Source: Methanosarcinales archaeon (GTDB lineage Archaea > Halobacteriota > Syntropharchaeia > Alkanophagales > Methanospirareceae). From it: a stretch of 46,605 nt of DNA. Both the position numbers and the translations under genes were made by a program. This document shows positions 1 through 46,605 of the stretch, one piece after another. The notes below the pieces were generated by a model. It did not search any database. It saw only the letters and a program-made list of their open reading frames with translations, and was not told where the DNA came from. The number at the start of each line of letters is the position of its first letter. Position 1 is the stretch's first letter. The stretch covers positions 1-46,605 of the forward strand of contig JAUWQN010000005.1 of assembly GCA_030611045.1 (NCBI GenBank), read 5' to 3'.

Positions 1-84
1 ACTTTTTTCAGTATCTCTTTCATAACAACAGTTTTTCTTTTTTTAGAAAAAAGAAAACGTGTACGAAAAGAAATAATAATAATA

Positions 85-1101
85 GTGATGAAAATAGAAG
101 AACTCGGCGAGAGAGGATTAATAGAAATAATAACAAAAAAAATTCGGGTGGACAAAGAGCTCGTAACCGTGGGCGCTGGTGAGGACGATTGCGCCGTTAT
201 TGATATAGAGAAGGGAAAAGGAGCTTATCGGTATCTCATCGTGACTACAGACACGTTACAGCAATCTACTCACTTTCCACCGGGTATCACTCCTTTCCAA
301 ATGGGTTGGAGCGCAGTTGCCGTTAATCTGAGTGATATCGCCGCGATGGGCGCACACCCTTTTGCGTTCACTATCGCGATGGGCATCCCTGCACAGACCG
401 AGGCATCATTTGCGGACGAACTCGCGGCGGGAATAGAAGAATGCGCCTCTTCCTACAATACCGCTGTCGTTGGCGGAGACATTACGAAGAGCAGAGAGCT
501 GATCTTAACCGGAACGTGCCTTGGATTTGCAAACAATCCAATAAGGAGGGCAGGGGCAAACGTGGGGGACTTACTATGCGTGACCGGTTCGCTGGGAAAC
601 GCAGCGCTCGCTTTAAAAGTGATAAACAACGAGCTGAAAGTGCCAAAGCGCATTGAAGAGATAGCGAAAAAGGCGCTGTTTCAGCCACAGCCACGAGTCA
701 AAGAAGGCATTGTCATTGCAAACTCCGGCGTGGCAACCTCAATGATTGACATAAGTGACGGGCTCGCTATTTCAGTAGCTGAAATCGCACGAAGCAGTAA
801 CGTCGGTGCTGAATTGTACGAGGCTAACGTGCCGGTACTAAGCGAGAAGATAAGAGATGACGAGGCCCCGAACATATCAAAAAGAGAACGGAGAGAGCTT
901 GCGCTTTATTACGGTGGCGATTACGAATTGCTCTTTACGATTGATTCACAAGCGTTAGAAAATGAAACATTGATGAACAAGCTGAAGCGAGAAGTGAAAA
1001 TGAGCATTATCGGTAAAATAGTGCCGCCGGAGGAAAGCATCTATTGTAAAAAAGGCGACGAGAAGGAAATGATTGAAATGAAGGGATATCAGCATTTCTA
1101 A
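85..1101 (+). CDS. thiL: thiamine-monophosphate kinase
   Basis: ORF with ThiL/PurM-like motifs: GEDDCAVID, VTTDTLQQSTHF, AVNLSDIAAMGA, GGDITKS, MIDISDGLA. ATG at 88 is an alternative start. Confidence 0.9.
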   Translation: MMKIEELGERGLIEIITKKIRVDKELVTVGAGEDDCAVIDIEKGKGAYRYLIVTTDTLQQSTHFPPGITPFQMGWSAVAVNLSDIAAMGAHPFAFTIAMGIPAQTEASFADELAAGIEECASSYNTAVVGGDITKSRELILTGTCLGFANNPIRRAGANVGDLLCVTGSLGNAALALKVINNELKVPKRIEEIAKKALFQPQPRVKEGIVIANSGVATSMIDISDGLAISVAEIARSSNVGAELYEANVPVLSEKIRDDEAPNISKRERRELALYYGGDYELLFTIDSQALENETLMNKLKREVKMSIIGKIVPPEESIYCKKGDEKEMIEMKGYQHF

Positions 1102-1224
1102 ACCTTTCTGAAGCCGTTTGCTTCACTTACTACAAAGATTTAAAAGGTCTAATTATAGTTCCCATGGCTAAATTCACAGTTTCGTTATAGGAATTTGTCA
1201 AAATCTTTCTCCTAATCATGATCC

Positions 1225-1797
1225 CTATGTTTTTCTCCCCATAAATGCTGCGGCTATTCCTATAAAGCACAATGCTATAACACACAATAATGAAATCAAA
1301 TAGCAGTCATCCGACGTAAGATACACGGGATCTCCTCTATAGTACTGACCAACCCGGTGTGCAAGTGTATAACCACCGCATTCTGTAACCACTTTTACAT
1401 GTGCTCTTGATCCATTGAAGTATGTGTGAATTGTAGAGTTCACTGTTTGAATTTCATAAAAATTAGAAAATGTTGCGTCTGTCGTACTCTCGCCCGCTCC
1501 AAAACTCGGATCATCAATTCTACCTGCCGGACAACATATTATTGTATCGTTCTGCCAATCCCACTTGTCAGGTGATCTGTATGTAATCGCAGAATCTTCA
1601 ATTTGAATACACGTTTTGAAAGTATCATTGTCTGTGTCGTGGATTAAATAAGCACTGTAAGTCCACTGGCACACCTTTTCTTTGTGGTAGTAGACAATCC
1701 ATTTTTTGTATGGCTTCAGTTCACACCCTTGCACAAAGAAGCTCACTGCAAGTCCAGCTAATATTATTGCGATAATTAATATTGCAATCTTTCTCAT
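1225..1797 (-). CDS. hypothetical membrane-anchored protein (N- and C-terminal TM segments, Cys-rich extracytoplasmic part)
   Basis: ORF with hydrophobic N-terminus (IAILIIAIILAGLAVSFFVQGC) and C-terminal TM (LISLLCVIALCFIGIAAAF). Confidence 0.6.
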   Translation of the reverse strand: MRKIAILIIAIILAGLAVSFFVQGCELKPYKKWIVYYHKEKVCQWTYSAYLIHDTDNDTFKTCIQIEDSAITYRSPDKWDWQNDTIICCPAGRIDDPSFGAGESTTDATFSNFYEIQTVNSTIHTYFNGSRAHVKVVTECGGYTLAHRVGQYYRGDPVYLTSDDCYLISLLCVIALCFIGIAAAFMGRKT

Positions 1798-1845
1798 TTC
1801 TATATCACCTTTCCCTTCACTATAATAAATGGGTTTATAAAGCTA

Positions 1846-3333
1846 TTATGGGGGATTACAAATAGGACAAGGATCAGCTTTCCATTGTTCTTTAGCAAAT
1901 CTAACATTATTAACCCAGTAGTAATGACCATTTTTGCACCTGTTTCTAATAACCTTTTCCTCAAAATATTCTTCTTTAACAAAACTGCATGAAGGCTCAT
2001 GTATTTTGTTAGTGAATGCACTATCGGTTATAACTATATATCCTTCTTCATTCCTTTGTATTTTTCTAAATTCCTCCAATGTTTTAATTTCTTTCCAATT
2101 CACTTGCAGAAGGCTTGCCAATTCGTTCACGATCTCCTCGGCAATGATTCTTTTCTTATCGTTCACGTGCTTTACCTCCTCAGAGCCTTTTCTTAATATG
2201 TAAACGTCGTTCTCTTCCGTTCCCATTCCCCCCTTGCCTATGTCGTTGGCAACGACCATCTCAAGGTTATACTGCTCCATCTTCGCCCGTGCGCGTCTTA
2301 TCAGTTCATCCTCGGAAACGTTCGTCTCCGCTTTGAAGCCCACGATAACAAGCTCCGGGAATTCGTTCCTTGCTGCTTCTATTAATTTTCTGGTAGGCGT
2401 GAAATGCAGATGTAAATCCCCGCCAGAGGAGATTTTCACGTCTGCTGGATCAACCGTGAAATCCGCGATAGCGGCTGATGAAATAAGTACGTCATAGCCG
2501 TTTCGAAGCTCATTCATGCATGTATCAACCATTTCACGTGCAGTCTCCACCTTAAGCTCGTTTATTCCCATCATATTCAGCTCTTTGCTGTGCACGAGTG
2601 TGACCTCAGCACCCTGTTTATACGCTTCCTTTGCTATCTCAATCCCTGTTCGACCTGAGCTTCTGTTGGTTAATATCCGTATAGGATCTATCGGCTCGGC
2701 GGTGGGACCGCCTGTTACGAGAATGCGTTTCCCTGCAAGGTTCTTGGGTGAAAGTATATGTTCAGTTGTGAGAACGATCTCATCAATCGAAACGATTTTC
2801 GCAAGCCCTTCTTGGATTTTCGGCCCTAAGACTGTGACACCAAGCCGTCGTAACTTCTCAAGGTTCTCCACGATAACCGGACTATTATACATAGACTCGT
2901 GCATTGCGGGCACGATCATAATGGGAATGCCAGAGCCGAACGCAGTGGTTGTAAAAATCGTCACGGGTGTATCCGACACGCCCGTAGCTATTTTGTTGAG
3001 CGTATTTGCCGTGCACGGTGCGATGATAAAGATGTCTGCCGAGCCCTCCATACCGAGAAACTCTACATGCTCTATATCCCCCATCAATTTCGTTATCACT
3101 TCGTGCCCCGTGGCGTAATGAAGAGTATAAGGATGAATTATCTCGGTCGCCGCTTTGCTCATCACGCTATAGACATCTGCACCATGACGTATCAATTCGC
3201 GTGCGAGTTCAAACGCTCTTACTGCCGCGACAGAGCCCGTAACACCTAAAACGATCTTCCTACCCACTAACGAATGACTCTTTGTCCCTTTAATCCTCAG
3301 GGTTGGATGTGGCCCTCTTTCTCTTTCTGCCAT
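1846..3333 (-). CDS. coaBC: bifunctional phosphopantothenoylcysteine decarboxylase/phosphopantothenate-cysteine ligase with Cys/His C-terminal extension
   Basis: KIVLGVTGSVAAVRAFELARELI, PAMHESMYNSP, KRILVTGGPTAEPIDPIRILTNRSSGRTG. The ORF-track start at 3381 runs into a tRNA; ATG at 3333 is preferred. Confidence 0.92.
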   Translation of the reverse strand: MAERERGPHPTLRIKGTKSHSLVGRKIVLGVTGSVAAVRAFELARELIRHGADVYSVMSKAATEIIHPYTLHYATGHEVITKLMGDIEHVEFLGMEGSADIFIIAPCTANTLNKIATGVSDTPVTIFTTTAFGSGIPIMIVPAMHESMYNSPVIVENLEKLRRLGVTVLGPKIQEGLAKIVSIDEIVLTTEHILSPKNLAGKRILVTGGPTAEPIDPIRILTNRSSGRTGIEIAKEAYKQGAEVTLVHSKELNMMGINELKVETAREMVDTCMNELRNGYDVLISSAAIADFTVDPADVKISSGGDLHLHFTPTRKLIEAARNEFPELVIVGFKAETNVSEDELIRRARAKMEQYNLEMVVANDIGKGGMGTEENDVYILRKGSEEVKHVNDKKRIIAEEIVNELASLLQVNWKEIKTLEEFRKIQRNEEGYIVITDSAFTNKIHEPSCSFVKEEYFEEKVIRNRCKNGHYYWVNNVRFAKEQWKADPCPICNPP

Positions 3334-3339
3334 TTTAGA

Positions 3340-3412
3340 TGGACCGGTCGGGATTTGAACCCGAGGCCTCTCGCACGCCAAGCGAGTGATCTTCCAACTG
3401 ATCTACCGGCCC
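3340..3412 (-). tRNA. tRNA-Ala (anticodon GGC)
   Basis: Minus strand cloverleaf GGGCCGG-TA-GATCAGTTGGAAGATC-A-CTCGC TTGGCGT GCGAG-AGGCC-TCGGG TTCAAAT CCCGA-CCGGTCC-A. Confidence 0.93.
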
Positions 3413-3416
3413 TTAC

Positions 3417-3875
3417 TTACAGATACCTTGAGACATCCTCTATCATCCGCTCACAATAAAAGCACCTGAACCGAAGGGGGTTTTCGCTCACCGTGATGAA
3501 CTTGGATATAACGGGCTCTCGTTCCACATTGGATATGCAATTGGGATTCGCACAGCGTATAATGCCCTCTATTAACTCTGGAAGGTAAACCTTATGCTTT
3601 GCTATTACTTCCGAGTTCCGTATTATGTTTATCGTTGCATGTGGTGCAATCAGCGCGATTTTATCAACTTCTTCAGGCTTAAGCTCCCGGTCTTCCACTT
3701 TTACTATGTCCTTCCTGCCCCTCTGCTTGCTTCGCACGTTCAGCACCACGCTTAACGCTGCCTCCGTCCTCGCATGTATCCCCAGGATCTTCAGCACATT
3801 CAGCGCCTGCCCCGCTGCAATGTGGTCAATCACCGTTCCGTTCTTGATTGGCACTACTTTTAGCTCTTTCTTCAT
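3417..3875 (-). CDS. pyrI: aspartate carbamoyltransferase regulatory chain
   Basis: [25 protein letters not shown] and C-terminal Zn site CANPNC...CFYCE. Confidence 0.93.
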
Positions 3876-4067
3876 TCTCCAGTCCCATCCTCAATAAATA
3901 CATTAAAGATAACACAAGCTATAAATTTAAATTTCTATCATATTCGGTTTTTTAGAACGTGGCAGTGGCTGGTTTAGACTTTCAAATCCATCAAATATGA
4001 CCTTTATTTGCCACTGTGAATGTGTGAATGAGTCGAGTTGCCTTCAAAAGGAAGTCAGTAGATGGAG

Positions 4068-4141
4068 TGGGACCGCCGAGATTTGAACTCGGGACAACTC
4101 GGTCTTCAGCCGAGCGCTCTCCCAGTCTGAGCTACGGTCCC
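4068..4141 (-). tRNA. tRNA-Phe (anticodon GAA)
   Basis: Minus strand cloverleaf GGGACCG-TA-GCTC...GAGC-G-CTCGG CTGAAGA CCGAG-TTGTC-CCGAG TTCAAAT CTCGG-CGGTCCC-A. Confidence 0.9.
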
Positions 4142-4209
4142 TTCTCTTTTAGTATATTCTATTTCTCTTTCACAAGTTATAAATAGTTCCCTTTTTATAT
4201 CCCTCATTA

Positions 4210-5622
4210 ATGGAAGAAGAGATTGAAAAGGCGATTGATTTTGTGCTATCGAACCACGCGAAATACGCCGATGTCCGGCTGGAAAGGGGTTACGCAACGG
4301 TGATAGACCTCAGAGATGATGTCTTCAGAGAGATGAGTTATGGTATAGATCAAGGCATGGGTGTACGCGTTCTTTATGAGAACTCGTGGGGATTCGCTTC
4401 CTCTAATAACCTCGCACGAGCTGCACTAAAAGATACGTTTGAAGACGCTTTGAACCTCGGGAGAGCACTCTCTCTCTCGAAATCGAATAAAGATGCGGCA
4501 ACCATAACCATAGCAGATACAGCGTCAAGGAACGATCATTTTAAGCTCAAGCCGAAGATAAATCCCGAAGATGTGAGTATTGAAGATAAGAAGCGCATGG
4601 TTAAAGAGGCGTATGACGCGGCAAAGGAACACTCAGACCTCATAAAAAGCGTTTCTATCTTATATCTCGACGGTTACGAAGAGCAGATTTATGCGAATTC
4701 TGATGGGAGTTATATTGTAATGGAAACACCCGCCGTTTTTATGCGTGCCGGAGTGGTTGCGAAAAAGGGGGACGTTTTACAAGAAGGCAGAGAGAGCGTA
4801 GGGGCTGTGGGCGGTTTCGAATTCATAAAAGGAGAAAATCCAACGACTGTAGCTGTAAAGGCTGCAGATAAAGCGGTTCGGCTTCTTGATGCTGAACTGC
4901 CGCCTGCGGGTAAGCTGCCAGTGATTATGGACAACAGGCTCACCGGGGTTTTTATGCACGAAGCACTGGGGCATGCTGCTGAAGCGGACCACGTGCTATA
5001 CGGCGAATCAATACTGAAAGGTAAATTAGGCGCGGAGATAGCATACGAAGGATTGACCGTTGCGGACGACCCGACTATTGAACATTCTCATGGCTATTAC
5101 CGGTACGATGACGAAGGCATGAGGTCGAACCGAACGGAGATGATAAAAGATGGCGTGTTGGTCTCTTATCTGCATAGCAGAGAAACCGCAGGCAGGTTAG
5201 ATGCAATGCCAACTGCGAATGCGAGAGCCGCAGATTATTCGGATATTCCGATAGTCAGAATGAGCAACACGATCATTGAGGAAGGTGACTGGAATTTTGA
5301 TGATATGCGTGCAGATATACAGTTTGGCATCTATGCAAAGGGTATGCGTGGCGGGCAGGTGGATACTGTAAAGGGCGAATTCCAATTTAGCGCGGAAGAG
5401 GCCTTCCTGATAGAAAACGGCACGCTTTCAAAGAGATTGAAAAACGTTTCCCTCTCCGGCAGTACCTTAGACGTATTGAAGAACATAGACGCCGTGGGTA
5501 ATGATAAAAAGCGAGGGACAATAGGATTCTGCGGTAAAGACGGTCAGGAGGTCCCGGTTTCGGAATACGCCCCACACGTGAGGGTGACGAAGATATTGGT
5601 CGGCGGAGCTTCTTCTGCATGA
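4210..5622 (+). CDS. tldD: TldD/PmbA-family metalloprotease
   Basis: HEALGHAAEAD (HExxxH), GVRVLYENSWGFASSNNL, KGMRGGQVDTVKGEFQFSAEEAFLIENG. Confidence 0.92.
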   Translation: MEEEIEKAIDFVLSNHAKYADVRLERGYATVIDLRDDVFREMSYGIDQGMGVRVLYENSWGFASSNNLARAALKDTFEDALNLGRALSLSKSNKDAATITIADTASRNDHFKLKPKINPEDVSIEDKKRMVKEAYDAAKEHSDLIKSVSILYLDGYEEQIYANSDGSYIVMETPAVFMRAGVVAKKGDVLQEGRESVGAVGGFEFIKGENPTTVAVKAADKAVRLLDAELPPAGKLPVIMDNRLTGVFMHEALGHAAEADHVLYGESILKGKLGAEIAYEGLTVADDPTIEHSHGYYRYDDEGMRSNRTEMIKDGVLVSYLHSRETAGRLDAMPTANARAADYSDIPIVRMSNTIIEEGDWNFDDMRADIQFGIYAKGMRGGQVDTVKGEFQFSAEEAFLIENGTLSKRLKNVSLSGSTLDVLKNIDAVGNDKKRGTIGFCGKDGQEVPVSEYAPHVRVTKILVGGASSA

Positions 5623-5650
5623 TTCACGAGTAAAAGATAAGTTCCTTCCT

Positions 5651-7003
5651 CTATCTGCTTGGATGAATATTATTGATCCCTCCATTCACATACGTACGGA
5701 TCAAAGGTTTCGATATATGTCTTCGCGCAACAGGTGGAACTTCATATAGCCCCTCATCTATCTCCCGGTCCACAATTTGAACCTCCTTTTCACTGCTATA
5801 CGTCTTACACCGCTTGCATCTATATCCCTGCGCTCTCCCTGCTGATTCCATACGCTTGCCACATTTAGCGCATTTCGGATTGCTTTTTACCTCCACGTTC
5901 AATTTCCGCAGCTTTATCTTCTCGAGATTTATTGTCCGGTTCTTGAACGACCCGTAGACCGTAACTTCATCACCAATCCGTAACTGCCGGATAATATCTC
6001 GAAAGCCCTTCGTCGGCTCGTATGCCATGCACTCGATACGACCTTCTGTGTTTTCTGCGAGTGCGAGAGTAAGAGCAAATAAAACATGCCCTCCTTCTAT
6101 AGTTTGCGGATTGGACTTGATCACGCCGTCTAAAATGTAAGAGTGGTGGTCGTGCAACGTTCCCTTAGCTTCTTCATAAGTAATCAAGTGAGAATCCGTA
6201 CCTTGATTCGTTACGAACAGCATTTCACGCTCCGCAGGCTCAGCCTGTATGAGTTTGTAAGCTTTGTTTATCGCATCTACACTGTCCCCTCGTATCCCAA
6301 AGAGGACTGGGCAGGGTGAGTGAGGTGCAAGAACAAGTTTCTTATTCGCGAGATCTACTGTATCCCAGATTAAAGGATACGTAGCTTCATCAGCGTTCCA
6401 CACGCTCTTTTCCTCTATAACGCGTGACGTTCCCCATCGTTCTTTTCTTCGGTATGCTATCAACTCGTACGTATAATCGTAATACGCAGGCTCGCGTTTT
6501 TGCACTAATAGAAACGAAGCAGCAGCTAACGCGCCTATCAACCCTCTCTTCTTCTTTAAACCAAAGTAATCGAAGTGCAACTCCGACAGGAGTGTATATG
6601 CATGCTCTATCTTCAGCACGTCTCTCACCGCCGTTTCGTAAAAGTTCTTTAACTTTGATATGTGCTCATTCCTCTTGTCGCTACCTCCTCTACTCATCGC
6701 ACGTAAAGCGGTATCACCAATAAAGACAACGCCCGGATTTGTTTCCTCATCCTGTAACTCCGAGAGTTCACTCACTCTGGATTTTACCAGTTCCTTCACC
6801 TTTCCCTCTTTCTCTGGGATTACTTTTATCTCAAAGGATACTGCGCCGTTGCCTCTTGTCTTAAACGGAATGCAAGGATTCAGTCGTACCAATCTTGGTA
6901 TAGATACTTCCCCATATTCTCTGAGCTTGTCAACTAAAACTGCGCAGAGATAGGTGGTGCACATACCGTTCTTCGAATCCGTATCGTCTATTCCGATGAT
7001 CAT
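5651..7003 (-). CDS. tiaS: tRNA(Ile2) 2-agmatinylcytidine synthetase
   Basis: MIIGIDDTDSKNGMCTTYL start, OB-fold region and C-terminal zinc ribbon (CAKCGKRM...CKRCKTY). Confidence 0.92.
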   Translation of the reverse strand: MIIGIDDTDSKNGMCTTYLCAVLVDKLREYGEVSIPRLVRLNPCIPFKTRGNGAVSFEIKVIPEKEGKVKELVKSRVSELSELQDEETNPGVVFIGDTALRAMSRGGSDKRNEHISKLKNFYETAVRDVLKIEHAYTLLSELHFDYFGLKKKRGLIGALAAASFLLVQKREPAYYDYTYELIAYRRKERWGTSRVIEEKSVWNADEATYPLIWDTVDLANKKLVLAPHSPCPVLFGIRGDSVDAINKAYKLIQAEPAEREMLFVTNQGTDSHLITYEEAKGTLHDHHSYILDGVIKSNPQTIEGGHVLFALTLALAENTEGRIECMAYEPTKGFRDIIRQLRIGDEVTVYGSFKNRTINLEKIKLRKLNVEVKSNPKCAKCGKRMESAGRAQGYRCKRCKTYSSEKEVQIVDREIDEGLYEVPPVARRHISKPLIRTYVNGGINNIHPSR

Positions 7004-7004
7004 T

Positions 7005-7031
7005 CAAACTTTCTTTTTAAAAGAAAGTTTG
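7005..7031. repeat. perfect A/T-rich palindrome
   Basis: CAAACTTTCTTTT-T-AAAAGAAAGTTTG, 13-bp arms, abutting tiaS start codon. Confidence 0.85.
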
Positions 7032-7182
7032 ATCAAAGAAATAAAAGAGAAAGAAAAAGTGTAAAGAAAGCTTGCTGGACACCTGCGATAAGATTAGAGT
7101 ACGAAGAGAAAAAAAGAATTTTACAATTATGAAATTATATATGCCTCCAAGCTCATTCTAAATCACGTTAAGGAACCCAAAA

Positions 7183-8844
7183 ATGAACCCGTATTATCTG
7201 ACGTTGACGCTGTATCTATTCTTGATTTACTGGCTTATTGTCTTAGTGCTTGATAGAAAGGGCATTTTGGAGCGTTATAATATCTCCGCGGTTGGACCCA
7301 TCTTGATGATAAAGACAAAGCGAGGTGGGGGGTTGCTGGAGCGCTTGGCAAACGGTGCGAGAAGAGAACGTTTTTGGAGAGCTTATGCCAATATCGGTAC
7401 GATTTTAGTGCTTGTAGCCATGGCATTTATGTTCATTCTTGTAATATATGGCACGTATGCAACGTTTATGATGCCGCCAGAGCCATCGAAGGTGCATGAA
7501 CCGCGGAATTGGCTGCTCATACCAGGATTAAATGAGTTTATACCGATGTGCGCGTGGATTGGCTTTGTGATTGCGTTAGTGGTGCACGAGTTCTCGCACG
7601 CAGTATTGAGCATCGTAGAGAGGATAAAAGTGAAGTCAATGGGACTTCTGGTTGCGTTAGTACCAATAGGGGCATTTGCTGAGTTAGACAGTGAGCAACT
7701 CTTTGGTGAAAAAGAGAAGAAAAGCGGTGAAAATAGGATAGAAGCGACTGAAGCGGGAGAACCGGAAAAGATTAGGAAGAAAGTAGCAACGTCACGTGAA
7801 CGAACTCGCATACTCTCTGCGGGTGTGACCAGCAACTTCTGCGTGGCGTTCATTGCGTTTCTCTTCTTCTTCGCTATTCTATTCTCCGTACAGCCGGTTG
7901 GTGATAACGTACTGTATGTTTATGACGTTGCCGGAGGGAGCCCAGCGGAGAGCTTAGGAATAGAAACTGGAATGTTTATCACAGCGGTTGACGGTTCACC
8001 GGTTCTGCGTGTAGAAGAACTGAATACCGCGTTGGGAGAAAAAGATGAGACTGTGGTCAGTGTACTGGATAAAAGAGGAACAGAAAGTGCATTCGTAGTG
8101 CATAGCAGTTCTGAAAGCACGGGCGCGACAATAGTAGGGGTTGAAAAAGGCTTGCCCGCAGATAAAGCAGGTTTAACAGAAGGCATGCGCATAACGAGGA
8201 TGGATACCATGAGCATAACCTGTTATGAAGATTTTCGTGCGTTCTTAGCTAATACTACGCCTACGCAGGTAATAGAAGTGCAAACGAATGAGAAGACAGT
8301 TAGTATAGAGTTGGCGGACTCGCCTTTCGATGAGAAGATAGGTTTCTTAGGCGTTCTCGTTGCAAATAACCCTTTAGGAATAGTAGTAGTGGATTTCTCC
8401 GCACAGGGATACCTCGAGGGGTTGAGAAGTATACCTTATTCTTTCATGTCCTTTTCACCAGGTCAGTGGTTAAATAGCTGGTTGTGGTTGACCATCATGC
8501 CAATTGCGCCTCTTCCTGTGGGGTTCGGTGGTTTTAGCCCTCAACTTTCTCATTTATACGAACCGGTGGGTCTTGCATCATTATTTGGTGGCGGTATTTT
8601 TTGGACTGCGGATGTGCTGTTCTGGATAGCGTGGATTAATTTCTACCTCGGGCTGTTCAACTGCCTACCTGCTATTCCTCTTGATGGCGGCCATGTATTT
8701 CGAGAGATGCTGAATCCCGTACTGAGGATAGGGATAAAGGATGAGGGGAAGAAAGAAAAAGTATCAAAGGCAATTACCGCCACTATCGCACTTTTTATTG
8801 CCGCTTCCATCGTTTTCATGTTGGCAGGTCCTTATCTCCTTTAA
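7183..8844 (+). CDS. site-2 protease (M50) family membrane metalloprotease with PDZ domains
   Basis: VVHEFSHAVL (HExxH), two PDZ-like repeats (GGSPAESLGIETGM; EKGLPADKAGLTEGM), LPAIPLDGGHVF, multiple TM segments. Confidence 0.9.
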   Translation: MNPYYLTLTLYLFLIYWLIVLVLDRKGILERYNISAVGPILMIKTKRGGGLLERLANGARRERFWRAYANIGTILVLVAMAFMFILVIYGTYATFMMPPEPSKVHEPRNWLLIPGLNEFIPMCAWIGFVIALVVHEFSHAVLSIVERIKVKSMGLLVALVPIGAFAELDSEQLFGEKEKKSGENRIEATEAGEPEKIRKKVATSRERTRILSAGVTSNFCVAFIAFLFFFAILFSVQPVGDNVLYVYDVAGGSPAESLGIETGMFITAVDGSPVLRVEELNTALGEKDETVVSVLDKRGTESAFVVHSSSESTGATIVGVEKGLPADKAGLTEGMRITRMDTMSITCYEDFRAFLANTTPTQVIEVQTNEKTVSIELADSPFDEKIGFLGVLVANNPLGIVVVDFSAQGYLEGLRSIPYSFMSFSPGQWLNSWLWLTIMPIAPLPVGFGGFSPQLSHLYEPVGLASLFGGGIFWTADVLFWIAWINFYLGLFNCLPAIPLDGGHVFREMLNPVLRIGIKDEGKKEKVSKAITATIALFIAASIVFMLAGPYLL

Positions 8845-9323
8845 ATTGCAAAAACGCCAATAATATCGTCTCTTGCTATCAACCCGACCAATTTCCCTTC
8901 AGCATCTACCACGGGAATCCGGTTAAAATCGTTCTTATGCATTATCCGAGCAGCATCAGAGATAGAGTCTTCGGGTGAAATAGTCACCGGTTTTTTTGAC
9001 ATCACGTCCTGTACATCTCCTTCGAACAGTGTGTCAATTTCTTCTGGAATTTTCTTTACCCGCTTCATATAAGCAGAGAGCGAGAAGACGGGAAAAGGAT
9101 TAAGTGGGTCTATATCCGGAAAGGGAACCGTTGCCGTCAATTTCATAATGTCTGCTTCACTGATTACGCCAATAACCCTTCTTTGGGCATCAATCACCGG
9201 TGCACCACTAATTCTATTCGCTCTCAACGTCTCCGCTACGTGACGAAGCTTATCTCGGGGCTTGAACGTTATAACGTTAGTTGTCATTAGTTCTTTAACT
9301 TTAACCTTTGTCTTTGTTTGCAT
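8841..9323 (-). CDS. tandem CBS-domain protein
   Basis: VKELMTTNVITFKPRDKL...RRVIGVISEADIMKL...VQDVMSKKPVTISPEDSISDAARIM. Confidence 0.9.
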   Translation of the reverse strand: MQTKTKVKVKELMTTNVITFKPRDKLRHVAETLRANRISGAPVIDAQRRVIGVISEADIMKLTATVPFPDIDPLNPFPVFSLSAYMKRVKKIPEEIDTLFEGDVQDVMSKKPVTISPEDSISDAARIMHKNDFNRIPVVDAEGKLVGLIARDDIIGVFAI

Positions 9324-9338
9324 TGATCTTTCCCACCT

Positions 9339-9803
9339 CTACAGTTCATAAAGTGATGCGATTATGTCCGCTCTGGCAACTATTCCAACTAAGTTACCTG
9401 TTTCATCCACAACAGGTAATCTATTAAATCCCGTTGAGTGCATAATCTGCGCGACATCATCAATTGACGCATCCGGCGGTATTGTTTTAGGATTCTTTGA
9501 CATTGCATCCTTCACTTTCATCTCGCTCACTCTTTCAATATCCCGCTTTATATCCTGTAATTCTTCGCTATGTAAATGTAAAATGTCCATAGCAGTAAAG
9601 AATGGCGTGTACCAATGGCAATCGTCTAATAGCTTTAAAATATCAGATACACTAACCACTCCTACTACCGCTCCGTGGTCATTGACAACCGGCGCACCTG
9701 CTATTCTATTCCCTTTTAATACATTCGCAACATTTAGCACTGTATCATTCTCCTTCGCCGTAATTACGTCTCTTGTCATAATCTCTTCAACTTTCTCTTT
9801 CAT
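9339..9803 (-). CDS. tandem CBS-domain protein (paralogue of neighbour)
   Basis: VEEIMTRDVITAKENDTV...VVGVVSVSDILKLL...VKDAMSKNPKTIPPDASIDDVAQIM. Confidence 0.9.
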   Translation of the reverse strand: MKEKVEEIMTRDVITAKENDTVLNVANVLKGNRIAGAPVVNDHGAVVGVVSVSDILKLLDDCHWYTPFFTAMDILHLHSEELQDIKRDIERVSEMKVKDAMSKNPKTIPPDASIDDVAQIMHSTGFNRLPVVDETGNLVGIVARADIIASLYEL

Positions 9804-9865
9804 TTATTGCAACTCACCTTTCTACTCCATATATCAGTTTTAATCAGTATTAGACATAGATAACG

Positions 9866-10519
9866 CTACATCGCACTCCTTATGCCAATTGCTTTTCGTA
9901 TCATCTGCGCTATTGGTATCGAGCAGACCATATACCAGAGCACCCAGTAAGGAAGGCCCAATATAAAACCGGCTGTGAACGCCTTTTCACCGATTAACGG
10001 GAAAATCACCGTTCCAACAGAGGCTGCTTCTACATATAACCAGATCCACATGAATATCGGTATAGTGATAATCATAATGTAAGCCATGGGCTTCATCTGC
10101 TGCTTCATCATCTCTCCAGAGAATTGCGTTTGCTTCATCATTATCTCTGCCTTCTTCTTTTCTAACTTCTTCATTCGATGCTTGTTGTCCTCACGCTTTG
10201 CCTCCATCAACTCTTTCTGCAGCTCCCGTATCTGCTTTTGGTACTGCTTTGACTTCTCCATCAGCTCCCAATTCGTCGTGTATTTCTGTACCACCGACGT
10301 GTAGATGCCGGTAATCACCGATAAGATGAGGATGGTGATTAAGAAATTACCAACGGAATCTGCGAAAGGACCAAGAACCACGTTCATGGCAGTACCCACC
10401 TCTTTTTGATATAATACCGAAATAAACATGACGAAAAAACCGAAAAACATAACCACCATTTCCAAACTTTTTTTCGTCTTCTCTTTTTGTTGCTGTAGAA
10501 CTCGCTCTTTCTTCACCAT
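9866..10519 (-). CDS. DUF106/EMC3-TMCO1 family membrane protein
   Basis: TM-coiled coil-TM layout, KQYQKQIRELQKELMEAKREDNKHRMKKLEKKKAEIM followed by hydrophobic segments. Confidence 0.8.
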   Translation of the reverse strand: MVKKERVLQQQKEKTKKSLEMVVMFFGFFVMFISVLYQKEVGTAMNVVLGPFADSVGNFLITILILSVITGIYTSVVQKYTTNWELMEKSKQYQKQIRELQKELMEAKREDNKHRMKKLEKKKAEIMMKQTQFSGEMMKQQMKPMAYIMIITIPIFMWIWLYVEAASVGTVIFPLIGEKAFTAGFILGLPYWVLWYMVCSIPIAQMIRKAIGIRSAM

Positions 10520-10601
10520 TTTCCGCGTACCTTTAGAAACTACATGTGGTGGGTAATATTTAAAGTTTTACTGCAATTCGAGATAGAGGATGTTTCTCAT
10601 T

Positions 10602-11453
10602 TTATTGCGCATATTCGCTTACCATATCCGCCAGCACTTCTGCCATCGTGGCGTGATAAGTCAAATCTTCTTTTATTCGTGCTGCTATTCGCCTCTTTGC
10701 ATAGTCATCATCTACAAATGTGATCCCACGATAAGCAACATTCTTGAGAATGAGCCCGAAAGCAGGTGCAGGTTCAATCTGCTCTGTTATCCGTAGTTCC
10801 ACGAGATCTTCTATCCATCTTTTATCTTTCGCGCCGCTACCAACCAGTTTCAGCGCGGAGACTATTTTTCGCACCATTTTACGGAGAAATCCGTCTGCTT
10901 CTATATCAATAACGATGAACGAATTACTTCTTTCTGTCGCTATCTCTATCCGTTTTATCTCTCGTATCGGTGAGTAATACTCAGCTTCATGCTCCTTATG
11001 ACCCGGTGGCTGAGAGAAGTTAGAGAAATCATGAGTGCCGATAAACAGTTCCGATGCTTCTCGCATGTGCGTTATATCAATATCCTCATCTGGTTGCAAC
11101 GGTAAAAAATAGTGGTATTCACGACTGATAGCATCCCTGCGGGCGTTAAAATCGGAAGGTGGTTTTGCGAGCGCGAATGTCCATATATCGTCTGGAAGCA
11201 TACTGTTTATCATCCGGGGTGTCACGTTGGGATTTGCGGTGTCAAAAGAAACCACCTGAGAGAGCGCATGCGCGCCTTTATCAGTCCTACCTGCGGAGAA
11301 ATAATTCGATGCTGCCCGGTCTTCAATGATATTGAGTCTCGTTAATGCCTTGAAGAGTTCACCTTCTATCGTTGGACCCGCAGACTGAGGCTGAATCTGG
11401 AACCCATGATAATACGTACCGAGGTACCCAAGTTTGAGTGCTATCCGCTCCAT
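10602..11453 (-). CDS. truA: tRNA pseudouridine(38-40) synthase
   Basis: LGYLGTYYHGFQIQP, SAGRTDKGAHALSQVVSFDT, FNARRDAISREYHYFL, DGFLRKMVRKIV. Confidence 0.93.
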   Translation of the reverse strand: MERIALKLGYLGTYYHGFQIQPQSAGPTIEGELFKALTRLNIIEDRAASNYFSAGRTDKGAHALSQVVSFDTANPNVTPRMINSMLPDDIWTFALAKPPSDFNARRDAISREYHYFLPLQPDEDIDITHMREASELFIGTHDFSNFSQPPGHKEHEAEYYSPIREIKRIEIATERSNSFIVIDIEADGFLRKMVRKIVSALKLVGSGAKDKRWIEDLVELRITEQIEPAPAFGLILKNVAYRGITFVDDDYAKRRIAARIKEDLTYHATMAEVLADMVSEYAQ

Positions 11454-11607
11454 CTCTGTCTTTATGCTTCATTCTACAATACAAAAGGTTAGTAAGTACC
11501 TGTAAGTAATGCGTTTATTATTTTATAGATAGGATAGAGATAAGATAAAAAGAGAAATTAGTCGTGGAAGGTGCGCTTTACGGTTTAAGATAAATACGAA
11601 AGACGAC

Positions 11608-12315
11608 ATGGAAGTCAGGGTAATTCTTGTGGAACCGAAGAACGAAGAGAATATAGGCGCGGTAGCGCGTGTGACAAAAAACTTCGGCTTCTCAGCCCTT
11701 TATCTCGTTAATCCACCGAATATCGGGAAGAAGGCGTTCTCGGTCGCTTCTCACGCCTCTGATGTGCTAAGCGCATGCAAAATAGTGAACTCAGTAGAAG
11801 AAGCGATTGCGGACTCTGCTATTGTCGCGGGTACCACTTCTAAGCCAGGGATTTCCGTTAATAGACATCTTAGAATGCCTTTCTTCTCACCGCAAGAGCT
11901 GAAAAAGAAGGTAGAAGATAAACGTGGAATCTTATCCCTTTTATTTGGCAGAGAAGATGTTGGGCTCTTGAATGAGGAGCTTATGCGGTGTGATATCGTT
12001 GTCTGCATTCCTACGAATCTCGGTTATCCCGTGATGAACCTCTCGCATGCCGTTGCAGTAGTTCTTTATGAATTACGTGATGTGAGAGCGGATTCTGGAG
12101 AGCTACCATTAGCATGTTTAGAGGATAAAGAACGTTTGTTTGCTCATATAAGTATGTTTCTGGACGAGATTGAGTATAAGGATTATAAAAAGGAGAAGAC
12201 CGCGCTCATGCTCAGAAGAATACTTGGCAGAGCTGAACTCACGGCGAGAGAGGTGCAAACGCTGCGAGGAATCTTAACAAAAGCAGAACGGAAAATGGGC
12301 GAGGATGAACCTTAG
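11608..12315 (+). CDS. trmJ: SpoU-family tRNA methyltransferase (TrmJ-like)
   Basis: VRVILVEPKNEENIGAVARVTKNFGFSALYLVNP, LLFGREDVGLLNEEL, IPTNLGYPVMNLSHAVAVVLYEL. Confidence 0.9.
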   Translation: MEVRVILVEPKNEENIGAVARVTKNFGFSALYLVNPPNIGKKAFSVASHASDVLSACKIVNSVEEAIADSAIVAGTTSKPGISVNRHLRMPFFSPQELKKKVEDKRGILSLLFGREDVGLLNEELMRCDIVVCIPTNLGYPVMNLSHAVAVVLYELRDVRADSGELPLACLEDKERLFAHISMFLDEIEYKDYKKEKTALMLRRILGRAELTAREVQTLRGILTKAERKMGEDEP

Positions 12316-12663
12316 AGGAGATGAAAGAATCGCTTTTATACTCAGTTTCTATCTCTCGTTACATCAATTCAAAAGCTTCTTCTATCGAGATCGTGGCACT
12401 TACTTTTTAGTCAACGGTTGTTTTTAAAAAAAAACCTTCTGCAAACAAAAGCCTTTACAAAACTTTTAAGGAAAGGTTTATCTCGACCCTAATTAATGTT
12501 TTTCCGCCACATACAACCGGAGATAAACTTTAAAATGGCAAATCCGCGAGGATTTAGAGATAAATTGCACCACCCCTAATTATTCTCAAAATCAGAGGGA
12601 GCCCCTTATAAAGGGTTTTTGAAAGGGGTATTTTAACTACACTTGAAGGCATCCATGCGAAAA

Positions 12664-13446
12664 TTACGACGAGGGCTCAAAATTTTGAGCCTTTTGCCCA
12701 CTCCAAGCTTCTAAAAATTCTCTTGCCAATTCTTTCATTTTGGGCGTTCTTTTGATCATAAGATATATTTCCTCCGGATTACTCACATCTTTCAGACCAT
12801 GTGCGGCATCCTTCCTAATTTCGTAGAGTTCTTCAACCTCGGCTTCTTTTCTATCACCAAAACATTTTTCAAAGCAATCGTAGATTTTATCCTTGATATG
12901 GCTACCTTTACCATATTTGCTAGCGATTATTTCGATAGAATCCCAAAAATCAAGAAATGCATTGGGATTTCCATCAGATTCGGCATTTAGACCATTTCTA
13001 TAGTGACCTAATGCCTTTTTAAAAATGTGCTTCTTATCCTCATCCTGTATGTCTGATAATAGTCTGGCAGCATTATCTAAAGTATTTTGATCGATTTTGT
13101 GATTCACTTCAATTGTAAAGTCTACCCATGCATCGATTATCTCTCCGCCGGTTGTCTCTCCAATTGGTTCACTTATTCTACTGCCTTTTATTCCGCTTTT
13201 TTCAATTCGTATGGGGGCATTTTGTTCAAACGCTATTTTATCTAGAACTCTATTTACGCGTTTTATAGCTTCAATTCTCGCATCGTTCTCAGATTTATCT
13301 TTAACAGTGATTTTAGCAACTACTTTCCCGTTATTCTCATGATATAACACCAAATCATCTATTTTCAATTCATCTTGTTCAAAAGATATATTCCCCTTGA
13401 TAGGTATTGCAACTTCCCAATCACTTACAATCTGATCTCTGTCCAT
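12664..13446 (-). CDS. hypothetical protein with HEPN-like C-terminal region
   Basis: ORF; LYEIRKDAAHGLKDVSNPEEIYLMIKR resembles an Rx4H HEPN motif. Confidence 0.5.
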   Translation of the reverse strand: MDRDQIVSDWEVAIPIKGNISFEQDELKIDDLVLYHENNGKVVAKITVKDKSENDARIEAIKRVNRVLDKIAFEQNAPIRIEKSGIKGSRISEPIGETTGGEIIDAWVDFTIEVNHKIDQNTLDNAARLLSDIQDEDKKHIFKKALGHYRNGLNAESDGNPNAFLDFWDSIEIIASKYGKGSHIKDKIYDCFEKCFGDRKEAEVEELYEIRKDAAHGLKDVSNPEEIYLMIKRTPKMKELAREFLEAWSGQKAQNFEPSS

Positions 13447-13546
13447 AATCCTCAGTCAATAATATGTATCTTTCACCTATAATAGCTAAGCTCTCAAAAT
13501 ATCAAAATGAACAGTTAACAAGTCCATAAGAAAAGTTTTACCGAAA

Positions 13547-13990
13547 CTACTTCGCGTCCATATCCGTACCCGTTCTAACCAACACAAGCGCGTCTTCATC
13601 ACCGTAATACCGTGGGATTATCGTTCGCAGTGAGAAGCCTAAGCGCTTATAAAACGTCTTTGCCACTTCATTGCTCGCACGCACTTCAACACTCGCTATA
13701 CCTTCCGTTATTTTTAAGACCCCCGCCACAAGCTCGGTTCCTATTCCTCTTCTTCTGTATGCGGGATGCACTGCGATGGACACGATATGCCCTTGAGGAT
13801 AAAAGATAATATAGCCAGCGATTTCGCTCAGCCCCGTTCCTGTATCGTCACATACGTATACCAAGAAATTATCGGGATATGCCTCTGCATAATACAAGAA
13901 GATAAACCCGTTGTAAGGCGACTTTGGGAATGCTTCCTGCTCTATTCGTAAAATCGCATCCAGGTCCGAATTGGTGAATTTGCGTATCAT
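13547..13990 (-). CDS. rimI: GNAT acetyltransferase, RimI-like
   Basis: HIVSIAVHPAYRRRGIGTELVAGVL...VEVRASNEVAKTFYKRLGF. Confidence 0.88.
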   Translation of the reverse strand: MIRKFTNSDLDAILRIEQEAFPKSPYNGFIFLYYAEAYPDNFLVYVCDDTGTGLSEIAGYIIFYPQGHIVSIAVHPAYRRRGIGTELVAGVLKITEGIASVEVRASNEVAKTFYKRLGFSLRTIIPRYYGDEDALVLVRTGTDMDAK

Positions 13991-14056
13991 TTGTTTGCCG
14001 TATCTAAGACCGATAGTTTGGAAAGGTTATTCTCACAGATGACCAAGTATCTTACA

Positions 14057-14929
14057 TTAAACGACAGTAACACTCCTCTTATTCAGCATTTTATTCTCTG
14101 CCCTGTAATCATCTAACGTCCGCCGCTTTAAGGTTCCATCTGGAAACACGGTTATCCAGCCCCTTTTCACTCCGACTTTCCGTTCTCGCACGCAGCTCTT
14201 GCCTATCACCGAGTTTTTCATATATCCTGCAACAATCGAGTAAGCACGCTCGATCTCCTCTGGAGATGGATTCCTTGATATCTTCTCGTAGCTCAACTCC
14301 GCTCGGAATCGATTTATTCGGTAATCTATCTCCTCTTTATTGTCTATTTCAGATAAAAACCGTGCTATATGCTCTATCTCACGCTCATCCACAATTCCCG
14401 GTATAAAAACCGTGTTTACCACGAGCTTTACCTTGCCATACGCGTTTCTTATATTCTCTAATATCCTTCGGTTTGAATATCCCGTGTACCACTCATGCAG
14501 TTTTTCATCCCACGCCTTCAAGTCAAACATGACTTCAGTTAAACCCGCTTCTATGAGTTCCTGCAAGTAAGCATCGTCTAAAAGATACCCGTTCGTGTCC
14601 AGCACTATCCCACCAACAAATTCCTTCAGTCGTGATATTAGATCTACGAGGTACTGTCGGTCCAGAGTGGGTTCGCCACCCGTTATTACCACTTCTTCCA
14701 GCGGCGTATCCCCATAATATTCTCTTGCTGAGTTCCGCACCAGGTTTATTAACTGCTCAACCGTCATCGGCTCACCCACAGGGTCACGAGCAATGCTAAA
14801 ACAGCCTTTACATCTGAAGTTGCAGCCCGAGAGCGTGATCCAAGCTCGAGGCTTCAGCTCGGACAGCGTGATAAAAGGAACGTATCTGTATCCCTGCCCA
14901 TATCCTGTTCTCTCGTCCATCGCAGGCAT
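14057..14929 (-). CDS. radical SAM protein (activating-enzyme-like)
   Basis: ITLSGCNFRCKGCFSIA (CX3CX2C), VVITGGEPTL, LDTNGYLL. Confidence 0.88.
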   Translation of the reverse strand: MPAMDERTGYGQGYRYVPFITLSELKPRAWITLSGCNFRCKGCFSIARDPVGEPMTVEQLINLVRNSAREYYGDTPLEEVVITGGEPTLDRQYLVDLISRLKEFVGGIVLDTNGYLLDDAYLQELIEAGLTEVMFDLKAWDEKLHEWYTGYSNRRILENIRNAYGKVKLVVNTVFIPGIVDEREIEHIARFLSEIDNKEEIDYRINRFRAELSYEKISRNPSPEEIERAYSIVAGYMKNSVIGKSCVRERKVGVKRGWITVFPDGTLKRRTLDDYRAENKMLNKRSVTVV

Positions 14930-15213
14930 ATATTCACACTACTATAGAAGAACTTACGTTTATCTAAAATCCGAAAAACGTTTTTGAGCCTTGGTATTCT
15001 CATTTCACCGAATTCGCCATTTTTAAAAGTGGTATGTTTACTTCGAGGGTTATTTAAGGTAAAAAAGTCGGATAAAAGAGGGGGGTTTGGAAAGAGATTG
15101 AAGAAGGGTCAAGGAGGTTTTGTGAAAATATCGAAGAAAAACGGTGGCTTTAAAAGTAATATCAACAAATGCCATATCTTAATCTTAAAAGCAAGCAATT
15201 GACGAGATGAAAA

Positions 15214-16236
15214 ATGAAACCTGAAAGTGACGCTAACGTAATTGAGTTAGAACAGAAAGTTTTTGACATGGGGAACGAGCCCATGCCTCGCGGAGCGTGG
15301 TGGTGGTGGTTTTGGTTGTTCTTCTTCAACAATCCAAAAAATCCTGCAACCCCGCAGCAATTAATGATACTCTGGTCCACGAAAAACGTGCGAGAGATTG
15401 AGTGCAACAACCTAAAAATTAGATTGAACCACCATCCTATGGACAGGAGCAATCTTGATGGTGCTGTCGCTGCCTGGTATTTCGACGGTGAAAAGATGCA
15501 CCACAACTTTATTCTTGAGCAGTGCAGTATACACGTGTCTGATAGAGGGCTTTCCTCTGATTCTCGTACACCTACTTGTTTTTCTATAAACGAAACTAAG
15601 AACACAGTAAAAATTGGAGATGATTTTACATTTATTGCAAAAGCAGAGAATAACCACGATTTTACAATGCCCAGCTATCATTCACACACGTACCTCGGTA
15701 ATATGGGGTATTCGATGATAAGATTAAATCATCTGGATTTAAGCGGGAGACTCAAGAATGAAACAATTCAGGGGAGTGCCTATTTCCAGCGTGTTTTTGT
15801 GAATGCACCTGCAATACCTTGGTACTGGGGGATATTCCATTTCGAGAATGGGGGTGTTCTGACTTACTTCAAGCCGCATTTGCTTGGGAAATCGATTAAG
15901 AAAGAAATAACGTTTTTTGACGGCAACAAAACGCATGAGTTCACAGACATTGACATAAAATTAAAAGTATCAGGAGAAAATATACCCACTTTTACAGTAT
16001 CTGGAGAGAACAAGCATGAAAAAATAAACTTTATTGTAAATTCTTATTCCCATTCTTCATGGGCATTCAGGAGACGAGTCCTCGGCATCATTTCAAATAA
16101 ACTAACCTACAATGAATATCCAGCAATTATCTCCGATCTAAAACTTACAAACAAGAAAACAGGGGAAAAGATTATCTCAGAAGATCTCGGCAAATCAGTA
16201 GGTAATGCAGAGCATACGACCGGGTTGCTACTCTAA
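15214..16236 (+). CDS. uncharacterised protein, possibly lipocalin/AttH/CrtC-like
   Basis: ORF with RGAWWWWFWLFFFNNPKNPATPQQLMILWST and GSAYFQRVFVNAPAIPWYWGIFHFENGGVLTYFKP; convergent with GGR. Confidence 0.5.
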   Translation: MKPESDANVIELEQKVFDMGNEPMPRGAWWWWFWLFFFNNPKNPATPQQLMILWSTKNVREIECNNLKIRLNHHPMDRSNLDGAVAAWYFDGEKMHHNFILEQCSIHVSDRGLSSDSRTPTCFSINETKNTVKIGDDFTFIAKAENNHDFTMPSYHSHTYLGNMGYSMIRLNHLDLSGRLKNETIQGSAYFQRVFVNAPAIPWYWGIFHFENGGVLTYFKPHLLGKSIKKEITFFDGNKTHEFTDIDIKLKVSGENIPTFTVSGENKHEKINFIVNSYSHSSWAFRRRVLGIISNKLTYNEYPAIISDLKLTNKKTGEKIISEDLGKSVGNAEHTTGLLL

Positions 16237-16299
16237 ATTAAACTTTAGGAAGATGCCCGATTGCCATACTCGCGCTATTCTTGCTGATACTTTATTTTT

Positions 16300-16338
16300 G
16301 TAAGGGGCCAGACCAGTAAGGGGCCAAGCCCCCCTTAC
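16300..16338. repeat. GC-rich hairpin with direct repeat between convergent genes
   Basis: GTAAGGGGCCAGACCA-GTAAGGGGCCAAGCCCCCCTTAC. Confidence 0.6.
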
Positions 16339-16374
16339 CAACCCACCTAACCAAATTAGTTCCTTAAAAACCAA

Positions 16375-16466
16375 CCTTCTTTTTTTAAAAAAGGACGCTT
16401 TACCGAGAAAACTTTGTTTTTTTTCTTTTGGCACAGGTTTTCTTTTTTCATAAAAAAGAAAAAGTG
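16375..16466. repeat. paired A/T-rich palindromes
   Basis: CCTTCTTTTTTTAAAAAAGG (16375-16394) and TTTTCTTTTTT-CAT-AAAAAAGAAAA (about 16439-16462) ending GAAAAAGTG. Confidence 0.7.
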
Positions 16467-16469
16467 TTT

Positions 16470-17681
16470 TTAGAGCAGCATCTTTGCTAATCCCAGCAGC
16501 ATCCTTGGATTCCGCTTTATTAATGCCATCAACAGTGCCCATGGAGTAAGCTCCGTTATTCTTTCATCTGCTAAAGAATGAGCAAGCGTGTTGAGATCTC
16601 CGTCAGATAGATTGAAGCAGAATTCCTTTGCTTTATGGCCCGTATCCAACCGTTTTCCAAACTCTTTTCGCCACCTTCTATCGTATTCCATCAAGTTCTT
16701 CTTCGAAACATCGTTTTCCTGGACTGCTTGTGCGACAACATCGCCTGCTATTTCGCCTGCGTACATTGCATAGGTAATACCACCTCCGGTTATCGGATTA
16801 ACTTGTCTCGCAGCATCTCCTGCTAAAATAAGCCCATCCGCTACGGTTTCGTTTAGCGGTCCACTCAGCGGCACAGCGCCGTATATCTCAGCAATTACCT
16901 TGCCATCGGGAAATCTGCTGTGCGCAAATGCCTTTAGATAATCAATCGCACGGTGCTTTTCTCCAGATGTATCTCCACCTATCCCCACACCCACATTTGC
17001 GTAGTCCCCACCTTTTGTAAATACCCAGGCATAGCCTTTTGGTGCAATTTCACTGCCTACGAAAAATTCCGAATACTCCCTGTTCACTTCTACATTGCAC
17101 ATCAGGAACTCAGCACCCACACAAATATTATGTGGTGGCAGTCTCGTGTCAATACCTGCCCATCTGCCCACTCGCGATTCCACTCCATCCGCACCAACCA
17201 CGACCCGCGCAGAAACGCGTTTATTTTCGCCCATACACCGAACATAAACGCCACTGGCATAGCCATTTTCTTTAATGAGTCCATAAGCTTCTGTTTTAAC
17301 GCTTACCTCTGCACCTGCACGTGCTGCTTCGCTTGCAAGAAACTTATCAAATATCCGCCGTTCGAGTACGTAGCCCACTTCTTCCATACTTTCACCGCCC
17401 ATCACCACCTTCGTGCCATCAGGCGCGTATATATTTGCTCCTTTTACTTCTGCGCATACCCATCTCTCATCAAGCGCAACGAACTTCTTTATCTCTTTAC
17501 TCACTCCCTCTGCGCATCTCACGGGCACGCCTATCTCCTGATTCCGTTCTATTAAAAGCACATCTAAGCCATGTTCAGCGGCTTTTTTCGCCGTTATACT
17601 GCCCGCAGGTCCAGCACCCACTACGACAACATCGTACCTCTCCTCTTTCATCTGTTGATACCTACTTTGAAGCTGAGACAA
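16470..17681 (-). CDS. geranylgeranyl reductase family flavoprotein (digeranylgeranylglycerophospholipid reductase-like)
   Basis: DVVVVGAGPAGSITAKKAAEHGLDVLLIERNQEIGVPVRCAEGV, GADGVESRVGRWAGI, LILAGDAARQVNPITGGGITYAMYAGEIA. Confidence 0.92.
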   Translation of the reverse strand: MSQLQSRYQQMKEERYDVVVVGAGPAGSITAKKAAEHGLDVLLIERNQEIGVPVRCAEGVSKEIKKFVALDERWVCAEVKGANIYAPDGTKVVMGGESMEEVGYVLERRIFDKFLASEAARAGAEVSVKTEAYGLIKENGYASGVYVRCMGENKRVSARVVVGADGVESRVGRWAGIDTRLPPHNICVGAEFLMCNVEVNREYSEFFVGSEIAPKGYAWVFTKGGDYANVGVGIGGDTSGEKHRAIDYLKAFAHSRFPDGKVIAEIYGAVPLSGPLNETVADGLILAGDAARQVNPITGGGITYAMYAGEIAGDVVAQAVQENDVSKKNLMEYDRRWRKEFGKRLDTGHKAKEFCFNLSDGDLNTLAHSLADERITELTPWALLMALIKRNPRMLLGLAKMLL

Positions 17682-17731
17682 CTTATAATTTGCAAATGAT
17701 ATAAATAGCTTCGTGGAGTTATAGATATGTA

Positions 17732-18562
17732 ATGAGCGGTTTAAAATCAGAACGTTTTGAAATCGAAGAGTTCACTTCTTACTGGAACGTAGATCCCGAG
17801 AAGTTTAAAGACAAGATTGCGGATTACGCGAATATCTTAATTGCGGGATTTCCACCCATGGGTAATGTCATACCCTATCGCCTCAAGGAGCATTTAAAGG
17901 ATTCTGAGGAGGTTGTGAGTTTGTATTCGTATAACTTCCCTCCTATGGTAGAAGCACGTGAGGACGAATTTGAAATCCCTCATGACGAGCTCTGGTACAG
18001 TGAAGGGAAGAGACTGTTTTGTTATATCGGCAAATATCCAGAGACCGAATATATCCCTAAATCTGCGTATAAACAGGCTGAGGATGTGGCGCACCTCGCA
18101 CGAGCGCTTTGTGTTAAGGAGTTATATACCGTCGGTGTGATCATGCCATCACAAGAACCTTTTAAAGAACAGAGAGATGAAGTAGAAGCGTATATTGGCT
18201 GTTTTGAAGGCTCGAAGAAGGAAATCCCTGAGGGCATGAAGAAGATGACCAGAAGAAATATTGGTAGATATACCATTATTAGAAAAACGGGGCTTCTCCC
18301 GGGTTTTGCTTCGCAACTCGGCATTGAAAGTTATTCGATTCTTGGCGTCGGCAACTATCCAGAAGACCTGAGAGCTTGTGCACGAGCGCTTAGAGCATTC
18401 AAGAAATTATCCGGGTTAAAGATAGAAGAAACCGCAAAGATAGAAGAGATGTTTGAGAAGAGTGCAGAAGCCGTTGAAGAGAGAATACAAGAACAGATAG
18501 AGAAAGCAGCTTATAAAGGTGAGGGTGTAGGAGCGGAACCATCACAATACATGTACGGGTAA
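17732..18562 (+). CDS. PAC2 / proteasome assembly chaperone family protein
   Basis: ANILIAGFPPMGNVIPYRLKEHL..., LPGFASQLGIESYSILGVGNYPEDLRACARALRAF. Confidence 0.75.
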   Translation: MSGLKSERFEIEEFTSYWNVDPEKFKDKIADYANILIAGFPPMGNVIPYRLKEHLKDSEEVVSLYSYNFPPMVEAREDEFEIPHDELWYSEGKRLFCYIGKYPETEYIPKSAYKQAEDVAHLARALCVKELYTVGVIMPSQEPFKEQRDEVEAYIGCFEGSKKEIPEGMKKMTRRNIGRYTIIRKTGLLPGFASQLGIESYSILGVGNYPEDLRACARALRAFKKLSGLKIEETAKIEEMFEKSAEAVEERIQEQIEKAAYKGEGVGAEPSQYMYG

Positions 18563-18724
18563 CTCTTTTTCTTCCTTTATTGTTTTGAATACTTTTTACC
18601 TCTCCTCTAACCCTGTGTTGCATAATTGCTAAGAGAGCGAGAATTGTCAATCTTGAGAAGGCATAGTGTTACTGTGGGGGACTGCTAAGAATAGCGGGTT
18701 ATAGAACGATGAACTTGGATGAGT

Positions 18725-19057
18725 TCACTTAACAGCAACTCCCACTGCACGCCGGATTAACAGACTTATCTCGTCAATCTCCTTTTCCATCGGACCTTTC
18801 TTGCCCGGTATTTCAAGGATAACAGGTGCTACGCCCTTTTTCTTCGCGTTTATCTCCCGTATCTTCTCTCTTGTCCGGGTCTCGGCGGCAAATCTTTCGT
18901 TTATGAGGATGATGGCAACTTCCTCTTTTGCCACCTTATCTAACACGCGGGCAATATCCTCTTCTTCCCCTGAGCTGTACTCATACACGTCCTTTATACC
19001 TGCAAGTCTAAAACCCGCAGCAGTGTCCGAGTCTCCAATTACCGCAACTGCGATCAT
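18725..19057 (-). CDS. atpF: A-type ATP synthase subunit F
   Basis: MIAVAVIGDSDTAAGFRLAGIKDVYEY...VAIILINERFA...PVILEIPGKKGP. Confidence 0.92.
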   Translation of the reverse strand: MIAVAVIGDSDTAAGFRLAGIKDVYEYSSGEEEDIARVLDKVAKEEVAIILINERFAAETRTREKIREINAKKKGVAPVILEIPGKKGPMEKEIDEISLLIRRAVGVAVK

Positions 19058-19710
19058 GTTCCCGTGAATAGTGTTTTCATTATCTCTTCTCGTAAACTGG
19101 TAGATAATCGTGCCATTCGCTGCTCAAGCGTATTATTTACCTCTATTTCGCCATCTTTTCGCCTTACAATGACTCCTCCTGCAGACTTCATCCTTTCATC
19201 AGATAGTGATAACCGTACATTTACACCGAGATCGTTGCTTATTTCATCGGTTAAGTTTTTTAGCATTGCTTTGTCTATGTAGGGTGCAGCCGCATCTTCC
19301 TCGCTGAGTATTACTTCCACTTCCAAACCTGCGCTACTCCCAGCAGCTATACTAATCGTACTATCCTTTATCAAACCAGCCAAGATGTTCGGATACGAGT
19401 TCCCTTTGAATCCTTCGCTTTTAACGCTCTTTATTCGCTTCAGTGTTGCATCTAACGCCTTTCCTATCATCTCCTCCTCTACCGTCCATCTGAGCTTTCT
19501 CGCTTTTTGCCGTGCTGCTCTCACAATTCGTTCCTTCTCCTCACTACCTTTTCTTTCCTCAGCCTCAACAAACCGCTTCTTTTGTACTTCTATCTCTTTT
19601 ATCGCGTCCTCTAGTTCCTTCTTTGCATTCTCCTTTGCTTCGCGGATTACCTTCTCTTTTTCTTCGTTTGCTTCACTCTTTATCTTCTCCACTATCTCTT
19701 TCGCGCCCAT
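19054..19710 (-). CDS. atpE: A-type ATP synthase subunit E
   Basis: Charged helical N-terminus (EIVEKIKSEANEEKEKVIREAKENAKKELEDA), C-terminal GGVIVRRKDGEIEVNNTLEQRM. Confidence 0.9.
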   Translation of the reverse strand: MGAKEIVEKIKSEANEEKEKVIREAKENAKKELEDAIKEIEVQKKRFVEAEERKGSEEKERIVRAARQKARKLRWTVEEEMIGKALDATLKRIKSVKSEGFKGNSYPNILAGLIKDSTISIAAGSSAGLEVEVILSEEDAAAPYIDKAMLKNLTDEISNDLGVNVRLSLSDERMKSAGGVIVRRKDGEIEVNNTLEQRMARLSTSLREEIMKTLFTGT

Positions 19711-19716
19711 GCACTC

Positions 19717-20034
19717 TCACCTCACGCCTAAAATTTTCTCTAACGCGACGTTCACAGCACCCTCAAGATTCGCTTCCGCGGCTGATTTCAGCTTCTCCAC
19801 TTCAGTATCCGCTGTTTTCATTATCGCTACAGCTTCCTTCTTGCCTTCCTGCACATACTTAGCTGAAATTTCAGAAGCAATGCTCTTCTCATCTTCACGT
19901 GCCTTCTCTTTTAGCCTCTTTACTTCTTGCTCAGCCTCGTTCAGGATGTCCGCAACGCTTGCTTTCGCCTCTTCGAGTAGCTTTCGGCCGTCCTCTTCCC
20001 CCTCTCTTATAATCTTAAGTGCTTCTACTGCCAT
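19717..20034 (-). CDS. ahaH: A-type ATP synthase subunit H (AhaH-like peripheral stalk)
   Basis: MAVEALKIIREGEEDGRKLLEEAKASVADILNEAEQEV... coiled coil directly upstream of subunit E; ATG at 20034 preferred over ORF-track start. Confidence 0.82.
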   Translation of the reverse strand: MAVEALKIIREGEEDGRKLLEEAKASVADILNEAEQEVKRLKEKAREDEKSIASEISAKYVQEGKKEAVAIMKTADTEVEKLKSAAEANLEGAVNVALEKILGVR

Positions 20035-20176
20035 TGTGTTACATCTATAATCGGTTACCTTTATTATAGATAGCTTTTTAAAATCTTTCATCGTTAATGT
20101 CAAGACTGATGGCATGAAAAATTCACGGCCATACCGTTGCGCTTTATAACTATTAAGAGAGAAGGAAGAATACCGG

Positions 20177-20626
20177 ATGAAAGTTGTAGCCGTAGTGGGG
20201 AAGAAGAACTCGGGTAAAACAGCTCTTATCGAGCATTTGACTGTGTATCTGAAGGAATACGGTAACGTTGGATGCATAAAACACGCACATGAGTTGGATT
20301 TGGATGTACCCATCGCGAGGGATACAGACCGTTTCTTTACTGCCGGGGCTGAAATTGTTGTGGGGGTTTCGGCGGAAAAGACGATAAAAATTTGCAGATA
20401 TAAAAGTTTGGAGGACTTGATAGCGGAAATGGCGACTTCAGGCGTTGATTTCGCGCTTGTTGAGGGCTTTAAGAGCAGCGACTTACCTAAGATAACCCTG
20501 AACGACTTTTCACATCAAGAAGTCAGTAACATACTAAAGCGCATAGATTTTGGAGGCGATTTTAAAATACCCGAGGAGATGATAAAAGAGTTGGTTCAAC
20601 TCATTCTTTCTTTAGACGATTACTAA
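20177..20626 (+). CDS. mobB: molybdopterin-guanine dinucleotide biosynthesis protein MobB
   Basis: VVAVVGKKNSGKTALIEHLTVYLKEYGNVGCIKHAH (P-loop), DTDRFFTAGAEIVVGVS, DFALVEGFK. Confidence 0.9.
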   Translation: MKVVAVVGKKNSGKTALIEHLTVYLKEYGNVGCIKHAHELDLDVPIARDTDRFFTAGAEIVVGVSAEKTIKICRYKSLEDLIAEMATSGVDFALVEGFKSSDLPKITLNDFSHQEVSNILKRIDFGGDFKIPEEMIKELVQLILSLDDY

Positions 20627-20628
20627 CT

Positions 20629-20761
20629 CTTTCTTTAAAAAAGAAAGCATTACCAACAACTTTTTTATCTTCGATAAAAACCTTGACTGAAAATCAGCTT
20701 CATATACTTTCTTAGCAAAGGTTCTTTTTTAAAAGAACGTATTTTGTAAGAAGAAAAAGTG
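20629..20761. repeat. paired A/T-rich palindromes
   Basis: CTTTCTTT-AAA-AAAGAAAG (20629-20647) and GTTCTTTT-TT-AAAAGAAC (20721-20738), ending AGAAAAAGTG. Confidence 0.75.
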
Positions 20762-20763
20762 CC

Positions 20764-21561
20764 ATGAACGCGAAGATAAGCTTTTCCTCGATAGATGCAC
20801 GCAGCGATCCTTTGGACTGGATGTATAGATTGGACGATGCAGGTTTTCAGGGCTGGGAGATAGTAGACGAAGGACTGCAAAAAGTGGAAGGTGAATTTAA
20901 AAAGAGGGTGAGGGAGATACACGAAACAACGAATCTTGTCCTTTCCTTACACGCACCCCTCTCTGATATTAATATAGCGAGTGTAAACGAGCGGATGTGG
21001 GAGGAGAGTATACGGCAGATAAAAGAGAGTATAGAGAACACCTACGAATTCATTGATGATATATGCGTTGTGCATCCAGGCTTTTTCTCGCCCTTGTCCA
21101 TGCAGATGCCAGATACGGCTGTTCAGAAGGCGGTCGCTGGTCTAACTACGCTTTGTGAATTTGCTGCGGACCGCGGATTGCGAATAGCGGTGGAGAATTT
21201 GACGTCCGCGAATATGTTAATGGGTAGGTATCCCGATGAACTTATTCAACTCGTGCGCGGTGTGAACATGGATAATCTTGGGGTGTGCATTGATGTAGCG
21301 CATGCGAATACAACTAAAAAATTGGACGAGTTCTTAGGCATCACGGCGAAGGCCGAGGATGTGGAGATAATACACATGCATGCGAGCGATAACTTTGGAG
21401 CGGACGACCTTCATTTGCCACTGGGCGAAGGTAACCTTGATTGGAAGAAGGTATTAGATGAAATCAATAATAACGGCTATGAGGGAATCATAGTGCTGGA
21501 ACTGTACTCATTAGAAGCGGGGATAGCAAGTTTGGAGTTCATTAAGACAGTATCAGTATAG
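20764..21561 (+). CDS. sugar phosphate isomerase/epimerase (AP endonuclease 2-like TIM barrel)
   Basis: LSLHAPLSDINIAS, IAVENLTSANML, VCIDVAHANTT, IIHMHASDN, PLGEGNLDWKKVLDEINNNGYEGIIVLEL. Confidence 0.87.
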   Translation: MNAKISFSSIDARSDPLDWMYRLDDAGFQGWEIVDEGLQKVEGEFKKRVREIHETTNLVLSLHAPLSDINIASVNERMWEESIRQIKESIENTYEFIDDICVVHPGFFSPLSMQMPDTAVQKAVAGLTTLCEFAADRGLRIAVENLTSANMLMGRYPDELIQLVRGVNMDNLGVCIDVAHANTTKKLDEFLGITAKAEDVEIIHMHASDNFGADDLHLPLGEGNLDWKKVLDEINNNGYEGIIVLELYSLEAGIASLEFIKTVSV

Positions 21562-21586
21562 CGAAATCCCCTAAACGGCCACCAGT

Positions 21587-21671
21587 TATCACTGATACCT
21601 TTATATACTCATTGCCATTTAAAGATACGTATCACTGATACCTTTATATAGTTATCACTATATACTGATAA
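21587..21671. promoter_or_regulatory. iterated palindromic operator overlapping TATA boxes
   Basis: TATCACTGATACCTTTATATA occurs exactly at 21587-21607 and 21630-21650; TTATCA-N8-TGATAA at 21652-21671; all just upstream of ATG 21677. Confidence 0.75.
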
Positions 21672-21676
21672 TTATT

Positions 21677-22678
21677 ATGGATGAGGAAATATTAGAACTA
21701 TTGCGTGCAAAATTGGATTTGAGTAATAGAGCAAATATTGACGGAGGGCAGACTATTACTGATCTCAAGCTACCACATATAACGGACCAGATTATAGAGG
21801 ACGAGGACAAAATATTCTTTGTTGAGATCGTGTCAAAAGTTACAATTGATACTATCGCGGGATTGGTCCTCTTAAAAGATATCTTGCAACAAAAGCAGAG
21901 AGAGAAAAAGTTTGTATCGAAGCCTTTTTTTGTTATCGCAGGTAAGGTGATTCCACCCCGTGAAGAAGCAATTGCCAAAGAAGTCGATATAACCTTAGTC
22001 CAACTACCTCATTCTATCAAGCTCTCGACATCTGAATATAGCCCACAGAAAAGGATTAAAATAACGTCTAAAAAATCTTGGAAAATTGTCACCCGACTCC
22101 TGAAAGAGAAAGCGACGTCTATTAGACAGTTAGCCCTTCTGGAGGATGTATCTTATGGATGGGCACACGCAACGATTCAGAGCCTTATCAACCAGGGGAT
22201 TGTAACAAAAAAAGGAAATTATGTGAGCATATCGGATGTAAATAAAATGTTGAACGGTGTTGCCTGGGAGAGGCCTTTCGAAAATTTGCGAGCAACTGAG
22301 ATAACCGTCGAGTATGACAGTGCCATTCCTGCCGCAAAGGAAATTTCCCTCGCATTAAAGATACAGGAATCTAAGTTCGCGTTTACCAGCTATACTGCCG
22401 GGGGGTTGTATACGGGTTACGCGGTCAGGCATGATGCGATTTATCTTTATTTAGAAAAAAAAGAGTTCGAATTTTTTAAAGAGGTGTTTGAAACTAGAAA
22501 AAATACAGGCATAAAGGCACGTATATACACTCCAGATAGAGATGTGTTCAGCGATACAAAGAAGATCGAATCTATAATAGTCACCTCTCCAGCTCAGACA
22601 TTACTGGATCTGGCAGGATTAGGATATAGCGGGCTGGATATTACAAAAGTCATGGTGGATAGCTATGCCCGAATATAG
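21677..22678 (+). CDS. AbiEi-like antitoxin/transcriptional regulator with winged-helix region
   Basis: wHTH-like ATSIRQLALLEDVSYGWAHATIQSLINQGIVTKKG and C-terminal SPAQTLLDLAGLGYSG typical of AbiEi-type proteins. Confidence 0.6.
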   Translation: MDEEILELLRAKLDLSNRANIDGGQTITDLKLPHITDQIIEDEDKIFFVEIVSKVTIDTIAGLVLLKDILQQKQREKKFVSKPFFVIAGKVIPPREEAIAKEVDITLVQLPHSIKLSTSEYSPQKRIKITSKKSWKIVTRLLKEKATSIRQLALLEDVSYGWAHATIQSLINQGIVTKKGNYVSISDVNKMLNGVAWERPFENLRATEITVEYDSAIPAAKEISLALKIQESKFAFTSYTAGGLYTGYAVRHDAIYLYLEKKEFEFFKEVFETRKNTGIKARIYTPDRDVFSDTKKIESIIVTSPAQTLLDLAGLGYSGLDITKVMVDSYARI

Positions 22679-23110
22679 TCCCAGCCAGAGGATCATTGAT
22701 CTATCTCTTGAAGAATTGAAGTATATTTTGCAGTGGGTGAGAGCACGAGAAGGAAATGATAAAAATATAGTAACAGTCCTTAAGGTGGTTGGGCCGTGGA
22801 TGTATATAATCCCTGGTACGGTTCTGTCGATATTGATCTGGTAACAAATCACACAACGAAAAGCAGCCTGATGTGGCATTTGCTGAATAACCGCGGGTAT
22901 GAGCATTATCGTGCGCATGGCTCTCGCAGTGTAGCGAAAAATACATCCGATGGGCCGATAATTATTGATTTTCTCTCCAAAGATTTTGATTTTCTCAAAG
23001 AATGTCTGAAACGTATTCCTGACAATTATGATGCACTGGCAAAATACGAAAAAATGGATCGCGAAACAGCACGGGAAACCTGCGAGAAATTGTTGTTGCT
23101 ATTACAATAG
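22665..23110 (+). pseudogene. AbiEii-like nucleotidyltransferase, frame-disrupted
   Basis: Frame 1 from ATG 22665 (MPEYSPSQRIIDLSLEELKYIL...NIVTVLK) continues in another frame as GGWAVDVYNPWYGSVDIDLVTNHTT; NTase GG...GS-x-DiD motif spans the shift. Confidence 0.6.
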
Positions 23111-23202
23111 TGGAAAAATCAAATGGTATTAAAAGGCAAAAGTATTATAATTCCAATCCCCTATCTTGGTATTGCAGCTATTGCTGGCAACCGTAACGAA
23201 AA

Positions 23203-24831
23203 ATGAAGATCCCTATTGAGAAGTCGGTCTTGGTAACTTCTGCATTGCCTTATGTTAACGGCGAGTGTCATATAGGGCACCTCAGGACGTACGTCCCCGC
23301 TGATATATACGTGCGAATGTTCCGGAAGATGGGCTACGATGTCACATTTGTAAGCGGTTCTGATACTCACGGAACGCCGATTGTGCTGAGTGCAGAAGCG
23401 CAAGGCGTTACGCCTGGAGAGGTCATTGCGAAGTATCATACGCATTTCAAGCAGGTTTTCAAAGAGCTCCATGTGGATTTCGACTATTACGGGCAGACAG
23501 ATTCAGAAACCAATCATAGAAGGACAGAAGACATAGTAACGAAGTTGATAGAAAAAGGGCTTGTTTATAAGGGGGAAATAAAACAGGCGTTTTGCACGAC
23601 CTGCGGGCGATTTTTACCCGATCGCTATGTGGAGGGCACATGCCCGTACTGCGGTGAAAGTGCACGAGGCGATGAATGTGACCAGGGCTGTGGTAAGCAT
23701 CTTGAGCCAGGGGAGATAATAGAACCGAGATGCAAGATATGTGGAAATGAAGCGGAGTTCAAGGATCAGGAGCATTTCTTCTTCAAACTGTCGTCCTTTG
23801 CCGATTTTCTCCTTACCTATTTAGATACACTGGGCGGCACGCTGAATGCAAGGAACTATGCGAAGGAATGGGTGAAAAAGGAGCTCCGGGATTGGTGTAT
23901 AACGAGGAATCTGGAATGGGGTGTGAAATTTCCGGGAAGAGAAGATCTGGTTGTTTATGTCTGGGTTGACGCCCCTATTGGCTACATAGCATTCACAGAA
24001 GAGTTACTCGCAGCAAGGAGCGGAGATGATAATGCGTGGAGAAGGTTTTGGAAAGATGATAAAGCCACCGTTGTGCATTTCATCGGCACGGACATTATCT
24101 ATCATCACTGCATATTTTGGCCTGCAATGCTCAAAGGCGCGGGTTATTCGCTGCCTGCTGCTGTTGTTGCTTCTGGTATGCTAAAAATAGATGGAAAGAC
24201 GTTCTCAAAGAGCCGGGGGGACGTGGTATGGGTAACCGAGTTTTTAGAACGATTCCATCCTGATACGTTACGGTATTATTTAGTGACACAATCAAGTCAC
24301 ACGAAGGAGTTGGATTTCTCCTGGGAGTCCTTCGCCATGCGTGTGAACAAAGAGTTGGTGTCGATTTTTGGAAACCTCGTCTACCGTGTTCTATCATTTG
24401 CATCTAAAAATTTCGGCGTTGTTCCCGACGGCGATATAGAAGAAGAGGTATTTGAAGCGATAAAGAAGACGAAGGAGGAAGCGATAAGCGCGGTGGAAGA
24501 TTATGAATTCAAGAAGTTCGTTGATGCGGTGATGAAGCTTGCGGACTTTGGGAACAGCTATTTTCAACGAGAAGAGCCGTGGCACTTGATAAAACAGGGC
24601 GATCAAGGTAGAGAACGGTGTGGGACGATAATAAAGAACGTGCTCCAACTGATAAAAGCGATTTGTATCTTGCTGGAGGCAGTGATGCCGGCTAAGATGG
24701 AAGAGGCGTGGCAGCAGCTTGGCATGGAAAATGATGTGCATACTGTGAAGCTTGATGAGTTACTGGTGCAAATAAAGAGTGGCGTAGCGTTAAAAAAGCC
24801 GGGTAGATTGTTCGAGAAGGTGGAATTGTGA
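23203..24831 (+). CDS. metG: methionyl-tRNA synthetase
   Basis: [28 protein letters not shown] (HIGH), zinc knuckle [33 protein letters not shown] (KMSKS). Confidence 0.95.
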
Positions 24832-24883
24832 TATTTTATATTCTCCTTTTCTTATCATTACCATAGACAGAGGTGGCATCGTC

Positions 24884-25375
24884 ATGAAAATATCCATGGA
24901 CATCGAACTACAAGATGTTCCGGGCCAGTTAGTGCTTGCATTGAAGCCGGTATCAGATTATGGAGGGAATATTCTCAGCGTTTTGCATCAGAGGGATAAA
25001 AAGACGCCTGCGGGGCGAATACCAGTTCAACTGGTAGTTGATATAGCGGAAAGGAGATTGGATAGATTAATAGAACAGTTAAAGGAGCGAGGAGTGAGCG
25101 TGGTAAGAATAGGGAAGGAGCGTCTGAAGGAGTCCATGGTTGTTTTGCTCATAGGGCATATTGTGCATTCTGATATAAGGGAAACGATAGATAGTATAGA
25201 CAGCACGGGATTTGCGGAAGTGGTGGAGCTTTCTCTTTCCATGCCCAGCGTGGATGAGGAATCCTCTGCTTCGGTTACGCTCAGTGCAGTAGGTAAAAAA
25301 GAACTGAAAGAAGCGTTGAATATCTTAGAGCGGACGGGTAAGAAAAAGGGCATCCTGGTTATCTCGCCCATTTGA
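24884..25375 (+). CDS. ACT-domain regulatory protein
   Basis: MDIELQDVPGQLVLALKPVSDYGGNILSVLHQR; directly upstream of homoserine dehydrogenase. Confidence 0.8.
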   Translation: MKISMDIELQDVPGQLVLALKPVSDYGGNILSVLHQRDKKTPAGRIPVQLVVDIAERRLDRLIEQLKERGVSVVRIGKERLKESMVVLLIGHIVHSDIRETIDSIDSTGFAEVVELSLSMPSVDEESSASVTLSAVGKKELKEALNILERTGKKKGILVISPI

Positions 25376-25403
25376 TTTTGGAGGTAGGAATGCGAGGGGT
25401 GAT

Positions 25404-26444
25404 ATGAGAATGAAGATAAACACAAAAACGGTAAGAATTTCGATCATCGGGTTTGGATACGTGGGGGCTGGCGTAGCAGAAGTGATAAGGCGGAAACGAG
25501 AGGAGATAGCGCGAAAATACGGCTTGAATATAAAAATCGTCTGTGTAGCCGACTTGAGCGGTATTTTTATAGATGATGATGGACTGAATGAAGCGGAGAT
25601 ACTGAAGCTCAAGACCGGAGATAAGAACTGGGAAAAGCCGGAAGATATGACGACTTTAGATGCAATAAAAGATGTGGAGCACGAGGTTATGGTGGAGACA
25701 ACGCCAACGAACGTCGAGAACGGCGAGCCTGGATTGACGCATATACTCACTGCATTGGAGTCGGGCAGGCACGTGGTCACGTCGAATAAAGGGCCTCTCG
25801 CGTTAGAGTATTCACGATTGATGAAACTATCGGCGAAGCGGGGTAAGGAACTGAAATTTGAAGCGACGGTCGGCGGTGCTATGCCGATAATATCCCTTTT
25901 GCGGGAGAATCTCGCAGGCAATGGGATTCTATCAATACAGGGCATTTTGAATGGTACATGCAACTATATCCTTACGAGAATGGCAGAAGAAGGGCTGCCA
26001 TACGAGCATGTGCTGAAAGAGGCGCAGGAGCTGGGACTCGCAGAGGCGGAACCTTCTAAAGACGTTGAGGGTATAGATACCGCGGTGAAACTCGTGATCT
26101 TAGCAAATTCCGTTTTTGATATGAATGCAACGTATAAGGACGTAGAGGTGGCGGGCATCGCAGAGATAACGCCCGATGCATTGAAGTTAGCTGCTGATGC
26201 AGGCTACGTGATAAAATTGATAGGAGAGGTAGATAGAGCGGGCTGCTTGAAAGTAAGGCCTCGGTTGGTGCAGAAAGACGACCCGCTTAATGTCAGCGGC
26301 ACTTTGAATGTTGCAACGATAAAAACAGATCTGGCTGGCGACATTACGGTAATTGGAAAAGGTGCGGGGCCCGTAGAAGCAGCAAGTGCTATTCTCGCGG
26401 ATATAATAGGTATTTATAATACCTCCTCTGGAGGGGCTTTATAA
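25404..26444 (+). CDS. hom: homoserine dehydrogenase
   Basis: ISIIGFGYVGAGVAEVI, VVTSNKGPLALEY, FEATVGGAMPII, GILNGTCNYIL, EAEPSKDVEGIDTAVKLVILAN. Confidence 0.95.
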   Translation: MRMKINTKTVRISIIGFGYVGAGVAEVIRRKREEIARKYGLNIKIVCVADLSGIFIDDDGLNEAEILKLKTGDKNWEKPEDMTTLDAIKDVEHEVMVETTPTNVENGEPGLTHILTALESGRHVVTSNKGPLALEYSRLMKLSAKRGKELKFEATVGGAMPIISLLRENLAGNGILSIQGILNGTCNYILTRMAEEGLPYEHVLKEAQELGLAEAEPSKDVEGIDTAVKLVILANSVFDMNATYKDVEVAGIAEITPDALKLAADAGYVIKLIGEVDRAGCLKVRPRLVQKDDPLNVSGTLNVATIKTDLAGDITVIGKGAGPVEAASAILADIIGIYNTSSGGAL

Positions 26445-26652
26445 CTGGAGGGTATGAAATTATCAGCTTCGGCTTTCTTTCGGGGTTCAGCGTTTTTTCG
26501 GGCTCAAAACATAATCCGTTTTTAGGCTGAACTGTCCTCATGGGACACATCCCTGCATCTCTATCTGCTAAAACTTCACTCCCAGGGTTAGAACAGTTTC
26601 CCGTTTTCTCATCTACTGGTGTATAAAATTTGCAGTCTTTACCTGTCGGCAT
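26389..26652 (-). CDS. small Cys-rich protein (HiPIP/glycyl-radical small-subunit-like)
   Basis: MPTGKDCKFYTPVDEKTGNCSNPGSEVLADRDAGMCPMRTVQPKNGLC; 3' end overlaps hom antisense. Confidence 0.5.
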   Translation of the reverse strand: MPTGKDCKFYTPVDEKTGNCSNPGSEVLADRDAGMCPMRTVQPKNGLCFEPEKTLNPERKPKLIISYPPVIKPLQRRYYKYLLYPRE

Positions 26653-26874
26653 TTTTATCAGGCTCTAAAACAGGTCTATCGCCCTATATATTACCCTCAT
26701 ACCCTTAGGATCTATAAAGTTTCCCTTTATGCGCAGTGATTGCTATTATTTCATGGTTGCATCACTTTCCAATAAAGGGTAGGTAAAAGGAAAAAGAGAT
26801 ACAGCACCAGTAACGCATGAAAAACATAAAATTAATACTCACGTCAACTTACAGATAATAGGTGCAGTAGAACG

Positions 26875-27681
26875 ATGGCAGAAGAGAAAAAGAAGATTGT
26901 GATAACACTTACGCCTTCGGAATCGAAACGGCTCATTGCGAAGGGCGTAAAGAATTTGGAAGAAGTGCAGCGTGCTTTGAAGCAGGGGACCGTTATAATA
27001 ACGCTGGGGACCACGAACTCGTACGTAGTCGAGGAGATTTTGAATGATGTGCCTGAATCTGGGTCTGGGGAAAAAATAGATAAGAAGCGATACGCAGCCG
27101 GCATCACAACCGCTCGCGGCTTGTGTGTTCTCCCCAAGGAAGATCGGATCGATGAGGTAATCCTGAAGAACGGTAAAATCAGCGACGAGAACACAGAAGA
27201 AGCAATAGAGAACTTATCAGCGGGAGATGCGTTCATAAAGGGTGCAAATGCGTTGGATGCAACCGGAACCGCAGGCATACTCATGGCAAATCGCGCAGGT
27301 GGCACGACCGGTTCTGCACTCGGTACCGTTATGGCACGAGGCGTGCATTTTATAATTCCGGTAGGCATTGAGAAAACCATACCTTATTCCATTACCGAAG
27401 CGGCAAAGCGAGTGGGGATCGAGAAATGCTATAAATCTACCGGTTGGCCAGTGGGACTGATGCCCGTGCATGGCAGGGTGATCACAGAGCTTGATGCGTT
27501 GAAGATCCTGGGTGCTGAAGATGCTTTTCCTATCGGCGCGGGGGGCGTAGAGGGAGGAGAGGGCTCAGTCGTTATATGCATTGAAGGAAGCATTGAGAAG
27601 CTGGACGGATTGATGACACTCATAACACAAATAAAAGGAGAACCACCGGTAAAGGTGGTGAGCGAGGACTGTAAGACTTAA
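26875..27681 (+). CDS. conserved hypothetical protein
   Basis: ORF with ITLGTTNSYVVEEIL, AGITTARGLCVLP, AGDAFIKGANALD...GILMANRAGGTTGSALGTVMARG. Confidence 0.7.
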   Translation: MAEEKKKIVITLTPSESKRLIAKGVKNLEEVQRALKQGTVIITLGTTNSYVVEEILNDVPESGSGEKIDKKRYAAGITTARGLCVLPKEDRIDEVILKNGKISDENTEEAIENLSAGDAFIKGANALDATGTAGILMANRAGGTTGSALGTVMARGVHFIIPVGIEKTIPYSITEAAKRVGIEKCYKSTGWPVGLMPVHGRVITELDALKILGAEDAFPIGAGGVEGGEGSVVICIEGSIEKLDGLMTLITQIKGEPPVKVVSEDCKT

Positions 27682-27728
27682 CGCCAGGAACTTTTTAATA
27701 TCCAATTTCAAATTCTAAACGATAAACC

Positions 27729-28340
27729 ATGGAGAAAAGAAAGCGCCCTTCTATATTTGATTTAGTCGAGTGGTACATGGAGCGGGCTTTAGATGAGATG
27801 GGGAAACTGCCAGCGCCAACCGAGGAGGAACAGGAACTTTCGAGAATGCTGAGAAGGGAGCCGCAGGACTTCGACGAGTGGTTACAGGACCCCTTTGAAG
27901 AGATGCTGAGGAAGTTAGAAGAGGAAACGCCTGAGGCTGCCAAAAGATACGGCCCGTTCATCTACGGTTTCTCCTACACAAAGGAGCCTGGGAAGGAGCC
28001 AGAGTTAAAGGAATTTGGTAATATAAAACCTTCACACATGAGATTAGAACCCTCCCCGGGGGGTGAGCGCGAACCGTTGATAGATGTGATTGATCAGAAT
28101 GATGCTTACGAAGTCGTGGCTGAATTGCCCGGTGTAGAGAAGAAGGATTTAAGGTTGCATGCTACTGACGACTCACTGGAAATAAAAACAGAAGGCGGGA
28201 CAAAGTTCTTTAAGGTAGTAACATTCGAAACGCCGGTAAAGCCCGAAACGGCGAAGGCAACGTATAAAAACGGTGTACTCAGCGTGAGGCTAAAGAAGAA
28301 AGAAACCGAGAAGAAGAGAACTGCTATACCGTTAGAATGA
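27729..28340 (+). CDS. Hsp20/alpha-crystallin family small heat-shock protein with acidic N-terminal extension
   Basis: PLIDVIDQNDAYEVVAELPGVEKKDLRLHATDDSLEIKTEGG...ATYKNGVLSVRLKKKE. Confidence 0.88.
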   Translation: MEKRKRPSIFDLVEWYMERALDEMGKLPAPTEEEQELSRMLRREPQDFDEWLQDPFEEMLRKLEEETPEAAKRYGPFIYGFSYTKEPGKEPELKEFGNIKPSHMRLEPSPGGEREPLIDVIDQNDAYEVVAELPGVEKKDLRLHATDDSLEIKTEGGTKFFKVVTFETPVKPETAKATYKNGVLSVRLKKKETEKKRTAIPLE

Positions 28341-28441
28341 GCGAATGTAGCACCTTTAACTCTTTATCAAATCAAAAAACTCCTTCGCGCGAATCTCTCA
28401 TCAGGATTTGCTTCTACCAGCACTAACAGATCTGGCTTTAT

Positions 28442-29200
28442 TTATTTCTGGTGTTTTGAGCCAAGCAGCATAAGAAGCTGTTCTCTAATCTCATTTGCCT
28501 CCATGCTCGTTCGCTTCCGTGGTCTCGGTATACCAATATCCCGGCACGCAATAATGCGACCCGGTCTTGCGGACATCACGACGACTCTATCTGCAAGATA
28601 TACCGCTTCATCAACGCTATGGGTCACGAACAAAATAGTTTTCTTTGTTCTTTTCCAAATCTCCAGCAGCTCTTCCTGAAGCACATTCCGCGTCTGCGCA
28701 TCCACAGAGCCAAACGGCTCATCCATGAGTAAGATTGCAGGGTCGGTTGCGAGTGCTCTTGCAATCGCTACTCTTTGCTTCATGCCTCCGGAAAGCTCAT
28801 AGGGGTAACTATTTCCAAAGCCTTGTAGACCCACAAACTCTAAGTATTTCTCTGCAATCTCTCTCCTTTCTTTATCCTTCATTCCCCGAATTTGCAATCC
28901 AAATTCTATATTCTTCAACACCGTTCTCCACGGGAATAACGAAAATTCCTGGAATACCATTCCTCTATCCGGGGAAGGGCCGCTAACTCTATCTCCATCT
29001 AAGATAATCTCGCCACTGCTTGGATAGTCTAAGCCTGCTATCATTCTCAGCAATGTGGTCTTACCGCACCCCGAGGGACCTATAATACACAAAAATTCGT
29101 TCGGTTTGACTTCTAAATTAATGTCTTCTAACGCCTTTATCTCCACTTCTTCCGATTGGAATTCTTTCGTTACGTTGTGAAGCTTAAGTTTGTGATTCAT
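28442..29200 (-). CDS. nitrate/sulfonate/taurine-type ABC transporter ATP-binding protein
   Basis: IIGPSGCGKTTLLRMIAGLDYPSSGEI, LSGGMKQRVAIARALATDPAILLMDEPFGSVDAQT. Confidence 0.93.
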   Translation of the reverse strand: MNHKLKLHNVTKEFQSEEVEIKALEDINLEVKPNEFLCIIGPSGCGKTTLLRMIAGLDYPSSGEIILDGDRVSGPSPDRGMVFQEFSLFPWRTVLKNIEFGLQIRGMKDKERREIAEKYLEFVGLQGFGNSYPYELSGGMKQRVAIARALATDPAILLMDEPFGSVDAQTRNVLQEELLEIWKRTKKTILFVTHSVDEAVYLADRVVVMSARPGRIIACRDIGIPRPRKRTSMEANEIREQLLMLLGSKHQK

Positions 29201-29201
29201 G

Positions 29202-29975
29202 TTATTTCACTATGCCCTTCTTCCATCTAAATAGTTTATCCTCCACGAAATGCCTGAACAAGCGGTCTAAGCATAGCGCTAACAGCCCTAAGATAAGCAT
29301 GTACGCTACAACATAGTCCATCTGATGCAAAAAGTAAAATTTCTGGAATAGCCGATAACCAAGCCCACTATTTCCCACTCCGAACATCTCAGCCGCTACA
29401 ACGCACATCCAGCCAACGCCCATTCCAACACGAGTGCCAGTAGCAATCGAAGGAAGCGCATAAGGCAAAGCAACGTATCTTATCAGCTTTATATTCCCAA
29501 TGCATCCTAATACATTTCCCGTCTCCACCAATACCTTTGGCACATCTCGGAATCCGGTATAGCTGTCAATTAAGATGGGAAAAAATGCCCCTATAAATAT
29601 GATAAATCCTGCTGCATAATGATTAAGACCGATCCATACGATTGCAAGAGGTATCCAGGCAAGAGGAGGTATAGGCCTTATGATTTCAATAATGGGATCC
29701 ACCGCTCTAAATACATTCCTGAACCACCCCATAGCAATTGCAAGAGGAAGTGCTGCGGAGAATGCCAATGTCATCCCGATACCAAAATGAAGGAGGCTGG
29801 TCAGAATATCTATAATTAAAAGTTCCCTGAGCGTATAAATGGAAAAAATAACGGCAGAAAAGCGAGGTACGATCAGGGGATCTCTTATCACGTACCCCGC
29901 TATAATCTCCCATAATAGAAGAACTATGATTAGAGGAACTAACGATAGCCCTTCTTCTTTTGTCGGCAGCCTCAT
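29202..29975 (-). CDS. ABC transporter permease (TauC/SsuC-like)
   Basis: BPD-type permease; PIPPLAWIPLAIVWIGL, ALPYALPSIATGTRVGMGVGWMCVVAAEM. Confidence 0.92.
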   Translation of the reverse strand: MRLPTKEEGLSLVPLIIVLLLWEIIAGYVIRDPLIVPRFSAVIFSIYTLRELLIIDILTSLLHFGIGMTLAFSAALPLAIAMGWFRNVFRAVDPIIEIIRPIPPLAWIPLAIVWIGLNHYAAGFIIFIGAFFPILIDSYTGFRDVPKVLVETGNVLGCIGNIKLIRYVALPYALPSIATGTRVGMGVGWMCVVAAEMFGVGNSGLGYRLFQKFYFLHQMDYVVAYMLILGLLALCLDRLFRHFVEDKLFRWKKGIVK

Positions 29976-31000
29976 CTTTCTTCCATTACCTCGTCATAAA
30001 AGCTGGTATCAAAGATATCTTCTTCTCCAAGCACTTCAATCCCCTTGTCTTCATATCTCTCTCTGTTCAGTTTGTAGATTACTTCCGCGTACTCGAGACC
30101 TGATTCCACCTCTATACTGGGGTCGTGGATCCAGTGCATATCTGTTACGTTGATAGACTGCTTTATTGTTGATACATCTGCGTCCAGCCACTTTGCATAA
30201 ATCTCCGCCGCTTCTTCAGGATGCGCGATTTCGTATTCCGTGGCACGTATATGCGTTTTTATTATCTGCTTGAGCATCTCCGGGTGGTCTCTCATCATTT
30301 TTTCACTTGCAACCACGCAGCAGCATGCATGGTTTGGCGATATCGAACCCGACCACGCAACAATTACTCCATTGCCTTCCTCTACGATTATCGTGGGTGT
30401 TGGACTGGGGAGGAAGACGGCATCTACGGCTTTAGCTCCGATAGCGGTAGCAGCATCGCTCGGGCCCATTGCTTTTATATCTACATCCTTTTCAGGGTCT
30501 ATACCATTATCTAAAAGCCATTTTGAGAGAACTGTATGCTGAATTGAGCCAGGCGGAAAGGTCGCTATTTTCTTGCCTTTTAAAGACTGCACCCCCACGC
30601 TTTCGTATTCATCAGCGAGTTCAGGGCTGAGAACTAATGCAGATCCCTGGGTCTGGGCGCCTGCAACTATCTTTGCATCCAGGCCTTCATACATCGCCGC
30701 AATAGGTGGTGCAACCCCAACGTAAGCAACGTCAAGGTCTCCGGCAAGCATTGCATGCATCTCCGGCGGTCCAGTAGGGAATTCCTTCATTACAACCTTT
30801 TCTATACCAAATTCCGCAAGGTCCTCTTCCCACCATCCCTTCTCGGATGCTAACATCGCTGCGATCTGATGTGTGCTTGGTTGGTACCCGATGTTGATCG
30901 TGGTCATCTCAGTGGTTTCATCATCTATGCAGCCTACAATCATCACAGTCACTGCAATTGCTCCTATAACTATTAAGCTTACAAAGGTTCTTTTTTCCAT
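29972..31000 (-). CDS. ABC transporter substrate-binding lipoprotein (TauA/SsuA/NrtA-like)
   Basis: Signal/lipobox IVGC, NIGYQPSTHQIAAMLASEKGWWEEDLAEFG, AMLAGDLDVAYVGVAPPIAAM. ATG at 31000 is preceded by minus-strand AGGAGGTGATTAAT. Confidence 0.9.
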   Translation of the reverse strand: MEKRTFVSLIVIGAIAVTVMIVGCIDDETTEMTTINIGYQPSTHQIAAMLASEKGWWEEDLAEFGIEKVVMKEFPTGPPEMHAMLAGDLDVAYVGVAPPIAAMYEGLDAKIVAGAQTQGSALVLSPELADEYESVGVQSLKGKKIATFPPGSIQHTVLSKWLLDNGIDPEKDVDIKAMGPSDAATAIGAKAVDAVFLPSPTPTIIVEEGNGVIVAWSGSISPNHACCCVVASEKMMRDHPEMLKQIIKTHIRATEYEIAHPEEAAEIYAKWLDADVSTIKQSINVTDMHWIHDPSIEVESGLEYAEVIYKLNRERYEDKGIEVLGEEDIFDTSFYDEVMEER

Positions 31001-31160
31001 ATTAATCACCTCCTAAACTTTTATTTGTACTATCCACCATTTTTTATCCTCGATATGTTATCTGTTATTCACTATTTAAATCATTACTATTTTGTGCATT
31101 AAATTATCTATTTGTATAATAACACTGGAGCGTAACTGGTATGTGACGGCTAATTTTATA

Positions 31161-32300
31161 CTATTGGGTATGATGATGCAGCATAGCCTTCACAAATCTT
31201 CGCTTTATCTGCGATGCTCTTAGTGGTATGTTCTCCACGGTGGCGTTACCTGGTTTGACGACGACATGTAGAAATCTCGGACCCGCTTCTTCGTACAACT
31301 GCTCTAAGGCTGACCGCAGCTCCTCTTCTGTATCAACCCTCATCGTGTTCTCTATGCCGGCACTTATTGCCATCAATTCCATATCCATGTAGGGCGCGGG
31401 CTGGTCGCCTGTGCTCCCCCAGGTGCCGTTATCCAGGCAGACAACAGAGAGATTTTCGGGATTCTTCTCTGCCACTATCGGCAAAATGTTGCTCATCAAC
31501 AGACTACCATCGCCATCAAGCACTATCGTCTCTCTTTTCCTCTTCAACGAGACGCCGAATCCTATGGGTGAGGCTTGACCCAAGCTGCCGAGCATGTAAA
31601 AATTCAAATCACGGTCTTTAGCGGCATAAAGTTCCTTGCTCGGCACCCCTATGTTTGCGATTACGGCTTCTTCGTTCAAATATTCGGTCATTATTCGTAT
31701 CGCATCGTATCTGCTCATTTCTGGCTTCTTAAGCTCCCGTTCGTACACCAATTTACGAAGTGTTTTTTGGTGTTGGACTGCCGTATCATCTTCAATTGCA
31801 TTATCGGTTCCCCATGCTCTCGGCGAGATAAGTGCAATATGCGGTCTTTCAGTCTCGAAAGCATCTTGAATGACTGTTTCTACTAATCCTATCTGTGATG
31901 CGTCCTCTATTATTGTGTATTTCAGTTCCAACGCATCTAAAAGTTTGGGCAACGACCTACCAAACGGGATCTGCGCCTCTATATTCTCCTCGTAAACACC
32001 GCGCCAGCTCGCTATTATCGGTAACGGCAATCCATAAGCGACTGAAAGCGACATAACAGCATTTATCAAAGTACCTAAACCCGTGCTCTGGATAAGCATC
32101 AGGGGCTTCCCACCTGCGAGGTAAACGCCCGCAGAGATCCCAACGCCATTTTCTTCACGGTTCAAGCCTACGTGACAAAATGCGCGATCTCGCGCGACAA
32201 ACCGCAACAATGCACTTATTTTCTCACAGGGTAGCGTAGAGACAACGTCTATTTTGTTCCTCTTTAATATTTCTATTACTGCGCGTTCGGGTTCGTACAT
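31161..32300 (-). CDS. comDE: sulfopyruvate decarboxylase, fused alpha/beta (ComDE)
   Basis: N-terminal ComD-like (VSTLPCEKISALL...LNREENGVGISAGVYLAGGKPLMLIQSTGLG), C-terminal TPP half (GDGSLLMSNILPIVAEKNPENLSVVCLDNGTWGSTG). Confidence 0.9.
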   Translation of the reverse strand: MYEPERAVIEILKRNKIDVVSTLPCEKISALLRFVARDRAFCHVGLNREENGVGISAGVYLAGGKPLMLIQSTGLGTLINAVMSLSVAYGLPLPIIASWRGVYEENIEAQIPFGRSLPKLLDALELKYTIIEDASQIGLVETVIQDAFETERPHIALISPRAWGTDNAIEDDTAVQHQKTLRKLVYERELKKPEMSRYDAIRIMTEYLNEEAVIANIGVPSKELYAAKDRDLNFYMLGSLGQASPIGFGVSLKRKRETIVLDGDGSLLMSNILPIVAEKNPENLSVVCLDNGTWGSTGDQPAPYMDMELMAISAGIENTMRVDTEEELRSALEQLYEEAGPRFLHVVVKPGNATVENIPLRASQIKRRFVKAMLHHHTQ

Positions 32301-32306
32301 TGGTGT

Positions 32307-33635
32307 TTATAAAGCCCTAACAAACTCCCTCAGTTCCTTCTCAACGTCATCCAACGCCAAATGCTCAGAGGGTTGTAGCTCCATCCGCGCCTCTATCTCG
32401 TACATCTTACAATCCGCCCTCAACCTCTTATAGCCGCCTCCAGTGATATTCAACAAAATCTTATCATCCTTTTTGACTGATCCATCATCAACGGCTTTTA
32501 TTAAAGATGCAACCGCTACGGATGCCGCAGGATCCAAATCTATTCCCTCCTCACCCACAAATAATTTCTCTGCGTCCTTGCACTCTTCGTTAGTTATCCC
32601 GTACATCTTACCACTGTGGGGCTCTGCCCCACGACCCCGCAAGCCCTGTAAGGGCTTAGTGCTCATCAGCATGTCATAGACCCCTCCTTTGATTGAATAA
32701 GGCGGGTTCCTCGTGGAGAGCACGTCTGCGTACATCTTCTTTATCGCATCTTCAGCGTCTTTCATGTCTTTATCTGCGATTATCTCTGCTCTACCCGCCT
32801 GCCATGCACTGACCAGGGGAACAAAAGGAAGATTCTGCGAGATAACTATCCTCGGCATCTTATCGCCAAATCTACCATCTCCAATCAGCCTGCCAAAAGT
32901 TTCCCAGGCGGCAATTGCGCCCGTGCCGCTGCCCACTGCCTGGAAATAATAATCCGGCAATTCATGCATAGAGAACGCGGCTTCAAGCTCAACCACGCCC
33001 ATTCCATCCCGTCTTGCCACATTTCTCACTCCCCCTTCTTCTATTAGCCCGTCCATCTTCGCTATCTCTTTGCCGACCGCAATCGCATCCGAATAATCGC
33101 CGTCCACGGAGATTAAGAAAATGTTATCGTGGTTTTCCGTGGTCGTCCACATCCGATGGAGTGAACTTCTTGGCACTACCGCGACAACTGGCATTCCAGT
33201 CGCGGACGAGACCTCTGCGAACGCTCTTGACGTATTACCGGCAGAAGCCACGACTAAAATCTTCCCACCTGATTTCTCTTTTGCTCGTTGTAAAGTTGGC
33301 AGCGCTTCCAACTCCTTGAACGTGCAGGTCTTCATGAACGCCCCTTTTTCCGGCCAGTAACCGTTAAAGCCGATATACAAATTTTTCAGCCCGAGTTCTT
33401 TACCTAACCTCTCACTGCGGCACGTAATCGGACTTGCGCTTGTAGGTAACGCCTCTTCTACTGGCAACCAGTCTATATAATTGAACATCCCCTGCCCTGA
33501 AAGTTTCCTTAGCCTCTTTGCTTTATACTCTGTTCTTAACAACGAATCGTGACCTTCTGGGCACGCATTTGTATACCCGTCTGCAACTACTTTCCCGCAT
33601 TCAAAACATTCCAAATGATACTTCTCATTTTCCAT
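32307..33635 (-). CDS. cysteate synthase (threonine-synthase-like PLP enzyme)
   Basis: YIGFNGYWPEKGAFMKTCTFKELEALPT, VVASAGNTSRAFAEVS, YYFQAVGSGTGAIAAWE, SQNLPFVPLVSAWQ, LLNITGGGYKRL; operon with comDE. Confidence 0.88.
   Translation of the reverse strand: MENEKYHLECFECGKVVADGYTNACPEGHDSLLRTEYKAKRLRKLSGQGMFNYIDWLPVEEALPTSASPITCRSERLGKELGLKNLYIGFNGYWPEKGAFMKTCTFKELEALPTLQRAKEKSGGKILVVASAGNTSRAFAEVSSATGMPVVAVVPRSSLHRMWTTTENHDNIFLISVDGDYSDAIAVGKEIAKMDGLIEEGGVRNVARRDGMGVVELEAAFSMHELPDYYFQAVGSGTGAIAAWETFGRLIGDGRFGDKMPRIVISQNLPFVPLVSAWQAGRAEIIADKDMKDAEDAIKKMYADVLSTRNPPYSIKGGVYDMLMSTKPLQGLRGRGAEPHSGKMYGITNEECKDAEKLFVGEEGIDLDPAASVAVASLIKAVDDGSVKKDDKILLNITGGGYKRLRADCKMYEIEARMELQPSEHLALDDVEKELREFVRAL
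32616..32657. repeat. 42-bp double-palindrome element, copy 1 (inside cysteate synthase CDS)
   Basis: GTGGGGC-TCT-GCCCCAC / GACCCCGC / AAGCCCT-GTA-AGGGCTT; same architecture as 45009-45048 on the other strand. Confidence 0.85.
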
Positions 33636-33641
33636 TTCTCA

Positions 33642-34913
33642 TCACACTTCGCTTTGAACGTTAAACCGTGCTACCGGCTCAGAAATCGTAAAATCAGCAT
33701 CCAAAATCTTTTTCTTCAGGATTTCTGCTAATTCCGATGCCCTTCTTCTGTCTGACTGCCGCAAGGTCACTGGAATTTCTCTTCCCGCAAGAGTAACAAC
33801 ACCAAGATTACATTTAAAAGCCTCCCCCTCGCATAAATGCACGCATGCACCGCAGTTGCAGCATAAAGCTTCGTTCACTTCCTTAGCCTGAGCATCAAAC
33901 GCATCCGAAGGGCACAAGCTCGCAACCTGACACTCCTCGCATTCGATACAGCTTGATCGGTCGAACTTCACGGGGAAGTCGCGCCAGACATCCGCATAGG
34001 TTATTTCACCTACCGGCAGTCTGTTATGGACGTCCAGGACACCCAGTTTTATCTCCTCATCCAGCTTTTTGACGTTTTCCAACACTCGCTCGTTCAATAT
34101 AGGGATAGGAACGGCCCAGGAAGTCCATATCTCAGGTCCTGCTGAAGTTCGAAATCCGCCGAGATACTCGGGCTGCATCCAGTGCATGTCCGCAATACCC
34201 ATCAGATTCGGTTTCTCCGCAGAACTCCGTGTGCCTTCTCCGATAACAAAACCCACAGCGCCATTCATCAAGATTTTCGTACCTACACCGATTGTATCCA
34301 TAAACGGATCCTTCTCCAACGGGTTCAACTCGCCACAGCCAGAGAAGGTCAGTTCCTTGAACGGCCCTTTAAATTTGCCTACCGAAAATATCGAAGATAC
34401 TTCGTTCTCATGTGCATTTACAAATGCAAAGTAGTTCTTAAAGGCGTTTCTCGTGCTACAGAGCCTCGCAAACGTGATTTCATCGAGGGTCGTTGTAGTC
34501 TTTATCTCCCGACCATCAACGGTTTCAACTGCGACCTCTATCTCTTCATGCGCAACCAGCTCTCTGAAAAGATGCCCGCCACCGTAGCTTTTATCCCTGT
34601 GAGAAGTGCCGTACACAATCACATCAATGATACCCAGCCGTTCATTAGGGCAAGGACCTACGAATGCTGGCACACCGTTCAGTGAAACATTTGATGCACG
34701 CTCAAACTCGTCTCGCTCGGCGACTTGAAATGAAAGAACTGCAAATGTTCCGCTCATCACGCCGCAGGTAGCAGAAGTGACAACATCCACATCTTCAAAT
34801 CCGATCTCCTCTCCACCGCGCACTCTATTACAAAGCTCCTCGGCGGTTATCACCACTGCCTCGCCCCTACCTACTCTTTCCGTTATCTCCGCAATGGTCC
34901 TTCTTTTCCTCAC
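33642..34913 (-). CDS. COG1900 (DUF39) family enzyme with C-terminal 2[4Fe-4S] ferredoxin domain; candidate for the final CoM step or homocysteine synthesis
   Basis: SATCGVMSGTFAVLSF, conserved Cys in FARLCSTRNAFKNYFAFVN, GVGTKILMNGAVGFVIGEGTRSS, C-terminal CIECEECQVASLCP...CCNCGACVHLCEG. Confidence 0.85.
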   Translation of the reverse strand: MRKRRTIAEITERVGRGEAVVITAEELCNRVRGGEEIGFEDVDVVTSATCGVMSGTFAVLSFQVAERDEFERASNVSLNGVPAFVGPCPNERLGIIDVIVYGTSHRDKSYGGGHLFRELVAHEEIEVAVETVDGREIKTTTTLDEITFARLCSTRNAFKNYFAFVNAHENEVSSIFSVGKFKGPFKELTFSGCGELNPLEKDPFMDTIGVGTKILMNGAVGFVIGEGTRSSAEKPNLMGIADMHWMQPEYLGGFRTSAGPEIWTSWAVPIPILNERVLENVKKLDEEIKLGVLDVHNRLPVGEITYADVWRDFPVKFDRSSCIECEECQVASLCPSDAFDAQAKEVNEALCCNCGACVHLCEGEAFKCNLGVVTLAGREIPVTLRQSDRRRASELAEILKKKILDADFTISEPVARFNVQSEV

Positions 34914-35088
34914 TTCAGCTCACTTGTATGAGTGCCCCTACATGCTCTATCTTATCCTGCATTTTTTTATACATAAATGTTCTTTCTGTAATCCACGCCC
35001 GGCACTCAATCTTTCTATTAAAATCTCTCGTTGCGTAATATCTACAAAAAGGATATAACTTTACGTGGTGCCTTTTATACTATAAGAC

Positions 35089-35619
35089 ATGACCATCGCT
35101 GATGATCTCGTGGCTGGAATTTTCGGGCAGGATAAAGCGCTCCCGGGTATATTATCAAAAGCGATTAAACAGAAGCTGGGGATGAGCATAGGAGATTTTA
35201 GTAAAAAATCGGGGATACCTGCAAGCACGCTTTATAAAATTCTTTCTGGTGAGCGAGACCCGAACTTGCGCACCTTTAGACGGATACTAACCACGATAAA
35301 AGAGATAGAAGGCGCAGAAACTAACAAGAAACAGAATTTTATCGCTATTGTTGGCACAAGGGGGGTTTTAGATGAGATAGAACAACCAACAATAATTGCA
35401 GGAAAAGAGGCCGTTGGCATCAAAGAATACGCGGTTACGAGCATTGAAGAAGCGATAATAGCTGCTATAAAAGCGGAACGGGACGGGGCATCCGCACTTG
35501 TGTGTGCGCCAATCGCCAGTCCAACCGTTGAAAAGATAGTTAATATACCGGTTGTAACGATAAGACCAATATCAAGTGTGAGGAGGGCGATTGAATTGGC
35601 GGTGAAGAAGATAAGCTAA
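35089..35619 (+). CDS. HTH (Cro/C1-type) transcriptional regulator with C-terminal sensor-like domain
   Basis: MSIGDFSKKSGIPASTLYKILSGERDPNLRTFRRIL; divergent from the CoM operon. Confidence 0.82.
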   Translation: MTIADDLVAGIFGQDKALPGILSKAIKQKLGMSIGDFSKKSGIPASTLYKILSGERDPNLRTFRRILTTIKEIEGAETNKKQNFIAIVGTRGVLDEIEQPTIIAGKEAVGIKEYAVTSIEEAIIAAIKAERDGASALVCAPIASPTVEKIVNIPVVTIRPISSVRRAIELAVKKIS

Positions 35620-36647
35620 ACAAACTGCACTACCCAATACGCCGCTCCACCAATTGCCGCTGCCAGCGGAATGGTTATTATCCATGCCGTGACCATTCTT
35701 CCCACTTCTGACCATCGGATTCTGCGAAGGCTTTGAAAAAATGTCCCTCCTATCACTGCTGAACCTATGACGTGCGTGGTGCTTACCGGCATGCCGACTA
35801 CACTTACCGCCATAACGGCGAGGCCTGCACCAGTTTCCGCCGCGAACCCATGTTTTGGCTCCAGCTTTGTTAATCGCCACCCTACCGTCCTTATTACTTT
35901 CCAGCCCATCAGAAGCGTGCCCAGCGCCATCACAGACCCGCAGATTATTTTTACCCACCAGGGCACGGGAAATTGCTCTGGTGCCTGCGTGACAACAAAA
36001 CCGCCAGTTATTAACGCTGCGGTAATCACGCCCATCGCGTTTTGTGTATCATTCATCCCATGACTGAATGCCACAAAAGAAGCGGAAATAATCTGCAGTT
36101 TCCTAAAAATCCGCTCTGTACCGGGTTCAGGCGTATTCTTAAAAAAGAGGTAGAGCAACCAACTGATGAGACTAAAGATTAAAGCTCCAGCTATGAATCC
36201 CACAAAAGGACCGAGCGCAATAGCAAGAAATACTTTGTTGGTTAGGATATTCCACTGTATTACGCCTGTACCCCCAGCAACGAGTCCTGCACCCATAATT
36301 GCACCTACTAATGAATGCGTCACACTTATCGGAATGCCAACAGTAGTGCAAATAAAAGTCCATATTATTGCACCAATCAAACCACAGATAAGAACGACAA
36401 GAAAAATAGTGGCTGTCAGGTTTGTAGCAGAAACAATACCTTTTCCAACAGTTTTTGCTACTTCTGTAAAAACGAAAGCGCCCGCGAGGTTGAACAAACT
36501 CGCTAAACCCAACGCCTTGAGCGGTGTTAACGCTTTGGTGGCGATTACCGTGGCAATCGCATTCGCACTGTCATTCGCGCCATTCAAAAAATCATAGATC
36601 AACGCGAGGATTATTATGATAATAACCAAAACCAATGCAGACTCCAT
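35616..36647 (-). CDS. pit: inorganic phosphate transporter (PiT family)
   Basis: IYDFLNGANDSANAIATVIATKALTP, FVAFSHGMNDTQNAMGVIT, GMPVSTTHVIGSAVIGG. Confidence 0.93.
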   Translation of the reverse strand: MESALVLVIIIIILALIYDFLNGANDSANAIATVIATKALTPLKALGLASLFNLAGAFVFTEVAKTVGKGIVSATNLTATIFLVVLICGLIGAIIWTFICTTVGIPISVTHSLVGAIMGAGLVAGGTGVIQWNILTNKVFLAIALGPFVGFIAGALIFSLISWLLYLFFKNTPEPGTERIFRKLQIISASFVAFSHGMNDTQNAMGVITAALITGGFVVTQAPEQFPVPWWVKIICGSVMALGTLLMGWKVIRTVGWRLTKLEPKHGFAAETGAGLAVMAVSVVGMPVSTTHVIGSAVIGGTFFQSLRRIRWSEVGRMVTAWIITIPLAAAIGGAAYWVVQFV

Positions 36648-37456
36648 TAAATGCCGCCCTTTAATCTAAAGGTCTCCAAAATATTAGCCACGTCCTCACA
36701 CTGGTCCGTGGTATCTTCTAAGATATCCACTATCTCTTTAAGCAGCAGTCTTTCAAGCACTTCATTGGGATCTTCAGTTGGTGTGGTCATCAGTATTTTC
36801 AGCCATTTACGATTTATTATGTCTGCTTCGTTCTCTAATTCGTTTATCCTGATGCAACATTTTTCTAACGTTACTTCTTCGTGTTGTATATTGCGCAAAC
36901 AACCTACTGCTTTTCTTATTTCCAGTGCGGCTTCCAGAATAATCGGAGCAAACTCACTTACTGGTTCAGGAATGGTAGGTCTTTGAGTAAATGCCAATCG
37001 TCCTACTGCTTTTTCCACGCCATCTATTACGTTGTCAAGATTATGAACGAAATAACGTATGTCTCCCTTCTCCTCCGTGACCCGTGTGTGGTCATAAAAC
37101 AGTTCGTGCATGATTTGATGGACAATCGAGTCCCCTTCATCTTCCAGTACTTTAAGTTTTTCTCTGATTTGCGAAAGATTGGAGCTGCGGGAGTCAGGGT
37201 TCAGTGAAAAGGGGACGGAGGGGCGAGAATCGACACCTAAATCCACCAGCAGTTGCGATGCTTCCACCGCTTTATCTGCAAGGTCCTCAAAGAGGTCAAA
37301 GAATTTCCTACCATGGGGCAAAAACATTGACATTCTCTGTAAAACGGCACCGAATAAAATTACTTTTAGAATGGGGGTAAATCCCGGCAATGCTGCTGTT
37401 GCTTCTTCCGCCGTTGTGACAGCGGCAAACCGCTTCCGCGCCTTACCCTTTTTCAT
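36647..37456 (-). CDS. DUF47/PhoU-like phosphate transport regulator
   Basis: RKFFDLFEDLADKAVEASQLLVDLG, LEDEGDSIVHQIMHELFYDHTRVTEEKGDIRYFVHNLDNVID; overlaps pit. Confidence 0.9.
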   Translation of the reverse strand: MKKGKARKRFAAVTTAEEATAALPGFTPILKVILFGAVLQRMSMFLPHGRKFFDLFEDLADKAVEASQLLVDLGVDSRPSVPFSLNPDSRSSNLSQIREKLKVLEDEGDSIVHQIMHELFYDHTRVTEEKGDIRYFVHNLDNVIDGVEKAVGRLAFTQRPTIPEPVSEFAPIILEAALEIRKAVGCLRNIQHEEVTLEKCCIRINELENEADIINRKWLKILMTTPTEDPNEVLERLLLKEIVDILEDTTDQCEDVANILETFRLKGGI

Positions 37457-37548
37457 TCCTTGTACATAGAATGCGAAATGGCTATTTAAACTTTTCTAAA
37501 TTAACGTACATGAGATGGATACTATATAGCTACGCCCCTTTCCGACAT

Positions 37549-38130
37549 CTAAGAGATGTAATCTAACAATTTCCCGAAAGCTCTGCTTCTGTGTGACACG
37601 CGATTCTTTTCCTCAGTGCTCATCTCCGCGAAAGTCTTCTCCGCTCCCTCGAATTCAAATATAGGGTCATAGCCAAAGCCCCCACTCCCTCGAACCTCCT
37701 CTGCTATTCTCCCTTCTGCAATGCCAACAAAAAGAATAGGTGTTTTTTGGGGCGCTTTGCAGAATGCGACCACAGTCTTAAAAGTAGCTTTTCGTGCTTC
37801 GCCCTTTTTATCCGCCATCAATTTCAGGATTCCCTCATTACCTATTGTCCTGAAGACAAAAGCGGAGAAAGGGCCAGGGAAGCCGTTTAGAGCGGGTATA
37901 AATAACCCCGAGTCCTCTATGAAGAAGGAATCTTCAATCTCTGTCTTCTCCCGTATATAATTCGCACTTTCTCTCGCTACCGCTTCTATCTCATCAAGCT
38001 GCAATTCTGGATAGTCATAATCTCTATGCCTGATTGCTATATTTCGCGACTCAGCATCAGCCAACTCATTTATCTCTTTTACTTTATGCGAATTTGTGGT
38101 GATGAATATAAGTTCTCTTTTTGAGCCCAT
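37549..38130 (-). CDS. rdgB: XTP/dITP diphosphatase (RdgB/HAM1)
   Basis: LIFITTNSHKVKEINEL, FFIEDSGLFIPALNGFPGPFSAFV, GSGGFGYDPIFEFEG, SHRSRAFGKL. Confidence 0.93.
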   Translation of the reverse strand: MGSKRELIFITTNSHKVKEINELADAESRNIAIRHRDYDYPELQLDEIEAVARESANYIREKTEIEDSFFIEDSGLFIPALNGFPGPFSAFVFRTIGNEGILKLMADKKGEARKATFKTVVAFCKAPQKTPILFVGIAEGRIAEEVRGSGGFGYDPIFEFEGAEKTFAEMSTEEKNRVSHRSRAFGKLLDYIS

Positions 38131-38220
38131 GGTGCATCTACAACTCCTATCATTAGTTTTACACTACTTAATACTGCTCAAAATAATAAATATTAGGGTG
38201 AATAGTTCTTCGTAAGTAGA

Positions 38221-39303
38221 ATGGAGATGAAAGGCAGCATAAAACTGGAGCACGGTGCAGGCGGCGAAGGGATGCACGAGTTGCTTAAGCTCGTATTGAG
38301 TTACTTCAATTTCACGAGTTTTAAGGGTGACGACAGGGTAAAAGCAGAAATAGAAGTGCCCTTGCAAGCATTGGACGACTCTGCGGTCGTTGACAATATT
38401 GTCTTTACTACCGACTCGCATACAGTGAAACCGCTTTTTTTCCCGGGCGGAGATATTGGCACTCTGGCAATCGCCGGTACCGTTAACGATATTGCGGTTA
38501 TGGGTGCAGAACCGCTGTGCTTATCTGTGGCATTTGTAATAGAAGAGGGGTTTCCTTTAGACGATTTTAAACGGGTTTTAGATGGCATGAGGAAGACGTG
38601 CGAAGAGGCTGAGGTTATAGTCGTCACCGGTGATACGAAAGTTGTTGAACGTGGTGCCGTGGAGAAGATCGTGGTGAACACCTCCGCGATAGGAAGGCGA
38701 ACAGCGGCTTTAGATAAGAATATGGATGAAGTGCGGAAGTATCGCGAATTAGGTAGTAACTGGTTAATAGATTCTAATCTCCGAGATGGAGATATAATAA
38801 TCGTTTCGGGTTACGTTGGCGACCACGGTGTCGCATTGCTCTCGTTCAGGGAGGGGTTCGAGTTTGATACAGAGTTGAAATCGGATATAGCGCCGTTAAA
38901 CAAGCCTATTCAGGAGATATTGGGAGTTGGCGGTGTGGTTGCGATGAAAGACCCTACGCGAGGTGGACTCGCAAATTCACTCAACGAATTCAGTGAGAAA
39001 TCGAACGTTGGCATTCTGATAGAAGAGGAGAAGATTCCGGTAAGAGAATCGGTTCGGAGTGCGTGCGAGATGTTAGGGATAGATCCGTTAGAGATAGGGA
39101 ATGAAGGAAAGATGGTTATGGGCGTAGTGAAAGAAAAAGCTGACGATGTGCTTGACGCTCTGAGGAGAACGGAAAAGGGAAAAGATGCAGCGATCATTGG
39201 TTCAGCGACGAACGAGCTAAAGGGCGTGGTGATGAAGACACGGGTTGGTGGCAGGCGGATTGTGGAGACGCCCATTGGCGATCCAGTGCCAAGGATATGT
39301 TGA
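38221..39303 (+). CDS. hypE: hydrogenase maturation protein HypE
   Basis: KLEHGAGGEGMHELL, TTDSHTVKPLFFPGGDIGTLAIAGTVNDIAVMGA, KDPTRGGLANSLNEF, C-terminal PRIC. Confidence 0.95.
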   Translation: MEMKGSIKLEHGAGGEGMHELLKLVLSYFNFTSFKGDDRVKAEIEVPLQALDDSAVVDNIVFTTDSHTVKPLFFPGGDIGTLAIAGTVNDIAVMGAEPLCLSVAFVIEEGFPLDDFKRVLDGMRKTCEEAEVIVVTGDTKVVERGAVEKIVVNTSAIGRRTAALDKNMDEVRKYRELGSNWLIDSNLRDGDIIIVSGYVGDHGVALLSFREGFEFDTELKSDIAPLNKPIQEILGVGGVVAMKDPTRGGLANSLNEFSEKSNVGILIEEEKIPVRESVRSACEMLGIDPLEIGNEGKMVMGVVKEKADDVLDALRRTEKGKDAAIIGSATNELKGVVMKTRVGGRRIVETPIGDPVPRIC

Positions 39304-39411
39304 TCTTATCGTCTGCCTCCTCTAATTCCTACGGTCCGTTTCGTTCGTTTGGTTATTGCCGTAGAAGATTTGGAAGAATGCTGATTCCGACGAGTTTATC
39401 TCTGGTTTATC

Positions 39412-40194
39412 TTATAGCTTCAGGTTGAACCCCGAATTGCTCACGACAATCTCTTTCAGACGCACTGCAACATCGCTCTCTATTAACGCATTTGCATTCC
39501 CGATCGAATCCTCAAGGTCCATGTCAAACTCTATTTCGCCTAAGATGGGCACATCGAATTCTTTCAGCGTCTCTTGCACTGACGAGGACTCTTTCATCTT
39601 CATATTCTCGATAACACCGATAATCGGCTTATTCAACTCTTCGAGCATTTTTATTACTTTCTTCACCGTTTCCAACGCCACTTTTGAACCGGTGGTCATC
39701 ACTAAGAATTCTGCCCGCTTCAACCATCTTATGACATCCATAGACACATCTCCAATGCCTGGCGGCATGTCAACAATAAGAAAATCTAAGGAGCCCCACT
39801 GTGTAATGGCGAGCAATTCCAGCATTGCATTCGAAATATCGTCACCGCGCAGTGGCGTGGGCTCGTTACCAGTGAAATAAATAATGCTCATAAACGCTAT
39901 GCCATGAACCTCAGGCGGAACTATCCCTTGCTCTTCCTCCGGATACACATCTTCTATGCCCAGTATCACATGCGTTGAAGGTGCGGACAAATCCAAATCC
40001 AGCAGCCCAACCTTGCACCCCAATCGTGACAAAGTCAATGCGAGCAAAGATGAGGTTAAACTCTTGCCAATACCTCCTTTACCGCCTGTTACTGCGATTA
40101 TTCGCTTTATTCCCGCTAATCGTGTATCAATAATGCTTAACCGCGGATCCATCACCATCTTTCTCGATTTACCTCTTCTCTTCTCCGTAATCAC
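39412..40194 (-). CDS. Mrp/NBP35-type P-loop ATPase (MinD superfamily)
   Basis: IIAVTGGKGGIGKSLTSSLLAL, LLDLDLSAPSTHVILGI, DFLIVDMPPGIGDVSMDVI, IGVIENM. Confidence 0.9.
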   Translation of the reverse strand: MITEKRRGKSRKMVMDPRLSIIDTRLAGIKRIIAVTGGKGGIGKSLTSSLLALTLSRLGCKVGLLDLDLSAPSTHVILGIEDVYPEEEQGIVPPEVHGIAFMSIIYFTGNEPTPLRGDDISNAMLELLAITQWGSLDFLIVDMPPGIGDVSMDVIRWLKRAEFLVMTTGSKVALETVKKVIKMLEELNKPIIGVIENMKMKESSSVQETLKEFDVPILGEIEFDMDLEDSIGNANALIESDVAVRLKEIVVSNSGFNLKL

Positions 40195-40260
40195 TCGATA
40201 TCCTATCTATGGACCTGTAAATACAAATATCTTTGATGATTCCAATCTAAATAAAAAGTT

Positions 40261-41397
40261 TCATCCGATAATCCTATCAAACGCTTGTGAAAGCAAATTG
40301 GTGTTTGCACTACCGTAACTTATCCTAATGCATCCTCTGCCCTGGGAGCCGAATGCGCTTCCGGGAACCACACCAACGCCCTTCTCCAGCAGCTTATCTG
40401 CCAGTTCGAGGTCATCAGGGCCGTTGAAATACGGAAAGACATAGAAAGCGCCATTAGGCCTGACGCATACCACGTCGTCCATCTCGCGGATGCGCTGCAT
40501 TACGTAGTTTCGGCGGCTCCTGAATTCTTCGCACATTTTATCAGAAGCATTCTTCGCTTCATCCGAGAATGCAGCCAGTGCACCGTATTGTGCGAAGGAC
40601 GTGCAACAGGAGAGTGACTGTTGATGTATGATGTCTATCCTGTCAATGACGTCACGGTTAGCGTAGGCGCAGTATCCAAGCCGCCATCCGGTCATACTGT
40701 AGCTCTTGCTGAACCCATTCACGGTTATCACATTCTCGTATTCGCTGGCTGGACTGTAATGTTTACCTTCGTAGATGAGTTTTTCATATATCTCATCAGA
40801 TATCACGAACATCTCTTTTTCAGCACAGATATCCATTATCTTTTTGATGGTTCTTTCAGGGATAACCGCCCCGGTAGGGTTGCTTGGCGAATTCAGGATG
40901 AGGAGTTTCGCATTTGTCTCTTCCAACTGGGTCATAAAGTCATCTCCAGGGACAAAGCCTTCTTCAGGCTTTAAGGTGAGCCATTCTACCTCTGCGTTAG
41001 CCAACTTGATTTGTGCTTCATAACTCACCCATGAGGGGTTCGGGATTGCGACCGCATCGCCTTTGCCGGCTAAAGCCATGAGAATGCAGTAGATTATCTG
41101 TTTCCCGCCACCAGAAACAAGAATCTTATCCTTGTCCAGGTCTGCGATATTGTTCTCAGCCTCCAGTTTCTCTGCGATTGCTTTCCTGAGTTCCGGTATG
41201 CCCTTAGAGGGCGTATAATGGACTCTACCCTCATCCAACGCTTTTTTGGCTGCTTCCTTGATTACCTGTGGTGTGTCAAAGTCCGGTCTGCCTACGGTTA
41301 AGTTTATCACGCCCGGTTTCTTCGCCGCTGCGTCGTATTTGAAAGTTGCCGAAGGTTGCACTTCCAATACCCTGTCTGCAAATCTGAGATCTATCAT
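40261..41397 (-). CDS. class I/II aspartate-type aminotransferase
   Basis: VINLTVGRPDFDTPQVIKEAAKKAL, NSPSNPTGAVIPERTIKKI, VNGFSKSYSMTGWRLGYCAYA. Confidence 0.93.
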   Translation of the reverse strand: MIDLRFADRVLEVQPSATFKYDAAAKKPGVINLTVGRPDFDTPQVIKEAAKKALDEGRVHYTPSKGIPELRKAIAEKLEAENNIADLDKDKILVSGGGKQIIYCILMALAGKGDAVAIPNPSWVSYEAQIKLANAEVEWLTLKPEEGFVPGDDFMTQLEETNAKLLILNSPSNPTGAVIPERTIKKIMDICAEKEMFVISDEIYEKLIYEGKHYSPASEYENVITVNGFSKSYSMTGWRLGYCAYANRDVIDRIDIIHQQSLSCCTSFAQYGALAAFSDEAKNASDKMCEEFRSRRNYVMQRIREMDDVVCVRPNGAFYVFPYFNGPDDLELADKLLEKGVGVVPGSAFGSQGRGCIRISYGSANTNLLSQAFDRIIG

Positions 41398-42656
41398 GGT
41401 TGTACCGACATAATCTTCCTTGCAATATCTGGATAGTGTGCAATGAACGTCATCTCGTCCTCCGTCACAGGCTTCTGTGTGAGTACATTTGCATATCGAA
41501 CGAGCTCCAATATCTCTCGGGCTTCTTCTTCATCCCGGAATTTTAGCTTATATTTTCCCGCTACGTTCTTAAACCCTTTTATTCCTGAGTATTCCCCTGT
41601 TGTTATAAGTCTGCCGGTCTCAATCCGCTCGATCTCCCCCCTGCCTACTTCGGTGTAATCATACAACTCATAATTTCTGCTATCCTTCAGTGCGCCGTCA
41701 GCATGTATGCCAGATTCATGTGCAAAGGCATTGTCACCAACTGCAGGCTGGTTGACAGGAATAGGAACGCGGAATGATAGGGAAGCGTAGTTGCATATCT
41801 TCCACGCATGGCTTAAATCAACATGCTCATCCAGGTGGTATTTGTTTTCAAACCCGCTGGATTTCTTTACCGCAAGGATTGTAGAGACAAGGTCAGCATT
41901 TCCGGCTCGCTCGCCCATACCATTCACTGTCGTGATGATGTATGCATCTACTCCTGCATCTATCGCTGCTTTGGCACCCGCTACAGAGCATGCGACTGCC
42001 ATGCCCAAATCATTATGACAGTGCAGTTCGAGGGGGAGATTCACCGCCTCTGCAAGTGCTTTCACTCGCTCATATATGGTGAACGGGTCATCATACCCAA
42101 GCGTGTCGCAGTATCTTATCCGGTCTGCACCATGCTCTTTTGCGGCTTCCGCAAATGTGATGAGCCGGTAGAGTTCTGTCCTTGAAGCGTTTTCTGCATT
42201 TACTCCGATAGTCTCCGCACCCTTTTCCTTTGCTGTGACGACAGCTTCACACATTGTATCAATTATATCCGTCCAACGGTACTCGCCAATGAATTTGACA
42301 TCAATCATTTGCCGTGATGTTGACAAGCTCAAATTAACGTGCTTCAGCATCGGCACCAGTCGAAAGCCCTCTTTGACATCCTCTTTTATCGCTTTCATCC
42401 ACCCGCCAAGCCTTATGCGCTTCAGAGCATCTATTTCTGCCAATTCCAGATTGGCATTCAAATAATTCGTCTCATGTCTCGTGGCAGGAAACCCGAACTC
42501 GCTTTGGAAAGCTCCCGCCTCATCCAGATAAAGGTTCAGCATAGTCTTCTCTAACTTCGCTAATCCCAATCTCGACGTCTGCACCCCGTCACTGTTCGTG
42601 ACGTCAATTATGTATATCGTGTTATTCACCATTTTGATATACTCTCGCTTTTTCAC
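41394..42656 (-). CDS. homocitrate synthase / Re-citrate synthase-like (DRE-TIM metallolyase)
   Basis: IIDVTNSDGVQTSRLGLAKLEK, QSEFGFPATRHETNYLNANLELAE, LPLELHCHNDLGMAVACSVAGAKAAIDAG, VNGMGERAGNADL, HESGIHADGALKD. Confidence 0.85.
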   Translation of the reverse strand: MKKREYIKMVNNTIYIIDVTNSDGVQTSRLGLAKLEKTMLNLYLDEAGAFQSEFGFPATRHETNYLNANLELAEIDALKRIRLGGWMKAIKEDVKEGFRLVPMLKHVNLSLSTSRQMIDVKFIGEYRWTDIIDTMCEAVVTAKEKGAETIGVNAENASRTELYRLITFAEAAKEHGADRIRYCDTLGYDDPFTIYERVKALAEAVNLPLELHCHNDLGMAVACSVAGAKAAIDAGVDAYIITTVNGMGERAGNADLVSTILAVKKSSGFENKYHLDEHVDLSHAWKICNYASLSFRVPIPVNQPAVGDNAFAHESGIHADGALKDSRNYELYDYTEVGRGEIERIETGRLITTGEYSGIKGFKNVAGKYKLKFRDEEEAREILELVRYANVLTQKPVTEDEMTFIAHYPDIARKIMSVQP

Positions 42657-42702
42657 TTCATACTGCTAATTATTTATTAAACGCAGGCTAACTAAAATAT
42701 TA

Positions 42703-43839
42703 GTGTTTCCGATGATTGCACAAGAAGATATAAAAGAGGTTTTAGGGGAATACAACCTGAATGAGGTGGCTATAGGTGTCTTAGGGTCGCATTCAGCATT
42801 AGATATATGCCGAGGAGCGAAGGACCTGGGTTTCAGAACCCTGGTAGTGTGCCAGAAGGGCAGGGAAAGAACCTATGACCGCTACTATCGGACTGAAAAT
42901 TCCCTCGGAATAGTGGACCAGACCATTATCCTTGATAAATTCTCTGATATAACCGAGGAACGGGTGCAGAAGCAGATGCGTGAAAATAATGTAATCTTTA
43001 TTCCGCACCGCTCCTTTGAGGTATATGTAGGCTTCGACCAGATCGAAGATGAGTTCCTTCTACCAATCTTCGGCTCCAGAAGCATGCTCCGAGCAGAGGA
43101 GCGGGATGCTGAGAGGAACCAGTATTATCTGATGGAAAAGGGAGGAATTCCATATCCGAGAATATATAAAAGCCCGGAGGAAATAGACCGCCTGGTTCTG
43201 GTTAAAGCGCCGGAAGCCCAGCGTAAATACGAGCGTGCGTTCTTCTTTGCCTCTTCTCCTGCTGAATATTACAAGAATTCAGAGCAGATGATCCGTTCGG
43301 GAAAGATAACAGAGGAAGGACTGAAGAAAGCGGTAATCGAAGAGTTTGTTATGGGTGCGCAGTCAAACTTCAACTACTTCTACTCACTCTTAGACCAGAA
43401 GCTGGAACTGTTGGGGACAGACACCAGGCGACAGACCAATCTGGACGGCATTCTTCGCCTTCCCGCAACACAGCAGTTAGAAGCCTTGAAGTATATAGAT
43501 GTCAAAGCAATCGAAGCCGGGCACATCTCATGCACGGTGAAGGAATCTCTTTTAGAGCCGATATTTGAGCTTGGCGAGAAATTTGTGAATGTGGCAAGGG
43601 AGGAATATCCACCGGGGATTATAGGTCCCTTTGCTTTACAGTCCGCTTTTATTCCCGGGCCTCCGAAAGAAACAGCCGTAGTCTTTGACATCTCCATGCG
43701 AGTGCAGGGCTCTCCGGGAACCATGTTCACGCCATATTCTGGATATTACTACGGACAGTCGCTCTCGGTGGGTAAGAGGGTGGCTATGGAGATCGGGAAA
43801 GCTATTCAACAGAATAGATTGGAAGAGACGGTTACCTGA
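42703..43839 (+). CDS. purP: FAICAR synthetase, PurP family (copy 1)
   Basis: IGVLGSHSALDICRGAKDLGFRTLVVCQKGRE, FIPHRSFEVYVG, GAQSNFNYFYSLLDQKLELLGTDTRRQTNLDG. Confidence 0.92.
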   Translation: MFPMIAQEDIKEVLGEYNLNEVAIGVLGSHSALDICRGAKDLGFRTLVVCQKGRERTYDRYYRTENSLGIVDQTIILDKFSDITEERVQKQMRENNVIFIPHRSFEVYVGFDQIEDEFLLPIFGSRSMLRAEERDAERNQYYLMEKGGIPYPRIYKSPEEIDRLVLVKAPEAQRKYERAFFFASSPAEYYKNSEQMIRSGKITEEGLKKAVIEEFVMGAQSNFNYFYSLLDQKLELLGTDTRRQTNLDGILRLPATQQLEALKYIDVKAIEAGHISCTVKESLLEPIFELGEKFVNVAREEYPPGIIGPFALQSAFIPGPPKETAVVFDISMRVQGSPGTMFTPYSGYYYGQSLSVGKRVAMEIGKAIQQNRLEETVT

Positions 43840-43840
43840 A

Positions 43841-44905
43841 ATGATTCCCAGAAAAGAGATCCATCACATTCTGGAAGGCTATGCAAAAGAGGAGATAACC
43901 ATAGCTACGATAGGAAGTCATACCGCACTCCAGATACTTAAAGGGGCACGGGATGAGGGCTTCAAGAATATAGTGATCTGTAAAAAAGGCACCGAAGAGG
44001 TTTACCAGCAGTTCGGGCTGGCGGATGAACTTCTAACAGTCGAGAATTTTAAGCAAGTTCTGGAAAAGGAGTTTCAGGAGCAACTGATAGAAAGAAACGT
44101 CATCTTAATTCCGCATGGCTCCTTTGTGGAGTATATCTCACCCGTCAGGATCGAGAACGAGATGTTTGTCCCTATGTTTGGGAACAGAGCGGTTCTGGAC
44201 TGGGAATCTGACCGTAAGAAGGAGAGGGAATGGCTGGACCGTGCAGAGCTGAGACTGCCCATGGAATTCAAAGACCCTGCGGATATAGATAGATTAGTAA
44301 TGGTAAAATTTCCCGGCGCTAAGGGTGGGAAGGGCTATATCCTTGCAAGCAATCCTGATGAATTTGAAGAAAAACACAAAAAACTGAACCTGAGCGATAA
44401 GGAGGAATTTACCCTCCAGGAGTACGTAATAGGAACCAGGTTCTATCCCCATTATTTCTACTCTCCGCTAACGGATAGGGTGGAACTCCTCAGCATGGAC
44501 ATCCGCTATGAATCCAACGTTGATGGAATCTCAAGGCTATCTTATATTCTTCAGGATAGCCATCCGGAACCCTCGTTTGTAGTTACAGGAAATCTCCCTG
44601 TTGTGGTGAGGGAGTCGCTCTTACCACGAATCCTGGAAATGGGTCAGAACGTAATCAAAACATCCCGGGAACTGTTCAGTCCAGGCTTGATAGGACCTTT
44701 CTGCATAGAAACCATCTGCACCGAGAATCTGGAGTTTATAGCGTTCGAAATTTCTGCCAGGATTGTCGCGGGAACCAATCTCTACATTAATGGTTCCCCT
44801 TATTCACAGCTTCTTTACCAAGAGCCAATGAGCACTGGCAGGAGAATATCAAGAGAGATAAAAGAGGCACTCAGGGAAGATTCGCTTGATAGAGTTATAT
44901 GCTAA
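43841..44905 (+). CDS. purP: FAICAR synthetase, PurP family (copy 2)
   Basis: IATIGSHTALQILKGARDEGFKNIVICKKGTE, LIPHGSFVEYIS, GTRFYPHYFYSPLTDRVELLSMDIRYESNVDG; ATG at 43841 right after copy 1 stop. Confidence 0.92.
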   Translation: MIPRKEIHHILEGYAKEEITIATIGSHTALQILKGARDEGFKNIVICKKGTEEVYQQFGLADELLTVENFKQVLEKEFQEQLIERNVILIPHGSFVEYISPVRIENEMFVPMFGNRAVLDWESDRKKEREWLDRAELRLPMEFKDPADIDRLVMVKFPGAKGGKGYILASNPDEFEEKHKKLNLSDKEEFTLQEYVIGTRFYPHYFYSPLTDRVELLSMDIRYESNVDGISRLSYILQDSHPEPSFVVTGNLPVVVRESLLPRILEMGQNVIKTSRELFSPGLIGPFCIETICTENLEFIAFEISARIVAGTNLYINGSPYSQLLYQEPMSTGRRISREIKEALREDSLDRVIC

Positions 44906-45008
44906 GTGAGTACATACACAGTTTCGACGGCTTACTTCTCGATAGATAAGGAAATTATCAAAAATCAAAACAAACCCCTATTTTCGGATTTTGGTATTGT
45001 TTGGGATT

Positions 45009-45048
45009 AAACCCTTTCAGGGTTTGCGGGGACGTGGGCAGAGCCCAC
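45009..45048. repeat. double-palindrome element, copy 2 (intergenic)
   Basis: AAACCCT-TTC-AGGGTTT / GCGGGGAC / GTGGGC-AGA-GCCCAC. Confidence 0.8.
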
Positions 45049-45109
45049 GATGCTTAGGATTTAGGATTTCCCGCTTCTTATTGAGCACATACCAGTTAAG
45101 CTAAGCGGG

Positions 45110-45517
45110 TTAGCCCGTGCCTTTAATGGATTGTATCAAAACGCCTCGCCCCTGGATCACCTCAAAGTCCGGGCTCTTACACGAAGGACATCGGACAAAC
45201 GCATGAGCAACCTCGGGTGCAAAATGAACCGCTTCACCCTCCTCCTCGCTCAATCCCGCCTCTTCGAAATCCCATTCGTGTCCGCAAACGCGGCATCTAA
45301 AAATCGCTGGTTCTGTCTCCATCTCAATCTTCACATTCGTCAGCAACTCATCGTGCTCTTTGGCAAGTTCATCTAAGGCAAATTCGAATACCTCGATCTC
45401 CATCTGCTGTAATTCGCCGATTTTAAGTTTTATCTCGGTAATCTCTTTCACCCCTTCTTTTTGCGATTCCTCTATTGCAGTTGCGATCACCGCTTCTGCC
45501 AATGCCCATTCGTGCAT
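45110..45517 (-). CDS. hypA: hydrogenase/nickel maturation protein HypA
   Basis: MHEWALAEAVIATAIEE, IKLKIGELQQMEIEVFEFALDEL, zinc site CRVCGHEW...CPSCKSPDF. Confidence 0.93.
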   Translation of the reverse strand: MHEWALAEAVIATAIEESQKEGVKEITEIKLKIGELQQMEIEVFEFALDELAKEHDELLTNVKIEMETEPAIFRCRVCGHEWDFEEAGLSEEEGEAVHFAPEVAHAFVRCPSCKSPDFEVIQGRGVLIQSIKGTG

Positions 45518-45689
45518 ATTTCTTTCTCGCTATTTTTGTTTGCGAGTTTACTTACGGTCAGTAGTCCTCTTAAACGAGGTTAAATAACTTTGTACTTCTT
45601 TTTATAAAAACTCTATCCGCTTTGCCTTCTCATTTCCCTCTCGTTTCACCACGCGTGCATATTCGTTCTCTATCTACCTTCGCATCTCC

Positions 45690-46165
45690 CGTGTGTATCA
45701 TCCGCATCGCAACAAGCATGTAAACGGCAATGAGCACGTCCAGCAATCACCAAACGTCGCAACCACTTTTCTGCTTCGTGCTAACGCAATCGCTTCTTCT
45801 ATCTCTCCTTCGTGCATCGTTGCCACCGATCCCACATCGTGTATCCACGCTCCACCTCGACCGCCGCCTCGTGCGGACAGCCTGAGATGCTAATCCTCAT
45901 CTTGTGCGGCGTCAGCCTCTGCGCAAACGCCATTGTGAGTTTCCCTGCAAGTTTCTTGGTCTCAGCAAGCCCTTCCGTGCAGTAATCCATTCCAACACAT
46001 GACGCAACATAGCCCATGCCGATTGTTGCAAGTCCGCTGGCATACACCCTGCCATCAGTTCATCCACATTCGTGCCTGGAACACCCTGTATCTCAACGCT
46101 CTGTCTGGTTGTAACTTCAAGCGTGCCCTCGTCGTATTTTTTATTTTGGATTTGGTATTTTAGAC
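45690..46165 (-). pseudogene. decayed siroheme sulfite/nitrite reductase-like gene (Dsr-like/Fsr-like)
   Basis: Fragments in different minus frames: YDEGTLEVTTRQSVEIQGVPGTNVDELMAG; GLATIGMGYVASCVGMDYCTEGLAETKKLAGKLTMAFAQRLTPHKMRISISGCPHEAA; GAWIHDVGSVATMHEGEIEEAI. Confidence 0.7.
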
Positions 46166-46365
46166 AATGGCAGAGAAAAATCGAAAATCCAAGCACCAAG
46201 CATCATAAATAAATCAGTAAAATCTGCGGTGATTTGTACTCAAACATTAAGAAAGTCGCCAAAAAAACTTCTGAACAAAAACAAAAACAAACAAAAAACA
46301 AACAAACCGAAAAACTTTTAAATGCCTAATAGCATCTTATTCATAACCTAAATAGGAGGAAAGAA

Positions 46366-46605
46366 ATGACGAAGATAAATAAACTTGTTATAATTGGATG
46401 TGCGGGTTTTGGAGGACCCGGGGCAATGATGGCAAAGAAGGTAGACCCCTCGCTGGACGTGACATTGATAAGAGAAGAGGAGAATTTCTTGACGAGATGC
46501 GCGACCCCTTATATCTCCGTAGAGAGAGCAACGGTAGAGGCTTCGGTCAAGGATGATGGAATGTTCCATGCTGTCGGTACCAAGCTGGTGAATGTAAAGG
46601 CGACG
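46366..46605 (+). CDS. FAD-dependent pyridine nucleotide-disulfide oxidoreductase (NADH oxidase/CoA-disulfide reductase-like), truncated by window end
   Basis: Open to window end: MTKINKLVIIGCAGFGGPGAMMAKKVDPSLDVTLIREEENFLTRCATPYI; AGGAGG upstream and CTTTTAAAT TATA-like box near 46314. Confidence 0.75.
   Translation, partial: MTKINKLVIIGCAGFGGPGAMMAKKVDPSLDVTLIREEENFLTRCATPYISVERATVEASVKDDGMFHAVGTKLVNVKAT

Follow-up and report, generated by a model that had tools for sequence, protein, structure and literature searches.

The cysteate synthase gene studied here raises the question of how a conserved gene comes to hold, within its reading frame, 42 nt that fold into two hairpins, and whether these nucleotides are peculiar to that gene or belong to a dispersed element that has entered it. 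The gene lies in a stretch of 46,605 nt that was analysed as a whole (the window), the source of which is an ANME-1 (Methanophagales) archaeon with a draft genome of 1.54 Mb that is 99% complete. With its insert, the gene (32307-33635, minus strand) encodes 442 amino acids and adjoins a fused sulfopyruvate decarboxylase gene (31161-32300, minus strand), in which the alpha and beta subunits form one gene. At another locus, L065, the fused decarboxylase gene carries an element too.

A double hairpin within the cysteate synthase gene

The insert occupies 32616-32657 on the minus strand, where it reads ATG AGC ACT / AAGCCCTTACAGGGCTTGCGGGGTCGTGGGGCAGAGCCCCAC / AGT GGT AAG in context, and it encodes KPLQGLRGRGAEPH. 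Hairpin 1 (AAGCCCT-TAC-AGGGCTT, 32641-32657) is followed on this strand by an 8-nt linker (GCGGGGTC, 32633-32640) and by hairpin 2 (GTGGGGC-AGA-GCCCCAC, 32616-32632). This two-hairpin, 42-nt design had been proposed in a first-pass annotation of the DNA and was borne out when the sequence was re-read and folded as RNA and as DNA, the fold being exactly two 7-bp stems with 3-nt loops and the 8-nt linker (z -2.3 and -3.4). Other copies keep the stem of hairpin 1 by a paired change from AAG/CTT to AAA/TTT, and the outer pairs of hairpin 2 covary among copies, occurring as GT/AC, AT/AT, CGT/ACG, CGC/GCG, AAC/GTT and GTA/TAC. The outer pairing is partly a matter of construction because the end of the element was placed where pairing stops, but the variety of pair types is not.

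That the insert stands in frame, as had also been claimed, is confirmed by the match to TIGR03844, which runs through it as a single stretch (E 2.8e-176). The solved cysteate synthase 9k3c is without the insert. Structure prediction from the single sequence was unusable (mean pLDDT 38) and merely suggests for the insert a position between a helix and a strand, a placement that agrees with the position of the gap against 9k3c.

Alignment with orthologues revealed that the insert is no general feature of cysteate synthases. No insert is present at either of two positions in 19 of the 22 aligned orthologues of the family, and the site is empty in the closest of them (L047, 87% identical). The enzyme of L048 holds a 28-residue double element (84 nt) at the same codon as the window insert, and those of L059 and L065 hold a related 15-residue element, a 44-nt variant, at a different codon. 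Arrangements of an element within an element, like the 84-nt insert of L048, recur at five further loci. A separate observation concerns the cysteate synthase of L068 (genome G014), which is enlarged by long runs of glycine and aspartate at places unrelated to the element.

Copy number and distribution

The genome from which the window comes contains 21 copies by BLAST and 22 by pattern search, and more are found in relatives. The reversed control pattern gave zero matches in every genome searched, so that some 20 copies in this genome are far beyond chance. The first-pass annotation had taken the insert for a protein-coding palindromic element, analogous in concept to those of Rickettsia, and had named two outcomes that would refute this: presence of the insert in cysteate synthases generally, and lack of further copies. 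As neither outcome was obtained, the reading is supported; dozens of copies lie in frame in other conserved genes, their translation being inferred. What is added here is that the element is a feature of the whole ANME-1 family. By pattern search, copies are present in 37 of 51 family genomes, with 0-197 per genome, and the relatives with the same sequence are nearly all labelled Methanophagales or ANME-1. Outside the family, only two of 346 other genomes of the phylum (G041 and G047) have a copy, and a single one each. The copy in G047, which belongs to another family, is perfect and lies within an rmlD gene (L043); this gene recurs in a contig catalogued as bacterial (QLTX01; L176), and transfer or mis-binning is possible.

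The window itself holds a second copy, an intergenic 41-nt variant (AAACCCTTTCAGGGTTTGCGGGGACGTGGGCAGAGCCCACG) at 45009-45049 on the plus strand. Spread by viruses was rejected as IMG/VR viral contigs contain no exact match to either core sequence. Likewise, a known structured RNA was rejected, there being no Rfam match at gathering score at the element in the five loci tested (the window and four others).

Forms of the element and anatomy of insertion

The element occurs in forms of 42, 41 and 44 nt. The net gain is 42 nt at coding sites in cfbE, leuS, argC, wecB, TiaS and others, and the same holds between genes. For example, the intergenic junction GAAAAAAGAAAACC^TGTGCTAAAAGA occurs without an element in six places and with exactly 42 nt added in L085, and CCAATGACAAAT^ACTACCAAATCC, of which an empty form was found, is filled with exactly 42 nt in L118. 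The 41-nt form adds 41 nt (filled against empty in the context TCTGTGTTAAT), and the 44-nt form adds 45 nt in cysteate synthase and truA. No target site duplication was found at filled against empty sites, coding or intergenic, and terminal inverted repeats spanning the element were not seen, two separate hairpins being present instead.

T precedes the element in 92% and A follows it in 82% of copies, and coding copies show a weak preference for T-G-G at +3 to +5. The inverted symmetry of the flanks CACT/AGTG, which the first-pass annotation had described as extending the palindrome, is present at the window site, but pairing from flank to flank is not in excess across the element family. A flanking palindrome was on these grounds rejected as part of the element, and the symmetry at the cysteate synthase insert is incidental.

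Reading frames of the inserted copies

Long open frames hold 70 of the 162 non-redundant copies that lie away from contig ends. This share of 43% is not a census, because the sample of loci was partly picked for long open frames; in unbiased samples the coding share is 34/95, 9/16 and, in the window's own genome, 4/19. The element is open in four of the six frames and has a stop in two. Copies in open frames are distributed as 37 in forward phase 0, 16 in forward phase 2 and 2 in forward phase 1, with 12 in reverse phase 1, 3 in reverse phase 2 and none in reverse phase 0. The last of these has a stop inside the element and was never observed among open-frame copies, and forward phase 1 gives TAA whenever T precedes, both copies there having A instead. 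If frames were irrelevant, one third of the in-gene copies should bear a stop; against this expectation of 2/6 frames the avoidance of stops has p ~1e-11, or 4e-8 after strict deduplication. In open frames, moreover, the 42-nt forms are enriched and the 41-nt forms depleted (38:2 vs 23:9, p 0.009).

These frame and stop statistics bear on the possibility that the element is cut from the mRNA, as an archaeal intron of the tRNA-endonuclease type or by other splicing, leaving proteins without the insert. The hairpins are stable, the insertion is exact, and some sites fall within highly conserved motifs, for example NPYPVI-[insert]-IPCHRVV in ogt, all of which would suit an intron. Splicing would nevertheless make frames and stops irrelevant, which is at odds with the avoidance of stop-bearing frames. 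In addition, the 41-nt form is seldom found in genes and disrupted the only one that it clearly entered, and the flanks do not pair with each other. Splicing is therefore considered very unlikely. The fold itself consists of two simple hairpins. When genes split by the element were sought, three candidates were obtained, which were rejected as evidence of splicing: two are boundaries between different genes and only one is truly broken. In this last case (L183, ~5835, minus strand), a 41-nt variant within a cation diffusion facilitator (cation transporter) gene causes a frameshift and a stop, and it is the only clearly broken host gene found.

The same statistics argue against ribosomes jumping over the element, as they do over the 50-nt gap of T4 gene 60 or the byps of Magnusiomyces mitochondria, which are frame-disrupting inserts skipped by the ribosome (PMC5009743). 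Although length and hairpins are similar to those of byp inserts, byps break frames (PMC5009743), whereas the ANME-1 elements keep the frame and avoid stops, and bypassing can hardly be entertained.

Host genes and purifying selection

Matches to curated models span the insert in leuS, gyrA, polC (DNA polymerase D large subunit), RLI/ABCE1, wecB, pyrH, argC, an isopropylmalate synthase-like gene, cfbE, cfbB, radB, pheA, hypF, metG, RqcH and RNA 3'-phosphate cyclase. Further hosts recognised by Pfam are ogt, an NAD-dependent epimerase, RmlD and Pus10, and at three loci a gene carries two elements. At a second site in leuS, where the insert of L036 is complete, L225 retains a remnant (GRGAEPH) from which the initial half of the element is missing; this remnant is a loss through in-frame partial deletion.

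The hosts could be decaying pseudogenes, in which the frames are open by accident after recent insertion. The broken transporter gene of L183 would fit such decay, as would ogt, in which, in two species, two residues separate the end of the insert from the catalytic cysteine of PCHRV; tolerance of an insert so near the active site is hard to believe. On the other hand, the essential leuS, metG, gyrA, polC and RLI carry inserts without other damage, and dN/dS in host genes is 0.12-0.33 between species with the same insert, at dS up to ~1. As judged from these sequence comparisons, the host genes are under purifying selection, which renders the pseudogene explanation highly improbable. The avoidance of stop-bearing frames and the purifying selection on the hosts together imply that the insert is most likely translated, and neither spliced nor bypassed.

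Nearly all the genomes are metagenome assemblies, in which repeats can produce misjoins, and the coding copies might for this reason be chimeras assembled from a short repeat. One contig of the window's own genome, C60, does begin (1-59) with the left flank of cysteate synthase and the element and continues into a different gene, which may reflect either branching of the assembly or true recombination at the element. At each coding site, however, both flanks come from one gene, the assemblies are the work of several groups and assemblers, and identical sites carry the element in different species that were assembled independently. On account of this last recurrence above all, misassembly is given practically no credence as the origin of the coding copies.

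Uniformity of the element at shared sites

Between orthologous filled sites, identity is 98.5% (736/747) within the element and 83% (5313/6368) in the flanking DNA, and in a ThiI-like pair the element is identical at 42/42 positions at a host dS of ~1. As the identity of the element is far above that of its flanks, simple inheritance without homogenisation is insufficient. It is tentatively suggested, with more doubt than confidence, that the nucleotide sequence of the element is actively kept uniform inside its hosts and is not merely tolerated selfish DNA. Such uniformity could arise by gene conversion among copies, by cycles in which the element is precisely excised and returns to the same codon, or because the hairpins serve a structural function in the mRNA or the DNA. 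If true, the inserted element would be one that evolves in concert, is neutral to the frame and moves by a transposition chemistry as yet unknown.

Proposed mobility of the element

The explanation favoured, with considerable confidence, is that a non-autonomous mobile double-hairpin element of ~42 nt has multiplied in ANME-1, inserting cleanly as selfish DNA that is translated wherever it lies within a gene. The element family, its copy number, the clean 42-nt sites, the in-frame bias and the purifying selection are read from the sequences. On this basis, a small non-autonomous element with two GC-rich hairpins is taken to have multiplied in ANME-1 archaea; its common form adds exactly 42 nt without target duplication and favours T^A junctions, followed on the right by a weak motif (~ANTGG). 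Since 42 nt make up whole codons and four of the six frames are free of stops, a copy that lands in a gene would usually add a harmless 14-residue loop rich in glycine and proline. The host genes stay under purifying selection, and the element would be carried along as translated selfish DNA. Translation, neutrality and mobility through a trans-acting factor remain inferences, as there are no protein or RNA data. Such a factor has not been identified and would most likely work on single-stranded hairpin DNA or on RNA.

Across 51 genomes, copy number shows no correlation with the number of Y1, IS110 or RVT_1 genes (rho 0.07, 0.15 and 0.16), and the Y1 (RAYT/IS200) transposase, IS110 and reverse transcriptase were rejected as mobiliser because copy number is not tracked. 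Furthermore, no Y1 match was found in the window's own genome or in five relatives despite 22-98 copies, these genomes being incomplete.

Comparison with known repeat systems

Nothing relevant to the sequence of the element, its peptides or a comparable ANME-1 repeat was found in the literature, subscription papers being outside the scope of the search. MITEs, which include ERIC and Correia/NEMIS, have terminal inverted repeats and target duplications. The ANME-1 element resembles them as a non-autonomous repeat able to fuse in frame to genes but has neither of these two hallmarks, both of which were tested. REP/BIME sequences lie outside genes, bear a GTAG or CGTC tag and are mobilised by the RAYT (TnpA-REP, Y1) transposase. 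They share with the ANME-1 element the short hairpin repeat and the high copy number; it differs in having no GTAG/CGTC tag, judging from flank composition, in its many intragenic copies and in the absence of a Y1 match from six ANME-1 genomes with at least 20 copies, incomplete as these genomes are. Byps are likewise short inserts at many positions in conserved protein genes, but their disruption of the frame is not met by the ANME-1 element, which keeps the frame and avoids stops.

Double-hairpin elements (DHEs) of fungal mitochondrial DNA were reportedly described by Paquin and coworkers in 2000. They are short, dispersed pairs of adjacent GC-rich hairpins that are considered mobile (PMC4618339, PMC2800124). 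Two adjacent GC-rich hairpins with small loops were tested for and are shared by the ANME-1 element. However, DHEs are mitochondrial and lie mostly outside coding sequence, with no known in-frame insertion into dozens of chromosomal genes, whereas the ANME-1 element resides on archaeal chromosomes.

To our knowledge, in-frame palindromic elements in protein genes have so far been treated as a speciality of Rickettsia, where Ogata and coworkers are said to have described palindromic elements (RPEs) in 2000 and 2002. RPEs are characterised as 100-150 bp long, with one long stem, and as forming several sequence families in Rickettsiales (PMC2229807, PMC10969869). Both RPEs and the ANME-1 element are dispersed palindromic repeats that lie between genes and in frame inside unrelated conserved genes, are open in several frames and leave hosts that remain functional-looking. 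Dispersal and in-frame insertion are thus met, but a single palindrome of 100-150 bp is not, the ANME-1 element being 42 nt of two tandem hairpins, archaeal, present in up to 197 copies per genome and without any sequence relation seen. The ANME-1 element acts like an RPE but is unrelated in sequence, size and host, so that the first-pass annotation was right in calling it analogous in concept, which does not extend to membership of the RPE family. It represents an independent, archaeal instance, with copy numbers per genome that are far higher, and its insertions of exactly 42 nt, made without target duplication, point to a mobilising system that is still unidentified. Its hosts include core machinery (gyrase, DNA polymerase D, aminoacyl-tRNA synthetases and ABCE1) as well as the biosynthesis of coenzyme M and F430 in the main anaerobic oxidisers of methane. 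It also offers a natural experiment, and a large one, on the positions at which proteins accept a fixed insert of 14 residues.
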